NCBI RefSeq assembly: GCF_028745735.1
Contig: NZ_JAQZSM010000010.1
Location: forward strand, 62,001-126,000
DNA: 64,000 bases
Source: Roseinatronobacter alkalisoli
GTDB taxonomy: Bacteria; Pseudomonadota; Alphaproteobacteria; Rhodobacterales; Rhodobacteraceae
Reading direction: 5' to 3'
Of the stretch, positions 1 through 64,000 are shown in pieces. The notes beneath the pieces were generated by a model. It searched no databases. It saw only the letters and a list, made by a program, of their open reading frames with translations, and was not told the DNA's origin. The position numbers were made by a program, and so were the translations under genes. How positions within the stretch are numbered: the stretch's first letter is position 1; each line of letters starts with the position of its first letter.

Positions 1-668
1 ACCGCCAACCCACCCGGCGCTTCCTGAACATTCAGGTCCAGAGACAATATGCGGGTATCGTTGGAAAACCCGGCATCCAGCAGAAACTGGCCCGCAATAT
101 CATCCAGCCGGTCAATCTGTAATCTTGCATCGCCTTCGCCATCCGCAAGCGTTGCACGCCCGCTGACACTTGCGCGTAATTCCTGCCCCAGAAGCGGCGC
201 ACCAAGGACCACTTCATCGAAGGTCAGTTGCCCAAGATCTATGGAGACGGGAAGTTCCGGCAGTTCAAACCGCCGCAGCGGCACCAGATCTTCCGGCGCT
301 TCGCTTACCGGCGCGCGCAGGATTTCGACACGCTGCGCGGAAATTTCGGCGATTTCGATCCGGCGCTGGAACAAGGCGGAACGATTCCATTGCAGGGTGG
401 CCCCTGTCACCCGCAGCCAGATGCCATCATCATCTTCGATGGTCATCTCATCAAATGTTGCGCGCGATGACAACGCCCCGCGAAACCCTGAAATCCGCAC
501 AGCGCGGCCGCGGTCCGACAGGCTGTCCTGCAACAGCCGCGTCAGGAAACCGACATCGCTTTCGCCCGGCTCAGGGGCGATATCTTCCAATCCCTGTGCT
601 GTGACCGTCACCGGCAAAACCGTCATCAGACAGACAAGCGCCAATGATATGATGCGCAATATCCGCAT
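1..668 (-). CDS. tamB: Translocation/assembly module TamB, N-terminal part (runs off the window)
   Basis: The first 222 residues of a long envelope protein, read leftwards and cut by the window edge. It starts with a signal-anchor stretch (MRILRIISLALVCLMTVLPV) followed by repetitive beta-rich sequence with phrases such as ISGFRGALSSRATFDEMTIEDD, typical of the N-terminus of TamB/YtfN proteins. TamB is anchored in the inner membrane, spans the periplasm and works with TamA in inserting outer-membrane proteins and in lipid transport. Its ATG overlaps the tamA stop in TGATG, so the two are translationally coupled in the usual tamA-tamB order. The identification rests on this neighbour as much as on the sequence. 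Confidence 0.85.
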   Translation of the reverse strand, partial: MRILRIISLALVCLMTVLPVTVTAQGLEDIAPEPGESDVGFLTRLLQDSLSDRGRAVRISGFRGALSSRATFDEMTIEDDDGIWLRVTGATLQWNRSALFQRRIEIAEISAQRVEILRAPVSEAPEDLVPLRRFELPELPVSIDLGQLTFDEVVLGAPLLGQELRASVSGRATLADGEGDARLQIDRLDDIAGQFLLDAGFSNDTRILSLDLNVQEAPGGLA

Positions 669-2524
669 CAAAACGCCTGACCTATGCCCAGATACAATTG
701 CGGGCCGCGCCCCGTCGCCCCGCGCACAGGCATCCCGACATCCAGCCGCAGCGGGCCAACAGGCGTGTCATAGCGCAACCCCAGCCCCGCACCCGCATGC
801 CAGCCGGACTGGCCGGAAAACACCCCTTCGGACACATAGCCCGCATCAGTAAAGGCAACCAGACCAATGGTTTCCGTGGCGCGCATGCGCCCTTCCAACG
901 ACAGCGCCGCAAAACCCCGCCCGCCAGACCGCACACCACCCGGCGACACGCCCAGCGACCGGAAGGGCTGGCCCCGGACGGACCCGCCGCCACCGGAATA
1001 AAACAGGAAATCGCGCGGCGTGCGGTCAATCGCCGCCCCGAGAACGGCACCCGCCTGCGCGCGCGCCGCCAGAACGAAACGGTCGTCTTCACCAAAACCG
1101 AAATAGCTACGCGCATCCACATAGGCGCGCGCGCCGCTATCAGCCGCGCCGACACCATAGAACGGCGTCAGATCGGCCTGAAGATAGGTACCGCCGGTGG
1201 GCGCGCGTTCATCGTCACGCCGGTCCCATTCCAGCGTCAGCGGCAACAAAAGTAGCCGGTAATTCCGCCGGATAGCCAATGTCGGGCCAAAACGCGCCTG
1301 TTCCACCAGCGCGCCCACACCGGCACCGAATGTCAACTGATCACTGAAACGATGCGACAGGCCAATGTCCAGCCGCGCGCGGCGGGCACGAAAATCATCT
1401 TCGCGCTCATTTTCTGCCAGAACACCAAGGGTCAGTGTTGTATCGGGGGTAAATGTCGCGGGGCGCGAAAATTCCAGTGCAAGGCGGTAATCGCGCCCAC
1501 CCCGGCGCGCTGCAAGCCCGCCAACCATTGCTTCAATCCGCAACCGTTCGGCCCCGCCCAGAAGGTTCCGGTGCAACCAAAAGCCGGACACCTTCGCCCC
1601 GCTTTCGGTGTCCAGTTCAATGCTCGCGCCAATCCGGCGCAACGGCGCTTCGACCACAGCGGCGTTGATGTCCAGCGAACCATCGGGATTGCCTTCTTCC
1701 GCCTCGCGCAGGGCGACAGATGCAAAAGTGCCGGTGCGGCGCAACCGTTCCGCCGCGCGCTGCACATCATCGGGCGAGAAAACCTCGCCCGTGGGCAGCC
1801 CTGCGATTTTCACAATCCTGTTCGGGCGGGTGCGTTCCTGCCCGCTGGGGCGTAACTGACCGAAGGTGAAACGCGGGCCGGGGTCTATTGATACATCGAC
1901 ATCCAGTTCCTGCGCAGGATGGCGCGCGGTAATCTGCTGACGGACAGGTTCGGCCTTGGCATGGCCCTGATCACGCCAGCCATCAATGGCCGCGCCCGCA
2001 GTGTCACGAATGATGGTGCTGCGCGCCGACCGCCCGGTGGCAAACCCGGCGGGCAGTTCCGTTTCAGGCGCAAGCGGACCGATCTGCGCGCGCCCGAACA
2101 CAAAAGGCGGCCCGGCATTTAACTGCACATCGATCACGCCAATATTGGCCGGCGGGTTCAGGGGTGAAATATCTGCCGCTTCGCGCCCGTTGATACGAAT
2201 GCTGATACCCGGCGCATAATAGCCCGCCTCATAGAACAGGCCGATCAACTGGCCATATTCCGCCCGCGCGATGGTGAAAACCTCAAACGGGTCGGACAAC
2301 CCGTCATCGCGCGCGGCGCGCAGCAAGGATGCCTGCTGCAATACCCGTTCCAGCGCGCTGTCACCGCCGGTTACGGTAAAGCGCAGGTCTTCGAACCCTG
2401 CCGCGGGATGGGCAAGTGCCAGACCAAACAGAAGTGATTGCGCCACGCTGGCCAGTCGGCTACGCGCGACCCCCTGCAGTTTCTTCAAGTGGCATTCCAC
2501 CCATAAATATCGACGACGACGCAT
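668..2524 (-). CDS. tamA: Outer-membrane assembly factor TamA (BamA/Omp85 family)
   Basis: An Omp85-family outer-membrane protein: an N-terminal export signal (LASVAQSLLFGLALAHPAAG), POTRA-type periplasmic repeats over roughly residues 40-250, and a C-terminal beta-barrel with the family motif GGGGSVRGQPFRSLG. It ends in LYLGIGQAF, with the terminal phenylalanine expected for recognition by the Bam complex. TamA pairs with TamB, whose gene follows with overlapping stop and start codons. The start is uncertain. The reading frame is open from a TTG at 2548. The ATG at 2524 has only a closely spaced AGGG before it. A GTG at 2500 would give a more compact signal peptide. I chose the ATG. Confidence 0.9.
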   Translation of the reverse strand: MRRRRYLWVECHLKKLQGVARSRLASVAQSLLFGLALAHPAAGFEDLRFTVTGGDSALERVLQQASLLRAARDDGLSDPFEVFTIARAEYGQLIGLFYEAGYYAPGISIRINGREAADISPLNPPANIGVIDVQLNAGPPFVFGRAQIGPLAPETELPAGFATGRSARSTIIRDTAGAAIDGWRDQGHAKAEPVRQQITARHPAQELDVDVSIDPGPRFTFGQLRPSGQERTRPNRIVKIAGLPTGEVFSPDDVQRAAERLRRTGTFASVALREAEEGNPDGSLDINAAVVEAPLRRIGASIELDTESGAKVSGFWLHRNLLGGAERLRIEAMVGGLAARRGGRDYRLALEFSRPATFTPDTTLTLGVLAENEREDDFRARRARLDIGLSHRFSDQLTFGAGVGALVEQARFGPTLAIRRNYRLLLLPLTLEWDRRDDERAPTGGTYLQADLTPFYGVGAADSGARAYVDARSYFGFGEDDRFVLAARAQAGAVLGAAIDRTPRDFLFYSGGGGSVRGQPFRSLGVSPGGVRSGGRGFAALSLEGRMRATETIGLVAFTDAGYVSEGVFSGQSGWHAGAGLGLRYDTPVGPLRLDVGMPVRGATGRGPQLYLGIGQAF

Positions 2525-2630
2525 TACCCTTTTGTTGTTGCAGATCAACCGTCACGGGACAACTCGAAACTTTTGCTGCTGGCGATACACTGCCTGTTAT
2601 CGGTGTGTTGACCAATAAGCCGGTGCGCCC

Positions 2631-2659
2631 TTGTTGCATTTGCGCCCGGGTGCTATGTC
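2631..2659 (+). promoter_or_regulatory. Candidate sigma-70 type promoter of ahcY
   Basis: TTGTTG at 2631-2636 and TATGTC at 2654-2659 are separated by 17 bases, about 38 bases ahead of the ahcY start. The match to TTGACA/TATAAT is moderate. It is the best pair in the short gap between the divergent tamA and ahcY genes. The same gap shows no structure that I recognise as an S-adenosylhomocysteine riboswitch. Confidence 0.35.
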
Positions 2660-2696
2660 GCCTTGCAGAATTCATACGAAAAAGGAGCTTGGGCGG

Positions 2697-4088
2697 ATGT
2701 CTCAAGACTATGTGATCAAGGATATCGCGCTGGCGGATTTCGGGCGTAAGGAAATCGACATTGCCGAAACGGAAATGCCCGGCCTGATGTCGCTGCGCGA
2801 AGAATATGGTGCCGCCCAGCCACTGAAAGGGGCGCGGATTGCCGGTTCCCTGCATATGACCATCCAGACCGCTGTTCTGATTGAAACGTTGGTCGCGCTG
2901 GGTGCGGATGTGCGCTGGGCGTCATGCAACATCTATTCCACCCAGGACCACGCTGCCGCTGCCATTGCCGCGGGCGGAACACCTGTTTTTGCCATCAAGG
3001 GCGAAACACTTGAAGAATACTGGACCTATACCGACCAGATCTTCCAGTTTGCGGATGGCGCGAACATGATCCTGGATGACGGTGGCGATGCGACAATGTA
3101 CATCCTGCTGGGCGCAAGGGTGGAAGCGGGCGAAACCGACCTGATCGCCACACCTACCAGCGAAGAGGAAGAATTCCTGTTCGCGCAGATCAGGAAACGC
3201 CTTGCCGCTAGCCCGGGCTGGTTTGCGCGCCAGCGTGACCTGATCAAGGGTGTGTCCGAAGAAACCACAACCGGCGTTCACCGTCTGTATGAATTGCACA
3301 AGAAAGGGCAGCTTCCTTTCCCGGCAATCAACGTGAATGACAGCGTGACCAAGTCGAAATTCGACAATAAGTACGGCTGCAAGGAATCGCTGGTTGACGG
3401 TATCCGCCGCGCCACCGACACCATGATGGCCGGCAAGGTGGCCGTGGTCTGTGGCTATGGCGATGTCGGCAAAGGGTCCGCCGCCAGCCTGCAGGGCGCG
3501 GGTGCGCGCGTGAAAGTGACCGAAGTTGACCCGATCTGCGCGCTGCAAGCCGCCATGGACGGGTTCGAGGTTGTGTTGCTGGAAGATGTGGTGAAAACCG
3601 CCGATATCTTCATCACCACCACTGGCAACAAGGATGTCATCCGCATCGAGCATATGCGCGAGATGAAGGATATGGCGATTGTCGGCAATATCGGCCATTT
3701 CGACAATGAAATTCAGGTCGCCGCGCTGAAAAACCACAAATGGACCAATATCAAGGACCAGGTGGACATGATCGATCTGCCGTCCGGCAATCGCATGATC
3801 CTGCTGTCGCAAGGCCGCCTGCTGAACCTTGGCAATGCGACCGGCCACCCCAGTTTCGTGATGTCGGCAAGTTTCACCAATCAGGTTCTGGCCCAGATCG
3901 AGTTGTGGACCAAGGGTGATGAATACGCGCCCGGTGTCTTTATCCTGCCGAAGGCCCTGGATGAGAAGGTCGCGCGGCTGCATCTGGGCCGGATCGGGGT
4001 AAAGCTGACCGAATTGCGCCCCGATCAGGCCAGCTATATCGGCGTTCCCGTGGAAGGCCCGTTCAAGCCCGAGCATTACCGCTACTGA
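2697..4088 (+). CDS. ahcY: Adenosylhomocysteinase
   Basis: S-adenosyl-L-homocysteine hydrolase splits SAH into adenosine and homocysteine, removing the product inhibitor of methyltransferases and feeding the methionine cycle. The 463-residue protein has all family landmarks: [11 protein letters not shown] near the N-terminus, the [11 protein letters not shown] substrate region, the NAD-binding [10 protein letters not shown] loop, and the invariant C-terminus KPEHYRY with the cofactor-contacting lysine and tyrosine. The start [10 protein letters not shown] is set by an AAGGAG ribosome site about 10 bases upstream, although the frame is open further back. It is transcribed alone, divergently from tamA, and ends at a strong hairpin. 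Confidence 0.98.
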
Positions 4089-4107
4089 TCCGGCTTTTGC
4101 TGACGGA

Positions 4108-4136
4108 AAAAGGGGGTGCTTGCACCCCCTTTTATT
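4108..4136. terminator. Bidirectional rho-independent terminator between ahcY and trhO
   Basis: A 12-bp perfect inverted repeat, AAAAGGGGGTGC / GCACCCCCTTTT, with almost no loop, flanked by A and T runs. It lies 20 bases after the ahcY stop and serves the two convergent genes. Confidence 0.85.
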
Positions 4137-4191
4137 ATGTCTGGCCCTGCGCTGCGCTACGGGCGGTTTAAGTATCTGGTTTGCATCCCCG

Positions 4192-5109
4192 TCAGGGCTT
4201 TTCGGGATGCAAGCCCAGATGCCGCGTGCCGCGTGCCGCCGCCAATGTGATCTGGTGCTGGCGTTCGCGAAAGGCCGCGCGTCGCGCCGGGGTGAATTCG
4301 TCCACGCAATGATGGCATTGCACGCCTTCTTCATACTCCGGCCTGCGCGTATCTTCGGGCCATAGCGGGCGGCGGCAGGCATGACACATGACATGCGGGC
4401 CGGGCTTCAGCCCGTGTTCAACAGACACGCGCTGATCAAAGACAAAACACGCGCCCTGCCACATGCTTTCATCCTGCGGCACGTCTTCCAGGTATTTCAG
4501 AATGCCCCCTTTCAGGTGATAGACATCCGTAACGCCTTGTTGCAGCAGGAAATTCGTTGACTTTTCGCACCGAATACCACCTGTGCAGAACATGGCGATC
4601 CGCTTGTTGTGGAAACGTTCGCGGTTTTCTTCCCACCATTGCGGAAAGTCGCGGAAAGATTTTGTGCCGGGGTCAACGGCCCCTTCGAATGTGCCGATAG
4701 CCACTTCGTAGTCATTGCGCGTGTCGATAACAGCGACATCCGGCGCGCTGATCAACGCGTTCCAGTCTTGCGGCGCAACATAGTGGCCAGTGCCTGCGCG
4801 GGGGTCCACATCCGGCTGGCCCATGGTGACGATTTCGCGTTTCAGCCGCACTTTCATCCGGCCAAAGGGCATGGTTTCTGCGGGGCTTTCCTTCCAGTCC
4901 AGCGCGGCACAGCCGGGCAGGGCACGGATATGCGCCAGAACCGCATCAATCCCGTCGCGCGTGCCCGCGATGGTGCCATTGATCCCTTCGCGCGCCAGCA
5001 GTAGCGATCCCTTGACGCCTTGCCCTTCGGCCAGCGCCAGCAGCGGGCCGCGCAAGGCGGCGGGGTCATCGAATCGGGTGAAGTGGTATAGCGCGGCAAC
5101 TGTCAGCAT
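4192..5109 (-). CDS. trhO: tRNA uridine(34) hydroxylase TrhO (rhodanese family)
   Basis: The YceA/TrhO family hydroxylates uridine 34 in the wobble position of certain tRNAs to 5-hydroxyuridine using molecular oxygen. The 305-residue protein has an N-terminal acylphosphatase-like region ([15 protein letters not shown]), then a rhodanese domain whose active-site loop is [10 protein letters not shown], and a C-terminal cysteine-rich segment ([11 protein letters not shown]...CHHC) that may bind zinc. The frame is open upstream for 28 more codons. The ATG chosen matches the family start and lies just outside the low-quality N-terminal extension. It converges on ahcY and diverges from pncA. Confidence 0.93.
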
Positions 5110-5210
5110 GATGCTGCATTTACTGCCCGGTTTGCGACTGCGCAAGCCTGCGGCGTTGACGCAGGCAGATTGTGTGCTTAGCCATTCTTTCATGAACAGG
5201 AGGCCACGCC

Positions 5211-5807
5211 ATGACCCATGCGCTGATCGTCATTGACATGCAGAACGACTTTTGCCCCGGCGGCGCGCTGGCTGTGGCGAACGGCGATACGATTGTCGCG
5301 GGCATAAACGCGCAGATGGCGCAGGCCGACGCAGTGGTTCTGACACAGGACTGGCATCCGGCCGGGCATTCATCCTTCGCAAGCATGCATGAAGGCTGCG
5401 CACCTATGGATTCTGTGGATATGCCCTATGGCACGCAGGTTTTATGGCCCGACCATTGTGTGCAGGGCAGCCATGGCGCGGATTTTCACCCGGAACTGGA
5501 CACCACCCGCGCCGACCTGATCCTGCGCAAAGGGTTTCGCCCCGATATCGACAGTTATTCGGCGTTTTTCGAAAACGACCAGACCACCCCGACCGGGCTG
5601 GAGGGGTATCTGCGCACGCGCGGAATTACGGAACTGGATTTCGTGGGTCTGGCCATGGATTTCTGCGTTGCATGGTCTGCGCGCGATGCGGCACGACTGG
5701 GGTTCAATACGCGCGTTCTGACCGCGCTTTGCCGGGGGATAGACATTGACGGGTCCGTAGCGCGCGCGCAGGCTGATTTGCGCGCCGCCGGTGTGGAGTT
5801 GGTGTAA
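5211..5807 (+). CDS. pncA: Nicotinamidase
   Basis: Converts nicotinamide to nicotinic acid and ammonia, the first step of NAD salvage. The 198-residue isochorismatase-fold enzyme shows the catalytic triad Asp9 (VIDMQNDF), Lys107 (LRKGF) and Cys152 (AMDFCVAW), and the metal-binding set Asp47, His49 and His53 in DWHPAGH. An AGGAGG site precedes the ATG. It ends two bases before pncB, the next enzyme of the pathway, so the pair is an operon. Confidence 0.96.
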
Positions 5808-5809
5808 CC

Positions 5810-7099
5810 ATGGATATTGCCACGCGCGTTTACAACCACCGCTGGAAGCTGGACCCGATTGTGCGGTCACTGATCGACACGGATTTCTATAAACTATTGA
5901 TGTGTCAGTCAGTTTTTACCAATCACCCGCATACGCAGGTGACCTTCAGTCTGATCAACCGGGCAACCCATATTCCATTGGCGCGGCTGATTGATGAAGG
6001 CGAGTTGCGCGAGCAGCTGGACCATATTCGCGCGCTGTCCCTGTCGCGCGGCGAATCCACCTTTTTGCGCGGCAACATGTTCTATGGCAAACGCCAGATG
6101 TTCCGCCCCGATTTCATGGAATGGTTCGAAGGGTTCCGCCTGCCGCCCTATCATCTGGAACGTGTCGGCGATCAGTATGAACTGACATTCGAGGGCACTT
6201 GGTCCGAAGTGATGCTGTGGGAAATACCGGCGCTGGCAGTGTTGATGGAATTGCGGTCACGCGCCGTGCTGGGGCGGATGAAACGCTTTGAACTGCAGGT
6301 ATTGTATGCGCGCGCGATGACACGCCTTTGGGAAAAGATTACCCGCCTGCAACAGATTGACACGCTGCGCATTGCAGATTTCGGCACCCGCAGGCGGCAT
6401 TCCTTTCTGTGGCAGGACTGGTGCGTGCAGGCCATGATGGAAGGGCTGGGCACGCGGTTCACCGGCACATCAAACTGTCTGATCGCCATGCGCCGAGAGG
6501 TAGAGGCCATCGGCACCAATGCCCATGAGTTGCCCATGGTTTACGCCGCGTTGGCCGAAGATGACGACGCGCTTGCCAGCGCACCCTATCAGGTGCTGGC
6601 CGACTGGCAGGCCGAACATTCCGGAAATCTGCGCATCATTCTGCCAGATACCTATGGCACTGCGGGTTTTCTGGACCGCGCGCCCGACTGGCTGTCGGAC
6701 TGGACCGGCATTCGCATTGATTCGGGCGATCCAGCCGAAGGGGCCGAGACCGCCATACGCTGGTGGCAGGATCGTGGGCAGGACCCGCGCGAAAAACTGA
6801 TCATTTTCTCGGACGGGCTGGATTTGAACCGCATTGAGGACCTGCACGCCAGGTTTGCCGGGCGCGTGAAGGTCAGTTTCGGCTGGGGCACATTGCTGAC
6901 AAATGACTTTCGCGGGTTGGCGCCAGATGACGGGCTGACGCCGTTCAGCCTTGTGTGCAAGGCCGCAGCCGCCAACGGCCGCCCGACCGTCAAGCTGTCC
7001 GACAACCCGAACAAGGCGATGGGCCCCGCAGAGGAGATTGTGCGCTACAAGCGTGTTTTCGGGGTGGGCGATCAGGCAGCACAACCTGTGGTTGTTTAA
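5810..7099 (+). CDS. pncB: Nicotinate phosphoribosyltransferase
   Basis: Joins nicotinic acid and PRPP, with ATP hydrolysis, to form nicotinate mononucleotide. This is the step after pncA in the Preiss-Handler route. The 429 residues are normal for the bacterial family. Landmarks are the N-terminal DTDFYKLLMCQSVF, FGTRRRHSFLWQ with the histidine phosphorylated in this family, the GTSNCLIA loop, and the phosphate-binding IRIDSGDP and IFSDGLD segments. The start follows the pncA stop by two bases, with the ribosome site inside pncA. Confidence 0.96.
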   Translation: MDIATRVYNHRWKLDPIVRSLIDTDFYKLLMCQSVFTNHPHTQVTFSLINRATHIPLARLIDEGELREQLDHIRALSLSRGESTFLRGNMFYGKRQMFRPDFMEWFEGFRLPPYHLERVGDQYELTFEGTWSEVMLWEIPALAVLMELRSRAVLGRMKRFELQVLYARAMTRLWEKITRLQQIDTLRIADFGTRRRHSFLWQDWCVQAMMEGLGTRFTGTSNCLIAMRREVEAIGTNAHELPMVYAALAEDDDALASAPYQVLADWQAEHSGNLRIILPDTYGTAGFLDRAPDWLSDWTGIRIDSGDPAEGAETAIRWWQDRGQDPREKLIIFSDGLDLNRIEDLHARFAGRVKVSFGWGTLLTNDFRGLAPDDGLTPFSLVCKAAAANGRPTVKLSDNPNKAMGPAEEIVRYKRVFGVGDQAAQPVVV

Positions 7100-7142
7100 T
7101 CTCTGGTTACCATAACAGCAAAAATCAGCGCAGGCGGCACAA

Positions 7143-7165
7143 TGTCACACCGATTTTTGGTGACA
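7143..7165. repeat. Inverted repeat downstream of pncB
   Basis: TGTCAC and GTGACA arms flank a short T-rich loop in the 122-base gap between pncB and the next small gene. It may be a weak terminator or an operator; the sequence does not decide. Nothing else clear is seen in the gap apart from the strong ribosome site of the downstream gene. Confidence 0.3.
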
Positions 7166-7221
7166 GGTGCCCTGTCCTGTGGTGCAATATAACTGTCGCA
7201 ATCAGAGAAGGAGGACATTGA

Positions 7222-7389
7222 ATGTCATTGAGTTCACATATTACAGAACTCCGCCGAAAGCACGAACACCTCTCTGAAAAGGTAGAAACAGCACAGCGAA
7301 GCCCCGGAATTGATGATCTGGAAGTCGCCGCCCTGAAAAAACAGAAGCTTCGCCTGAAAGAAGAAATCGAGCGTCTGTCCCATACATAA
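7222..7389 (+). CDS. YdcH-family small protein (DUF465)
   Basis: A 55-residue, highly charged, helical protein (MSLSSHITELRRKHEHLSEK...LKKQKLRLKEEIERLSHT), matching the YdcH/DUF465 family: a leucine-spaced N-terminal half, a short break (SPGID) and a second charged helix ending in LKEEIERL. It probably forms a coiled-coil hairpin. The family is common in proteobacteria and has no settled function. A strong AGAAGGAGGA ribosome site lies eight bases before the ATG, and a strong terminator follows within 25 bases, so this is a real, separately terminated gene despite its size. Confidence 0.88.
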   Translation: MSLSSHITELRRKHEHLSEKVETAQRSPGIDDLEVAALKKQKLRLKEEIERLSHT

Positions 7390-7410
7390 CGCATATTTTC
7401 CACGAAAAAG

Positions 7411-7440
7411 AAACGGCCCGCATCACGCGGGCCGTTTTTT
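7411..7440. terminator. Bidirectional rho-independent terminator
   Basis: An 11-bp perfect stem AAACGGCCCGC / GCGGGCCGTTT with a five-base loop, then a run of six T on the plus strand and A-rich sequence on the other side. It ends the small YdcH-type gene from the left and phaB from the right. Confidence 0.9.
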
Positions 7441-7458
7441 ACCTTGCTGACAACCAGA

Positions 7459-8181
7459 TCAGGCGAAGAACTGCGCGCCATTCGCGCTGATCGTTGATCC
7501 GTTGATGAATGCAGCGTCGTCAGCGACCAGAAAGGCCACGCAGCGCGCAATTTCTTCGGGCTCGCCAAGGCGGCCTGTCGGAATTTGGCCGATGATCGCC
7601 TCGCGCACCTTTTCAGGCACAGCCATGACCATTTCGGTCGCAATATAGCCGGGGCAGACCGCGTTTGCCGTAATGCCGAACCGCGCGCCTTCCTGAGCAA
7701 GGCTTTTCACAATGCCCAGATCACCGGCCTTGGTTGCGGCATAATTCACCTGACCAAACTGGCCCTTTTGCCCGTTGATCGAAGAAATCACCACGATTCG
7801 CCCGAATTTGCGTTCGCGCATGCCGGGCCATACCGGATGGACCGTGTTGAATACACCGGTCAGGTTGGTGTCGATCACTTCACGCCATTGTTCCGGTGTC
7901 ATTTTATGAAACGGCGCGTCACGGGTGATGCCTGCATTCGCCACAACAATATCGATCGGGCCAAGATCGGCCTCTACCTGCGCGATGCCCGCCTTGGACG
8001 CATCATAATCCGCTGCGTTCCATTTATAGGTCTTGATACCGGTTTCTTCGGTGAATGCTGCGGCCGCCGTGTCATTTCCCGCATAGGTTGCGGCGACGGT
8101 GCATCCCTGTGCTTTCAACGCTTGCGAAATTGCCGCGCCAATGCCACGCGATCCGCCGGTTACCAATGCCACTCTTGCCAT
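7459..8181 (-). CDS. phaB: Acetoacetyl-CoA reductase (polyhydroxybutyrate pathway)
   Basis: An NADPH-dependent short-chain dehydrogenase making (R)-3-hydroxybutyryl-CoA from acetoacetyl-CoA for polyhydroxyalkanoate synthesis. The 240 residues start with the cofactor loop VTGGSRGIGAAI, carry NAGITRD, and have the catalytic Ser in VVISSINGQKGQFGQ followed by YAATK (Tyr and Lys). The SINGQKGQFGQ stretch is characteristic of PhaB rather than FabG. It lies 91 bases downstream of phaA on the same strand, the usual phaA-phaB order. No polymer synthase gene (phaC) is in the window. Confidence 0.95.
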   Translation of the reverse strand: MARVALVTGGSRGIGAAISQALKAQGCTVAATYAGNDTAAAAFTEETGIKTYKWNAADYDASKAGIAQVEADLGPIDIVVANAGITRDAPFHKMTPEQWREVIDTNLTGVFNTVHPVWPGMRERKFGRIVVISSINGQKGQFGQVNYAATKAGDLGIVKSLAQEGARFGITANAVCPGYIATEMVMAVPEKVREAIIGQIPTGRLGEPEEIARCVAFLVADDAAFINGSTISANGAQFFA

Positions 8182-8234
8182 GTTCTCCCCCTCTGTCAGG
8201 AATTATGCTTGGAAATAATCGGTATCGAAAACTG

Positions 8235-8266
8235 AAGGGCTACGCAAGAATATTACGTAACCCTTC
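8235..8266. repeat. Imperfect hairpin between phaA and phaB
   Basis: AAGGG-C-TACG and CGTA-A-CCCTT arms around an 11-base AT-rich loop, in the gap between the phaA stop and the phaB start. It may attenuate transcription or stabilise the mRNA between the two pha genes. No T-run follows on the transcribed strand, so it is not a standard terminator. Confidence 0.35.
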
Positions 8267-8272
8267 TAGTGC

Positions 8273-9445
8273 TTAGCGTTCCAGGCACATGGCAACGCCC
8301 ATGCCGCCGCCGATGCACAATGTTGCCAGGCCTTTTTTCGCGTCACGGCGCTGCATTTCAAACAACAACGTGTTCAGGATGCGGCAACCCGATGCGCCGA
8401 TCGGGTGACCAATGGCGATTGCGCCGCCATTCACATTCACCTTGTCGACATCCCAGCCCATATCCTTGTTCACGGCGCAGGCCTGTGCGGCAAAGGCTTC
8501 GTTCGCTTCGATCAGGTCCAGATCTTCGGGTTTCCAGCCGGCCTTTGCCAGAGCCTTGCGGCTGGCATAGATCGGCCCGACACCCATGACCGACGGGTCC
8601 AGCCCGGCGGTGGCGTAGCTGGCAATGCGTGCCAGCGGGGTCAATCCGCGCTTTTCGGCTTCTTCCGCGCTCATCAGCATCACCGCTGCCGCGCCATCAT
8701 TCAGGCCCGATGCATTGGCCGCCGTGACGGACCCGTCCTTGGCAAACGCCGGGCGCAGTTTCTGCATCGCTTCAATGGTCGCGCCGTGGCGGATATACTC
8801 ATCCTGATCGACGGTGATATCCCCCTTGCGGGTTTTGACGATGAAGGGCGCAATCTCATCGGCAAATTTACCGGCCTTCTGGGCGGCTTCGGCCTTGTTC
8901 TGGCTGGCAACGGCGAAAATGTCCTGCTCTTCGCGGCTGATCTGCCATTTCTCGGCCACGTTTTCGGCGGTCTGGCCCATGTGATAGCCGTTGAATGCGT
9001 CCCACAGCCCGTCGCGGATCATGGAATCGATCATTTTCATATCGCCCATTTTCTGACCTGCGCGCAAATGCGCAACATGCGGGCTGAGGGTCATGTTTTC
9101 CTGTCCGCCCGCCAACACGATGGCCGCATCGCCCAGCTGAATATGCTGCGCGCCCAGCGCAACTGCCCGAAGCCCGGACCCGCAGACCTGATTGATGCTC
9201 CAGGCGGCGGATTCGATGGGCAGGCCCGCATTGATATGCGCTTGCCGTGCGGGGTTCTGGCCCTGACCAGCGGTCAGCACCTGGCCCAGGATGGTTTCAG
9301 ACACCTCTGCCTTGTCGACGCCGGCGCGCGCAACCACGGCGTCCAGAATGGCCGCGCCCAGATCATGCGCGGGTGTATTGGCAAATGCACCACCAAACGA
9401 GCCGACAGCCGTGCGGGCGGCAGAAACGATAACGACATTGGTCAT
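8273..9445 (-). CDS. phaA: Acetyl-CoA acetyltransferase (beta-ketothiolase)
   Basis: Condenses two acetyl-CoA to acetoacetyl-CoA, feeding phaB. The 390-residue biosynthetic thiolase has nucleophile Cys88 in [10 protein letters not shown], the HEAF-equivalent loop [10 protein letters not shown], His in [12 protein letters not shown] and the second catalytic Cys in [12 protein letters not shown]. The frame is open for 19 more codons, but [15 protein letters not shown] is the family start and is preceded by a GAGAGGAG site. The 293-base gap to hspQ would contain its promoter. In that gap ATGGCA-GAAT-TGCCAT is a perfect small inverted repeat that could be an operator. Confidence 0.96.
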
Positions 9446-9483
9446 GGAGACTCCTCTCTCGATCCTCAAACATCCTGATGACA

Positions 9484-9499
9484 ATGGCAGAATTGCCAT
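9484..9499. promoter_or_regulatory. Small palindrome upstream of phaA, possible operator
   Basis: ATGGCA-GAAT-TGCCAT lies 39 bases before the phaA start. The position fits an operator, and pha genes are often controlled by a PHB-sensing regulator (PhaR). No regulator gene is nearby and I cannot assign the site. The rest of the gap up to hspQ shows nothing I recognise. Confidence 0.25.
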
Positions 9500-9738
9500 C
9501 AAGCGCCATGCAGGGATACCAATGTTTTAACATGCCCGCGCGTCAAGGCAATGAAACTTCCGACACTGCTGGCGCAATCACCAACCGCAAAGCACGGAAT
9601 CGCCCCTGTTTCATAGAATTCCCGGGGAAATGCATATGGGTTTGTTCTGGCTGAAATGACAGTTTGTTTCCACGATTCGCCTCTCTGCCCATGGACAGAT
9701 CTGCCAAGACTGCGCTAAAACGCGGGCGGAGGTTCCTG

Positions 9739-10065
9739 TTGGACAAACGTAACGCAAAATATCATCTGGGTCAGGTTGTGCGCCATCGTAAGCACCCGTT
9801 TCGCGGGGTCATCTTTGATGTCGATCCTGCATTTTCAAATACTGAAGAATGGTACGACGCCATCCCCGAAGAAAGCCGGCCCCACAGGGATCAGCCTTTT
9901 TACCACTTGCTGGCGGAAAACGATGAGAGCTTTTACGTCGCATATGTGTCCGAACAAAACCTTGTGCTGGATGATTCAGGGCAGCCGCTGGAACATCCGG
10001 ACCTTCATGAATTGTTTGGGGATTTCCGCGAAGGCAGTTACCCGCTTCAGATTCACATGAATTAG
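9739..10065 (+). CDS. hspQ: Heat shock protein HspQ (YccV-like)
   Basis: A small protein of the YccV/hemimethylated-DNA-binding domain family. HspQ is a heat-shock protein and an adaptor or specificity factor of the Lon protease in enterobacteria. The conserved core KYHLGQVVRHRKHPFRGVIFDVDP and the tail PFYHLLAENDES..YVAYVSEQNL are present. I chose the TTG start at LDKRNAKYHLGQ because GGAGG lies six bases before it and it gives 108 residues, close to the family's roughly 105. An in-frame ATG at 9691 would add 16 residues. No clear sigma-32 promoter was found upstream. Confidence 0.85.
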   Translation: MDKRNAKYHLGQVVRHRKHPFRGVIFDVDPAFSNTEEWYDAIPEESRPHRDQPFYHLLAENDESFYVAYVSEQNLVLDDSGQPLEHPDLHELFGDFREGSYPLQIHMN

Positions 10066-10180
10066 GGCAGCCCCGCGTGTTCATTCGCATTTGTCCCAAC
10101 CTGATCGCCTGATTGCCCACATTCGGATGCAGAACGCCGCTTTCAGGTTTGTCATGCGCATGCTCCCAAACATACGTCAC

Positions 10181-10206
10181 ACAAAACCGGTTTCGCTTTG
10201 TTTTGT
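10181..10206. terminator. Weak terminator-like inverted repeat between convergent hspQ and the anti-sigma kinase gene
   Basis: ACAAAAC and GTTTTGT arms, seven perfect pairs, around a 13-base spacer, in the 149-base gap where two genes converge. The stem is AT-rich, so its strength is doubtful. Confidence 0.25.
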
Positions 10207-10214
10207 AACATGCG

Positions 10215-10670
10215 CTAGGCATTCTGGCTGCAGGATTGGCAATTGACATCGCCCGCGCGCTGCCCGGCAATACGAAACTGCAGGATGTTCTGTTCCCCCA
10301 TACGCGTATATGTCAGATCCCGCGTCAGAGCCCTGATCAGAAACCAGCCATAGCCCCCTTCGCTCAGGCTGTCCGGGGCGGGCAGGGTATTTCCCAGTGT
10401 TGCCGGGTCAAACGCGGCACCGTAATCACGAAGCATACAGACCACACCACAATCCGAGACGGATAATTGCAGACAAACCCGGCCATGGCAGTCGCCGTAG
10501 CCATGGCGCGCAATATTACTGAGGGCTTCTGCAAGCACCAACGTCAGATCATCATGCACTTGCGCGTGGACGGGGTTTGACCTGAGAAAGATGTCGACCT
10601 CCTCAAGCAGCGCCCTGAACCTGGGCAGGCTGCTTTCATCTTCAAGCACAAGCATCCTGATGGTATCCAT
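10215..10670 (-). CDS. Anti-sigma factor-type serine kinase (RsbW/SpoIIAB-like ATPase)
   Basis: A GHKL-type ATP-binding protein of about 151 residues. The N-box LAEALSNIARHGYG and the G-box EGGYGWFLIRAL are clear, as in the RsbW/SpoIIAB kinases that bind a sigma factor and phosphorylate a STAS-domain antagonist. The STAS partner lies immediately upstream in the same operon. The cysteine-rich tail (NCQSCSQNA) is unusual. The start is ambiguous: a 19-bp tandem duplication covers the region with two extra ATGs. I chose MDTIRMLVLED because an AGGAGA precedes it, but ATGs at 10715 and 10733 are in frame. The controlled sigma factor is not in the window. Confidence 0.85.
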   Translation of the reverse strand: MDTIRMLVLEDESSLPRFRALLEEVDIFLRSNPVHAQVHDDLTLVLAEALSNIARHGYGDCHGRVCLQLSVSDCGVVCMLRDYGAAFDPATLGNTLPAPDSLSEGGYGWFLIRALTRDLTYTRMGEQNILQFRIAGQRAGDVNCQSCSQNA

Positions 10671-10678
10671 AATCCGCT

Positions 10679-10716
10679 GGTTCTCCTGTCGTGCATAGGT
10701 TCTCTTGTCGTGCATA
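10679..10716. repeat. 19-bp tandem duplication at the start of the anti-sigma kinase gene
   Basis: GGTTCTCCTGTCGTGCATA is followed directly by GGTTCTCTTGTCGTGCATA, two 19-base copies with one mismatch. On the coding (minus) strand each copy carries an ATG and an AGAGAACC/GGAGAACC ribosome-site-like stretch. Because 19 is not a multiple of three, gain or loss of a copy would shift the frame of any start placed upstream of it. Confidence 0.9.
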
Positions 10717-10744
10717 TGGGGTGTTTGCCCCATCCGGTACGACC

Positions 10745-11086
10745 CTATTCCGCTGCAGACAGGTCGCGCATTTGCGGAAGTTCGTCATGAATGCGAAAGA
10801 CAGTGTCCATTCTGGTCAGACGAAACACCTTCATCACACCCACACTTGGCGCAGCAAGTTCCAGTGGCCGTTCCGCCCCCAGCAGTTTCATCGCGCCGAC
10901 AATGGCCCCAAGCCCGCTGCTGTCCATGAATTCGACATTTGATAATCCCAGAATCACGGGGCTTCCGGGATGTGCTGTCGCGCTGCGGATCGCATCCTTG
11001 AACGCAAGTGCGACGGCTGCATCAAGGCGGGTTTCCAGCACATCAATGACCAAGGCCCCCGCTGATTGCCCTATTGAGAGTTGCAT
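10745..11086 (-). CDS. STAS-domain anti-sigma factor antagonist
   Basis: A 113-residue single STAS domain of the SpoIIAA/RsbV type. The phosphorylatable serine motif VEFMDSSGLGAIVGA is intact at residues 51-65. In the family the unphosphorylated form binds the anti-sigma kinase and frees the sigma factor; phosphorylation reverses this. The kinase gene follows in the same operon. The start MQLSIGQS is preceded by AAGGAAGCAGG, and the open frame extends 15 codons further. It diverges from the thiolase gene, so both promoters lie in the 90-base gap. No phosphatase (RsbU/SpoIIE) or sigma gene is adjacent. Confidence 0.9.
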   Translation of the reverse strand: MQLSIGQSAGALVIDVLETRLDAAVALAFKDAIRSATAHPGSPVILGLSNVEFMDSSGLGAIVGAMKLLGAERPLELAAPSVGVMKVFRLTRMDTVFRIHDELPQMRDLSAAE

Positions 11087-11176
11087 GTAACCTGCTTCCT
11101 TTTCATTGCCTATGGCAAGCATAGGCGGCAAAGATTACCAGGAAGTTGCAACGCATATGTGATCAGGGGGAGGAAT

Positions 11177-12355
11177 ATGGAAAAAGTGGCAATTCTGGGG
11201 GCCGCGCGCACGGCTATGGGCGGGCTGCAAGGGGTGCTCAGTACCGTATCAGCGGCAGAACTGGGCGGCGCAGCCATTTCCGGCGCACTGAAGGATGCAG
11301 GCATCGGCCCGACACATATCGAAGAACTGCTGATGGGCTGTGTCCTGCCTGCAGGGCAGGGACAGGCCCCGGCGCGGCAGGCCGGGTTTGCCGCCGGGTT
11401 GTCACAGGATGTGCCCGCAACAACACTGAACAAGATGTGTGGATCAGGCATGAAGGCCGCAATGATTGCCCATGATCAGATCGCGCTGGGGCAGTCGGGC
11501 GCTGTGATTGCCGGCGGCATGGAAAGCATGAGCCTTGCGCCCTACCTGCTGCCGAAAATGCGGGTGGGCGCGCGACTGGGGCACGGGCAGGTGATTGACC
11601 ACATGTTCCTTGACGGGCTGGAAGACGCCTATGACAAGGGCCGCCTGATGGGCAGTTTTGCCGAAGATTGCGCCGGGCATTACGGATTTACCCGCGAAGA
11701 CCAGGATAAATACGCGCTGGAATCACTGTCGAATGCACTGTCAGCCATGGATAGCGGCGCGTTCGCGCGTGAACTCACGCCCGTTTCCGTGGCAACCCGC
11801 AAAGGCGATACATTGGTTTGCGAAGATGAACAGCCCCGGTCCGCCCGCCCCGACAAGATACCCCATCTGAAACCGGCATTCCGCAAGGATGGCACAGTGA
11901 CGGCGGCAAATTCGTCCAGCATATCAGATGGTGCAGCGGCTTTGGTGCTGGCATCTGGCAACACCGCAGAGGCATTAGGCGTTGCGCCGCGCGGCTGGAT
12001 CTGCGGCCATGCCAGCCATGCGCAGGAACCGGGCTGGTTCACAACCGCGCCCGTCCCTGCGGCGCGCAAATTGCTGGACCGGCTGGGTTGGCAGGTATCG
12101 GATGTGGACCTGTGGGAAGTGAATGAAGCCTTTGCCGTGGTTCCCATGGCCTTCATGCGCGAGATGGGATTGCCGCGCGATGTGGTCAATGTGAATGGCG
12201 GGGCCTGCGCGCTTGGTCACCCGATCGGCGCGTCAGGCGCGCGTATCATGGTCACGCTGCTGAACGCGCTGGAACGTCACGGGTTGAAGCGCGGGATTGC
12301 GGCAATCTGTATCGGCGGTGGCGAAGGGACTGCGATTGCCATTGAGCGCGGGTAG
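11177..12355 (+). CDS. Acetyl-CoA C-acyltransferase (thiolase)
   Basis: A second thiolase of 392 residues, clearly distinct from phaA. Catalytic residues are present: Cys88 in LNKMCGSGMKA, the VNEAFAV loop, His in [11 protein letters not shown] and Cys in ICIGGGEGTAIA. It could act in fatty-acid beta-oxidation or in amino-acid/ketone-body degradation. The sequence does not fix chain-length preference and no partner dehydrogenase or hydratase is adjacent. GGGGGAGGA precedes the ATG. It is followed after about 100 bases of GC-rich, hairpin-forming sequence by the methionine sulfoxide reductase gene. Confidence 0.9.
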   Translation: MEKVAILGAARTAMGGLQGVLSTVSAAELGGAAISGALKDAGIGPTHIEELLMGCVLPAGQGQAPARQAGFAAGLSQDVPATTLNKMCGSGMKAAMIAHDQIALGQSGAVIAGGMESMSLAPYLLPKMRVGARLGHGQVIDHMFLDGLEDAYDKGRLMGSFAEDCAGHYGFTREDQDKYALESLSNALSAMDSGAFARELTPVSVATRKGDTLVCEDEQPRSARPDKIPHLKPAFRKDGTVTAANSSSISDGAAALVLASGNTAEALGVAPRGWICGHASHAQEPGWFTTAPVPAARKLLDRLGWQVSDVDLWEVNEAFAVVPMAFMREMGLPRDVVNVNGGACALGHPIGASGARIMVTLLNALERHGLKRGIAAICIGGGEGTAIAIERG

Positions 12356-12453
12356 GGTAGCAAAAGGGGGCGCCCTTGCCCCCCATCGAGGGGGGACGCG
12401 GGCGCGAAGCATAGGGCTGCGCCCTTGCTTCATCTTATTGGAAAGGCCGGATA

Positions 12454-12912
12454 ATGCAGGATTACGAAGCGCTTTCGCAACGCATCTTTGCGCTGACGGA
12501 AGGTGAAACCGATACCGTTGCGCTGATGGCAACCATCGCCTGCGAGGTGCATCACAGTGACGACCGGTTCAACTGGACGGGGTTCTACCGTGTCACAGCG
12601 CCCGGAATGCTGAAGATCGGTCCCTATCAGGGGGGACATGGCTGCCTGGTCATTCCGTTTTCACGCGGGGTTTGCGGGGCCTGCGCCCGCAGCGGGCAGG
12701 CGCAGCTTGTCGCGGATGTTCACGCCGTCGCGGACCATATCGCATGCTCCCACAGCACGCGGTCCGAACTTGTCCTGCCCGTCCATAACCGCGATGGGGA
12801 ACTTATCGCCGTGTTCGACATTGACAGTGACCAGCCCGACGCCTTTAGCTGCGCTGACAGGGACGGGTTGCAAGCCATCCTCGACAGGGTATTCGCACAG
12901 GATCTGACATGA
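12454..12912 (+). CDS. msrC: Free methionine-(R)-sulfoxide reductase (GAF domain)
   Basis: A 152-residue stand-alone GAF-domain protein of the fRMsr family, which reduces free L-methionine-(R)-sulfoxide in the cytosol. The family motifs are visible: NWTGFY, GCLVIPFSRGVCGAC and DVH...HIACSH..RSELVLPV. Cys64, Cys74 and Cys98 are spaced 10 and 24 apart, the same spacing I recall for Cys84, Cys94 and Cys118 of the E. coli enzyme, so the reductase chemistry should be intact. GGAAAGG lies before the ATG. Its stop overlaps the start of the next gene by four bases (ATGA), so the two are co-translated. Confidence 0.9.
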   Translation: MQDYEALSQRIFALTEGETDTVALMATIACEVHHSDDRFNWTGFYRVTAPGMLKIGPYQGGHGCLVIPFSRGVCGACARSGQAQLVADVHAVADHIACSHSTRSELVLPVHNRDGELIAVFDIDSDQPDAFSCADRDGLQAILDRVFAQDLT

Positions 12913-13952
12913 CACATCTTTGGGTTCGCGCCGAACAGCGCCCGCAGGAAGAACGTGTGGGCATAACACCCGAAGGCGTTGCCGCCCTGATTGCGCGCGG
13001 CTTTCAAGTAACGATAGAGGACAGCCCTTGCCGCGCCCTGCCCTTTGCCCCCTATCTGGAGGCAGGCGCCGAGGCTGCGCCCTATGGCAGTTGGCCCGAT
13101 GCCCCGGAGGATGCCATCATTTTCGGATTGAAAGAGCTGCCAGAGGATGACAGCCCGCTACGCCACCGTCACATCATGTTCGGCCATGCATTCAAGGGCC
13201 AGCCCGCAGGCCAGCGCCTGCTGGCGCGGTTTCGCGCGGGCGGGGGCGTATTGTATGATCTGGAATACCTGACGAATGATCAGGGCCGCCGCGTGGTGGC
13301 ATTCGGCTACTGGGCGGGATATGCAGGTGCGGCAGTGTCGCTTCTGGCATTTGCAGCGCAGGCGCGCGGGGACATATGCCCGCCCGTTGCGCGCTTTGCC
13401 GACCGGCACACCATGGCCCATGCGGTTGCCGAAGCCCTGTCAGGGCTGGCGGCGCCGCGCGTGCTGATCATCGGGGCGTTGGGGCGTGTGGGAACGGGTG
13501 CCGCTGATCTTTGCGCTGCCGCTGGCGCCACGACCACCCGCTGGGACATGGCGGAAACCGCGCATGGCGGACCATTCCCCGAAGTGCTGGCGCATGATGT
13601 GTTTCTGAACTGCATTCTGGCCAGCCCCGGCACGCCGGTTTTCGTGACTGCCGATGCGGTCACATCACCACGCGCGCTGCGCGTCATCGGCGATATTGCC
13701 TGCGATCCGACATCGGAATTTTCGCCGGTCAAGGTTTATGACCGGGTGACGGATTGGGAAAACCCCGTGCTTCGGGTGGCGACGGATCCGGTTCTGGATG
13801 TGATGGCAATTGATAATCTGCCGTCACTTCTGCCGGTCGAGTCCTCCCATGATTTTGCAGCGCAGCTTCTGCCCCATCTGCTGGGTCTGGATGACCTTAG
13901 CGCGGGGGTATGGGGTCGGGCAGGGGCGGTGTTCGAACAGCATCGCGCATGA
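12909..13952 (+). CDS. Saccharopine dehydrogenase (NAD+, L-lysine-forming type)
   Basis: 347 residues with the two-domain alanine dehydrogenase/PNT-like fold. The N-terminal WVRAEQRPQEERVGITPEGVAALIARG is typical of LYS1-type saccharopine dehydrogenase, and VLIIGALGRVGTGAADL is the Rossmann loop. DIACDPTSEFSPVKVYDRVTDWENP and AIDNLPSLLPVESS are also family signatures. The fungal enzyme makes lysine from saccharopine; in bacteria without the aminoadipate route the role is more likely lysine degradation or saccharopine handling, which I infer. It overlaps msrC by four bases and, at its 3' end, the convergent transporter gene by 56 bases. Confidence 0.88.
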   Translation: MTHLWVRAEQRPQEERVGITPEGVAALIARGFQVTIEDSPCRALPFAPYLEAGAEAAPYGSWPDAPEDAIIFGLKELPEDDSPLRHRHIMFGHAFKGQPAGQRLLARFRAGGGVLYDLEYLTNDQGRRVVAFGYWAGYAGAAVSLLAFAAQARGDICPPVARFADRHTMAHAVAEALSGLAAPRVLIIGALGRVGTGAADLCAAAGATTTRWDMAETAHGGPFPEVLAHDVFLNCILASPGTPVFVTADAVTSPRALRVIGDIACDPTSEFSPVKVYDRVTDWENPVLRVATDPVLDVMAIDNLPSLLPVESSHDFAAQLLPHLLGLDDLSAGVWGRAGAVFEQHRA

Positions 13953-14814
13953 CCACCCGCGCCCGTTGCACTGCCAGAATACCGGCCATGATGACCACGA
14001 CACCGATGATGTCATACAGGCCCAGCGATTCTGACAACAGGACTGCGGCCACGGCCACGCCGAAAAACGGGTTCAGGAAGTGATAGGTCGCGGCCCTGAC
14101 CGCACCAATCCGCGCAACCAGCAGAAACCAGACCCATGTCGCGGCCAGACCGGGCACCAGCACCGTATAGCTGAAAGCGCCCGCCAATTGCCATGTCCAG
14201 TTGACCTCAAAACTCTCAAATGCCAGCGCGGGGCCGATCAGGATCGCCGCGCCCACCAGCATTTGCAGGCCCACAATCATCAGCAGATTGCCCCCGCTGG
14301 CAGATGCACCCCGCACCGACAGGGTGGCAACCGTCAAGGCAACCACACCCGCCACGCATAATATCAGGCCAAACAGATCAACCCCGCCGGACAGACGCGC
14401 GCCCATGATGATGGCAACACCGGCAAACCCCGCAAACAGCCCCACCACCGCCAGCGGTCGCAACCGCTCGCCCAGTACCAGCCAGCTTGCCAGCGCCACC
14501 AGAAGCGGCATGGTTGATGCGATAATGGCGGCAAGCGAGGCTTCAATCGTCTGCATCGCGATGAAATTCAGCCCCAGATACAGCGCATTCTGCGACAGCC
14601 CGAAAATGAATGTCGCGCGCCATTGCGCAGGCGTCAGATGCCAGCTTTGGCCCAGCGCGCGCGCGATGGCTATGCCGATCAACCCCGACAATAGAAACCG
14701 CAGCGACAGCGCCAGCATGGGCGGCGCATCAGCAACGATCATCCGCGCGGAGGTAAAAGCCGACGACCACATCAACGCGAAGGCCAGACCCATCAGAAGC
14801 GCACGTATATCCAA
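13897..14814 (-). CDS. EamA-family (DMT superfamily) transporter
   Basis: A polytopic inner-membrane protein with about ten hydrophobic helices in two EamA repeats, the fold of drug/metabolite transporters that export amino acids or other small molecules. MGLAFALMWSSAFTSAR and the YTVLVPGLAATWVWFLLVARIGAVRAA segment are typical. Substrate is unknown. I placed the start at a TTG (LDIRALLMG) because AAAGGGG lies just upstream. A GTG at 14835 and an ATG at 14793 are alternatives. The 3' end overlaps the convergent saccharopine dehydrogenase gene, so the hydrophilic tail RTPPLPDPIPPR is coded opposite another gene. Confidence 0.85.
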   Translation of the reverse strand: MDIRALLMGLAFALMWSSAFTSARMIVADAPPMLALSLRFLLSGLIGIAIARALGQSWHLTPAQWRATFIFGLSQNALYLGLNFIAMQTIEASLAAIIASTMPLLVALASWLVLGERLRPLAVVGLFAGFAGVAIIMGARLSGGVDLFGLILCVAGVVALTVATLSVRGASASGGNLLMIVGLQMLVGAAILIGPALAFESFEVNWTWQLAGAFSYTVLVPGLAATWVWFLLVARIGAVRAATYHFLNPFFGVAVAAVLLSESLGLYDIIGVVVIMAGILAVQRARVVMRDAVRTPPLPDPIPPR

Positions 14815-14911
14815 AACCGGCCCCTTTCGCTGCACATGTGAAGCGATAACGCGATTTTGCGGCAAATGCCAGCGCAGGAATGCCCCCGCTGGCATCGGAC
14901 GGGGAATCTGC

Positions 14912-15676
14912 TTATTTCGGGGGCAGGCGCGTCGCCCCGTCCAGCCGGATGGTAGTGCCGTTCAGATAGGGGTTTTCAATGATCTGCGCGACCATCAGCG
15001 CATATTCCGCCGGATCGCCCAGCCGCGCGGGAAAGGGAATATTTGCCGTAATCGCAGCAGTAGTTTCTTCGGGCAGGGTTTCCATCATCGGGGTGCGGAA
15101 CAGTCCCGGTGCAATTGCCATGCAGCGAATGCCTGAACGCGCAAAATCCCGCGCAGCAGGCAGGCACAGTGCGGAAATGCCGCCCTTGGATGCAGCATAG
15201 GCCGCCTGGCCCACCTGCCCGTCCTGCCATGCCGCCGAGGATGTATTGATAACCACACCGCGTTCGCCGCCCGTCAGCGGGTCCAGCGCCTGCATGACCG
15301 CCGCACCATGGGCCATGACGTTGAATGACCCGATAAGGTTCACGCGGATCACCCGTTCAAACAGATCGGTCGAAGGGGTGCCGTCACGATTCACAACCCG
15401 CGCGGCCAGCCCGATACCCGCGCAATTTACCACCGCGCGCAATTGCCCGCCCGCATCCTCCACTGCCTGCGCGATATTTTCGCCGACCTGCGCGGCATCG
15501 GACACATCCACCTGATAGGCGCGGCCACCTGTTTCGGCCGCGACGGCCGCACCACGCGCCATATCGAAATCGAAAATCGCCACTTCTGCGCCCAGCGCCG
15601 CCAGATGGCGCGCTGTTGCCGCGCCCAGCCCACTGCCGCCACCTGTGACAATGGCCAGATGCCCCTTGATCTGCAT
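14912..15676 (-). CDS. SDR oxidoreductase, 3-hydroxyacyl-CoA dehydrogenase type II-like
   Basis: A 254-residue classical short-chain dehydrogenase. The NAD loop is VTGGGSGLGAATARHL, the acidic residue after the second strand (FDFDMARG) predicts NAD rather than NADP, and the catalytic set is NTSS...YAASK. The insert with DPLTGGERGVVINTSS and the APGLFRTPMMETLPEE loop resemble HSD10/3-hydroxy-2-methylbutyryl-CoA dehydrogenases, which act in isoleucine and branched fatty-acid breakdown. The substrate assignment is by resemblance only. A GGAGGAGG-like site precedes the ATG. It is transcribed towards the transporter gene, about 100 bases away. Confidence 0.85.
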   Translation of the reverse strand: MQIKGHLAIVTGGGSGLGAATARHLAALGAEVAIFDFDMARGAAVAAETGGRAYQVDVSDAAQVGENIAQAVEDAGGQLRAVVNCAGIGLAARVVNRDGTPSTDLFERVIRVNLIGSFNVMAHGAAVMQALDPLTGGERGVVINTSSAAWQDGQVGQAAYAASKGGISALCLPAARDFARSGIRCMAIAPGLFRTPMMETLPEETTAAITANIPFPARLGDPAEYALMVAQIIENPYLNGTTIRLDGATRLPPK

Positions 15677-15793
15677 ATGCGTTCCTCCTCCTGCCTGAAT
15701 GCATCAGGTTATGCCGCGCGCCGCACCCGCTGCCAAGCCCCGCTTGCCTGTTTGCCTGCCCTGTCCTATGTCTGACCAAAGCAAGAGGATCCC

Positions 15794-16384
15794 ATGCCCC
15801 CACCCCGCGCCTGGCAAAGAATGCTGTCTGGCCGCAGGCTTGACCTGCTGGACCCGACACCTGTTGACATTGAAATCGAAGACATCGCCCATGGCCTTGC
15901 CTTCGTTGCGCGCTGGAACGGCCAGACGCGCGGTGACTGGCCCTATTCCGTGGCGGAACATTCGCTTCTGGTCGAAGAAATATTTACCCGCAGCACGTCC
16001 AAGCCGGAACCGCGCTGGCAGCTTGCGGCCTTGCTGCATGATGCGCCTGAATATGTCATCGGGGACATGATTTCGCCGGTCAAAGCCGCTGTCGGCCCCG
16101 GCTATGGCGCGCTGGATGACCGGCTGACTGCGGCGATTCATATCCGCTTTGGCCTGCCCGCGACGCTACCCGCGCCGGTAAAGCGCAGGATCAAGGCTGC
16201 AGACAAGCTGTCGGCATGGGTGGAGGCAACGCAGATCGCAGGCTTTTCCGTGACTGAAGCAAACCGCTTCTTCGGCCGCGCCGACCCCCATCTGGCCAAC
16301 GGGTTGCAATTGCATCTGCGCCCCCCGACCAGAACGCGCGCCGCCTATATTGCCCGGTTTGAAACCCTGCTTGCCGCGCTTTGA
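15794..16384 (+). CDS. HD-domain phosphohydrolase (YfbR/5'-nucleotidase-like)
   Basis: A 196-residue HD-superfamily metal hydrolase. The metal ligands are visible as EHSLLV (first His) and LLHDAPEYVIGD (HD pair), with a further DDRL downstream. The arrangement VAEHS...ALLHDAPE resembles the YfbR deoxyribonucleotide 5'-nucleotidases and related phosphohydrolases. The exact substrate cannot be told. It is followed 29 bases later by hemF on the same strand. Confidence 0.8.
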   Translation: MPPPRAWQRMLSGRRLDLLDPTPVDIEIEDIAHGLAFVARWNGQTRGDWPYSVAEHSLLVEEIFTRSTSKPEPRWQLAALLHDAPEYVIGDMISPVKAAVGPGYGALDDRLTAAIHIRFGLPATLPAPVKRRIKAADKLSAWVEATQIAGFSVTEANRFFGRADPHLANGLQLHLRPPTRTRAAYIARFETLLAAL

Positions 16385-16413
16385 TTTCCCGCAATACCCC
16401 CAAAGGACGCGCC

Positions 16414-17307
16414 ATGACTGACACGTTTGACACCCGCAAATCCGTTGCCGCCGCGTGGTTTCGTGAATTACGCGACCAGATTGTTGCCGCCTTTGAAGTG
16501 GTCGAGGATGGCCACACGACAGGCCCACTGTCAGACCGCGCGCCCGGGCGGTTTGAACTGCGCGAAACCACCCGCAGCGGGCCGGACGGACAGGATGCAG
16601 GCGGCGGCTTGATGAGCGTCATGCGCAATGGCCGCGTGTTCGAAAAAGTGGGGGTCAATGTATCGCAGGTCTATGGCCAGCTGGGCGAGGCTGCGCAGCG
16701 GTCCCTGACCGCACGCAAGGAAATTCCGGGGCTGGATGCCGACCCCCGTTTCTGGGCCAGCGGCATTTCCCTTGTCGCCCATATGCAGAACCCGCATGTC
16801 CCCGCTGTCCATATGAACACGCGCATGTTCTGGACACCGGGGGGCTGGTGGTTCGGGGGCGGCGCGGACCTGAACCCCTGCATCGAATATGCCGAAGATA
16901 CCGCCGATTTTCACCAGACCCTGAAAGGGTATTGCGACCCGCATGGCGTAGAATTGTATCCGCGCTTCAAGGAATGGGCGGATGAGTATTTCTTCATCCC
17001 CCATCGCAAACGCGCGCGCGGGGTGGGCGGCATTTTCTATGATGATTACTGCACAGGCGACTGGGGCGCTGATTTTGCCTTCACCCGCGATGTGGGCCGC
17101 GCCTTCCTGCCCGCGTTTCTGGCACAGGTGGAACGCCGCCGCAACATGGGCTGGTCCGATGCCGACAAGGAAACGCAGCTTATCCATCGCGGGCTGTATG
17201 CGGAATATAACCTTGTTTATGACCGGGGCACCAAATTCGGGCTGCAAACCGGCCATGACCCCGATGCCGTGCTGATGTCGCTGCCGCCCTTCGCGCGCTG
17301 GGTGTAG
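16414..17307 (+). CDS. hemF: Oxygen-dependent coproporphyrinogen III oxidase
   Basis: Converts coproporphyrinogen III to protoporphyrinogen IX by two oxidative decarboxylations, in haem synthesis under air. The 297 residues include the conserved blocks HMNTRMFW, WWFGGGADLNPC, IPHRKRARGVGGIFYDDY and EYNLVYDRGTKFGLQTG, all nearly invariant in HemF. The open frame begins 11 codons earlier at a TTG; MTDTFDTRKS follows AAAGGACGC and is the better start. The HD hydrolase gene lies just upstream. The later haem enzyme gene hemJ is in this window too. Confidence 0.97.
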   Translation: MTDTFDTRKSVAAAWFRELRDQIVAAFEVVEDGHTTGPLSDRAPGRFELRETTRSGPDGQDAGGGLMSVMRNGRVFEKVGVNVSQVYGQLGEAAQRSLTARKEIPGLDADPRFWASGISLVAHMQNPHVPAVHMNTRMFWTPGGWWFGGGADLNPCIEYAEDTADFHQTLKGYCDPHGVELYPRFKEWADEYFFIPHRKRARGVGGIFYDDYCTGDWGADFAFTRDVGRAFLPAFLAQVERRRNMGWSDADKETQLIHRGLYAEYNLVYDRGTKFGLQTGHDPDAVLMSLPPFARWV

Positions 17308-17397
17308 GGCATGTTGCGGGACTAAGCAGGAATCGGCTTTCCACTTATCAAGTCAGCAAAATCAATGGGTTACAGTAAGTTGCGGGGCAAAGACCGT

Positions 17398-17449
17398 AAA
17401 GCCGCGCCGTCGGCGGGCCGTCCCGCAGCCCACCGATGTCGCGGGCTTT
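17398..17449. repeat. Structured GC-rich element containing a dispersed 30-nt repeat, between hemF and dnaQ
   Basis: Outer arms AAAGCC-GCG and CGC-G-GGCTTT close a GC-rich stretch. The 30 bases at 17401-17430 match 27 of 30 bases at 62273-62302, and the 11-base core CGGCGGGCCGT recurs at 37818. It sits in the 204-base gap between two convergent genes and may act as a bidirectional terminator or be a REP-like element. Nothing else is seen in that gap. Confidence 0.5.
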
Positions 17450-17511
17450 ATCAATATTCCCGTGTCTGTTTCAGATCAGGAATATCCGCAAGCGCCCCGC
17501 ACCGGCCCGCC

Positions 17512-18204
17512 TTATCCCCCGTATTTCCGCCAGATCGCACCATCGCCCAGACCCTGCACAAAGGCCGCATGCGCAGCGCTTTCAGCATCGGTCAGGCGTG
17601 GGGGTAGGGGGGCAGGGCGTTTTGGCAATGGCTGGCGCGACTGGTTCGCACTGGCACTGCCGGATGATGAACTCAGCCCGAAATCCGGCTGTTGCCCACC
17701 CAGAAGTTCCAGATACACCTCTGCCAGAATTTCACTGTCCAGAAGCGCACCGTGCAGGGTGCGCGACGAATTATCAATGGCAAAGCGGCGGCACAGCGCA
17801 TCAAGCGACGCCGGCGAGCCGGGAAATTTCTTGCGCGCCAATGCCAGCGTGTCAAATGCGCGGTCATTGGGCAGCGGCGGCAGGTTCAGCCAGCCCAGTT
17901 CAGCGTTGATGAACCGCATGTCAAAGCTGGCATTATGGATCACCAGCCGGTCATCCCCGATAAAGGCCAGAAAATCCTGTACGATATGCTTGAACACCGG
18001 CTTGTCGCGCAGAAAATCATCGCCCAGACCATGCACCTCGAACGCTTCTTTCGGCATCGGGCGTTCGGGGTTGATATATTGGTGATAGGTATTCCCTGTG
18101 GGCATCAGATTCACCAGCTCAACCACACCGATCTCAACAATCCTGTGCCCTTCGCTGGGTTCAAACCCTGTCGTTTCGGTATCCATCACAAGTTCGCGCA
18201 TCAT
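17512..18204 (-). CDS. dnaQ: DNA polymerase III epsilon subunit (3'-5' exonuclease)
   Basis: The proofreading subunit of the replicative polymerase. The 230 residues have exonuclease motif [12 protein letters not shown] (Asp8, Glu10), motif II with [16 protein letters not shown], and motif [19 protein letters not shown] proline-rich C-terminal tail ([13 protein letters not shown]), which in the family docks on the polymerase alpha subunit, follows. The start overlaps the coaE stop by four bases, so it is the last gene of a maf-aroE-coaE-dnaQ operon. Confidence 0.95.
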
Positions 18205-18779
18205 CTGCCCCCAAGTTCCGCAATCACATCACGCACTTTGGCACGTGCGCTGTCCATATCAACGGTTTCAATGATGAAATCCGCGCGCGCACGTTTTTCC
18301 GCATCCGGCATCTGCCGCGACAGGATCATATCCAATTGTTCCGCCGTCATATCATCGCGCGCAAGCACACGGGTACGCTGAATATCAGGCGGCGCGGTCA
18401 CAACCAATACCCCGTCCACCGATATGCCCCCTTCCAGCAGCAACGGCACGTCCAGCACCACCAACGGCGCCCCTGTGCCCGCGATGAACGCTTCCCTGTC
18501 TGCCGCCACCAGCGGGTGTACCACGGCTTCCAGGCGCCGCAACGCGGTCTTGTCCTGCGCGATCCAGTCTTTCAGGCGGGCGCGGTCAATTGCGCCATCC
18601 ACCACGGCTTGCGGGCATAATGCGCCCACTGGCCCCACGGCAGCGCCGCCCTTGGCATATAACGCGTGTACCGCGGCATCTGCGTCCCATACCGGCACCC
18701 CCTCATTGCGGAACATTTGCGCGGTGGTTGATTTGCCCATGCCGATGGACCCGGTCAGGCCCAGCACATAGGGCGTCAT
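18201..18779 (-). CDS. coaE: Dephospho-CoA kinase
   Basis: Phosphorylates the 3'-OH of dephospho-CoA with ATP, the last step of coenzyme A synthesis. The 192-residue P-loop kinase has [12 protein letters not shown] at residues 7-18, the [10 protein letters not shown] substrate segment and DVPLLLE. It overlaps aroE upstream and dnaQ downstream by four bases each, so the three are translationally coupled. Confidence 0.95.
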
Positions 18780-19606
18780 TGGCCCAGCACCGCAAGGCGC
18801 AGCGCATCCGTCACCTGTGGTGTCTGCCCGAACCAGCGTTCAAACCCCGGAACCGCCTGATGCAACAACATGCCCAACCCATCCACAACCGGATTGCCCC
18901 GCGCCTGCGCGCGTATCAGCAAATCCGTCATCAAGGGCGTATAGACGATATCTGTGACCAGCGCCGCCGGTGACAGCCCGTCCAGCGGCATGTCCAATGC
19001 AGGATTCCCCGCCATGCCCAATGCGGATGTATTGACCAGTAAGCCCAGATCATCCAGCCCTTGCGCCCGGTCCGCCCAGTCGCAAACAGTAACCTGCGGG
19101 CCGAATTCCTGTGCCAGCCCTTCGGCGCGTGCACGTGTCCGGTTGCACAGCCGCACTTCCGGCACACCCGCATCCAGCAACGCCACGATAACGGCCCGCG
19201 CGGCACCACCGGCACCCAGCACCAGCGCCGGCGCGGCACTTGGCTGCCAATCCGGCGCGGCCTGTCGCAAATTCGCTAAAAACCCGTAACCATCGGTATT
19301 ATCAGCATGAATATGCCCGTCAGCGCCAAATGTCAGCGTATTTGCCGCGCCAATTCGGGCCGCGACAGGCGACACATCATCCGCCAGCGTCAGAACATGT
19401 TCTTTATGCGGGATCGTAACATTGGCCCCTACAAAACCCATACGCGGCATGGTCCGCAACACGGTTTCCAGATCCGCCGGGTCAACATGAAGCGGCACAT
19501 AATGCCCGCGCAAACCATATTCGCGCAGCCATGACCCATGCACCAGCGGCGATTTGCTGTGCCCGATCGGGCACCCGATGACCCCGGCCAGTGGTATCTT
19601 GCTCAT
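18776..19606 (-). CDS. aroE: Shikimate dehydrogenase
   Basis: NADPH-dependent reduction of 3-dehydroshikimate to shikimate in aromatic amino-acid synthesis. The 276 residues show the substrate motif [12 protein letters not shown], the catalytic Lys in [11 protein letters not shown], Asp in [13 protein letters not shown], the cofactor loop [12 protein letters not shown] with NRTRARAE selecting NADPH, and [18 protein letters not shown] at the C-terminus. It overlaps maf (upstream) and coaE (downstream) by four bases. Confidence 0.96.
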
Positions 19607-20196
19607 CCCTCAATCACCCCGCGCAAGGACAAATAATTCAGCAATTCCAGCAAGGGCAGGCCAAGTATGGTGAAATAGTCGCCCTGCACCTGAGCAAACA
19701 GCCGCACGCCTTCTTCTTCCAGCTTATAGGCACCCACGGATTCGGAAATGCCGGGCCAATTCCGCGCGATATAGCTGTCCAGATAGCTGTCTGAAAACTG
19801 GCGCATCGTCAACCGCGCCACACCCACATGTCGCCAGACCGGCTCTCCATTCTGATACAGCACTGCCGCCGACAAAAGCTGATGCGTCTGGCCACGCAAT
19901 TGCAGCAACTGGGCGCGCGCCTTCTGCGCGGTTTCGGGTTTCTCCAGACATGCGCCTTTCAGTGACAACACCTGATCACATCCCAACACCAATGCATCCG
20001 GCCTGCGCCCCGCAACCTTGCGCGCCTTGCTTTCGGCCAGCGTGTCGGCAATATCGCGCGGCGGCGCCCCATCCATGACCAAAGCGTCACGGATCGCGTG
20101 TTCATCAACCCGCGCCGGATGAACATCCACATCCAGCCCCGCGTTGCGCAACATTTGCGCCCGAATGCCAGAACCAGAAGCCAGAATGAAGGACAT
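19603..20196 (-). CDS. maf: Maf-family nucleotide pyrophosphatase
   Basis: Maf proteins hydrolyse non-canonical or pyrimidine nucleoside triphosphates to monophosphates. The 197-residue protein has the N-terminal LASGSGIRAQMLRNAGLD, DALVLGCDQVLSL and SESVGAYKLEEEGVRLF. Two features deviate: SGSGIR replaces the common SxSPRR, and GCDQV is the YceF-like form. It is the first gene of the leftward operon. Its ATG touches a perfect DnaA box at the left edge of the origin region, so its promoter lies inside oriC. Confidence 0.9.
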   Translation of the reverse strand: MSFILASGSGIRAQMLRNAGLDVDVHPARVDEHAIRDALVMDGAPPRDIADTLAESKARKVAGRRPDALVLGCDQVLSLKGACLEKPETAQKARAQLLQLRGQTHQLLSAAVLYQNGEPVWRHVGVARLTMRQFSDSYLDSYIARNWPGISESVGAYKLEEEGVRLFAQVQGDYFTILGLPLLELLNYLSLRGVIEG

Positions 20197-20341
20197 GTGG
20201 ATAACCCTGTGTGAATCCCGCAGGACAACGAAGGTGCAAAACACCAACAACCCCGCCATTATGGCTTTGCTGTCATTTTACCCACCCTCACGCAAGGCCC
20301 CATGGCGGAAAATCCACATGTTCAATGCTGAATCCGGGCAC

Positions 20342-20350
20342 TGTGGATAA
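20342..20350 (-). promoter_or_regulatory. DnaA box
   Basis: A perfect TTATCCACA on the minus strand (TGTGGATAA on plus), at the left border of the AT-rich tract of oriC. The other perfect boxes are at the maf start and 20472-20480. Confidence 0.8.
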
Positions 20351-20461
20351 CATGAAATTCTGGTTTCTGAAATTTGTATATTCTTGTTTCGTTCCACTAT
20401 AACTTATTGAATTATATTACACTTTAAGAAAAATCTTACATTTCTGACATTTGTATTCCTG

Positions 20462-20494
20462 TGTGTATAACTGTGGATAAAAACCTTATCCCCA
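20462..20494. promoter_or_regulatory. Cluster of three DnaA boxes at the right side of oriC
   Basis: TGTGTATAA (one mismatch), TGTGGATAA (perfect) and the inverted TTATCCCCA (one mismatch) lie within 33 bases. Close spacing of strong and weak boxes next to an AT-rich tract is the usual architecture of a DnaA assembly site. Confidence 0.75.
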
Positions 20495-20574
20495 TATCAA
20501 CAGGCCCTACTAACAACATCATTTCCTTTCTATATTTCTTTATTTATTAGAAGGGACAGATGAAAGGCTGAAAC

Positions 20575-21015
20575 ATGCTCGCAACCCTCTATCCCTGGAT
20601 CAAGGCACTTCACATCATGGCTGTCATCAGCTGGATGGCCGGGTTGTTCTATCTGCCACGGCTGTTTGTCTATCACGTTGAACGTGGGCATGATGCACAG
20701 GGCATGGATAATGTGTTTCAGGTCATGGAACTGAAACTGCTGCGTGTCATCATGAACCCCGCAATGATCGTGGCATGGGTCAGTGGGCTGACATTGGCTG
20801 CAATGCCATGGGTGCTGAATACCAGTGCTATCTGGCCCTACAGCAAACTGGCAGCACTGATCGGCATGACATGGTTTCATATCTGGTGCGCCAGACGGCG
20901 GCGCATTTTTGCAGAAGGCGGGAATACACTGACCGGGCGGCACTACCGTATGATGAACGAAGTGCCCACTGTGCTGATGGTCATCATCGTTCTTTCAGTC
21001 GTGGTGAAATTCTAG
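20575..21015 (+). CDS. hemJ: Protoporphyrinogen IX oxidase HemJ
   Basis: A 146-residue inner-membrane protein with four hydrophobic helices. HemJ oxidises protoporphyrinogen IX to protoporphyrin IX in bacteria lacking HemG/HemY. The signature [27 protein letters not shown] with its haem-liganding histidine is intact, as are [22 protein letters not shown] and [18 protein letters not shown]. It is the first gene to the right of oriC and is transcribed away from it, towards rho, as in many alphaproteobacteria. Confidence 0.95.
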
Positions 21016-21076
21016 CGCAGATTGACTCTGTCCTTGTATTGTTGTATCGGGACTTTGCTTTGCCGTCCGGCGAAAG

Positions 21077-21092
21077 CGTTTCACGTGAAACA
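21077..21092. promoter_or_regulatory. parS: parS site 1 (ParB-binding centromere sequence)
   Basis: CGTTTCACGTGAAACA: 15 of 16 bases of the consensus TGTTTCACGTGAAACA. The only parS of the four that is intergenic, between hemJ and rho. Confidence 0.85.
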
Positions 21093-21149
21093 GTCGCACC
21101 AATATCCCGCCACCCCCTGAACCGGGCATGCGGGCAAGCAGGATTTCCC

Positions 21150-22466
21150 ATGTCTGATGTCATGACCCCGGATGCCGAAACCGATATCGAAATCGAAGAA
21201 CCCGGCAGTCTGAACCTGGCCGACCTGAAGGCGAAAAGCCCGGCTGAGCTGTTGGCTATGGCCGAAGATCTGGAAATTGAAAACGCCCCGTCCATGCGCA
21301 AGGGCGAGATGATGTTTTCCATCCTGAAAGAACGCGCCGAAGAAGGCTGGACCATCTATGGCGATGGCGTGATAGAAGTGCTGCAGGACGGGTTTGGTTT
21401 TCTGCGCTCGCCAGAGGCAAACTATCTGCCCGGCCCTGATGATATTTATGTCTCCCCTGAAATGATCCGCCAGTATTCCCTGCGCAGTGGTGATACAATT
21501 GAAGGTGAAATTCAGGCGCCCGCTGAAAATGAACGCTATTTTGCCATTACCAAGGTAACCCAGATCAATTTCGACGGTCCGGAAATGGCCCGCCACAAGG
21601 TTCATTTCGACAACCTGACGCCGCTGTATCCGGATGAACGCCTGTGGATGGAAACCAGCGATCCCGCCACAAAGGACCGCTCTGCACGGATCATCGACAT
21701 TGTGTCGCCCCTGGGCAAGGGGCAGCGCGCGCTGATCGTCGCGCCCCCGCGCACGGGTAAAACCGTTCTCCTGCAAAACATCGCCCACAGCATCGAGAAG
21801 AACCACCCCGAATGCTATCTTATCGTTCTGCTGATCGATGAACGCCCGGAAGAAGTGACGGACATGCAGCGTTCCGTGAAGGGAGAGGTGATTGCCTCCA
21901 CCTTCGATGAACCGGCGACCCGCCACGTTGCCGTGTCCGAAATGGTCATCGAAAAAGCCAAGCGTTTGGTCGAACATAAACGCGATGTGGTCATTTTGCT
22001 GGATTCCATCACCCGCCTTGGCCGCGCGTTCAACACCGTTGTACCCAGCTCTGGCAAGGTGCTGACAGGTGGGGTCGATGCCAACGCCCTGCAGCGCCCC
22101 AAGCGCTTCTTTGGGGCCGCACGCAACATCGAAGAAGGTGGTTCACTGACCATTATCGCAACAGCCCTGATCGACACCGGCTCGCGCATGGATGAAGTGA
22201 TCTTTGAAGAATTCAAGGGCACAGGTAACAGCGAAATCGTTCTTGACCGCAAGGTTGCTGACAAGCGCGTATTCCCGGCCATCGACATTCTGAAATCCGG
22301 CACCCGGAAAGAAGAACTTCTGATCGAGAAGATGGACATGCAGAAAACCTTCGTTCTGCGCCGTATCCTGAACCCGATGGGCACGACAGATGCGATCGAA
22401 TTCCTGATTTCCAAACTGAAGCAAACCAAGACCAACAGCGATTTCTTCGACTCGATGAACGCATAA
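21150..22466 (+). CDS. rho: Transcription termination factor Rho
   Basis: The hexameric RNA-dependent ATPase that ends transcription at Rho-dependent terminators. The 438 residues include an N-terminal helix bundle ([21 protein letters not shown]), the cold-shock-like RNA-binding domain ([20 protein letters not shown]), the Walker [12 protein letters not shown] near residue 200, [12 protein letters not shown] and the C-terminal secondary RNA site with [26 protein letters not shown]. The frame is open upstream through hemJ in another frame; [10 protein letters not shown] after AGGA is the sensible start. An ATG four codons later is an alternative. Confidence 0.97.
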
Positions 22467-22476
22467 GGGGGCCGCG

Positions 22477-23763
22477 ATGGATACGATTTTCGCGCTGGCC
22501 TCTGCCCGCGGGAAATCGGGCGTCGCGGTCATTCGTCTGTCTGGTCCGCAAGCACATGCTGTCGCAGGCGCGATGGCAGGCACCCTTCCGCCGCCGCGCC
22601 AGACCGCATTGCGCAAGCTGGTTACCCCCGCTGGCGAATTGCTGGACCATGGGCTGGTCGTGGTGTTCGGCCGCGGTGCCAGCTTCACCGGCGAAGATGT
22701 GGTCGAGTTCATGTTGCATGGCAGTCTTGCAACCGTTGCTGCGGTCGAATCCTGTCTGGCGCAGGATCACGGCTTGCGGCTTGCGGAACCGGGCGAATTT
22801 ACCCGCCGTGCGCTGGAAAATGGCGTCATGGACCTCACGCAGGTCGAAGGGCTTGGCGATCTGCTGGATGCCGAAACTGAAAGCCAGCGCCGGCAAGCGC
22901 TGCGCGTGCTGGAAGGGGCAATCGGAAAACTGGTTGGCGGGTGGCGTAACCATCTGCTGAAAGCCGCCGCATTGGTTGAAGCTGGCATAGATTTCGTTGA
23001 AGAAGATGTTGGGAACTGGGATGACCAGATTCTTGTGGAACTTCAAACTGTTCGGGACCAACTGCAGTCTGAAATTGCAGGGCAGGGCGCACGTGAACGG
23101 GTACAGACCGGGTTTGAAATTGCGCTGGTCGGTTCCGTCAATGCGGGAAAATCCACCCTGCTGAATGCACTTGCGGGGCGCGAAGCGGCGATCACATCAG
23201 AAATTGCCGGAACCACCCGCGACGTGATTGAATTACGCATGGATATCGGCGGTTTTGCGGTCACGTTGCTGGATACGGCCGGTCTGCGCGAAACAGATGA
23301 AGTGATCGAATCCATCGGGATTGAACGCGGACAGGCGCGCGCCAGGCATGCCGATATGCGCATCATCTTGTGCGATTCGCCCTTTGACCCACCACCGGTA
23401 GCAGTTTTGCCAGATGATATTGTTCTGTTCAGCAAGGCCGATCTGTATCCTGACCAACCGGGTGGTGTTTCTGGTAAAACAGGGCAAGGGCTGGATATGC
23501 TGCTTGACCGGATCAAATCAGAGCTGGCGCAACGGGTAGCGCGAGACGGGGTGACAGTGCGCCGCCGCCATCTACAGGCGATGCTGTCCGCGCAAGCCGC
23601 CCTGAGCGAAGCGATTGATAAATTGTCGTCACAGGACTATATCCCGGAACTGTTGGCAGCCGACATCCGCCAGGCAATCAACGCGCTTGATTCGCTGATT
23701 GGTAAAATAGATGTAGAGGATCTGCTGGGGGATATTTTCAGTTCCTTCTGTATCGGCAAATAG
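22477..23763 (+). CDS. mnmE: tRNA modification GTPase MnmE
   Basis: With MnmG it installs carboxymethylaminomethyl groups at uridine 34 of tRNAs reading split codon boxes. The 428 residues have the folate-binding N-terminal domain ([22 protein letters not shown]), the GTPase domain with P-loop [14 protein letters not shown] from about residue 219, GTTRDVIE and DTAGLRET, and the invariant C-terminal FCIGK, whose cysteine takes part in the reaction. Its partner mnmG follows directly. Confidence 0.97.
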
Positions 23764-23766
23764 GAG

Positions 23767-23782
23767 TGTTTCACGTGAAACA
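23767..23782. promoter_or_regulatory. parS: parS site 2, at the start of mnmG
   Basis: A perfect 16/16 TGTTTCACGTGAAACA. It overlaps the mnmG start region: both candidate start codons (GTG at 23766 and GTG at 23775) touch or lie in the palindrome. Confidence 0.92.
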
Positions 23783-25637
23783 TTACGACGTCATTGTGAT
23801 TGGTGGTGGCCATGCCGGAACAGAAGCCGCGCTTGCGGCCGCGCGCATGGGGGCGCAGACGGCGCTTGTCACCTTCCGCAAGCAGGATCTGGGCGTCATG
23901 TCCTGCAACCCCGCGATTGGCGGTCTGGGCAAGGGCCATCTGGTGCGTGAAATTGACGCCCTTGATGGGCTGATGGGTCGCGCCGGGGACTATGCTGCAA
24001 TTCAGTATCGGCTGTTGAACCGGTCCAAGGGGCCAGCGGTGCAGGGGCCACGGGTTCAGGCAGACCGCAAACGCTACGCTGAATTTGTCGGGCGCACCGT
24101 TCTGGCCGCTGACGGGCTGGATGTGATAGCCGGTGAAGTGACCGCATTGTTGATAGAAGGGGACTCTGTTGTCGGCATAACGCTGAACTCCGACACAGAT
24201 ATACGCGCGCAATCCGTTGTTCTGACCACCGGCACATTCCTTGGTGGCAAGGTGTTCATCGGCGATGTGAGCTTTGCGGCGGGGCGCATGGGAAATGCTG
24301 CATCCAGCATACTTGCCCAGCAATTGCGCGGGCTTGGCCTGCCGATGGGGCGGTTGAAAACCGGAACGCCGCCACGGTTGGACGGAAAAACCATCAACTG
24401 GGACATACTGGAGAAGCAACCGGGTGATGAAGACCCCGAATTCCTGTCCTTCCGGACCGACCATGTCATCGCAAATCAGGTGGCTTGCGCAATCACGCAT
24501 ACCAACCCGCAAACCCATGATATTATTCGTGAAAACCTGGCGCTGTCAGCCATGTATGGTGGCCATATCGAAGGGGTGGGGCCGCGCTACTGCCCGTCGA
24601 TCGAAGACAAGATCACCCGCTTCGCTGATAAATCATCGCATCAGGTCTTTCTGGAACCCGAAGGGCTGGATGATGACACGGTATATCCCAACGGCATCTC
24701 CACATCTTTGCCGGAAAATGTGCAAGAAGCCTATGTCCGGACAATTTCCGGGTTGGAGGATGTTCGCATCCTGCAGCCGGGTTACGCCATTGAATATGAT
24801 TATCTGGACCCCCGCGCGCTGAAATCCACCTTGCAATTGAAGGCGCTGAACGGGTTTTACCTGGCGGGGCAGATCAACGGCACAACCGGGTATGAGGAAG
24901 CGGGCGCACAAGGCTTGGTCGCGGGGCTGAATGCCGCGCTTGGTGCATTGGGGCGCCCGCCCGCAAGTTTCAGCCGGGCCGACAGCTATATCGGTGTCAT
25001 GATTGATGACCTGATTTCCCGCGGCGTGGCCGAACCCTACCGCATGTTTACATCGCGCGCAGAATACCGCCTGTCCCTGCGCGCCGATAATGCAGATCAG
25101 CGGTTGACCCCGCTGGGGCTTGATCTGGGCTGCATTTCTGATGAACGCACGGCCGCGTTTCTGACCAAGACCGACCGGTTGGACCGCGCCCGCAACCAGA
25201 TGCGCGCCGTCACGTTCACATCGCGGCAGTTGAACGCGAATGGCCATAAGGTCAGTGAAGACGGGGTCCGCCGCGACGCGCTGACTTTGCTCGGGTTGCA
25301 GGGGTTTGATTTCGCGACACTGGAATTGCTCGCGCCAGATCTGGCGCAGATCGATGCGCAAACCAAGGCGCAGCTGGAGAAAGAGATGGTGTATCACGCC
25401 TATCTGGAACGGCAGAATGCACAGATCAGGGCGCTGAAGGCTGATGAGAATCGTCGCTTTCCGGATGGGTTCGATTTTGCGTCCGTCAGCGGGTTATCGC
25501 ATGAGTTGATTGGCAAACTGATGACGGCGCAGCCCGAAACGATGGCGCAGGCCGCCAGAATTGACGGCATGACCCCGGCCGCGCTGGTGCTGCTGCTGTC
25601 TCGTTTGCAGCAACGCGAAAGGCGTGCGTCGGCATGA
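23775..25637 (+). CDS. mnmG: tRNA uridine-5-carboxymethylaminomethyl synthesis enzyme MnmG (GidA)
   Basis: The FAD- and NADH-dependent partner of MnmE. The protein has the FAD loop [44 protein letters not shown], the [12 protein letters not shown] motif, [17 protein letters not shown]-type sequence and the C-terminal [10 protein letters not shown]. The start is chosen at GTG in GTGAAACATTACGAC because AGGAG lies eight bases before it. The frame also opens at a GTG at 23766, which would add FHV and read through the whole parS palindrome, but it overlaps the ribosome site. Between mnmE and rsmG on the same strand, with an ATGA overlap to rsmG. Confidence 0.96.
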
Positions 25638-26251
25638 CAGAAACCACGATTGCCGGCATCAATGTTTCACGTGAAACAATGGACCGGCTGAATGCATATT
25701 CCGCGCTGCTGGAGAAGTGGAATCGCAAGATAAATCTGGTTGCGCCCGCCACGATACCGACCCTGTGGCAGCGGCATATCGTTGATTCCGCGCAGGTATT
25801 TGCCCTGACACCCCGCGATGTAGGGGTTTGGGCGGATTTCGGATCCGGGGGCGGCCTGCCCGGTGCGGTGTGTGCGATTCTGGCGGCGGAGCATATGCCG
25901 GAGTGTCATTTTACCCTTGTTGAAAGCGATAAACGCAAGGCCGCGTTCCTGATGACAGTTGCGCGTGAACTGGGCCTGCCGGTGCGTGTGCTGGCCCAAC
26001 GGGTTGAGGCAGTAGATCCGTTGAATGCGGGGGCGGTTTCTGCGCGCGCGCTGGCGCCGCTCCCGCAACTATTGGCATGGATCAGCCCGCATCTTGCACA
26101 GGGGGGAATAGCGCTTTTGCCGAAGGGAAAAACATGGCAGGAAGAACTTGAAGCCGCCCGTTCTGAATGGCAATTTGCTGTTACTCCGCATATCAGCCAG
26201 ACCGACCCGGCGGCGCGTTTGCTGGAAATAAAGGATCTTTCGCGTGTCTAA
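25634..26251 (+). CDS. rsmG: 16S rRNA (guanine(527)-N7)-methyltransferase RsmG (GidB)
   Basis: Methylates G527 of 16S rRNA with S-adenosylmethionine. The 205 residues contain [22 protein letters not shown], the SAM-binding [28 protein letters not shown] and [14 protein letters not shown]. The segment NVSRET near residue 11 is encoded by a perfect parS palindrome. The ATG overlaps the mnmG stop, and its 3' end overlaps the parA GTG start by eight bases. Confidence 0.96.
25663..25678. promoter_or_regulatory. parS: parS site 3, inside rsmG
   Basis: A perfect TGTTTCACGTGAAACA within codons 10-15 of rsmG. Confidence 0.92.
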
Positions 26252-27059
26252 TCCAGGAACCACCCGAATCATTGCGGTTGCCAATCAGAAGGGTGGCGTA
26301 GGCAAGACGACAACGGCCATCAACCTGGCTTCCGCATTGGCGGAGCAGGGCATGCGGACATTGCTGATTGATCTGGACCCGCAAGGAAATGCCTCGACCG
26401 GGCTGGGGGTGGAACCGGGGGCGCGAAAATACACCACATATGACCTGATTTTTGCAGAGGTTCCGGCAGGAAAAATCATCGTCCAGACGGAACAGGACGG
26501 TCTATATCTTGTCCCTGCAACGACTGATCTTTCGTCGGCGGATATTGAACTGATGTCGCGGGCCAGACGGTCGCATCTGCTGCATGATGCGCTGCGCCAG
26601 CCGGATATATTCCACGAGGGGTTTGACTATATCCTGATTGATTGCCCGCCATCGCTGAGTTTGCTGACGGTCAATGCGATGGTGGCGTCGCATTCGGTTC
26701 TGGTGCCGCTACAGGCGGAATTTTTTGCGCTGGAAGGATTGTCGCAACTTATGCTGACTGTACGCGAATTGCGTGACACGGCGAATCCGCAGCTGCGCAT
26801 CGAAGGTATTTTGCTGACGATGTATGACAAGCGCAACAATCTGGCCCAACAGGTCGAAGAAGACGCACGCGGGAATCTGGGTGATCTGGTCTTTGAAACC
26901 ATTATTCCGCGCAATGTACGTATCAGCGAAGCGCCATCCTATGCGGTGCCGGTCTTGCGCTATGACACGCAGTCAAAAGGGGCGGTGGCCTATCGGCAGC
27001 TTGCTGTAGAATTGCTGACAAAACATAATAAATCCCTAAGGGAAAGGGCAGTATCATGA
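26244..27059 (+). CDS. parA: Chromosome partitioning ATPase ParA (Soj)
   Basis: A Walker-type partition ATPase that moves ParB-bound origins to the cell poles. The 271 residues have the deviant Walker A NQKGGVGKTTT (Lys16 and Lys21), the Walker B stretch YILIDCPPSLSLLTVNAM and the switch sequence LVPLQAEFFALEGLSQL. There is no N-terminal DNA-binding extension, as usual for chromosomal ParA. It starts with GTG inside the end of rsmG; its stop overlaps the parB ATG, so parA-parB are coupled. parS sites lie on both sides. Confidence 0.97.
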   Translation: MSNPGTTRIIAVANQKGGVGKTTTAINLASALAEQGMRTLLIDLDPQGNASTGLGVEPGARKYTTYDLIFAEVPAGKIIVQTEQDGLYLVPATTDLSSADIELMSRARRSHLLHDALRQPDIFHEGFDYILIDCPPSLSLLTVNAMVASHSVLVPLQAEFFALEGLSQLMLTVRELRDTANPQLRIEGILLTMYDKRNNLAQQVEEDARGNLGDLVFETIIPRNVRISEAPSYAVPVLRYDTQSKGAVAYRQLAVELLTKHNKSLRERAVS

Positions 27060-27946
27060 CCGAACGCAAGCTGGAACGCCGTGGGCTGGGCCGGGGTCTA
27101 TCCGCGTTGATGGCGGATGTCACGGCAACGACGCAGACCGATAGCGCAGTGGGCGAACACCAGGGTCGTGAACAGCGCTTGCCGGTTGAAAAACTGGTGC
27201 CGAACCCTGATCAGCCACGGCGGCATTTTGATGACACCTCGCTTGCTGAACTTGCGGCTTCGATCAAGGAAAAGGGCGTTATCCAGCCGCTGATCGTCCG
27301 GATGAAGGGCGATATGTATGAAATCATCGCGGGCGAGCGGCGCTGGCGTGCCGCGCAGCGTGCGCAGGTTCATGAAGTCCCTGTAATCATTCGGGATTTT
27401 ACCGATACTGAAGTGCTGGAAATCGCGATTATCGAGAATATCCAGCGCGCCGACCTGAACCCCGTGGAAGAGGCGATGGGCTACCGCCAGTTGATCGAGC
27501 GGTTTGGCCATACGCAGGAAAAACTGGCAGAGGCGATGGGCAAAAGCAGATCGCATATCGCCAACCTGATGCGCTTGCTGACCTTGCCTGAAGATGTGCT
27601 GGCCATGTTGCGCGAAGGGCGGTTAAGTGCCGGTCATGCGCGGGCGTTGATTACCGCTGATCTGCCATCGACATTGGCCCGCAAGGTTGTGGCCGAAGGG
27701 CTGAGCGTGCGTCAGACAGAGGCGCTGGTGAAAAAGCCAGATGTGGAATCGCGCAAGAAAACCGCAAGCCGTAGCAACCAGAAAGATGCGGATCTGATTG
27801 CCCTGCAAAATGACCTGTCAGCGGCGCTGAAACTGCCTGTCGATATTACCTATGACGGCGGCGGCAAGGGGCAGGTGGTCATCAAATACCGGTCGATGGA
27901 AGAAATGGACCGTCTGTGCAAGGTGTTGGGCAACCCTATTGTATAA
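27056..27946 (+). CDS. parB: Chromosome partitioning protein ParB (Spo0J)
   Basis: The CTP-dependent clamp that loads at parS and spreads along DNA. The 296 residues show the N-terminal ParA-stimulating segment RRGLGRGLSALMAD, the CTPase/ParB-box region with ELAASIKEKGVIQPLIVR and IIAGERRWRAAQRA, ENIQRADLNPVEEA, and a helix-turn-helix (HTQEKLAEAMGKSRSHIANLMRL) that reads parS. The C-terminal dimerisation domain ends in VIKYRSMEEMDRLCKVLG. Its 3' end overlaps the convergent hemW gene by 11 bases. Confidence 0.97.
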   Translation: MTERKLERRGLGRGLSALMADVTATTQTDSAVGEHQGREQRLPVEKLVPNPDQPRRHFDDTSLAELAASIKEKGVIQPLIVRMKGDMYEIIAGERRWRAAQRAQVHEVPVIIRDFTDTEVLEIAIIENIQRADLNPVEEAMGYRQLIERFGHTQEKLAEAMGKSRSHIANLMRLLTLPEDVLAMLREGRLSAGHARALITADLPSTLARKVVAEGLSVRQTEALVKKPDVESRKKTASRSNQKDADLIALQNDLSAALKLPVDITYDGGGKGQVVIKYRSMEEMDRLCKVLGNPIV

Positions 27947-29093
27947 GCAGTTCCCGCAGCAGGGCGTTCAGAATAGGGCGTCCTGTTGCGGTTGCGGCGA
28001 TGCGGTCGGCGTTTCTGGTCATGAACCCGTCTGACACCAGTGAATCGATACGCTCAGCAGGCAGGGAATGCCCAGCAAGTGTTTGATAACGTTGAATATC
28101 TGCCCCTTCCGACAGGCGCAACGACATCATCAGATATTCCAGCGCCTGTTCATCCCGGGGAATGGTCCGGCGCGGGCTTTCGCCATGGCCTTTGGTTGTA
28201 ACCTGATCCAGCCATGTCTGGGGGTGCAGGGGTGTTTGCGTGGCGATACGGGCGTTGCCAGTGGTCAGCCGCCCATGTGCGCCGGGGCCAATGCCTGCAT
28301 AATCGCCATAGCGCCAGTAAATCAGGTTATGGCGCGATTGCGCGCCGTCGCGGGCATGGTTGGATATTTCATAGGCGGGCATGTCATGTGCATCACAAAT
28401 TTCCTGTGTTATCATATACATATCAGCGGAAATATCGTCATCTGGCAGCCCTTGCAGCCCGCCTTTTGCATGCCGCGCCCCGAATGCAGTGCCGGATTCG
28501 ATGGTCAGTTGATATAGCGATAAGTGGTCAACGGCCATAGACAGCGCTTCCTGCAATTCGGCCTGCCATTGTGGCAATGTCTGGAATTGCCGCGCATAGA
28601 TCAGGTCAAAGCTGACACGATCAAACGCTGCACGGGCAATATCAAACGCCGCGCGCCCTTCGGCCACGGAATGCAGGCGGCCAAGGCGACGCAGATCAGT
28701 GTCATTCAGGGCCTGAATGCCCATGGACACGCGATTGACGCCCGCATCGGCATAGGCGCGAAAGCGCCCCGCTTCGACGGATGAGGGGTTTGCTTCCAGC
28801 GTCACCTCGAAATCATTGGCGGTGGTCCAGCGGGCGCGAATGCGGTCCAGCAGGGCGGCAACGGTTTCGGGGTCCATCAGGCTGGGGGTGCCGCCGCCGA
28901 AGAAAACGGTGTTCAGCAACCGGTCGCCGGTATCAAGTGCGATGCGATCAATTTCCGACAGATAGGCGGCAGCCCATGCGCGTTGATCGATATGGGCCGC
29001 GACATGGCTGTTAAAATCGCAATAGGGGCATTTCGACTGGCAGAACGGCCAATGAATATACAGGCCGAAGCCGCCATTCTGCCAGTCTTGCAT
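27936..29093 (-). CDS. hemW: Radical SAM haem chaperone HemW
   Basis: A 385-residue radical SAM protein of the HemN/HemW family. The iron-sulfur cluster motif is CQSKCPYC (Cys18, Cys22, Cys25), preceded by GLYIHWPF. FFGGGTPSLMDP and GVNRVSMGIQALND are present. The shorter N-terminus without the HemN extension identifies HemW, a haem carrier that inserts haem into respiratory enzymes, rather than the anaerobic coproporphyrinogen dehydrogenase. It is last in the leftward set rph-rdgB-ridA-hemW and overlaps parB at its 3' end. Confidence 0.93.
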   Translation of the reverse strand: MQDWQNGGFGLYIHWPFCQSKCPYCDFNSHVAAHIDQRAWAAAYLSEIDRIALDTGDRLLNTVFFGGGTPSLMDPETVAALLDRIRARWTTANDFEVTLEANPSSVEAGRFRAYADAGVNRVSMGIQALNDTDLRRLGRLHSVAEGRAAFDIARAAFDRVSFDLIYARQFQTLPQWQAELQEALSMAVDHLSLYQLTIESGTAFGARHAKGGLQGLPDDDISADMYMITQEICDAHDMPAYEISNHARDGAQSRHNLIYWRYGDYAGIGPGAHGRLTTGNARIATQTPLHPQTWLDQVTTKGHGESPRRTIPRDEQALEYLMMSLRLSEGADIQRYQTLAGHSLPAERIDSLVSDGFMTRNADRIAATATGRPILNALLRELLIQ

Positions 29094-29096
29094 GGT

Positions 29097-29480
29097 TCAG
29101 CCTTTCAGCGCGGTCACTTCGATCTCGATCAGCATTTCCGGCTTGATCAGACCGGCGATGACCATCGTGGCGGCGGGGCGGATTTCGCCCATTGCCTCGC
29201 CCAATGCGGGCAGCAGGTCATCCAGCAGGGCGGCATCGGTCAGGGTGTATTGCACACGCACAATGTCGTCCATGGCAAAACCGCCATCGGCAAGGGCCTT
29301 GGCGATGGTGGCAAAACAGTTGCGCGCCTGATCGGCCACGCCTGCGGGCATGGTCATTGTGGCATAGTCATAGCCGGTGACACCGGACACAAAGCACCAA
29401 TCCCCTTTGACCACAGCGCGGCTGTAACCCATGGTTTTTTCGAACGGGGAACCGGTTGAGATGCGTTTCACGTGAAACAT
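29097..29480 (-). CDS. RidA-family protein
   Basis: A 127-residue YjgF/YER057c/UK114-type protein. RidA members hydrolyse reactive enamine/imine intermediates made by PLP enzymes; many subfamilies have other or unknown roles. Conserved bits are SRAVVKGDWCFVSGVTGYD, VRVQYTLTD and PAATMVIAGLIKPEMLIEIEVTAL. In the arginine position of the deaminase active site the sequence reads EIRPAATMV, so the Arg seems kept. The first codons (MFHVKR) are encoded by a parS palindrome, and the gene overlaps rdgB by 13 bases. Confidence 0.88.
   Translation of the reverse strand: MFHVKRISTGSPFEKTMGYSRAVVKGDWCFVSGVTGYDYATMTMPAGVADQARNCFATIAKALADGGFAMDDIVRVQYTLTDAALLDDLLPALGEAMGEIRPAATMVIAGLIKPEMLIEIEVTALKG
29464..29479. 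promoter_or_regulatory. parS: parS site 4, in the rdgB/ridA overlap
   Basis: CGTTTCACGTGAAACA: 15 of 16 bases of the consensus. It lies where the end of rdgB and the start of the ridA-type gene overlap, so these bases serve two reading frames as well as ParB. Confidence 0.85.
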
Positions 29481-30076
29481 CCTTTCAGTAGGGCGGCGAT
29501 GGCTGCGCCGCGATGGGAAAGCGCGTTCTTTTCATCCGGCGTCATTTCCGCAAATGTGCGTTGACTGCCTTCGGGCTGGAACATGGGGTCGTATCCGTGG
29601 CCGGTCTGGCCACGACAGGGCCAGACAAGCTGACCATGAACAAAACCTTCGAACACTTCTTCATGGCCATCGGGCCAGGCCAGCACCAACGTGCAGCAAA
29701 ACCGTGCGTGCCAGGGCTGGGGCGCGTTGCGTTCCAGCAGTTTCGCATGGGTTTTTTCCATGGCCATGGTGAAATCACGGCCATTCGGGGTTTCGGCCCA
29801 ATCGGCGGTATACACACCGGGGGCATTGTCGAGGGCCATGACCTCCAGCCCGGAATCATCGGCCAGCGCGGGCAGGCCGGTGGCATGCGCTGCGGCATGC
29901 GCCTTGATCCGCGCATTGCCGATGAAACTGGTTTCGGTTTCTGCGGGTTCGGGCAGGGCATATTCCGCAGCTGACGTGACCGAAATACCCAACGGTCCCA
30001 TGATCTGGCGGAATTCTTCCAGTTTGCCAGCATTATGGGTGGCAAGCAGCAGGGTGTTTTCGGAAAACGTTCTCAT
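29468..30076 (-). CDS. rdgB: XTP/dITP pyrophosphatase RdgB
   Basis: A house-cleaning enzyme of the HAM1 family that hydrolyses dITP, XTP and related deaminated purine nucleotides to monophosphates. The 202 residues have [57 protein letters not shown], and NALSHRGAA at the C-terminus. It overlaps rph upstream by four bases and the ridA-type gene downstream by 13. Confidence 0.95.
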
Positions 30077-30786
30077 ATGATGGCGGCTTTCTGGGCGGCA
30101 ACCAGTTCGCTGACGCCTTTTTCAGCAAGATCCATCAGCTTGTCCATCTCAGTGCGGGAAAATGTCGCGCCTTCGGCGCTCATCTGCACTTCTACCAACC
30201 GGCCGGAACCAAGCAGGATAAAGTTTCCGTCAACACCTGCGCTGCTGTCTTCGGCATAATCCAGATCCAGCACGGGCTGACCTGCATAAATTCCACAGCT
30301 TACCGCCGCCAGATAGTCGGTTACCGGGTCTGATACAATATCGCCTGCTTTCAGCAGTTTGTTCACCGCCAGCCGCAATGCAACCCAGCCGCCGGTAATG
30401 GCCGCGCAACGGGTGCCGCCATCGGCCTGAATGACATCGCAATCAATGGTGATCTGGCGTTCACCAAGCGCGGAACGGTCCACACAGGCGCGCAAGGAAC
30501 GCCCGATAAGGCGTTGAATTTCAATGGTTCTTCCTTGCTGCTTGCCGGATGCGGATTCGCGGCGCATGCGGGTATTGGTGGACCGTGGCAGCATGCCATA
30601 TTCCGCCGTGACCCAGCCAAGGCCGGTATTGCGCAGGAAGGGCGGTGTGCGGTCTTCCAGGGATGCAGTGCAGATGACCCGGGTGTCGCCGATGGTGATC
30701 AGGCATGACCCTTCGGCGTGTTTGGTGACATTGGGTTCGATTGAAATGTTGCGTAAACTGTCTAAGTCACGTCCAGAGGGGCGCAT
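30073..30786 (-). CDS. rph: Ribonuclease PH
   Basis: A phosphorolytic 3'-5' exoribonuclease that trims tRNA 3' ends. The 237 residues include [48 protein letters not shown], the phosphate-binding [17 protein letters not shown] and [19 protein letters not shown]. The frame is open 15 codons further upstream; the chosen ATG gives the standard family N-terminus. It diverges from hrcA. Confidence 0.97.
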
Positions 30787-30855
30787 GGCAGATATCCTTT
30801 CATCCTTTGGGTTCCGCATACAGGGACGCATAGGCGGTGCGCAAGCCTGATACCC

Positions 30856-30879
30856 CTTGAATTATGTGCTGTTTTCAAG
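30856..30879. promoter_or_regulatory. Inverted CTTGAA repeat between rph and hrcA, possible heat-shock promoter element
   Basis: CTTGAA and TTCAAG face each other 12 bases apart in the gap between the divergent rph and hrcA genes. CTTGAA is the -35 type of alphaproteobacterial sigma-32 promoters, and hrcA-grpE are heat-shock genes. I cannot find convincing -10 boxes at the right distance. No CIRCE repeat (TTAGCACTC-N9-GAGTGCTAA) is seen. Confidence 0.25.
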
Positions 30880-30923
30880 TCGATTTATGATGTTCTGAAC
30901 CCGCATCCGCCATAAGGTTGCCC

Positions 30924-32003
30924 ATGCCTGAAACCCGAACCTCCGCTGATCTTCTGTCTGAAATGAACGACCGCTCCCGCGAGGTGTTTCGCAGGGTGGT
31001 GGAATCCTATCTTGGATCAGGGGTGCCTGTCGGGTCGCGTAACCTGACACGCGACATGAGCGAGAAAGTATCCGCCGCAACGGTGCGCAATGTTATGCAG
31101 GATCTGGAATATCTGGGTCTGCTGGACAGCCCGCATGTGTCGGCGGGGCGCGTGCCCACCAATCTGGGCCTGCGCCTGTTTGTGGATTCATTGCTGGAAG
31201 TGGCGCCGCTGGATAATGCCGACCGCGCGAAGCTGGACAGCACCCTGGGCAGCAATGAGCGCGATGTTTCCAGTTTGCTGGATGCGGTGGGTGGCGCGTT
31301 GAGCGGCGTGACGCATGGCGCGTCGCTGGTGTTGTCGCCCAAACATGAAGCGGCGCTACGCCATATCGAATTTGTCAGTCTTGCCCCGGAACGGGCGCTG
31401 GTTGTGCTGGTTTTCGTGGACGGGCATGTTGAAAACCGCGTGTTTACCCCACCACGCGGGCTGACCCCTTCGGCCTTGCGCGAGGCCGCGAATTACCTGA
31501 ATTCCATGGTGGAAGGGGCAAGTGTTACCGAACTTCTGGCGCGGTTCCGCCGTGAAATCAGCCGCAACCGGCGCGAGATTGACGTGCTGGCAGCAAGCCT
31601 TGTGGAACAGGGGCTTGCGGTCTGGGAAAATGAGGGCGAACCACAGGAACGCCTGATTGTGCGCGGGCGCGCGAATCTGCTTGACGAAGGGGCCGGCACT
31701 GAAGATATCGACCGCATCCGGACCCTGTTCGATGATCTGGAACGCAAGCGCGATATTGCTGAGTTTCTGGAACTGACCGAACAGGGCGAGGGCGTGCGCA
31801 TTTTTATCGGGGCGGAGAACCGACTTTTTTCGCTGACGGGTTCAAGTCTGGTGGTTTCCCCTTATATGAACGCAGAACGCAAGATTATTGGTGCGGTCGG
31901 CGTGATTGGTCCAACGCGGCTGAATTACGGGCGGATCGTGCCGATTGTGGATTACACGGCGCAGCTTGTCGGGCGGATATTGTCCGACCGCCAGGCAGAG
32001 TGA
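30924..32003 (+). CDS. hrcA: Heat-inducible transcription repressor HrcA
   Basis: The repressor that binds CIRCE elements ahead of groESL and dnaKJ operons. The 359 residues begin with a winged-helix domain (SREVFRRVVESYLGSGVPVGSRNLTRD...SAATVRNVMQDLEYLGLLDSPHVSAGRVPTNLGLRLFVD) and end with GAVGVIGPTRLNYGRIVPIVDYTAQLVGRIL. The start at ATG (MPETRTSADLL) avoids a two-codon TTG extension. It is followed 14 bases later by grpE, the common hrcA-grpE pair. Confidence 0.97.
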   Translation: MPETRTSADLLSEMNDRSREVFRRVVESYLGSGVPVGSRNLTRDMSEKVSAATVRNVMQDLEYLGLLDSPHVSAGRVPTNLGLRLFVDSLLEVAPLDNADRAKLDSTLGSNERDVSSLLDAVGGALSGVTHGASLVLSPKHEAALRHIEFVSLAPERALVVLVFVDGHVENRVFTPPRGLTPSALREAANYLNSMVEGASVTELLARFRREISRNRREIDVLAASLVEQGLAVWENEGEPQERLIVRGRANLLDEGAGTEDIDRIRTLFDDLERKRDIAEFLELTEQGEGVRIFIGAENRLFSLTGSSLVVSPYMNAERKIIGAVGVIGPTRLNYGRIVPIVDYTAQLVGRILSDRQAE

Positions 32004-32017
32004 AGGAAAGAAAAACG

Positions 32018-32602
32018 ATGGCCGAGCCGAAACCAAAACTGCATCCGGAAACCGAAGCGGATGTATCGCAGGACCAGACAGCGCAGCAGGATGCGGACGC
32101 ATCTGATTACGCCGACCCCTATCTGGCGCTGGAGGCGGAACTGGAAGCGCTGCGCAAGGAACGCGATGAAATGCGTGACCGCATGATGCGCGCACTGGCC
32201 GATGCGGAAAACAGCCGCAAACGCGCCGAAAAGGACCGTCGCGATGCGCAGCTGTATGGCGGGTCCAAGATCGCGCGTGATATTCTGCCGGTCTATGACA
32301 ATCTGGCCCGCGCGCTGAATGCCGTGAACGAAGATACCCGCAGCGCTGCCGGTGGTCTGGTTGAAGGTGTGGAACTGACGCTGCGCGAATTGACGAATGT
32401 GATGCAGAAACATGGTGTCGAACGTATCAGCCCTGAAGTGGGGGACATGTTCGATCCCCATGCGCATCAGGCCATGTTTGAAGCGCCAGTGCCGGATTTC
32501 AAGGCAGGCCAGATCATTCAGGTCATGGCGGACGGGTTCAAACTGTATGAACAACTGCTGCGCCCCGCGCATGTGGGGGTTTCGTCCACGCCAGCAGGGT
32601 AA
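32018..32602 (+). CDS. grpE: Nucleotide exchange factor GrpE
   Basis: The co-chaperone that exchanges ADP on DnaK. The 194 residues have an acidic, coiled-coil N-terminal half (EAELEALRKERDEMRDRMMRALADAENSRKRAEKD) and the C-terminal head with PVYDNLARAL, FDPHAHQAMFEAPVPDFKAGQIIQVMADGFKLYEQLLRPAHVGVS. GAAGGAAAG precedes the chosen ATG; an upstream in-frame start would overlap the end of hrcA. A small terminator follows. Confidence 0.97.
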   Translation: MAEPKPKLHPETEADVSQDQTAQQDADASDYADPYLALEAELEALRKERDEMRDRMMRALADAENSRKRAEKDRRDAQLYGGSKIARDILPVYDNLARALNAVNEDTRSAAGGLVEGVELTLRELTNVMQKHGVERISPEVGDMFDPHAHQAMFEAPVPDFKAGQIIQVMADGFKLYEQLLRPAHVGVSSTPAG

Positions 32603-32622
32603 AGGGGTATTCCGCCCCTTTT
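32601..32622. terminator. Terminator between convergent grpE and mutS
   Basis: AAAGGGG and CCCCTTT arms around a seven-base loop, then TTTATT. It begins inside the grpE stop codon. Confidence 0.65.
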
Positions 32623-32648
32623 ATTGAGTGTTTCCAGTCAGATGAAGT

Positions 32649-35279
32649 TCAGGACCGGCTAAGGGATTTCAGTTCATACAGCAGGTCCAGCGCCTCTTTG
32701 GGTGACAGCTCGTCCGGGTTTATCCGGGCGAGTTTTTCTGTTGCGGGGCTGGATTGTGGCGCTTGCGGTGCGGGCGTGCGCGCGGCGGAAAACAGCGGCA
32801 GGTCATCGATCACGGCCTTGGGGTTCTTGCCGCTTTCGCCTTGTTCCAGGGCTGCAAGTACTTCGCGGGCGCGGGTGATCACGCTGTCGGGCAACCCAGC
32901 CAGCCGCGCCACCTGCACCCCATAGCTGCGATCGGCCGCGCCACGTTTGACTTCATGCAGGAAGATCACCTCGCCTTCCCATTCCTTGACCGTGACCGTG
33001 GCGTTTTCAACCCCTGTCAGGCGGCCCGCAAGCGCAGTCATTTCGTGGTAATGCGTGGCAAACAGGGCGCGGGTGCGGTTTACATCATGCAAGTGTTCCA
33101 ATGTGGCCCAGGCAATGGACAGCCCGTCATATGTGGCCGTGCCGCGCCCGATTTCGTCCAGGATGACCAGCGCGCGGTCATCGGCCTGATTAAGGATCGC
33201 AGCAGTTTCGACCATTTCAACCATGAAGGTTGACCGCCCGCGCGCCAGGTCGTCACTGGCCCCCACGCGGCTGAATACCTGGCTGACAAGGCCGATATGT
33301 GCATCTGCTGCAGGCACCCATGCGCCCATCTGCGCCAGAATCGCAATCAGCGCGTTCTGGCGCAGGAAGGTTGATTTACCGGCCATGTTGGGACCGGTCA
33401 GCAGCCAGATTGCGGCACCATCCGCAGCGCTCAGGTCGCAATCATTGGCGATGAAGGTATCACCGGCGCGCGTGAGGGCGGATTCGACCACCGGATGACG
33501 CCCGGCGGTAACAGCAAAGGCGCGCGAATTGTCCAGACGCGGCGCGCACCAGTTGCGCGCCAGTGCCAGATCGGCCAGCGCGCAGGCAAGGTCGATTTCA
33601 GCCAATGCACGCGCAGCAAGTGCCAGATGATCAGCGCAGGCCAGAACCGCAGCACGCAATTGCGCAAACAGGCGTTTTTCGATTTCCAGTGCGCGGGCGC
33701 CTGCATTCAGGATGCGGGTTTCCATTTCTGACAGCTCGACGGTGGTGAACCGCACCTGATTGGCTGTTGTCTGGCGGTGAATGTAGCGTGCTGACAGGGG
33801 TTCGGACAGCATGCGGTCGGCATGGGTGCTGGTCACTTCGATAAAGTAACCCAACACGTTGTTATGCTTTATTTTCAGCGACTGGATGCCGGTGTCCTGC
33901 GCGTAATCGGCCTGCATTGTGGCGATCACACTGCGGCCTTCGTCGCGCAGCGTGCGCGCGTCGTCCAGGTCCGGGTCATGGCCGGGGGCGATGAAGCCGC
34001 CATCACGCGCCAGAAGCGGGGGTTCGGCCACAAGTGCGGCATCCAGCAGATCCAGAACCTGATCATGGCCGGTCAATGCCTGTTGCGCCTGTTCAATCAG
34101 GGGCGGGCATTCAGCATTGGCCAGAACCTGTGCAATCCGGGCGGCCTGTGTCAGCCCGTTGCGGATGGCGGCCAGATCGCGCGGACCGGCGCGGTCCAGC
34201 GCAATGCGCGACAAGGCGCGGTCGATATCGGGCACTTCCTTCAGGGAATCGCGCAGATCTTCGCGCAGGCGGTTCTGCCCGTGCATGAAACTGACAGCGG
34301 TCTGGCGCGCAAGGATCGTGTCCAGCCGGGATGAGGGCGAGGACAGGCGGCGTTCCAGCAGCCGTGCCCCTGCCGCCGTCACGGTGCGGTCGATAACCTG
34401 CAACAAGGCACCATCGCGCCCGCCCGCCAGCGATTGTGTCAGTTCCAGATTGCGGCGGGTGGCAGCGTCGATCTGGACAAGATCATTGGCTGAATCGCGG
34501 AAGGGCGGGTGCAGAAGCGGCAGCTTGCCGCGTTGGGTCATGTCCAGATAATCGACCAATGCACCAAGGGCCGCGTGTTCCGCGCGGCTGAACTGGCCGA
34601 ACCCGTCAAGGGTCTGCACCTTGTAAAGGGTGCACAGGCGTTTCTCGGCGGACTGGCTGTCGAAACTGGCGGGCGCCAGAGGCGTCAGGGCCGCGCCCAT
34701 ATCATCGGCAACCGGGCGCAGGCTTTCGGCATGGGTGTCGCTGACCAGCATTTCGCGCGGGGCAAGCCGCGCGAGTTCAGGGCCAAGGCGCAGGCGCGTG
34801 CAGGGCATGACACGCAACTCGCCCGTTGAGATGTCGGCCCAGGCCAGCGCGCCATCGTCGCGCAGTTCCGCATAGGCGGCAAGGAAGTTGTGGCGGCGGG
34901 CATCCAGAAGCGAATCTTCAGTCAGGGTGCCGGGGGTGACAAGGCGCACGACATCACGCGCCACCACGGATTTATAGCCGCGTTTTTTTGCCTGTTCGGG
35001 GGTTTCCATCTGTTCGGCGATGGCCACGCGAAACCCCTTGCGGATAAGGGTCAGCAGATACCCCTCAGAGGCGTGATGGGGCACGCCGCACATGGCGATG
35101 TCGCGGCCCAGATGCTTGCCGCGTTTGGTCAGGGCAATATCAAGGGCGGCGGCGGCGGCCACTGCATCGTCAAAGAACAGTTCATAGAAATCGCCCATGC
35201 GGTAGAACAAGAGCGCATCGGGATGCTGTTCCTTGATCTGAAGATATTGGGCCATCATCGGGGTGACGGTGTCGTTCAC
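32649..35279 (-). CDS. mutS: DNA mismatch repair protein MutS
   Basis: Recognises mismatches and starts repair. The 876 residues have the N-terminal mismatch-binding MGDFYELFFDDAV (Phe-x-Glu), GVPHHA, the lever/clamp regions with KIKHNNVLGYFIEVT, the Walker A GPNMAGKSTFLRQNALIAILAQMG, DDLARGRSTFMVEM, VILDEIGRGTATYDGLSIAWA and THYHEM. I start it at GTG in VNDTVTPMMAQYLQIKEQ, with AAGGAA nine bases before. The frame is open 33 codons further up through GC-rich hairpin sequence, which is not typical of MutS. Confidence 0.97.
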   Translation of the reverse strand: MNDTVTPMMAQYLQIKEQHPDALLFYRMGDFYELFFDDAVAAAAALDIALTKRGKHLGRDIAMCGVPHHASEGYLLTLIRKGFRVAIAEQMETPEQAKKRGYKSVVARDVVRLVTPGTLTEDSLLDARRHNFLAAYAELRDDGALAWADISTGELRVMPCTRLRLGPELARLAPREMLVSDTHAESLRPVADDMGAALTPLAPASFDSQSAEKRLCTLYKVQTLDGFGQFSRAEHAALGALVDYLDMTQRGKLPLLHPPFRDSANDLVQIDAATRRNLELTQSLAGGRDGALLQVIDRTVTAAGARLLERRLSSPSSRLDTILARQTAVSFMHGQNRLREDLRDSLKEVPDIDRALSRIALDRAGPRDLAAIRNGLTQAARIAQVLANAECPPLIEQAQQALTGHDQVLDLLDAALVAEPPLLARDGGFIAPGHDPDLDDARTLRDEGRSVIATMQADYAQDTGIQSLKIKHNNVLGYFIEVTSTHADRMLSEPLSARYIHRQTTANQVRFTTVELSEMETRILNAGARALEIEKRLFAQLRAAVLACADHLALAARALAEIDLACALADLALARNWCAPRLDNSRAFAVTAGRHPVVESALTRAGDTFIANDCDLSAADGAAIWLLTGPNMAGKSTFLRQNALIAILAQMGAWVPAADAHIGLVSQVFSRVGASDDLARGRSTFMVEMVETAAILNQADDRALVILDEIGRGTATYDGLSIAWATLEHLHDVNRTRALFATHYHEMTALAGRLTGVENATVTVKEWEGEVIFLHEVKRGAADRSYGVQVARLAGLPDSVITRAREVLAALEQGESGKNPKAVIDDLPLFSAARTPAPQAPQSSPATEKLARINPDELSPKEALDLLYELKSLSRS

Positions 35280-35337
35280 GGGGCGCTGTTCCTTGTCGTG
35301 CAATTTGCGCGAAGGTAGCGAAAGGCGCGGGCGGGGG

Positions 35338-35380
35338 AAAGGGGGCGCTCGCGCCCCCTCTTGTGCGCGCTTGCGCACAA
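35338..35380. repeat. Two tandem hairpins upstream of mutS
   Basis: GGGGGCG-CTCG-CGCCCCC is followed by a perfect 8-bp stem TTGTGCGC / GCGCACAA with a four-base loop. They sit between the divergent mutS and maeB starts. GGGGGCGC-type hairpins occur in other gaps of the window (about 12365 and 58418), so this looks like a family of intergenic GC-rich stem-loops and not a terminator for a specific gene. Confidence 0.45.
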
Positions 35381-35506
35381 TTCACCCCCTGAGGATATTT
35401 GAACCAGACTGAAACAGGGCATTGGCAGCGCTAACAACAGGATTCCCTTTATTTACCGCAACCGTTCAACTGGTTATGACAGACATAATCAGGAGGAGCA
35501 GTGCCC

Positions 35507-37765
35507 ATGTCCCGCAAGTCGAAATTCACCGCAGAAGAGGCATTGGCCTATCATCATGCGCCCGCACCCGGCAAATATGAGATTGTCGCGTCAAAACCGA
35601 TGGCGACGCAGGCGGATCTGTCGCTGGCCTATAGCCCGGGTGTGGCCATTCCCGTTCAGGCCATCGCGGACGACCCGCAGGCGGCCTATGATTACACCAC
35701 CAAGGGCAATATGGTGGCTGTCATATCGAACGGGACGGCCATTCTGGGGATGGGGAACCTTGGTGCGCTGGCATCCAAGCCGGTGATGGAAGGCAAGGCG
35801 GTGCTGTTCAAGCGGTTTGCGGATGTGAACGCGATAGATATCCTGCTGGACACTGAAGATCCCGAAGAGATCATCAATGCCGTGAAGCTGATGGGACCGA
35901 CCTTTGGCGGGGTAAATCTGGAAGATATCAAGGCACCGGAATGTTTTATTATTGAAACCCGGCTGAAGGAGATCATGGATATTCCGGTATTCCATGATGA
36001 CCAGCATGGCACGGCGGTGATCTGTGCTGCGGGGCTGATCAATGCGCTGGAATTGTCGGGCAAGAAGATCGAAGATTGCCGGATTGTCCTGAACGGGGCC
36101 GGTGCTGCGGGGATTGCCTGTCTGGAGCTGATCAAGTCGATGGGCGCGCTGCATGACAATTGCATCATGTGTGACACCAAGGGGGTGATCTGGCAGGGCC
36201 GGACCGAGGGGATGAACCAGTGGAAATCCGCGCATGCCGCGCGCACAGACGCCCGCACGCTGGAAGAGGCGATGGTGGGCGCGGATGTGTTTCTGGGCGT
36301 GTCGGCCAAGGGGGCCGTAACCCCCGAGATGGTGGCGAGCATGGCCGATAACCCGGTGATTTTTGCCATGGCCAATCCCGATCCCGAGATTACGCCAGAA
36401 GAAGCGCAGGCCGTGCGCGCGGATGCGATTGTGGCCACGGGGCGCAGCGACTACCCCAATCAGGTGAACAATGTTCTGGGCTTTCCCTATCTGTTCCGGG
36501 GTGCGCTGGATATCAATGCGCGCGCCATCAATGACGAGATGAAGATCGCCTGCGCGCGTGCGCTTGCCGGACTGGCGCGCGAGGATGTGCCTGATGAAGT
36601 GGCCATGGCCTATGGGCGCAAGCTGAGTTTCGGGCGGGATTATATTATTCCCACGCCGTTTGACCCGCGGTTGATTTACACAATTCCGCCTGCTGTTGCG
36701 AAGGCGGGCATGAAAACCGGTGTGGCGCGGCGCCCGATTGTGGATATGGACGGCTATGTCCAGTCGCTGAAGGCGCGGATGGATCCGACCGCCAGCATCC
36801 TGCAGTCCATTCATGCGCGGGCAAAGCAGGCGCAATCACGCATGATTTTTGCCGAAGGCGATGACGAACGTGTTCTGCGTGCCGCTGTGGCCTATCAGCG
36901 CGGGGGGTATGGGCAGGCGCTGATTGTGGGCCGTGACGATGATGTCAGGGCCAAGCTGGAGGCAGAGGGCCTGGGCGATGCGGTGCGTGAACTGACGGTC
37001 GTGAATGCCGGAAATACCCGGCATCTGGGCACCTATAAGGACTATCTTTATGCGCGCCTGCAACGCCATGGGCATGACCAGAAGGATGTTCACCGTCTGG
37101 CCGCGCGCAACCGCCATGTCTTTGCGGCGCTGATGCTGGCGCATGGCCACGGGGATGCGTTGGTGACAGGTGCGACGCGCAAATCCGCGCATGTGCTGGG
37201 GCTGATTAACCATGTTTTTGACGCGCGTGCGCAGGATGGCGCAGTGGGTGTGACAGCGGTGTTGCACAAGGGCCGGATTGTGCTGATTGCCGACACGCTG
37301 GTGCATGAATGGCCGTCGGAAACCGACCTTGCCGATATTGCCACGCGCGCGGTATCGGTGGCGCGGCATCTGGGGTTGGAGCCGCGCGTGGCCTTTGTCA
37401 GTTTTTCGACATTCGGTTACCCGGTATCTGAGCGCGCCGAGAAGATGCAGCTTGCGCCGCGCATTCTGGACGAGCGCGGGGTGGATTTCGAATATGAAGG
37501 GGAAATGACCGTTGATGTTGCGCTGAACCCGAAGGCCGCCGCGCATTACCCGTTTTCACGCCTGACAGGGCCTGCGAATATTCTGGTCGTGCCCGCACGG
37601 CATTCCGCATCGATCAGCGTCAAGCTGATGCAGGAAATGGCAGGCGCAACTGTGATCGGCCCCATTCTGGCGGGTGCGCCAAAGCCCATCCAGATTTGTT
37701 CAACCGGATCAACAGTCAGCGACATCCTGAACATGGCCGTCATGGCCAGTTGCGAGATTGTCTGA
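35507..37765 (+). CDS. maeB: NADP-dependent malic enzyme with C-terminal phosphotransacetylase-like domain
   Basis: Oxidative decarboxylation of malate to pyruvate with NADPH. About 752 residues: a malic N-terminal domain (ALAYHHAPAPGKYEIVASKPM, SLAYSPGVA), the NAD(P)-binding domain (IVLNGAGAAGIACLELIKSMG), and from about residue 430 a phosphate-acetyltransferase-like domain (ARAKQAQSRMIFAEGDDERVLRAAVAYQ, TGATRKSAHVLGL, ARHSASISVKLMQEM). In the family the C-terminal domain usually lacks phosphotransacetylase activity and is regulatory. AGGAGGAGC precedes both a GTG at 35501 and the chosen ATG. Confidence 0.94.
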   Translation: MSRKSKFTAEEALAYHHAPAPGKYEIVASKPMATQADLSLAYSPGVAIPVQAIADDPQAAYDYTTKGNMVAVISNGTAILGMGNLGALASKPVMEGKAVLFKRFADVNAIDILLDTEDPEEIINAVKLMGPTFGGVNLEDIKAPECFIIETRLKEIMDIPVFHDDQHGTAVICAAGLINALELSGKKIEDCRIVLNGAGAAGIACLELIKSMGALHDNCIMCDTKGVIWQGRTEGMNQWKSAHAARTDARTLEEAMVGADVFLGVSAKGAVTPEMVASMADNPVIFAMANPDPEITPEEAQAVRADAIVATGRSDYPNQVNNVLGFPYLFRGALDINARAINDEMKIACARALAGLAREDVPDEVAMAYGRKLSFGRDYIIPTPFDPRLIYTIPPAVAKAGMKTGVARRPIVDMDGYVQSLKARMDPTASILQSIHARAKQAQSRMIFAEGDDERVLRAAVAYQRGGYGQALIVGRDDDVRAKLEAEGLGDAVRELTVVNAGNTRHLGTYKDYLYARLQRHGHDQKDVHRLAARNRHVFAALMLAHGHGDALVTGATRKSAHVLGLINHVFDARAQDGAVGVTAVLHKGRIVLIADTLVHEWPSETDLADIATRAVSVARHLGLEPRVAFVSFSTFGYPVSERAEKMQLAPRILDERGVDFEYEGEMTVDVALNPKAAAHYPFSRLTGPANILVVPARHSASISVKLMQEMAGATVIGPILAGAPKPIQICSTGSTVSDILNMAVMASCEIV

Positions 37766-37784
37766 AAACGGCGCATTTGCGCCG

Positions 37785-37821
37785 CCGCGCCATTGGTGGG
37801 CTTTGGCCCATAGTGGCGCGG
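37785..37821. terminator. Hairpin after maeB
   Basis: CCGCGCCA-TTGG-TGGGC / GCCCA-TAG-TGGCGCGG, a long interrupted stem of 13 pairs between convergent maeB and msrA. There is no T-run, so it may work with Rho or merely protect the 3' end. Its right arm runs into a copy of the CGGCGGGCCGT core found in two other intergenic places. Confidence 0.45.
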
Positions 37822-37847
37822 CGGGCCGTATGTCTGGGCGGCGCGTC

Positions 37848-38483
37848 CTAGCCTGCGAAGGGCGCTGAACTGCCCCAGACCTCGCGCACGCGCTGGTCGC
37901 GCCCGCAGGCCTGACGATAGCCCTTATAGGCTACGCGCCGTTCCACCCAGCCAAAGCGCGTCAATGTGCGTTCGGCTGAATTGGCGTAATTCTGGTGAAA
38001 ATCATCCGCATCATAGAATGTCGCGGCATCGCGGACCGGGGTGACGATGCTTCTGCCAAGTTCCGCTTCGGCAGCAGTGATGGCGGCTTTTGCCTGCGCG
38101 GTCTGGGCGGGGGTTGCAAAAATGGCGGTGGTATAATGCGCGCCACGGTCGCAGAACTGTCCGCCCGCATCCAGCGGATCAATGGAGCGCAGGAACATGT
38201 GCAAAATCTGGTCATAGCTGACGCGGCCAGGGTCAAAACTGATGATGGCTGCCTCCAGATGGTCGGTGCGCCCGCGCGCAACATCGTCATAAACGGGATT
38301 TGGCGTGGTGCCCCCGGTGAAGCCGACACGCACGTCAACAACGCCGTTCACGCGCCGGAAATCGGATTCCACACACCAGAAACAACCACCTGCGACAATG
38401 GCGGTCTGAACCTGTTGCGCGGTGGCAGGCAGGGTAGGGGAAAGCATGGCGATCAGCCAGAAAGCGAATGCGTGCAGCCTCAT
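37848..38483 (-). CDS. msrA: Peptide-methionine (S)-S-oxide reductase MsrA, probably exported
   Basis: Reduces the S-epimer of methionine sulfoxide in proteins. The 211 residues have the catalytic [27 protein letters not shown] (nucleophile Cys34), [14 protein letters not shown] and [15 protein letters not shown] resolving Cys is likely in YRQACGRDQ. It starts with a clear signal peptide, [20 protein letters not shown] followed by TAQQ, so this copy should act in the periplasm. AAAGGAT lies seven bases before the chosen ATG; the frame is open 11 codons further. No msrB is adjacent. Confidence 0.92.
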
Positions 38484-38651
38484 GTCCGGTATCCTTTGAT
38501 ATGGGTTCATGAACATTACGTTACAAAGCCGTGGAAATTTCGGGTATTGGTATCACAAGGGGGTGAAAACCGCACATTGTCTGCGTGAAAATCGCCAGTT
38601 CCCGCTGTGGTGCGCGCAACTTATGTGTTGGCGAGACAGAAAGGGTATATC

Positions 38652-39146
38652 ATGAGCGGAAAATCAGAACCACGTAGCGGCCCCGTTATCGGCCATGTTC
38701 ATCTAAAAATCGCGGATCTGGATCGTGCGATCGCATTCTACCGTTTGCTTGGGTTTGAGGTGACCCAGCGCCACGGCGCGCAGGCCGCTTTCATGGGCGC
38801 GGATGGCTATCACCACCATATCGGGCTGAACACATGGGAAAGCGCCGGTGCCGGCCCGGCGCCCTCCGGGCATACGGGCCTTTATCATCTGGCGGTGCTT
38901 TATCCGGACAGGGTTGCGCTGGCGCAGGCCTTGAATCGGGTGGTTCAGGCAGGTGTGCAGCTTGACGGCGCTGCTGATCATGGCGTGTCAGAAGCGCTGT
39001 ATTTCCGCGACCCGGACGGCAATGGCGTGGAAATATACCGCGACCGTCACCCCGATGAGTGGCCCCGCGATGCGGATGGGCAGTTGAGTATGCACAATGC
39101 ACGGCTGGATGTGGCGGCGCTGCTGGATCTGGCGCAGTCTGACTGA
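38652..39146 (+). CDS. VOC-family (glyoxalase/extradiol dioxygenase-fold) protein
   Basis: A 164-residue protein with one and a half to two vicinal-oxygen-chelate modules. GHVHLKIADLDRAIAFYRLLGFEVTQR carries the first metal His, TGLYHLAVLYPDR the second, and ALYFRDPDGNGVEIYRDR the Glu ligand. The C-terminal DRHPDEWPR resembles the catechol-2,3-dioxygenase-like VOC proteins found widely in bacteria, whose substrates are mostly unknown. It diverges from msrA and converges on the ubiH-type gene. Confidence 0.88.
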   Translation: MSGKSEPRSGPVIGHVHLKIADLDRAIAFYRLLGFEVTQRHGAQAAFMGADGYHHHIGLNTWESAGAGPAPSGHTGLYHLAVLYPDRVALAQALNRVVQAGVQLDGAADHGVSEALYFRDPDGNGVEIYRDRHPDEWPRDADGQLSMHNARLDVAALLDLAQSD

Positions 39147-39151
39147 CGCGA

Positions 39152-40378
39152 TCAGATCGGCAGGCCCCGCATCAGGCGCGGCAGATCACCCGAAAGCCCC
39201 GCAGCTTCGCGGATGAACCGGCGGCGCAGGCCGGGCAGGGACTGAACAACCCCCATGCCAAGGCCCCGCACGCCCCGCAACAGCGCTGAATCGTTGGAAA
39301 ACAGGCGGTTCACGCTGTCAGTGCCAAGCGCCATCATCATGGTGTCGAAGCGCCGCCATTGCTGGTAGCGCTCCAGCACGATGGGGCTTGAAATATCTTC
39401 ACCACGGCGGGCGGCCAGAATCAACACCTCGGCCAGCGCGGCAATATCGCGCAGCCCGAAATTGAACCCCTGACCCGCGATCGGGTGCATGCCATGCGCT
39501 GCATCGCCCACCAGCGCCAGGCGCGGGCCGATGAAACTGTTGGCAAGGGTCAGCCGCAATGGATAGGCAAAGCGCTTACCCTCCAGCGCGATCGCGCCCA
39601 GAAAATCCCCGAAACGCGGGCGCAGCGCATCCAGATAATGCGCATCATCCATGGCGTGAATGTCTGCGGCAGTGGCGCTGCTCTCACTCCAGACAATCGA
39701 TGACCGGTTCCCCGGCAGCGGCAGAATGGCAAGCGGGCCTGCGGGCATGAAGAACTGATGTGCGCAGCCCTGATGTGGATCGTCATGCGCAATGGCGCAA
39801 ACCAGCGCGGTCTGGCCGTAATCCCAGCCGGTGCGCTTGATGCCCGCGCGCTGCGCCACAGCACTGTCGCGCCCGTCACAACCGACCAGAATCCGTGCGC
39901 GCAAGACCTGCCCGTCATCGGTGGTCGCGGTTATACCATTGGCGCCAATGTTCTGCGCCACCACGCGGCGCCCCTCTATCTGGGTGATGTTCGGATCCGT
40001 GTCCATCGCTTCCAGCAGCGCGCGGCGCAGATACCGGTCTTCCAGCATATGGCCCATCGGGCCTTCTTCAATCTCGGCATGGTCGAAATGCAGGAAAAAA
40101 GGCGCAGCCCCTTCGCCCGCGCGCCCGTCGCTGGCCTTGATTTGCAGGATGGGCTGCGCGTCCTGCACAACGTTTGCCCATATACCGATCCCGTCCAGAA
40201 CGCGGGTAGATGCCAGCGCCAGCGCATAGGCCCGCCCGTCAAATTCCGCCCCTTCGCGCGTGTCGCGGGGCAGGGCGTCCACCACAGTTACGCGCAATCC
40301 GCCCTGTGCCAGCGCCAGCGCCAGCGATGGACCATTCAGCCCGCCGCCCACAATCAGGATATCTGCATCATATGTCAT
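39152..40378 (-). CDS. UbiH/UbiF-family FAD-dependent hydroxylase (ubiquinone synthesis)
   Basis: A flavin monooxygenase that hydroxylates the ubiquinone ring. The 408 residues have the FAD dinucleotide motif ILIVGGGLNGPSLALALAQGG, a DG motif VGCDGRDSAVAQRAG, and the second FAD signature ALVGDAAHGMHPIAGQGFNFGLRDIAALAEV, which is the hallmark of the UbiH/COQ6 group. Which ring position it hydroxylates (UbiH, UbiI, UbiF or alphaproteobacterial UbiL) cannot be decided. The ATG chosen gives MTYDADILIVGGG; the open frame extends 22 codons upstream. Confidence 0.9.
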   Translation of the reverse strand: MTYDADILIVGGGLNGPSLALALAQGGLRVTVVDALPRDTREGAEFDGRAYALALASTRVLDGIGIWANVVQDAQPILQIKASDGRAGEGAAPFFLHFDHAEIEEGPMGHMLEDRYLRRALLEAMDTDPNITQIEGRRVVAQNIGANGITATTDDGQVLRARILVGCDGRDSAVAQRAGIKRTGWDYGQTALVCAIAHDDPHQGCAHQFFMPAGPLAILPLPGNRSSIVWSESSATAADIHAMDDAHYLDALRPRFGDFLGAIALEGKRFAYPLRLTLANSFIGPRLALVGDAAHGMHPIAGQGFNFGLRDIAALAEVLILAARRGEDISSPIVLERYQQWRRFDTMMMALGTDSVNRLFSNDSALLRGVRGLGMGVVQSLPGLRRRFIREAAGLSGDLPRLMRGLPI

Positions 40379-40524
40379 GCTCCAGATATGGCATGCGACC
40401 GGCGCTTGTCCATGCGGCAAAGCGGTCAAATTTGCTGTTCCCATTTCATCTTGTGCAAAATACTCTCTGGGGGTGCGGGGGCAGACAGGCCCCTGTCGGG
40501 TGCAAAATTCAGGGATTCCGCAAT

Positions 40525-41862
40525 ATGACCGATGCTTGGCTGACCAGACCTGCCGCAGATCAGGGGCGCGCCATCGATGCGGGCGACCTGTGCCCGCTTG
40601 CCCTGACCGAAGCCTATCTGGCGGCCATCAATGGCCATGACGCCGGGCCACGCATTTATGCGCGCCTGACCGAAAGCCGCGCGCTGGATGAAGCTATCGC
40701 CGCGCGTGACCGCGCCCGCGCGGGGTTGCGCCGTCATGCGCTGGACGGGGTGCCGCTGTCATGGAAAGATCTGTTCGACACGGCAGGGGTTGCCACCGAA
40801 AGCGGATCTGCCGTGCTGAAAGGCCGCGTGCCCGGTCATGATGCCGACCTGTTGCAGACCATGACACGCGCCGGGACAATCTGTCTGGGCAAAACACATC
40901 AGACGGAATTTGCCTATTCCGGTCTGGGGCTTAATCCGGTGACGGCCACGCCGCCCTGTGTGAATGACCCTGACGCCGTGCCGGGGGGCAGTTCTTCCGG
41001 GGCGGCCGCGTCGGTTGCGTTCGGGCTGGCAGCGGCGGCGATGGGGTCGGACACTGGCGGGTCGGTGCGGATTCCCGCAGCGTGGAATGATCTGGTCGGT
41101 CTGAAAACCACGCATGGACGGCTGTCCCTGCAAGGTGTGGTGCCCCTTGCCCCGAAATTCGACACCGCTGGCCCACTGGCCCGCAGTGTCGAGGATTGCG
41201 CGCTGCTGCTGTCGGCGCTGGAAAACCGGCCCGCGCCCGATCTGCGCGGGGCCAGCCTGTCGGGGCGGCGGTTTCTGGTGCTGGATGGTGCGCCTTTCGA
41301 CGGTATCCGCGATCTGCCTGCGCGCGCATTTGAAGGCGCGGTTGACAGGCTGGCCGGGGCGGGTGCGCAGATTACACGCAGATCGCTGGCATGTGTTTCT
41401 GACGCATTGGCCTTGTCGGCGGTTATTTACACGCCTGAATGTTATGCCGTCTGGCGCGACCGGATCGAAGCCGCGCCCGATGTCATGTTCCCGCCGGTTC
41501 TGGAACGTTTCCGGTCCGGGCGGGACCATCTGGCCAGTGACTATATTGCCGCATGGGATGCGCTGATGCGCCATCGCGCCACCTATCTGGATGAAACGGC
41601 AGGCTATGACGCCGTGTTGTTGCCAACTGCCCCTAATATGCCGCCGAATGCACAGCGCCTGATGCAGGATCACGCCTATTTCACTGCAGAGAACCTGTTG
41701 ACCCTGCGCAACACGCGGATCGGCAACATGCTGGGGTTATGCGCGTTGACCTTGCCGACGGGCGTGGCATCGACCGGCATCAGCCTGATGTGCCCGCCGA
41801 TGAGTGAAGACAGGCTTCTGCGTTTGGGGGCCGCGGCGGAGGCGGTGATGGGCGGTGCATGA
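40525..41862 (+). CDS. Amidase-signature family enzyme
   Basis: A 445-residue amidase. The Ser-cisSer-Lys triad is clear: Lys81 (SWKDLFD), Ser156 in PGGSSSGAAAS and Ser180 in GSDTGGSVRIPA. The spacings of 75 and 24 residues equal those of fatty-acid amide hydrolase (142, 217, 241). It hydrolyses an amide of unknown identity; it is too divergent and out of context to be called GatA. The long upstream open frame crosses the divergent ubiH promoter, so the start is set at ATG (MTDAWLTRPAAD) just after AGGGATT. It overlaps the next gene by eight bases. Confidence 0.9.
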   Translation: MTDAWLTRPAADQGRAIDAGDLCPLALTEAYLAAINGHDAGPRIYARLTESRALDEAIAARDRARAGLRRHALDGVPLSWKDLFDTAGVATESGSAVLKGRVPGHDADLLQTMTRAGTICLGKTHQTEFAYSGLGLNPVTATPPCVNDPDAVPGGSSSGAAASVAFGLAAAAMGSDTGGSVRIPAAWNDLVGLKTTHGRLSLQGVVPLAPKFDTAGPLARSVEDCALLLSALENRPAPDLRGASLSGRRFLVLDGAPFDGIRDLPARAFEGAVDRLAGAGAQITRRSLACVSDALALSAVIYTPECYAVWRDRIEAAPDVMFPPVLERFRSGRDHLASDYIAAWDALMRHRATYLDETAGYDAVLLPTAPNMPPNAQRLMQDHAYFTAENLLTLRNTRIGNMLGLCALTLPTGVASTGISLMCPPMSEDRLLRLGAAAEAVMGGA

Positions 41863-42889
41863 CAAGACCCTCAGCAGCATAGCGACAAGGCATTACCCTC
41901 TGTGGTCATTCATGACGGCAATTCTGATCGTTTATTACGCAGTTCCGGTGTTTCAATACACGCTAAACGGCCCATACATAGAAGAATTGGACCGCGTTGG
42001 TTTTGAAGGGCCGGTTGCGAGGATAATGATTTTTAGCACGGCGCTGCAGCAAGCCGCAGGGCTTGGTCTGGCGGTACTGGCGGTGGGGTTTGCGGCCTTT
42101 GCCTATGGGCGCGTCGCGTTCCGGGTCGGGATGGTGTGCGCAGTTTCGGTCGTTTTTGTGCCGCATTTGATGGTCTTCGGCATTGTGTATGGCGGCATAG
42201 ACGGCCCCACTCACACGGCGGCACTTACTTTTGCAGAACGGCTGTTCTGGATTGTTCCATCGACGATGGGATTTGCGCTCGCTCTGGCCTGTCTGAGGTT
42301 TTATCCGCGAGACCTTACGCGCAGTCTGTTTGTGGCGCTTCTGATGTTGTCGTTGGGCATGCCCTTGCTGGGCAAAGAGGTTTTGCTGGTCTATTGGGGT
42401 TTGCTGATCGCGTTTGTCATCGTGTTCGCATTGCGCCCATCCCGGCGCGGCGATGTTCCTCAAGCGGCCCGACCGTGGATGCTGGCATCAGCGGCCAGTT
42501 TTGCCTTGTCATTCCTTATATATGTCGTGCCAGATGTTGTTATTGCGCTGGGCCAAAGCAGCTTTTCCGTGCGGATGGAAAGCATAGTGAAGGCGCTTCA
42601 ATTGCCCTATTTCAGCTATGAAATGTCGAGCGCGAAAGCGTTGGTGGTGGCTGCTTTGCTGAGTTTGAACGCGGGCTTGCCAATGCGACGGATATTGCTG
42701 GTTTTTGCTACGCTGGCCATAGGAAGCGAGTTGATCGTGATCGCGACAGAGATGCGGCTTCGTCTGTATATGGATCCTTATTTTGCGATTTGGATGTTGA
42801 TTAATCTGGGGGCCGCTGTTCAGTTTTTTGCCCTGATCGTCGCGATCTTGCTGCATTGGTTGCGACCCAGCAGAGTTTGGCGGGGGTGA
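41855..42889 (+). CDS. Polytopic membrane protein of unknown function
   Basis: A 344-residue hydrophobic protein with about nine to ten predicted helices and few charged loops. I do not recognise the family. Visible segments are FMTAILIVYYAVPVFQYTL near the N-terminus, long hydrophobic runs such as GLGLAVLAVGFAAFAYG and LLIAFVIVFAL, and a C-terminal LINLGAAVQFFALIVAILLHWLRPS. There is no obvious catalytic or transporter motif. The start is a GTG overlapping the amidase stop, with GGAGG 12 bases before; an ATG at 41912 is possible. Base composition is visibly less GC-rich than the neighbours, which suggests later arrival or relaxed codon use. Confidence 0.7.
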   Translation: MHDKTLSSIATRHYPLWSFMTAILIVYYAVPVFQYTLNGPYIEELDRVGFEGPVARIMIFSTALQQAAGLGLAVLAVGFAAFAYGRVAFRVGMVCAVSVVFVPHLMVFGIVYGGIDGPTHTAALTFAERLFWIVPSTMGFALALACLRFYPRDLTRSLFVALLMLSLGMPLLGKEVLLVYWGLLIAFVIVFALRPSRRGDVPQAARPWMLASAASFALSFLIYVVPDVVIALGQSSFSVRMESIVKALQLPYFSYEMSSAKALVVAALLSLNAGLPMRRILLVFATLAIGSELIVIATEMRLRLYMDPYFAIWMLINLGAAVQFFALIVAILLHWLRPSRVWRG

Positions 42890-43080
42890 TCCGGCTATCT
42901 GTAGTAGTTGTCTGCGACTAGATATCGATATGTAGTATTCGGGCGAAAGCTTCTATGAAAATGCCACAATTTCGCGGGGTTATTGGAAAAACTTCTGTCG
43001 TTTTTCTGGACGGCGCGGCCCCTGCGCGTTATCCTGCACCCAATAATGGGGCAAAAGACCCCGAGCAGTTGAGGCAGTCC

Positions 43081-44259
43081 ATGGCATTCCCAGAGCGGTT
43101 TTCGAACCTGCCTGAATACGCATTTCCGCGCCTGCGCGCGCTTCTGGATCATCATCAGCCCGGTGGTGACCCTGTTGCCATGACCATTGGCGAACCGCGC
43201 CATGAAATGCCGCCCTTTCTGGCCGATGTGCTGAACGCACATATTGCGGGTTTCGCAAAATACCCGGTGAATGAGGGCGTTCCGCAGCTGCTGAATGAAA
43301 TTCAGGGCTGGATTTCAAGGCGTTACGGCGTCACCCTGAAACCAGAGAACCTGATGGTTCTGAACGGCACCCGCGAAGGGCTGTTCAATGCGGCCCTTGC
43401 CCTGTGCCCCGAACACAAGAACGGGAAAACGCCTGTCATCCTGACGCCGAACCCGTTTTATCAGGTCTATGCTGTGGCGGCGCTTGCCGTGGGGGCAGAG
43501 CCGCGCTTTGTGGCCGCAACCGCAGCTACCGGTAATTTGCCCGATTATGGCAATCTGCCCGGCGATGTTCTGGACCGCGTGGCCATTGCCTATGTCTGCT
43601 CGCCTGCAAATCCACAAGGGTCGGTTGCTGATGCTGCCTATTGGCGTGATCTGATCGCGCTGGCTGAAAAGCATGATTTCCGCATTTTCGCTGATGAATG
43701 CTATTCCGAGATTTACCGCGACACGCCGCCCCCCGGTGCGTTGGAAATTGCCGCCGAAATGGGTGCGGACCCGGAAAGGGTGCTGTCCTTTCACTCGCTG
43801 TCGAAACGGTCAAATCTGCCGGGTCTGCGGTCGGGCTTCGTGGCGGGTGGTGTCGAATGCATACGCCGTATCCGGCAGTTGCGCGCCTATAGCGGTGCGC
43901 CGCTGCCTGAACCGTTGCAGTATGTTGCCGCCGCCGCCTGGGCGGATGAGGCGCATGTGGACCGGTCGCGGGCGCTGTATCAGCAGAAATATGCGCTGGC
44001 GGACCGCATTTTCGGAAATGTGCCCGGATATGTGGGGCCGGAAGGCGGGTTTTTCCTGTGGCTTGCGGTTGACGATGGCGAAGCCGCCGCGCTGAAGCTG
44101 TGGACGGAAACCGGCATCAGGGTATTGCCCGGCGCGTATCTGTCGCGCGATGTGGACGGTTTCAACCCCGGACACGGGTTTATCCGCGTGGCCATGGTGA
44201 ATTTGATCGACGAATTGCAGGATGCGCTGATCCGGTTGCGCACCTGCCTGTATATCTAA
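43081..44259 (+). CDS. dapC: Class I/II PLP aminotransferase, DapC-like (succinyldiaminopimelate transaminase)
   Basis: A fold-type I aminotransferase of 392 residues. PLP contacts are SPANPQGS (Asn), FADECYSE (Asp205) and the Schiff-base lysine Lys242 in [15 protein letters not shown]. The N-terminal [25 protein letters not shown] and the C-terminal GFIRVAMVN are typical of N-succinyldiaminopimelate aminotransferases of the lysine/peptidoglycan pathway; the assignment within class I/II is by resemblance. The frame opens 42 codons earlier, but the family start is [15 protein letters not shown], after a GAGG site. ftsK follows 17 bases later. Confidence 0.85.
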
Positions 44260-44276
44260 CCCGAAGGGCGCGTCAG

Positions 44277-47200
44277 ATGGCATCTTACAATATTGACAAG
44301 CGCGATCCGCTTCTGGACAGCAAACTGCAGGCTGTTTTGCAAAAGCGTGGCCGCGAACTGGCAGGAATCGGGTTGGGGGTGCTGGCGGTTGTCTGTGGTC
44401 TGATGCTGGGGTCGTATTCGCCCGCCGATCCGGGCTGGATGGTGACAAGCGATGCGCCGGTGCAGAACTCCCTTGGCCGTCTGGGCGCCACGATTGCATC
44501 GCCCCTGATGGTGATTGCCGGTGTCGCATCCTGGGGGTTTGTTCTGTTTCTGGGGGGCTGGGGCCTACGGCTGGTTCTGGGGCGCGGTCATGAAGCCGTG
44601 ATGTCGCGCGGCGTATTCCTGCCGCTGGCGGTTGCGGTGACGTCCATATGGTGCGCCAGTTTTGTGCCCAGCCAAAGCTGGGACATGTTGTATGGCATGG
44701 GCGGTGTGTTTGGCGACACGGTGCTGGGGGCAGTGGTAAACGCGCTTCCCATGTCGCCTGCGGCTGGTGTCGGGTTCATGTCGCTGCTGTTGCTGTTTGC
44801 AACGCTTGCGGTCTGGGGCTTCGTGATGGGTGTCAACCGGCACGAGGCGTTGCTTTTCGCGCGGTTCCTGCTGACGGGGCTTATTCTGACCTATGCAGGC
44901 GTTATGACGGCGTTGCGCGGTGGCGTTGTCGGCGGCGTCCGCGGGGCCAAAGTCGCCGGCGGTGTTGTGGCGCGCAGGGTGCAGGATCATATGCATGCCC
45001 GCGCAGAAAATGCGCACAGGGCGCCGCCCCCGCCCGAATATTACGACCGCGAACCGATGGTTCAGCGTGCGCAGGCATCGCAGGAACCGGTCCTGACCCG
45101 CCGGGGTGCGCCTGTCATCCGCCCCACCGGGTATGCCAACAATGACTGGCATCAGGATGATAACGATGTTCTGATTGACCCGATGGTTGCTGATATGCCC
45201 CCGCCCGCGCGTATGCGCGAACCCCTGCGTTACAGCGCCCCCCCCGAGGAAGAACAACGCGGCGGCCTGTTGTCCAAGCTTAAATCCCTGAGCATGCGCA
45301 GTGCGGAACCCGCGCCCATGCCGGAACCCGAATTGGTTGAACGGCAGCCGCACAGCGCTGCCATGTCAGCGCAGGCGCCCGCGCCTGATCGGATCAGCAG
45401 CCGCATTGCAGATGCCGTGCGCCACCGCAAGCATGCCAAACCGGTGCAAGTGTTCAACCCGAACCTGCGGCCGCCCCTAAATCCCGGCCAGCGCCCGGTG
45501 CAGGAGCCGCCATTGCGGGCACCTGTGCAGGACAATCGCCAGCCAGACCCGGTAGCTGAAGCAACACAGCCGCCCCTTGCCGCGGCGACATTCACGGCGC
45601 AGATGGCCGCACCGGTTCTGGGCAGTGTTCATATGCCCGACTGGATGCTGGCGGCGCAGCCTGTGGCGCCGGAACCAACACCTTCGGCGGAACCGGCAAC
45701 CCCGCAAATGCAAGTGTCTTCACCACAGGAACCCGCAATGGCAATGCGCCCCGGTCAGGTTTTGCAGCGCCGCGTTGTGGCGACTGCGCCGGTCAAGCCG
45801 CAGACCTCGCGCCAGGCGCGCGCCGAGGCAGAGCCGGGTTTTACCTTTGATGCAGGCGAAAGCGTTGCCTATGAACTTCCGCCGTTGTTGCTGTTGGAAA
45901 ACCCCGCCAATGTGCAGCGCTATTCCCTGAGCGATGAAGCGCTGGAAGAAAACGCGCGCATGCTGGAAGCGGTGCTGGATGATTATGGCGTGCGCGGTGA
46001 AATTGTCAGCGTGCGCCCCGGCCCTGTTGTCACGCAATATGAACTGGAACCCGCGCCGGGGCTGAAAGCCAGCCGTGTCATTGGTCTGGCCGATGACATT
46101 GCGCGGTCCATGTCGGCGCTGTCAGCGCGGGTGTCCACGGTTCCGGGCCGGTCCATCATCGGGATCGAACTGCCCAATGCGCACCGCGAAAAGGTGGTTT
46201 TGCGCGAAATCCTGTCCGCACGCGATTTTGGCGATACGCAGATGCGCCTGCCGCTGGCGCTGGGCAAGGCCATTGACGGTGAACCGGTGGTCGCCAACCT
46301 GGCCAAGATGCCGCATTTGCTGATCGCGGGTACCACGGGGTCAGGTAAATCCGTGGCCATCAATACCATGATCCTGTCATTGCTGTACCGGTTGACGCCG
46401 GATGAATGCCGCATGATCATGATTGACCCGAAAATGCTGGAACTGTCGGTATATGATGGCATTCCGCACCTGCTGTCGCCCGTTGTGACCGACCCGAAAA
46501 AGGCCGTTGTCGCGCTGAAATGGGTCGTGGGCGAGATGGAAGAACGCTATCGCAAGATGTCCAAGATGGGCGTGCGCAATATCGAGGGCTACAATGGCCG
46601 CGTGCGCGAAGCCCTGGCGCGTGGCGAAATGTTCAAGCGCACCATCCAGACCGGATTCGACGATGAAACCGGTGATCCGGTATTCGAAACGGAAGAATTC
46701 GCGCCGGAACTGCTGCCCTATATCGTTGTCGTCGTGGATGAGATGGCAGACCTGATGATGGTGGCCGGCAAGGAGATTGAGGCCTGCATTCAACGCCTTG
46801 CGCAAATGGCGCGGGCCTCGGGCATTCACCTGATCATGGCCACGCAGCGCCCGTCAGTCGATGTGATCACCGGCACCATCAAGGCGAACTTCCCCACGCG
46901 GATTTCGTTTCAGGTGACCAGCAAGATCGACTCGCGCACCATTCTGGGTGAACAGGGCGCCGAACAGCTGCTGGGTATGGGCGATATGCTGTATATGGCG
47001 GGTGGCGCGCGGATTACCCGTATCCACGGCCCCTTTGTCAGCGACGAAGAGGTGGAGGAAATCGTCAACCACCTGAAATCCTTTGGCCCGCCGGATTACA
47101 AATCGGGCGTGGTGGACGGGCCGGAATCCGACAAGGAAGCTGATATTGACGCTGTTCTTGGCCTTGGCGGCAATACCACGGGCGAAGATGCGTTGTATGA

Positions 47201-47378
47201 TCAGGCCGTGCAGGTGGTTATTCAGGACCGGAAATGTTCGACAAGCTATATCCAGCGCAAACTGGGCATCGGTTATAACAAGGCCGCGCGTCTGGTTGAA
47301 CAGATGGAAGATGAAGGGCTGGTCACAGCGGCAAACCATGTCGGCAAACGCGAAATCCTGATCCCGGAACAGGGGTAG
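44277..47378 (+). CDS. ftsK: DNA translocase FtsK
   Basis: Couples division to chromosome segregation by pumping DNA at the septum. The 1033 residues begin with four membrane helices (residues about 25-230), then a long proline- and glutamine-rich linker (about 240-540), and the motor domain. Motor motifs are [25 protein letters not shown], Walker [13 protein letters not shown] near residue 685, [19 protein letters not shown] and [10 protein letters not shown]. The C-terminal gamma winged helix ([32 protein letters not shown]) reads orienting KOPS sequences. The upstream open frame runs antisense-free through dapC in another frame and is not part of the gene. Confidence 0.97.
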
Positions 47379-47415
47379 CGGAAGCCGCCGACCCGATACT
47401 GTTCAGCATTTCAAG

Positions 47416-47450
47416 ACAATCAGCGCTTATCGTGTTGATTGTTCTTTTGT
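47416..47450 (+). terminator. Terminator-like hairpin after ftsK
   Basis: ACAATCA and TGATTGT arms (seven perfect pairs plus inner pairing) around a 13-base loop, followed by TTCTTTTGT. It separates ftsK from the RTX-type gene. Confidence 0.45.
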
Positions 47451-47496
47451 GTCAGCATGACCCTTCATGTTGCAACCGTTAAGGCGGTGTTGTGCG

Positions 47497-47526
47497 TTGA
47501 CAAGCCCGTGCTGATTGCATCAATTT
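47497..47526 (+). promoter_or_regulatory. Candidate promoter of the RTX-type gene
   Basis: A perfect -35 TTGACA at 47497-47502, with AT-rich CAATTT about 18 bases further as a poor -10. With the hairpin upstream, it suggests that the RTX-type gene is its own transcription unit. Confidence 0.35.
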
Positions 47527-47556
47527 ATCGAAAATTTTCTGTGAGAGAGTGATGTT

Positions 47557-48500
47557 ATGGAAAGTATGCTTTTTTGTTTTTAGGTATTGGCGCCGTGGCG
47601 ATGATTGCGGCCATGGTCGACAATTCTTCCGACAGTGACCCCGACGAGGACAATGACGAAGAAATCGAACTGATCAGAGAGAATGGCCAGATAGTGCTGC
47701 AGGGCACCAGCGGGTCGGATCTGATAACGCCGCTGGATTTGCAGCGTATCTATATTGAAACCTGGCAAGAAAGTATGTTCCAGCAGCGGATTAACGAAAT
47801 TCGGGGCGGTGCGGGCAATGATACGATCACCGCCGATAGTTTTGGTGACCCGGACAACCCCGGTATCTGGTTGTGGGGACAGAGTGTTGACCTTATTTCC
47901 GGCGGTCCGGGGGATGACCTGATCACCAAGAACACACCCTTTATGGCCGACATTTACGGCGGCGACGGGAATGACACCATTATCGCGGCCAATGCACGGA
48001 TTTATGCTGGTGCCGGCGATGACGTAATTGTCTCGGAGTCGTATTATTCCGACGAAGAAGTTGAGACACAAATCATCCGCGCTGGCTCCGGGGACGATAC
48101 TGTCATTGTTAACAACGGTTTTGCCGATATTCGCGGCGGCGACGGGAATGATACTTTCATTTTGAATTACGACCGCCCTGTCATGGATTCTAACGGAATT
48201 GTCGTTAATGACTTCCCGCGGTTCGGCAATGTGATCATCCGTGATTTCGACCCTGAAACAGACCTTCTGCGGATCAACCTGCCAGCATCCGGAAGTGGTA
48301 ATGTCGAATTGGAATCGATCCAGCAGCGCGATGCCGGGGTGCGCATCAATCTGACGCTCACTGTGCCACCCTCGGGTGACGGTGAAGATGAAGGCGGCGT
48401 TTTCCGGGCGCGTATCTTCCTGCATGGCGTGACCGGCGTTGACGATTTCGACGTCGAAAACACAGATGCGGCGACAACTGTAACCTTCGGCAGGGACTGA
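47557..48500 (+). pseudogene. RTX-type calcium-binding protein gene with apparent frameshift near its start
   Basis: The frame from residue MFLGIGAVAMIAAMVD onward codes about 308 residues with six RTX-like nonapeptide units (GGAGNDTI, GGPGDDLI, GGDGNDTI, AGAGDDVI, AGSGDDTV, GGDGNDTF), which bind calcium in beta-rolls of secreted or surface proteins. This frame has no ATG at its start. The good ATG (47557, MESMLF...) runs through a run of six T into a TAG after eight codons. One more T in the run would join ATG GAA AGT ATG CTT to LFLGIGAVAM and give a normal membrane-anchor N-terminus. Possible readings are a true frameshift, slippage-controlled expression, a sequencing error or a TTG start at 47574 without a ribosome site. 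Confidence 0.7.
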
Positions 48501-48633
48501 TGGGGCTGCGGTGGTTTGTCTGACGGGTAACCGGCCGGTAGAAAGGTGCCCGGCGGCAACTCTCTGCCTTGTGTAGGGCGCGTGATCACATCGTGGCTTT
48601 GCCAGACACGCATCCTGCATTATTTAGGTAATC

Positions 48634-49239
48634 ATGAGTATTACACGCCGTTCCCTTTTCCTGTCCCTGCCAGCGCTTGCGCTGGTCCGGCCAGCCATGG
48701 CCCAGGCCATTCCGCTTGCGGAAATCTCGGGCTATTTTAACAGCTTCACCACCGCCGAAGGGGAGTTTACGCAGATAAACCCCGACGGGTCGCTGGTAAC
48801 GGGCCGGATGTTCATCCGCCGCCCCGGCCGCATGCGGTTTGAATATGACCCGCCCGAACGCGCATTGGTCATGGCGGGCGGCAGTCAGGTGTCGGTGTTT
48901 GACGGGCGGTCCAATCAGGGACCAAACCAATACCCGCTGCGGCACACGCCGCTGAACATCATTCTGCAAGAGAATGTGGATTTCCAGCGCGCGCGCATGG
49001 TCGTTGGCCATACTGTTGATGGCGACGTGACAACCGTTGTCGCCCAGGACCCTGACAATCCGCAATACGGGTCCATCCGGCTGAACTTTTCCGCCAACCC
49101 CACGGAATTGCGCCAATGGGTGGTCCGCGATGATACTGGCGCGGAAACAACGGTCATTCTGGGCAATATGCGCTTTGGCGGCCAGCTGTCGGCGCGGTTA
49201 TTCGATGTCTCGGCAGAAATGGAACAGCGGCGCCGGTAA
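48634..49239 (+). CDS. lolA: Outer-membrane lipoprotein carrier protein LolA
   Basis: A periplasmic chaperone that ferries lipoproteins from the LolCDE complex to the outer membrane. The 201 residues start with a signal peptide (RRSLFLSLPALALVRPAMAQA) and continue with the LolA beta-fold: FTTAEGEFTQINPDGSLVTGRMFIRRPGRMRFEYDPP and PLRHTPLNIILQENVDF. ftsK and lolA are often adjacent in alphaproteobacteria; here the RTX-type gene is between them. Confidence 0.93.
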   Translation: MSITRRSLFLSLPALALVRPAMAQAIPLAEISGYFNSFTTAEGEFTQINPDGSLVTGRMFIRRPGRMRFEYDPPERALVMAGGSQVSVFDGRSNQGPNQYPLRHTPLNIILQENVDFQRARMVVGHTVDGDVTTVVAQDPDNPQYGSIRLNFSANPTELRQWVVRDDTGAETTVILGNMRFGGQLSARLFDVSAEMEQRRR

Positions 49240-49308
49240 ACGCAGGCACGCGCCCCGGATATGACACCGCATTGCGGGTGATTCATGCTTGCAAATGCGG
49301 GATACGCT

Positions 49309-49338
49309 GTCATGATGATGGAATAACATCATTATGAC
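49309..49338. promoter_or_regulatory. Palindrome upstream of the LacI-type regulator, possible autoregulatory operator
   Basis: GTCAT-G-ATGATG-GAATAA-CATCAT-T-ATGAC, a nearly perfect 30-base inverted repeat ending 11 bases before the regulator's start. Its outer GTCAT/ATGAC half-sites also form the palindrome ahead of the inositol operon. Confidence 0.55.
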
Positions 49339-49349
49339 CGGATTCCACC

Positions 49350-50381
49350 ATGGCCAGACGCCCGACCGTGCAGGATGTGGCCCGCGAGGCCGGCGTAAGC
49401 GTGACCACGGTTGACCGCGCGCTGAACGGTCGCCTGCGTGTTCGCGAAGATACCTTGCGCAAGATCGCAGATGCTGCGCATCGCGTGGGCTATCACGCGC
49501 GCGGGCTGCTTTCGCAGAATCTGGATGCGGCCAAGCCCGAAGTCACGTTCGGTTTTGTCCTGATCAAGAAAGCGCAGGAATTCTATCAGAATTTCGCGCG
49601 CGAGATTGAAACCGCCATCGCCGCGCGCCCCGACATAAGGGGGCGGGCGATCATCCGCTATGCGTCATCTCAGTCGCCCGATGATTTTGCAGAAGCGCTC
49701 AAGGCGCTGGGGCCGAAATGTGATGCGGTGGCGGCGGTGGCGGTCAATCATCAGCGGTTGACACAGGCGGTGCAGGAACTGCAGGCAGATGGCGTGCCGG
49801 TCTTTTCGCTGCTCAATGACTTCGCCCAGGGCGTGCGGCGCAATTATCTGGGCCTGAACAATATGAAAATCGGGCGGGTTGCGGCCTGGATGGTCACGGG
49901 GCGCGCCAGACGGCCCGGCAAGCTGGCGGTCTTCGTGGGCGGAAATCGCTGGCATGGGCATGACCTGCGCGAAGTGGGGTTCCGGTCCTATGTACGCGAG
50001 AATGCGCCGGAATTCACCGTGCTGGAAACGCTGGTCAACCTGGAAACCCGACAACTTACCTATGAGGCAACACTGGATCTGGTACGCCGCCACCCGGACC
50101 TTGCGGGTATTTATATCGCGGGCGGCGGGATGGAGGGCGCGATTGCCGCGATGCGCGAATTGCATGCCAGCCCGCGCATTGCGCTTGTTGTCAATGAACT
50201 GACGGATGACAGCCGCGCCGCGCTGGCCGATGGTTATGTGACCATGGCCATCTGTACGCCTTTGGCGGAGCTTTGCACCGATCTGGTTGATCTGATGCTG
50301 CGCGCAACGCAGGGTGGCGATGGCGGGATTGCGGGCCAGCATTTTCTGGATCCGCGCATCATCCTGCCGGAAATGGCGTAA
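49350..50381 (+). CDS. LacI-family transcriptional regulator of the inositol cluster
   Basis: A 343-residue repressor-type protein. The helix-turn-helix PTVQDVAREAGVSVTTVDRALNGRLRVREDTLRKIADAAHRVGYHARG fills residues 5-55, followed by a periplasmic-binding-protein-like sensor domain (FGFVLIKKAQEFYQNFAREIE, VFVGGNRWHGHDLREVGFRSYV) that probably binds inositol or a derivative. The position and the shared GTCAT palindromes suggest control of the downstream operon and of itself. Inositol genes in other bacteria are often under RpiR- or DeoR-type IolR proteins. I have not given the gene that name. Confidence 0.88.
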   Translation: MARRPTVQDVAREAGVSVTTVDRALNGRLRVREDTLRKIADAAHRVGYHARGLLSQNLDAAKPEVTFGFVLIKKAQEFYQNFAREIETAIAARPDIRGRAIIRYASSQSPDDFAEALKALGPKCDAVAAVAVNHQRLTQAVQELQADGVPVFSLLNDFAQGVRRNYLGLNNMKIGRVAAWMVTGRARRPGKLAVFVGGNRWHGHDLREVGFRSYVRENAPEFTVLETLVNLETRQLTYEATLDLVRRHPDLAGIYIAGGGMEGAIAAMRELHASPRIALVVNELTDDSRAALADGYVTMAICTPLAELCTDLVDLMLRATQGGDGGIAGQHFLDPRIILPEMA

Positions 50382-50422
50382 ATACGTCATTTAGCATGCG
50401 CAGAAATACGTCATTAATGACG
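50380..50422. promoter_or_regulatory. Operator region of the inositol operon
   Basis: AAATACGTCATT occurs twice, at 50380-50391 and 50404-50415. The second copy runs into the perfect 14-bp palindrome CGTCATTAATGACG (50409-50422). Repeat spacing is 24 bases, close to two helix turns. This is the only gap in front of the first structural gene, so it is the likely binding site of the LacI-type regulator. Confidence 0.65.
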
Positions 50423-50507
50423 GAAAAACACGGCTGGCAGATTGACTGAATCGGTTTCCGGGGGCAGCGTGCAGCGCAACAGGCCTGTGCCGCAAGGATG
50501 ATGCTTC

Positions 50508-51332
50508 ATGAAATTCGCCCTCAACCAGATGACAGCCCCGCACCTGCAATTCGCCGGTTTTCTGGATCTGGCGCGTGATCTTGGATGCATGGGCGTGGAG
50601 TTGCGCAATGACATGGGTGCGCTGAACCGCCCGTTGTTTGACGGGCTGGCCCCCGAACAGGCGGGCGAGATGGTGCGCGCGCGGGGCTTACGGTTTCTGG
50701 GGTTGAGTCAGGTCTACCCGTTCAACAGCTGGAATGACGACCGCGCCGCAGAGGTAGTGTCGCTAATCGATACAGCAAAGCGTGCGGGTGCGGAAACCAT
50801 CAGCCTGATCCCGCGCAATGACGGCACCGGTGGCGCAGAGGGCGAACGGCAGGCCAATCTGCGCGTGGCGCTGAAAGAATGCTATCCGATGCTGGGCGCC
50901 GCTGACATGATCGCGCTGGTCGAACCATTGGGCTTTGTCCGGTCGTCGCTGCGGTCCAAGACGGAACTGGTCGAGATGATTGCCGCGCTGGACATGGCTG
51001 ACCGCGTTCGCATTGTGCATGACACGTTTCATCACACGCTGGCGGGTGGCGGGGCGCTGCATGCCGCGCAGACTGGCATTGTGCATATTTCTGCCGTGGT
51101 TGACCCGGCATTGCCGGTTGAACAGATGGAAGATGAACATCGCGTGCTGATCGACAGCCGTGACCGGCTGGGCAATATCGATCAGATCGCGGCGCTTCTT
51201 GCGGCGGGGTATGACGGTGTGTTCAGCTATGAATGTTTTTCACCCGAAACGCAGGCGCTGGCCGATCCGCTGACCGCGCTGCGCCAGTCTTTTGATTTCA
51301 TTTCCGCCCGGTTACGGGCCAAGGCCGCCTGA
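50508..51332 (+). CDS. TIM-barrel sugar isomerase, 2-keto-myo-inositol isomerase (IolI)-like
   Basis: A 274-residue xylose-isomerase-like TIM barrel. Metal ligands of the family appear as ALVEPLGF (Glu), RIVHDTFHHTLAGG (Asp, His), VHISAVVD (His) and FSYECFSPE (Glu). In inositol clusters such proteins isomerise 2-keto-myo-inositol to 1-keto-D-chiro-inositol, or epimerise related inososes, letting the cell use D-chiro-inositol. It is the first gene of the operon after the operator. The alternative is another inosose epimerase or isomerase; IolE, the dehydratase of the same fold, is a separate gene in the window. Confidence 0.8.
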   Translation: MKFALNQMTAPHLQFAGFLDLARDLGCMGVELRNDMGALNRPLFDGLAPEQAGEMVRARGLRFLGLSQVYPFNSWNDDRAAEVVSLIDTAKRAGAETISLIPRNDGTGGAEGERQANLRVALKECYPMLGAADMIALVEPLGFVRSSLRSKTELVEMIAALDMADRVRIVHDTFHHTLAGGGALHAAQTGIVHISAVVDPALPVEQMEDEHRVLIDSRDRLGNIDQIAALLAAGYDGVFSYECFSPETQALADPLTALRQSFDFISARLRAKAA

Positions 51333-51397
51333 GCGGAAAGGAATTCCGGCAGAGGAACAAGGTGCGCCGGACACCATCACTGGGAGGAGCCAGAAAA

Positions 51398-52345
51398 ATG
51401 AAGAAAACCCTGTTAGCTGCCACAGCGGCCACCGCAATGATGGCATCTATGGCCAATGCGCAGAATATCGGCGTATCGATGGCACTGTTTGATGATAATT
51501 TCCTGACTGTGCTGCGCAATGGCATGATCGACCTGGCCGCAGAAATGGACGGCGTGAGCCTTCAGGTTGAAGATGCACAGAATGACGTGGCCCGGCAGCT
51601 GGACCAGATCAACAATTTCGTCGCCTCGGGCGTAGAGGCAATCATCGTCAACCCGGTTGACACCTCTGCCACGGAAGCCATGAGCAATGCCGCTGCAAGC
51701 GCTGGCGTGCCGCTGGTCTATGTGAACCGCCAGCCGGTCAATGTGGATACGCTGCCTGACAATCAGGCGTTTGTCGGCTCCAACGAAATCGAATCGGGCA
51801 CTCTGGCTGCGTTCGAGGCCTGCATGTTGCTGCGCGCCGCAGGCAAGACAGAATCCGCCAATATCTATATCATGATGGGCGAATTGTCGAACCAGGCAGC
51901 CGTTCAGCGTACCAAGGATTTCGATGATATCCTTGGCATCGACATGTGTAATTTCATGAATGTGATTGACCGTCAGACCGCCAACTGGTCGCGCGATCAG
52001 GCACAGGATCTGATGACGAACTGGCTGTCATCAGGCGAACCGTTCGACGCGCTGCTGTCCAATAATGACGAAATGGCAATTGGCGCCATTCAGGCCATGA
52101 AGGCAGCGGGCATTTCCATGGATGATGTCATCGTCACCGGCGTGGATGCCACGCAGGATGCGCTGGCTTCAATGCAGGCCGGGGATCTGGACGTGACCGT
52201 GTTCCAGAACGCGGCGGGTCAGGGTTCCGGCGCGCTTCAGGCCGCGCTTGATCTGGCAGCGGGCGAGTCTGTCGCGACCAAGGTCTATATCCCGTTTGAA
52301 CTGGTCACACCGGAAAACCTGGATGACTATCTGAGTGCCAACTGA
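51398..52345 (+). CDS. Sugar ABC transporter substrate-binding protein (probably inositol)
   Basis: A 315-residue periplasmic binding protein of the RbsB type. It begins MKKTLLAATAATAMMASMANA^QNIGVSMALFDDNFL, a clear signal peptide, after GGGAGGAGC. The core has NPVDTSATEAMSNAAASAGVPLVYVNR, VGSNEIESGTLAAFEA and LLSNNDEMAIGAIQAMKAAG, as in ribose/inositol binding proteins. Genes for a permease and an ATPase follow, then inositol catabolic enzymes, so myo-inositol is the likely ligand (by context). Confidence 0.9.
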   Translation: MKKTLLAATAATAMMASMANAQNIGVSMALFDDNFLTVLRNGMIDLAAEMDGVSLQVEDAQNDVARQLDQINNFVASGVEAIIVNPVDTSATEAMSNAAASAGVPLVYVNRQPVNVDTLPDNQAFVGSNEIESGTLAAFEACMLLRAAGKTESANIYIMMGELSNQAAVQRTKDFDDILGIDMCNFMNVIDRQTANWSRDQAQDLMTNWLSSGEPFDALLSNNDEMAIGAIQAMKAAGISMDDVIVTGVDATQDALASMQAGDLDVTVFQNAAGQGSGALQAALDLAAGESVATKVYIPFELVTPENLDDYLSAN

Positions 52346-52429
52346 TCACGCATAAGATCGGACCGGCTGACGACAGGGGCGGCGGAACGCAGCGCCGCCC
52401 CAATGCCGGATAACATGGAGGATACCGTC

Positions 52430-53515
52430 ATGGCAGACGCGATCATGGGAATTGGCGGTCTGAAATATGACCACAAGAAACGTCACCGGCCGCCGGAACT
52501 GAACGTTTTTCTGGCGTTGATCCTGATTATCGGGGTGTTCGAGATTCTGGGGCAGACCCTGCCCTATATGAACGGGCAAAGCTTTCTGTTCGACACACAG
52601 GGGCGGTTTGACAGCATTTTCAACGAAGCGCGTCTGAAAATCGTCATTCTTCAGGTTGCCATCATCGGGATTATCGCGCTGGGGGTAACGCAGGTTATTC
52701 TGACTGGCGGGATTGACCTTTCTTCCGGGTCTATTGTCGGGGCGACCGCGATGATCGCCATGAGTTTCGCGCAAGTCGGCGAAGTGAACGGAAGCCCCAA
52801 TACACGGGCGGTATTCTTTGAACAGGGCTGGGTAGATCTGCCTGTGATGATACCGGTCATGGTCGGGCTGGCCTGTGGCCTGTTCGCGGGGCTGATCAAC
52901 GGGCTGCTGGTGGCTTATACGCGCATTCCGCCCTTCATTGCGACACTTGGCATGATGGTTACCGCGCGCGGGGTGGCGAAATGGTGGACCAAAGGGCAGC
53001 CAGTGTCCTTCCCTACCGAAAGTTTCGCGACCATCGGTGCCGGGATGACACCTGTCTATATCTTCGTTGCGCTGGCGGTGCTGTTCTATCTGATCATGCG
53101 CCACACGGTTTATGGCAAGCATACCTATGCTATCGGGTCCAACATGGATGCCGCGCGCATGTCGGGTATCAATGTTCAGCGCCATCTGACCATGGTTTAC
53201 ACCATCGCGGGCGGGTTGGCAGCGATTGCTGCGATCGTGCTGAGTTCCAAGAACCTGACCGCGCAGGCGGGCATGGGCGTCATGTATGAACTGGACGCTA
53301 TTGCCATGGCCGTGATCGGGGGCATTTCGCTGCAGGGCGGGCGCGGGTCGATCATCGGCACGGCGCTGGGCGCGCTGATTTTTGGGGTGATCATCAGCGG
53401 TTTCACCTATCTGCGGCTGGATGCCTATTACCAGGAAATGGCCAAGGGCGCGATCATCGTGGGCGCCGTTGTGCTGGATCAGTGGCGCCAACGCCGCGCC
53501 GCGCATCGGCTGTGA
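52430..53515 (+). CDS. Sugar ABC transporter permease (probably inositol)
   Basis: A 361-residue inner-membrane permease of the RbsC/BPD_transp_2 family with about ten helices. Typical sequence is VTQVILTGGIDLSSGSIVGATAMIAMS, RIPPFIATLGMMVTARGVAKWWTKGQPV and AIGSNMDAARMSGINVQRHLTMVY, the coupling region that contacts the ATPase. MADAIMGIGGL follows GGAGGATACC; the frame opens nine codons earlier. It lies between the binding protein and ATPase genes, with an ATG of the ATPase eight bases after its stop. Confidence 0.92.
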   Translation: MADAIMGIGGLKYDHKKRHRPPELNVFLALILIIGVFEILGQTLPYMNGQSFLFDTQGRFDSIFNEARLKIVILQVAIIGIIALGVTQVILTGGIDLSSGSIVGATAMIAMSFAQVGEVNGSPNTRAVFFEQGWVDLPVMIPVMVGLACGLFAGLINGLLVAYTRIPPFIATLGMMVTARGVAKWWTKGQPVSFPTESFATIGAGMTPVYIFVALAVLFYLIMRHTVYGKHTYAIGSNMDAARMSGINVQRHLTMVYTIAGGLAAIAAIVLSSKNLTAQAGMGVMYELDAIAMAVIGGISLQGGRGSIIGTALGALIFGVIISGFTYLRLDAYYQEMAKGAIIVGAVVLDQWRQRRAAHRL

Positions 53516-53522
53516 AGGGAGC

Positions 53523-54308
53523 ATGGACATGAACGACATCATTCTGGAAACCCGTGGCCTGACCAAACACTATGGTGGTGTTCACGCGCTGGAAGACGCC
53601 AATTTCACCCTGCGCAGGGGTGAACATGTGGCCATCATGGGCGATAATGGCGCGGGTAAGTCCACCTTTGTCCGACAGATCACCGGCGTCGAACAACCTA
53701 CCCGTGGCGAAATCCACTTCGATGGCAACAAGGTCGAGTTCAAAGGCCCGATCGAAGCACGCGAAGCCGGCATTGAAGCTGTCTTTCAGACACTTGCGCT
53801 GGCGGATCATCTGGACGTGCCCGATAACCTGTTTCTGGGGCGGGAAAAGACGAAATGGAACTGGCTTGGCCCGTTCCGGCGGCTGGATTACGCGGCAATG
53901 CATGCCGACACGCTGGCGGCGCTGGAAAAGACCGGGGTCAAGATCCCTTCCATCCGTAACACGATTCAGTTCATGTCGGGTGGGCAGCGGCAATGCGTGG
54001 CGATAGCGCGCACTGCGACCTTTCATTCCAAACTGACCATCATGGACGAACCCACAGCGGCGCTTGGCGTACAGGAAACCGCGCAGGTGGAAAACATTGT
54101 CCGCGCGCTGAAGGAACAGGGCGAACCATTGATCCTGATCAGCCATAACATGCGGCAGGTGATGGATCTGTGTGACCGGATTGTCGTGTTCCGGCGCGGG
54201 CGTATCTGCGCCAATCTGCGCGCCGCAGATGTGAGTGGTGAGGAGGTTGTGGCCTATATCACCGGCGCGAAAACCCAGGCGGAATACATGGTCGAAGACG
54301 CGCTGTAA
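53523..54308 (+). CDS. Sugar ABC transporter ATP-binding protein, single domain (probably inositol)
   Basis: A 261-residue ABC ATPase: Walker A GDNGAGKSTFV, Q-loop in EAVFQTLALADHLDV, signature MSGGQRQCVAIARTATF, Walker B LTIMDEPTAALG, and the H-loop ILISHNM. Ribose-type importers usually have a fused double ATPase of about 500 residues; here one domain is encoded, so the protein should dimerise, as in fructose (FrcA-type) importers. The start follows GAAGGGAGC after the permease stop. Confidence 0.93.
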   Translation: MDMNDIILETRGLTKHYGGVHALEDANFTLRRGEHVAIMGDNGAGKSTFVRQITGVEQPTRGEIHFDGNKVEFKGPIEAREAGIEAVFQTLALADHLDVPDNLFLGREKTKWNWLGPFRRLDYAAMHADTLAALEKTGVKIPSIRNTIQFMSGGQRQCVAIARTATFHSKLTIMDEPTAALGVQETAQVENIVRALKEQGEPLILISHNMRQVMDLCDRIVVFRRGRICANLRAADVSGEEVVAYITGAKTQAEYMVEDAL

Positions 54309-54328
54309 GCTATATCGAACGAAAACCC

Positions 54329-54352
54329 GATGCGCCCGCCTTGCGGGGCATC
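54329..54352. repeat. Intercistronic hairpin between the inositol ATPase and iolG genes
   Basis: GATGC-G-CCCGC-CTT-GCGGG-GCATC, ten base pairs with one bulge, in the 65-base gap. It may stabilise the transporter part of the mRNA. There is no T-run. Confidence 0.5.
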
Positions 54353-54373
54353 CCTCCTTTCAAAGGTTCCGAA

Positions 54374-55387
54374 ATGACAACACGTTTTGCCGTTCTGGGC
54401 GCAGGCCGCATCGGCCAGGTGCATGCCCGCGCCATCGCACAGGTTGACGGGGCGGCACTTGTCGCCATCGCCGACCCCATCAGCGCCGCAGCCGAAGCCA
54501 TGGCCACGAAATATGGCTGCGATATCCGTTCCATTGACGCTATCGAAGCTGCGGATGATGTCGATGCCGTGGTTATCTGCACGCCCACCGACACGCATGC
54601 CGATCTGATTGAACGGTTCTGCCGCGCGGGCAAGGCGGTGTTTTGTGAAAAACCGGTTGATCTGGACACAGCGCGCGTGCGGGCCTGCCTGCAAGTGGTC
54701 AAGGAAACCGGCGGCCGGGTCATGGTGGGGTTCAACCGCCGTTTCGACCCCGATTTCGCGGCGCTGAAAGCCGCGATTGATGCAGGCCGCATTGGCAAGG
54801 TCGAAATGGTAACTCTGATCAGTCGCGACCCCGGCGCGCCGCCTTACGACTATATCACCAGTTCAGGCGGGATTTTCCGCGACATGACAATCCATGATTT
54901 TGACATGGCGCGCTGGCTGCTGGGCGAGGAGGTGGAAACCGTCATGGCACAGGCATCAGTGCTGACCGACCCGAAAATAGGCGCGCTGGGTGATTTTGAC
55001 AGCGCGAATGTCATCCTGCGCACCGCAAGCGGGCGGCAGGCCATCATCACCAATTCCCGCCGCGCAACCTATGGCTATGACCAGCGGATCGAGGTTCTGG
55101 GCGAAACCGGCATGGTCAGTGCGCGCAATCAGCATGCAGCAAACATCCAGTTCGCCGATGCGCAGGGGTTTCATGATGCGCCTTTGCTGAATTTCTTCAT
55201 GACCCGTTATACTGCGGCCTATGCTGCTGAAATCGCGGCATTTGCGGCGGCGCTGCGCGACGGCAGTGCCATGCCCATCACTGCCGGGGATGGGCTGCGC
55301 GCGCTGGAACTGGCCGATGCGGCGCTGCAATCGGCCCAAAGCGGGCAGGCGGTGCGGCTGGTCGCGTCAGCACAGAAAGTCGCATGA
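54374..55387 (+). CDS. iolG: Inositol 2-dehydrogenase IolG
   Basis: Oxidises myo-inositol to 2-keto-myo-inositol with NAD, the first catabolic step. The 337-residue Gfo/Idh/MocA protein has the Rossmann loop [22 protein letters not shown] with Lys93, [20 protein letters not shown], and the catalytic D-x-x-x-H of [22 protein letters not shown], all characteristic of IolG. GAAATG follows AAAGG. It overlaps the next dehydrogenase gene by four bases. Confidence 0.93.
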
Positions 55388-56502
55388 TGTCCCATGGCGT
55401 GGCATTGATTGGCACCGGCTTCATGGGCAAATGCCATGCGCTTGCATGGCGTGGGGTCGCGCCTGTCTTTGGTGGTGTTCATCCGCGTCTGGAAATCCTG
55501 TGCGATGTGACACAGGCACAGGCCGACGAATTTGCCGCGCGTTTTGGCTTCGCGCGTGGCATGGCCGATTGGGAAGCGGCAATCAGTGATCCGGCGGTTG
55601 ATGTGGTGTCCATCACGACGCCCAATGGTCTGCACCGCCCCATGGCGGAAGCCGCCTTGCGCGCGGGCAAGCATGTCTGGCTGGAAAAGCCGATGGCGCT
55701 GACGCTTGCGGACGCGCAGGCTATGGCCGCCCTCGCTGCCGCCCATCCCCGTCAGGTCACGCTTCTGGGTTATAACTACCTGCGTGCGCCTGCATTTCAG
55801 GCCGCCCTTGCATTGGTGCAGGACGGCAGGATCGGCACGCCGCTGGCCTTTCGCGGGGTCTATGACGAAGATTACTGCGCCGATCCGGCGCTGCCCTGGT
55901 CCTGGCGGATGACGCATGAAGGCGGCGGTCTTGGTGCGCTTGGGGATCTTGGCTGCCATCTGGTCAGTGTTATGGTGGCCCTGATGGGCGAAGTCACCGA
56001 AGTTACCGCGATGACGCAGATTGCCGTGCCACAGCGCCCTGCGCCCGATGGCCCCCGCACGGTCGAGAATGAGGACAGCGCACTGGCGCTTATCCGTTTC
56101 GCCAGTGGTGCGCAGGGGTCATTTGCCACCAGTCGCGTGGCGCGCGGTCGGAAATGCCGGTTGCAATGGGAAGTGCATGGCAGCGATGGGACAATCGTGT
56201 TCGATCAGGAAAACATGAACGAGCTTTGGATTCATCGTGCCGGTGAAGCGGGTTTTACCCGCCATCTGACAGGCCCGGACCAGCCTGATTTTGCAGCGTT
56301 CTGTCCCGCACCGGGCCATAATTTCGGCTTCAATGAACAGAAAGTAATAGAGGCGCGCGACCTGATCCGCGCTATTGATGGCGGCGTGCCCTGTGGCCCC
56401 GATTTTGCCGAAGGGGTGCAGATCGAGCGGATCATTCACGCCATGGCGCGTTCACAGGGCCGCCCCGTCCGCATGGAGGATATGAAACATGACGCAGCTT
56501 GA
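55384..56502 (+). CDS. Gfo/Idh/MocA oxidoreductase, second inositol dehydrogenase candidate
   Basis: A 372-residue NAD(P) oxidoreductase, the IolW/IolX/YisS type often found beside iolG. It has [34 protein letters not shown] with the catalytic Lys, [25 protein letters not shown], and [23 protein letters not shown] with the Asp-His pair. It probably acts on scyllo- or D-chiro-inositol, or on an inosose, which I infer from context. The start overlaps iolG, and the end overlaps iolC by 14 bases. Confidence 0.85.
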
Positions 56503-58408
56503 CCTGATCACGATTGGCCGGTCGTCGGTGGATCTATACGGCGCGCAGGTTGGTGGGCGGCTGGAAGATATGGGCGGTTTCGCCAAGTATATCGGCGGCA
56601 GCCCCACGAATATTGCCTGTGGCACTGCGCGGCTGGGGCTGCGGTCAGCGGTAATCACGCGGGTCGGGGACGAACATATGGGCCGTTTCATCCGCGAACA
56701 GCTGGCCCGCGAAGGGGTGGATGTGCGCGGCGTGGTGACGGATGCGGACCGTCTGACCGCGCTGGTATTGCTGGGTATCCGTGATGAGGACCAGTTTCCG
56801 CTGATTTTCTACCGCGAGAATTGCGCGGATATGGCGCTGTGCGAAGATGACATTGACGAAGGGTTCATTGCATCCGCCCGCGCGCTGTTGCCCACGGGCA
56901 CGCATCTAAGCCACCCGCGCACAGAAGCGGCGGTGCTGAAGGCGCTGCGTCTGGCGCGGAAGCATGGTGTCAGAACCGCGCTGGACATTGATTACCGCCC
57001 GAACCTGTGGGGCGTGGCCGGGCATGGTGATGGCGAAAACCGCTTTGTGGAATCGGCGGCGGTGACGGAAAAACTGCAAGCATCTTTGCATTTCTTTGAC
57101 CTGATTGTGGGCACTGAAGAAGAATTCCACATCGCAGGCGGCACGACAGATACGATTGCCGCACTTCGTGCCGTGCGGGCCGTGTCGGATGCGGTGCTGG
57201 TGTGCAAACGCGGCGCGGCAGGCGCCGTGGCGTTTGAAGGCACGATCCCCGACAGGCTGGATGATGGCCAGACCGGCCCCGGATTCCCCATTGAGGTGTT
57301 CAATGTTCTGGGCGCGGGGGACGGGTTCTTTTCCGGCTTGATGAAGGGCTGGCTGGATGGGGCGGACTGGCCGACCGCACTGAAATACGCCAATGCCTGC
57401 GGGGCATTCGCGGTGTCGCGCCATGGCTGCACCCCCGCCTATCCGTCGCTTGCGGAACTGGAGTTCTTTCTGGAACGTGGCGTGATCCGGCCTGATCTGC
57501 GCAATGATGCGGCGCTGGAGCAGATTCACTGGTCCACCAACCGCGCGCGCAATCATGGGGCGGACTGGCCAGATTACCGCATCTTCGCCTTTGACCACCG
57601 GATTCAGCTTGAAGAAATGGATGGCTACACCCCTGAACGCGGCGCTGCGTTCAAGGAACTGTGCCTGCAAGCCGCGCTGTCGGTTCAGGATGGGCGCGCG
57701 GGCTATGGCATTCTGTGCGATGACCGGATCGGACGGCGGGCATTGCACGCGGCCAGTGGCACTGGGCTGTGGGTCGGGCGGCCTGCAGAATGGCCGGGGT
57801 CACGGCCCCTGACGCTGGAACCGGCACTTGGCCCCGATTGCGGTGGCCTGGAGGCATGGGCGCGGGGGAATGTGGTGAAGGTGCTGTGCTTTTGCCACCC
57901 TGATGATGACGCGGGCCTGTGGGCGGAACAGATTGCCACGGTCAGGCGGTTATACGCGGCGGCGCGGCGCAACGGGCTGGAATTCCTGCTGGAAGTAATC
58001 CCGTCCAAAGCGGGCGCAGTGGATGAGCAGACCACCGCACAGGTGATTTCACGGTTTTACGACGAAGGGGTGTTTCCGGACTGGTGGAAGCTGGAACCAC
58101 TTAGGACGCGCGCGGCCTGGGCCAATGCCATTGCCGCGATTGAAGCGCATGACCGCTATACGCGCGGGATTGTCGTGCTGGGGCTGGACGCGCCAGAGGA
58201 TGATCTGGCAGCCAGTTTCGCCACCGCCGCGCAATTTCCGCTGGTCAAGGGCTTTGCCGTGGGGCGCACGATCTTTGGGGATGTCGCGCGGCGCTGGTTT
58301 GCAGGCAAGGTCGATAATGCGGGCGCGATCGCCGAGATGGCTGCCCGCTACGCGCGGCTTTGTGCGGTCTGGGACGGTGCGCGGGCACAGGCACGCGATG
58401 CGGCCTGA
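56489..58408 (+). CDS. iolC: 5-dehydro-2-deoxygluconokinase fused to a DUF2090 domain (IolC-IolJ-like)
   Basis: A two-domain protein of 639 residues. Residues 1 to about 325 are a PfkB/ribokinase-type kinase that phosphorylates 5-dehydro-2-deoxygluconate: [61 protein letters not shown] and the catalytic [10 protein letters not shown] with Asp278. From about 335 to the end is a DUF2090 domain ([14 protein letters not shown]...[11 protein letters not shown]...[19 protein letters not shown]). DUF2090 shows aldolase-like TIM-barrel character, and fused proteins are annotated as kinase/aldolase; the second activity is an inference. A separate IolJ is absent here, which fits. Confidence 0.93.
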
Positions 58409-58471
58409 AGGGGGTCTGGGGGCGCGGCCCCCGGAATATTCTGGGCAAGATGAAGACGGGAAGGATAAGGC

Positions 58472-60295
58472 ATGAGCGGGACAGTTCGGTTGACAGCGGC
58501 GCAGGCCATGGTGCGTTGGTTGTCGGTACAAATGGCCGAGGATGGCGCGCGCTTCATCGCGGGTGCCTGGGCCATATTCGGGCATGGAAACGTCGCAGGA
58601 CTGGGCGAGGCATTGCACGGCATTGGCGATGATTTCCCGACATGGCGGGGACAGAATGAACAGACCATGGCGCATGCTGCTATTGCCTATGCCAAGCAAT
58701 TGCAGCGCAGGCATGCGATGATGGTGACATCCAGTATCGGGCCGGGGGCCACGAATATGGTGACCGCAGCGGCGCTGGCACATGTGAACCGCTTGCCGGT
58801 GCTGTTTGTGCCGGGGGATGTGTTTGCCGGGCGCGGGCCGGACCCGGTGCTGCAACAGATCGAGGATTTCACGGATGGTACGGTTTCCGCAAATGACTGC
58901 TTTCGCCCGGTCAGCCGTTATTTTGACCGCATCACCCGGCCTGAGCAGCTTCTGACCGCCCTGCCCCGCGCGCTTCGGGTCATGACTGATCCCGCCGATT
59001 GCGGGCCCGTTACGCTGGCGTTCTGCCAGGATGTTCAGGCCGAGGCCTATGACTGGCCAGAGGCATTCTTTACGCCCCGGATCTGGCGTATCCGGCGCCC
59101 CTCCCTTGATCAGGGCGAGATCTGGCGCGCCGGCAGCCTTATCCGCGCGGCGCAACGCCCAGTAATCGTCGCCGGGGGGGGCGTGCATTTTTCCGGGGCC
59201 TGTGACGATCTGGCGCGCTTCGCAGAGGCGCACGGCATTCCCGTGGTGGAAACGCAGGCGGGCAAATCGGCGTTGCACTGGGAACACCCTTGGAACTTTG
59301 GGCCGGTCGGCGTGACGGGCGCCGAATGTGCCAACCGGCTGTGCGCAGAGGCAGACCTCGTTATCGGCGTCGGCACCCGCTTTCAGGACTTTACCACCGG
59401 TTCATGGGCATTGTTCAAGAACCCCGGATGCCAGCTTCTGTCGATCAATGTGGCGGCTTATGATGCCCTCAAACACGGGGCCGAAGCTGTTCAGGGCGAT
59501 GCTGCGCTGGCTTTGGCTGCGCTGGGGGCCGACCTGCGCGATCACAAGGCGCCGCCGCCGCTGGACCTGCGCGATGACTGGTTTGCCCGTGTCGATCCGC
59601 TGACGTTGCCCCCTGCCAACGCCAACAGTCTGCCAACCGACCAACAGGTGATCGGCGCCGTTCAGCGCACGGTGCACAATGATACGGTGGTCATGTCGGC
59701 GGCGGGGACCATGCCCGGAGAATTGCACAAGCTGTGGAAATCCACGCGCACGGGCGATTATCACATGGAATACGGCTATTCCTGCATGGGCTACGAGGTG
59801 GCGGGCGCGATGGGTATCAAACTGGCGGAGCCCGCGCGCGACGTGATCTGCATGCTGGGCGATGGCAGCTATATGATGGCCAATTCGGAACTGGCAACCG
59901 CGGTGATGATGGGCGTTCCCTTTACCGTCGTGCTGACCGATAATCGTGGGTATGGCTGCATCAACCGGTTGCAGATGGGCACAGGCGGGGCGGAGTTCAA
60001 CAACCTCTATGCCCATGCGCGGGTTGAGAACCAGCCGCAGATTGATTTTGCTGCCCATGCAAGCGCCATGGGTGCAGAGGCCGTCAAGGTGGCCAGCATT
60101 GCCGAGCTGGAATCGGCACTGGCCGCGCGCGCGGGCAAGACGCGCCCCTATGTGATTGTCATTGACACTGACCCATACCCCAGCACGCCCCATGGCGGGC
60201 ATTGGTGGGATGTGGCCGTGCCGGAAGTCAGCCCGCGTGCGGATGTGCGCGCGGCGCGTGAAAATTATGAAACCAAGCTGAAAGACCGCCCATGA
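58472..60295 (+). CDS. iolD: 3D-(3,5/4)-trihydroxycyclohexane-1,2-dione acylhydrolase (ring-opening) IolD
   Basis: A thiamine-diphosphate enzyme that opens the inositol ring to 5-deoxyglucuronate. The 607 residues have the N-terminal pyrimidine-binding domain ([18 protein letters not shown]...FPTWRGQNEQTMAHAAIAYAK), the central domain, and the ThDP/metal motif MLGDGSYMMANSELATAV near residue 462. VLTDNRGYGCINRLQ and PSTPHGGHWWDVAVPEV complete the family pattern. A GGAAGGATAAGGC site precedes ATG. A GGGGGCGCGGCCCCC hairpin lies in the short gap to iolC. Confidence 0.95.
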   Translation: MSGTVRLTAAQAMVRWLSVQMAEDGARFIAGAWAIFGHGNVAGLGEALHGIGDDFPTWRGQNEQTMAHAAIAYAKQLQRRHAMMVTSSIGPGATNMVTAAALAHVNRLPVLFVPGDVFAGRGPDPVLQQIEDFTDGTVSANDCFRPVSRYFDRITRPEQLLTALPRALRVMTDPADCGPVTLAFCQDVQAEAYDWPEAFFTPRIWRIRRPSLDQGEIWRAGSLIRAAQRPVIVAGGGVHFSGACDDLARFAEAHGIPVVETQAGKSALHWEHPWNFGPVGVTGAECANRLCAEADLVIGVGTRFQDFTTGSWALFKNPGCQLLSINVAAYDALKHGAEAVQGDAALALAALGADLRDHKAPPPLDLRDDWFARVDPLTLPPANANSLPTDQQVIGAVQRTVHNDTVVMSAAGTMPGELHKLWKSTRTGDYHMEYGYSCMGYEVAGAMGIKLAEPARDVICMLGDGSYMMANSELATAVMMGVPFTVVLTDNRGYGCINRLQMGTGGAEFNNLYAHARVENQPQIDFAAHASAMGAEAVKVASIAELESALAARAGKTRPYVIVIDTDPYPSTPHGGHWWDVAVPEVSPRADVRAARENYETKLKDRP

Positions 60296-61194
60296 TCCAG
60301 TTCGGCACCAACCCCATCGCCTGGGCCAATGATGATGATCACAGCATTGGCGCAGATATTCCGACCGCGCGCATATTGCACGAAGCGGGTGAACTGATCG
60401 GCTTTGACGGGATCGAGAACGGCCATCGCTGGCCAGACGACCCCGAGGAGTTGCGCGCGACCCTTGCCGCGCATGGGCTGGCCTTCATTTCCGGCTGGTA
60501 TTCGTGCCAGTTGCTGGTGCGGTCCGTGGCTGCGGAAATCGAAGCCTGTCAGGCGCATCTGGCGAAGCTGCGGCACAATGGCTGCAAGGTGATGATCGTA
60601 TGCGAGACATCGAATGCGATTCATGGCGGCGATGTGCCGCTGGCGCAGCGCCCGAAGCTGACAGCGGCAGAAATGCAAGGTTTTGCCGCGAAGCTGGAGG
60701 AATTCGCAGCCTATCTGGCCGGGCAGGGGATCACGCTGGCCTATCACCACCATATGGGCACGGTTATTGAATCTCCGGATGACATTGACGCGCTGATGGC
60801 CGCGACCGGGCCGCATGTGCATCTGCTGTTTGACGCGGGGCATTGCCATTTCGGCGGGGGGAACCCTGAAACGGTGCTGGCGCGTCATGTCGGGCGCGTG
60901 GCCCATTTCCATGCCAAGAATGTGCGCGACCCCATTATGGCACAGGTCCGGGCGCAGGGGCTGTCCTTCCTTGACGGGGTGCGCGCGGGTGTGTTTACGG
61001 TGCCGGGTGATCAGGAAGGCGCGATTGATTTCGAACCCCTGCTGGCGATCCTTGCGCGGGCCGGTTATGATGGCTGGATCGTGATAGAGGCCGAACAACT
61101 GCCCGATGCGCGCAACCCGCTTCTGTACCAGACCCTTGGCCTGCATACGCTGAAGCGTCTGGCCGCAAAGACAGGATTGACCCCATCGCAATGA
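60292..61194 (+). CDS. iolE: Myo-inosose-2 dehydratase IolE
   Basis: Removes water from 2-keto-myo-inositol to give the diketone substrate of IolD. The 300-residue TIM-barrel protein starts FGTNPIAWANDDDHSIGADIPTARILHEAGELIGFDGIENGHRWP, a near-diagnostic IolE sequence, and has LAYHHHMGTVIESPDDID, VHLLFDAGHCHFGGGNPETVL and WIVIEAEQLPDARNP with the metal ligands. It overlaps iolD by four bases and the next small gene by four bases. Confidence 0.95.
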   Translation: MIQFGTNPIAWANDDDHSIGADIPTARILHEAGELIGFDGIENGHRWPDDPEELRATLAAHGLAFISGWYSCQLLVRSVAAEIEACQAHLAKLRHNGCKVMIVCETSNAIHGGDVPLAQRPKLTAAEMQGFAAKLEEFAAYLAGQGITLAYHHHMGTVIESPDDIDALMAATGPHVHLLFDAGHCHFGGGNPETVLARHVGRVAHFHAKNVRDPIMAQVRAQGLSFLDGVRAGVFTVPGDQEGAIDFEPLLAILARAGYDGWIVIEAEQLPDARNPLLYQTLGLHTLKRLAAKTGLTPSQ

Positions 61195-61385
61195 AATTTC
61201 TGGATGTGCAGCACCCGTTCTTTCGCCCGCTTTGGCGACGGGTGGCGGTGGTGACGCTGTGTCTGGGCTGGGCCGTGTTTGAAATTGTCACGGGCAGCCC
61301 GTTCTTTGCCATATTGTTTGGTGCGGCGGGGCTTTATTGCGCGCATCAGTTCTTCATCGCTTTTGACCCGAAAGACCCGGAATAA
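61191..61385 (+). CDS. Small two-helix membrane protein in the inositol operon
   Basis: A 64-residue protein with an HPFFRPLWRR segment, then two hydrophobic stretches (VAVVTLCLGWAVFEIV and FFAILFGAAGLYCAHQFFIA) and a short acidic tail DPKDPE. Similar small membrane proteins with the same N-terminal phrase are, to my memory, present in other proteobacteria under a DUF name (DUF3329-like). It overlaps iolE by four bases and is followed 11 bases later by iolB, so it is expressed as part of the operon. Its role is unknown; an accessory to the importer would be speculation. Confidence 0.7.
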   Translation: MKFLDVQHPFFRPLWRRVAVVTLCLGWAVFEIVTGSPFFAILFGAAGLYCAHQFFIAFDPKDPE

Positions 61386-61396
61386 AGGAAATCCTG

Positions 61397-62191
61397 ATGT
61401 CGCATTTGCTGCGGAAACCGACAAGCGCCACGGGCCTTGTCCATGATATTACACCGGAAAATGCGGGCTGGGGCTATGTGGGGTTTCAACTGCACCGGCT
61501 GGTGGCGGGTGCTGTGGCTTCGGGCCTGACGGGCGGTCAGGAAGCAATCCTTGTCATGGTCGAAGGGCGCGCGCAGGTGCAGGCCGCCGGGCAGGATTGG
61601 GGCCTTATGGGGGAGCGGATGGATGTGTTTGAAAAAACGCCGCCGCATTGCCTGTATATCCCGCCCGCGCAGGGCTGGCAGGTGGTGGCTGAAACCGACT
61701 GCACGGTTGCGCTGTGTCTGGCACCGGGCAAGGGCAACCACCCTGCGCGGCGTCTGGGGCCGGATGGCATAACCCTGACCCAGCGCGGCGAAGGCAGCAA
61801 TACCCGCTGGATCAACAATATTGCCATGGAAGATGCGGATGTGGCCGACAGCCTGCTGGTGACAGAAGTGTTCACCCCTGCGGGGAACTGGTCCAGCTAT
61901 CCCAGCCACCGCCATGATGAAGATGATTTTCCGCGCATCACCTATCTGGAGGAAAGCTATTACCACCGCCTGAACCCCGCGCAGGGTTTCGGCATCCAGC
62001 GGGTCTATACCGAAGATGGCAGCCTTGATGAAACCATGTCGGTGAAAAACCACGATGTGGTGCTGGTGCCGCGCGGCCACCACCCCTGCGCCGCGCCGCA
62101 CGGGTATGAAATGTATTACCTGAATGTCATGGCCGGCCCGTTGCGCAAATGGCGCTTCGTGGCGGACCCGGACCATGAATGGCTGATGTGA
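61397..62191 (+). CDS. iolB: 5-deoxy-glucuronate isomerase IolB
   Basis: Isomerises 5-deoxy-D-glucuronate, the IolD product, to 5-dehydro-2-deoxygluconate, the substrate of IolC. The 264-residue double-cupin protein has GYVGFQLHRLVAG, LMGERMDVFEKTPPHCLYIPPA, the metal-binding YPSHRHDEDDFPRITYLEESYYHRLNPAQGFGIQRVY and VLVPRGHHPCAAPHGYEMYYLNVMAG. AAAGGAAATCC precedes the ATG. It is the last inositol gene in the window; iolA/mmsA is not seen. Confidence 0.95.
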   Translation: MSHLLRKPTSATGLVHDITPENAGWGYVGFQLHRLVAGAVASGLTGGQEAILVMVEGRAQVQAAGQDWGLMGERMDVFEKTPPHCLYIPPAQGWQVVAETDCTVALCLAPGKGNHPARRLGPDGITLTQRGEGSNTRWINNIAMEDADVADSLLVTEVFTPAGNWSSYPSHRHDEDDFPRITYLEESYYHRLNPAQGFGIQRVYTEDGSLDETMSVKNHDVVLVPRGHHPCAAPHGYEMYYLNVMAGPLRKWRFVADPDHEWLM

Positions 62192-62272
62192 CGGGGTGGG
62201 CTGAAAGCGCGATTGCATCAGGCTGAAACGGTTATCGGGAATGCCTAAGCGCGGAACCAAGGGCGCAAGCCC

Positions 62273-62302
62273 GCCGCGCCACCGGCGGGCCGTCCCGCGG
62301 CC
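62273..62302. repeat. Second copy of the dispersed 30-nt GC-rich repeat
   Basis: 27 of 30 bases match 17401-17430 (shared core CGGCGGGCCGTCCCGC). It lies between iolB and a decayed brnT gene. The stretch 62192-62344 around it holds no gene I can support. Confidence 0.55.
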
Positions 62303-62344
62303 TGCCGGTTCGGCTGGTGTTGTGCCAAGCCATATAGGTCGGAG

Positions 62345-62599
62345 TTATGCCGCCTGCATAAATTGAACTCGTATAGCGTGGGACCGCCAGACCCCGGCCC
62401 ACCGCTGGCGCGGCTTGGTGCATGACCTGCGGCCCGTTTCAGGCCGATCACGATGAAAGCGCTGCTCGGCGATGGTGGAATGCTCCGGATCGGGCCCGAC
62501 AGAGAGGCCCGCGCGGAACATCGCCTCGATCTGGGCGCGGGTCAGGCCGTGCTTTTCACATTTGGCGCTAACGCCGTGGTCCCAGTCGAAAGTGATCAT
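62345..62599 (-). pseudogene. Decayed BrnT-family toxin gene (type II toxin-antitoxin remnant)
   Basis: The first 48 or so codons read like BrnT: MITFDWDHGVSAKCEKHG, TRAQIEAMFRAGLSVGPDPEHSTIAEQRF. After RF the frame goes wrong; one base shift near 62455 restores IVIGLKRAAG, the expected next piece of BrnT, and beyond this the homology is lost. The reading frame then ends in unrelated sequence. No BrnA antitoxin follows. I read it as the 5' half of a broken toxin gene. The BrnT match is from memory of the family pattern. Confidence 0.6.
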
Positions 62600-62654
62600 A
62601 TTGTATGTACAAATGTGCGGACAGTAAAGACGCCCGTGTGGCGGTTCGAGTTAC

Positions 62655-63206
62655 TCAATAGGCCCATATAAGGTCTTTGGGTTTGGGATAAGTATGAGGA
62701 ATATCTGAAATTGAAAAGGGGACCTCCAATTCGTTGAAGGTTGCTCTTGGTGCTTCAATTATTCCTGTTTCGTTCGAGTAGCGAATTGAAATCTTTAAAT
62801 ATCTTCTTAATACGGAAAGCGGCAGAAACCTATCTTTTGACTTAGCCCAGACTAATGCATCTTGTTTCCCTTTGGAGCTGTTGCACCGTATACAACAAAA
62901 AACCAAATTCTCTGCGGAATCGGCTCCACCAGTTACTCGCGCGAACAAGTGGTCCAACGACGGATTATCTGTCGAGCCACAATAGCTGCATCGCCCTCTG
63001 GATAAAAGCTTGTCGCGTTCATCAAAATACAGAGATCGAGGAGAGGTTGTCCCATCAGTAAGCGCTTTATATAGCTTTGCGCGGATCATATAGTACGGGA
63101 CGCCGTATTTTTCTGCCCCGTTTCTAACTGCGGCATCTGCCATTGCCAAGTTAGCGTATGACCAGAAAAGAACCTGTCCGAGCGTGTCGAAGCTACGGCG
63201 TCCCAT
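62655..63206 (-). CDS. HNH endonuclease-domain protein
   Basis: A 183-residue protein with an intact HNH/zinc core at residues 71-115: CSYCG, LDHLFARVTGGADSAENLVFCCIRCNSSKGK. This gives paired cysteines (Cys73, Cys76, Cys105, Cys108), the His of DH and the Asn of NLV. The N-terminal 70 residues (YANLAMADAAVRNGAEKYGVPYYMIRAKLYKALTDG) are helical and unrecognised. It might be a nicking or defence nuclease, or a remnant of a mobile element. The gene is visibly AT-richer than its neighbours and uses codons rare here, a sign of transfer. It is seven bases from ettA, on the same strand. Confidence 0.8.
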   Translation of the reverse strand: MGRRSFDTLGQVLFWSYANLAMADAAVRNGAEKYGVPYYMIRAKLYKALTDGTTSPRSLYFDERDKLLSRGRCSYCGSTDNPSLDHLFARVTGGADSAENLVFCCIRCNSSKGKQDALVWAKSKDRFLPLSVLRRYLKISIRYSNETGIIEAPRATFNELEVPFSISDIPHTYPKPKDLIWAY

Positions 63207-63213
63207 CTTCCCT

Positions 63214-64000
63214 CTACCTCGTAAACTTCTTATACTTCACCCGCTTCGGTTCCAGCGCGTCCGGTCCAAGGCGGCGTTTCTTGTCGTCTTCGTAGGCGGC
63301 GAAATTGCCCTCGAACCATTCGACATGCGCCTCGCCTTCAAACGCTAGTATGTGCGTACACAGCCGGTCAAGGAAGAAGCGGTCGTGGGAGATGACCACG
63401 GCGCAGCCTGCGAAATCTTCCAGCGCGGCTTCGAGCGCCTGCAGGGTTTCCACGTCCAGATCGTTGGTCGGTTCATCGAGCAGCAGCACATTGCCGCCTG
63501 CGCGCAGCAGTTTGGCCATATGCACGCGGTTGCGTTCCCCCCCCGACAGCAGGCCGACTTTCTTTTGCTGATCGCCGCCCTTGAAGTTGAAGGCACCGAC
63601 ATAGGCGCGGGAATTCACCTCTGCATCGCCAAGGGCAATGATGTCCAGCCCGTCGCTGATTTCTTCCCAGACGGTTTTATTCGCGTCCAGCGCATCGCGC
63701 GACTGGTCCACATAGGACAGCTGCACTGTGTCGCCGAATTCAATCGTGCCCTCATCAGGTTGTTCCTGACCGGTCAGCATGCGGAACAGCGTGGATTTGC
63801 CCGCGCCATTGGGGCCGATCACGCCGACAATGCCGCCCGGCGGCAGGGCAAAGGACAGGTCTTCGATCAGCAGGCGGTCGTCATAGCCCTTTTTCAGGCC
63901 CTCAATCTCGATCACTTTGCTGCCAAGGCGCGGGCCGTTGGGAATGATGATCTGCGCGCGACCGATCTTTTCACGCTCGGACTGGCCTGCCTTTTCTTCA
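63214..64000 (-). CDS. ettA: Energy-dependent translational throttle protein EttA (ABC-F), C-terminal half
   Basis: The last 262 residues of an ABC-F ribosome-binding ATPase; the gene runs off the right edge. It has the second ABC domain: Walker A GVIGPNGAGKSTLFRML, signature LLSGGERNRVHMAKLL, Walker B VLLLDEPTNDLD, and SHDRFFLDR. The linker EREKIGRAQIIIPNGPRLGSKVIEIEGLKKGY and the tail RRLGPDALEPKRVKYKKFTR are EttA-specific. EttA gates the first translation elongation step according to ATP/ADP. Confidence 0.93.
   Translation of the reverse strand, partial: EEKAGQSEREKIGRAQIIIPNGPRLGSKVIEIEGLKKGYDDRLLIEDLSFALPPGGIVGVIGPNGAGKSTLFRMLTGQEQPDEGTIEFGDTVQLSYVDQSRDALDANKTVWEEISDGLDIIALGDAEVNSRAYVGAFNFKGGDQQKKVGLLSGGERNRVHMAKLLRAGGNVLLLDEPTNDLDVETLQALEAALEDFAGCAVVISHDRFFLDRLCTHILAFEGEAHVEWFEGNFAAYEDDKKRRLGPDALEPKRVKYKKFTR

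Follow-up and report, generated by a model that had tools for sequence, protein, structure and literature searches.

Origins of replication next to maf have been described as conserved in Rhodobacteraceae on the basis of DoriC, in the accessible part of a report on Ketogulonicigenium vulgare (PMC4793288). According to the accessible portion of a second study, oriC was located in 101 Rhodobacteraceae strains, and not in eight, using box clusters, the local GC minimum, GC disparity, and parAB (PMC6699656). The origins of Caulobacter crescentus (Cori) and Rickettsia lie in the gap between hemE and COG1806, and Cori carries five CtrA sites, as stated in the available part of that paper (PMC1914354). 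For Bacillus subtilis, the available text describes a basal unwinding system in which DnaA boxes, a short spacer, and at least three DnaA-trios form the opening unit (PMC8287927).

We analyzed a window of 64,000 nucleotides from Roseinatronobacter alkalisoli, in which an earlier note had placed the chromosome origin at the gap between maf and hemJ. The data supported this placement. The maf-hemJ gap is almost certainly the oriC of the main chromosome, as judged by its site composition, the genome-unique clustering of its DnaA boxes, its conservation, GC skew, the clustering of parS sites, and a dnaA locus free of boxes.

Composition of the maf-hemJ gap

The genes on both sides of the gap, maf and hemJ (UPF0093), were found to diverge from it as had been described. 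The gene order to the left of maf was aroE, coaE, and then an exonuclease-family gene (dnaQ-like), and the order to the right of hemJ was rho, mnmE, mnmG, rsmG, parA, and parB, with mnmG and rsmG named by reading their translations. The strong AT-richness reported for the gap was also evident. Its GC content was 0.39 vs 0.595 for the 64,000-nt window, and in a scan with 20-base steps the 12 lowest-GC stretches of 378 bp all started at 20161-20381 and all overlapped the gap. The long ORFs of a greedy ORF set pointed outward within 30 kb of the gap, with 21 of 29 on the minus strand to the left and 15 of 24 on the plus strand to the right, but this lean nearly vanished over the whole contig C2 (37 of 71 minus to the left, 32 of 56 plus to the right).

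Table 1. Features of the maf-hemJ gap and its surroundings, in window positions
Feature	Position	Strand	Remark
maf, left flank of gap	19603..20196	-	Pfam PF02545
oriC candidate, maf-hemJ intergenic gap	20197..20574	.	378 bp
DnaA box, perfect TTATCCACA	20196..20204	-	final A doubles as the first base of the maf start codon
DnaA box, perfect TTATCCACA, middle	20342..20350	-	
Candidate unwinding region (one of two), lowest-stability 40 bp in the gap	20399..20438	.	nearest-neighbour energy
Degenerate CtrA-like repeat TTAAGAAAAATCTTA	20424..20438		2 mismatches
DnaA box, one mismatch	20462..20470	-	
DnaA box, perfect TTATCCACA	20472..20480	-	
DnaA box, one mismatch	20486..20494	+	
Weak DnaA box ATATCAACA, two mismatches	20494..20502	+	one-base overlap with box 20486-20494
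Trinucleotide block TACTAACAACATCAT, conserved; candidate site of DnaA entry onto a single strand, as a variant DnaA-trio	20508..20522	+	
Pyrimidine/AT-rich tract, second candidate unwinding region	20523..20549	.	
hemJ (UPF0093), right flank of gap	20575..21015	+	Pfam PF03653
parS, one mismatch	21077..21092	.	
parS, perfect, in first codons of mnmG	23767..23782	.	named by reading translation
parS, perfect, inside rsmG	25663..25678	.	named by reading translation
parA and parB	26244..27946	+	Pfam
parS, one mismatch	29464..29479	.	

The consensus TTATCCACA was used for the DnaA box. The stretch 20194-20577 contained three perfect boxes and five boxes with at most one mismatch, in comparison with means of 0.02 and 0.24 in shuffled sequences, and 0 of 500 shuffles that kept the dinucleotides matched the three perfect or the five near boxes. 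Position and shuffles confirmed the three perfect boxes claimed by the earlier note, except that the first shares base 20196 with maf and so lies partly outside the gap; the two one-mismatch boxes, one on each strand, were both present. Over the whole window, 13 sites with at most one mismatch were counted vs 7.11 expected, and the striking part was their clustering only.

Position of the gap in the genome

The draft genome of 4,836,725 bp contained 20 perfect boxes. Three of these lay in the gap and formed the sole cluster of perfect boxes, while the remaining 17 were single, spaced 63 kb or more from one another or located on separate contigs. A reversed control pattern also occurred 20 times in the genome, so that the total was not raised and the clustering alone was special; by a rough hand estimate, three of 20 randomly placed sites would fall within 285 bp with a chance of about 1 in 100,000. 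The gap was also the only place with at least three boxes per 400 bp among the 29 one-mismatch hits of contig C2, and its counterpart was the only such place among the 208 one-mismatch hits in 1.48 Mb sampled from the same-genus genome G020, these two sets being the ground covered by the exclusion of one-mismatch clusters elsewhere. The expectation that a box scan would show the gap as the densest cluster was therefore borne out for perfect boxes genome-wide and for one-mismatch boxes over C2 and the G020 samples. Three of the 22 perfect boxes of G020 clustered, at the matching gap, and two of 15 in G021 lay together at hemJ of that genome, as its sole such pair.

A possible second cluster, of four one-mismatch boxes at G000:C1:170711-171429, was present among the first 100 of the 637 one-mismatch places in the genome. 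It was rejected as an origin because all four boxes were inside one long ORF and the GC content was 54-60%. Three of the four boxes were downstream of the likely ATG of this ORF, the product of which, on reading of its translation, looks like a sugar-binding protein.

The cumulative G-C minimum of contig C2 (149,740 bp) was at window position 22,629, 2.1 kb to the right of the gap, on a curve that was nearly flat there (-1521 at 20,500 to -1538 at 22,629). The 10-kb skew bins were all positive from contig position 80 kb rightward, and the eight bins to the left of the gap comprised five negative and three weakly positive ones (20-50 kb, +0.015 to +0.024). Skew in G020 was determined from 74 sampled stretches of 20 kb, or 1.48 of 3.48 Mb, with the contig of 3,479,920 bp assumed to be the whole circular chromosome. 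The cumulative minimum fell in the interval 360-405 kb, equally low at either end, and the box cluster at 374.07-374.36 kb was inside this interval; the cumulative maximum came after the 2.10 Mb sample, about half the contig away from the minimum. A skew minimum at the gap, proposed beforehand as a check, was thus found nearby on its own contig and, in the sampled relative, in an interval containing the matching gap.

The genome was scanned for parS palindromes with up to two mismatches allowed. Four sites were found in total, all of them at window 21077-29479, 0.5-8.9 kb to the right of the gap, and the reversed control gave 0. Four sites within the same limit were placed alike in G020, where the reversed control gave one, counted on both strands. 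With up to three mismatches, the window contained five parS vs 0.17 expected. The two perfect sites are within coding sequence, so that protein and ParB site constrain each other.

A gap that separates two diverging genes, with a DnaA box over the maf start codon, could also be a mere divergent promoter region at which DnaA regulates maf and hemJ, with replication starting elsewhere, for example at dnaA. A denser box cluster near dnaA was looked for as a refutation of the origin. The full-length DnaA-domain match of the genome was on another contig (C24), and the surrounding 3,486 bp contained 0 boxes with at most one mismatch; the dnaA locus of G020 had one such box and was about 315 kb from the gap. 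These data, the skew minimum in the interval of the G020 gap, and the parS cluster at the gap argue against a mere promoter region, which we regard as very improbable. Equally little probability attaches to a DnaA reservoir near, and not at, the origin, of the type of E. coli datA or DARS: box clusters outside oriC exist in other bacteria, but at this place AT-richness, gene divergence, the change of skew, and the parS sites occur together, and the genome scan for perfect boxes gave no other cluster.

Eleven weak DnaA-domain hits with nearly equal scores were seen in G021. Our guess is that they probably represent the ATPase of an insertion sequence present in many copies.

Conservation and candidate opening region

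A total of 113 loci (L001-L113) were collected, and in 94 of them maf and hemJ were neighbors. The 19 left out were cut by contig ends (L020, L049, L058), came from other families (L021-L030), were DnaA-domain loci (L031-L033), or were from Paracoccus (L079, L082, L092). Merging of 16 identical gaps gave 78 distinct maf-hemJ gaps, including that of the window (L001), mostly or all from one family. These were divided into a close group of 27, made up of 19 own or same-genus loci and 8 added for similarity, and 51 others. At the 10 loci belonging to other families in the class, maf was not found within about 1.5 kb of hemJ, and a search of the 4 kb upstream gave no maf hit at the three Paracoccus loci. 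The maf-gap-hemJ loci of L060, L087, and L112 were Rhodobacteraceae-like, although their records were titled Verrucomicrobia, Nitrospira, and Planctomycetota; this suggests mislabelling or contamination of the bins.

At least two boxes with at most one mismatch were present in 75 of the 78 gaps; the exceptions were L072, with no such box, and L065 and L094, with one each. All 27 close-group gaps had at least three (mean 3.89 vs 0.11 in shuffled sequences), while among the other 51 gaps, 48 had at least two and 39 at least three (mean 3.31 vs 0.12). The minus-strand box at the maf start was kept, with at most one mismatch, in 25 of 27 close-group gaps, and 67 of the 78 gaps had such a box no more than 40 bp from the maf start, with starts extrapolated from the alignment. 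On the hemJ side, 26 of 27 close-group gaps had a minus box with at most one mismatch located -118 to -103 from hemJ (20472-20480 in the window), and 26 likewise had a plus box at -92 to -76 (20486-20494 in the window). The place of the middle box was occupied at this threshold in only 8 of 27, and the weak box at 20494-20502 read ATATCCACA or was perfect in most close-group gaps.

The earlier note had also counted GANTC sites and the degenerate CtrA-like inverted repeat in favor of an origin, and neither gave support. Two GANTC sites were in the gap, and 141 of 500 shuffles had as many. GANTC was rare throughout the window (90 vs 209.6 in shuffles), and the gaps contained 26 sites in the close group (shuffled 32.3) and 39 in the 51 others (shuffled 92.3); GANTC/CcrM control of the gap was rejected, as there was no excess. 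The CtrA motif TTAA-N7-TTAA with at most one mismatch was absent from the gap. Six sites with at most two mismatches, a number equalled in 152 of 500 shuffles, were found, so that the CtrA-like repeat, although present, belongs to a class of sites at chance level. Close-group gaps had CtrA sites with at most one mismatch in 7 of 27 (6.1 shuffled) and perfect sites in 1 of 27 (0.4 shuffled), and CtrA control of the gap was rejected, as neither the window nor the close group showed an excess. Among the 51 other gaps, 8 contained perfect CtrA sites, in comparison with a shuffled mean of 1.1 and a maximum of 5 in 30 sets; because of this excess, CtrA may be relevant in other genera.

To the right of the hemJ-side boxes, the layout was adjacent boxes, a GC-rich spacer, TACTAACAACATCAT, and then the pyrimidine-rich AT tract. 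Alignment of the 27 close-group gaps showed a block CTAC...ACATCATT at this place. Of the 78 gaps, 50 carried CATCAT no more than 60 nt from the anchor box (17 of 27 in the close group), with a shuffled mean of 2.5 and a maximum of 9. Under the published DnaA-trio rule of at least three consecutive trios within 16 bp of a box, the window had two trios, and at least three were found in 16 of 78 gaps vs 40.0 in shuffled tails, the trio strand being taken as opposite TTATCCACA from the 5'-tail wording of the rule. When the box strand was read, at least three NAN triplets were found in 50 of 78 gaps vs 20.0 shuffled (maximum 32 in 200 sets), a reading that was chosen after seeing the sequence and compared with shuffles that keep base content only. 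Since the relatives share ancestry, the CATCAT and NAN controls overstate significance, and the trinucleotide pattern on the box strand is put forward as a lead. A first control (mean best score 4.32 vs 1.54) is confounded because its shuffles also destroyed the boxes. Two locations relative to hemJ predominated for the center of the least stable 40 bp, -60 to -20 (38 of 78 gaps) and -220 to -140 (39 of 78), and that of the window belongs to the latter class.

Possible mechanism and comparison with known origins

By analogy with DnaA biology, DnaA-ATP would bind the boxes, chiefly the minus-strand pair at 20462-20480 and the facing plus-strand boxes at 20486-20502. DnaA would then spread onto one strand of the trinucleotide and AT-rich stretch at 20508-20549, or of the unstable stretch near 20399-20438, and the opened stretch would allow helicase loading and the departure of two forks in opposite directions. 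ParB bound at the four parS to the right, as in ParB biology elsewhere, would then separate the new origins. We also offer, as a conjecture from sequence that we think unlikely to hold in full, that Rhodobacteraceae origins open via a lineage-specific variant of the DnaA-trio (CTAC...CATCAT, on the box strand) and that one and the same DnaA assembly also extends over the start of maf and thereby causes a brief drop in Maf at every initiation. The 78 origin gaps form a set for testing the conserved block and the maf-start box, and the position of oriC anchors the window on the chromosome, so that the strand and dosage of genes can be interpreted relative to the direction of the forks.

The gap resembles Cori and the Rickettsia origin, as these appear in the available part of their description, in being an AT-rich gap next to a haem gene with several DnaA boxes (PMC1914354). 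It differs in its flanks, which are maf and hemJ and not hemE and COG1806, and in lacking any CtrA site of at most one mismatch, in contrast to the five sites of Cori, so that neither the hemE/COG1806 flanks nor the several TTAA-N7-TTAA sites of a Caulobacter-type origin were found here. The hemE gene was on another contig, and in G020 it was about 172 kb from the gap. A profile search with PF03618, which we take to be the family of COG1806/DUF299, gave no match in G000 or G020.

With the basal unwinding system of B. subtilis, as far as the available text describes it, the gap shares adjacent boxes, a short GC-rich spacer, a trinucleotide block, and an AT-rich stretch; it differs in having two trios in the window and not at least three consecutive ones, and in carrying its triplet pattern on the box strand, where the strand of the published rule is itself inferred (PMC8287927).

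The closest likeness was to the origins predicted in Rhodobacteraceae. Like the Ori-Finder/DoriC predictions given in the accessible part of one report, the gap is beside maf (PMC4793288), and like those in the accessible part of the other, it is near the GC-disparity minimum, at a local GC minimum, and near parAB, and carries TTATCCACA boxes, the predictions having used TTATCCACA and two other box motifs (PMC6699656). The box cluster was in an AT-rich intergenic gap adjacent to maf, close to parAB and parS, and near the GC-skew minimum, both on its own 150-kb contig and in the sampled G020. Nothing in the gap differs in kind from these predictions as they are given there. What is added here is detail, namely the box map, the overlap of a box with the maf start codon, and the CATCAT block; the start-codon box and the block, which was not specifically sought, did not appear in the parts of the literature examined. 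An oriC beside maf is, on these partial sources, an already known kind of origin in Rhodobacteraceae, to which the R. alkalisoli gap adds another member.
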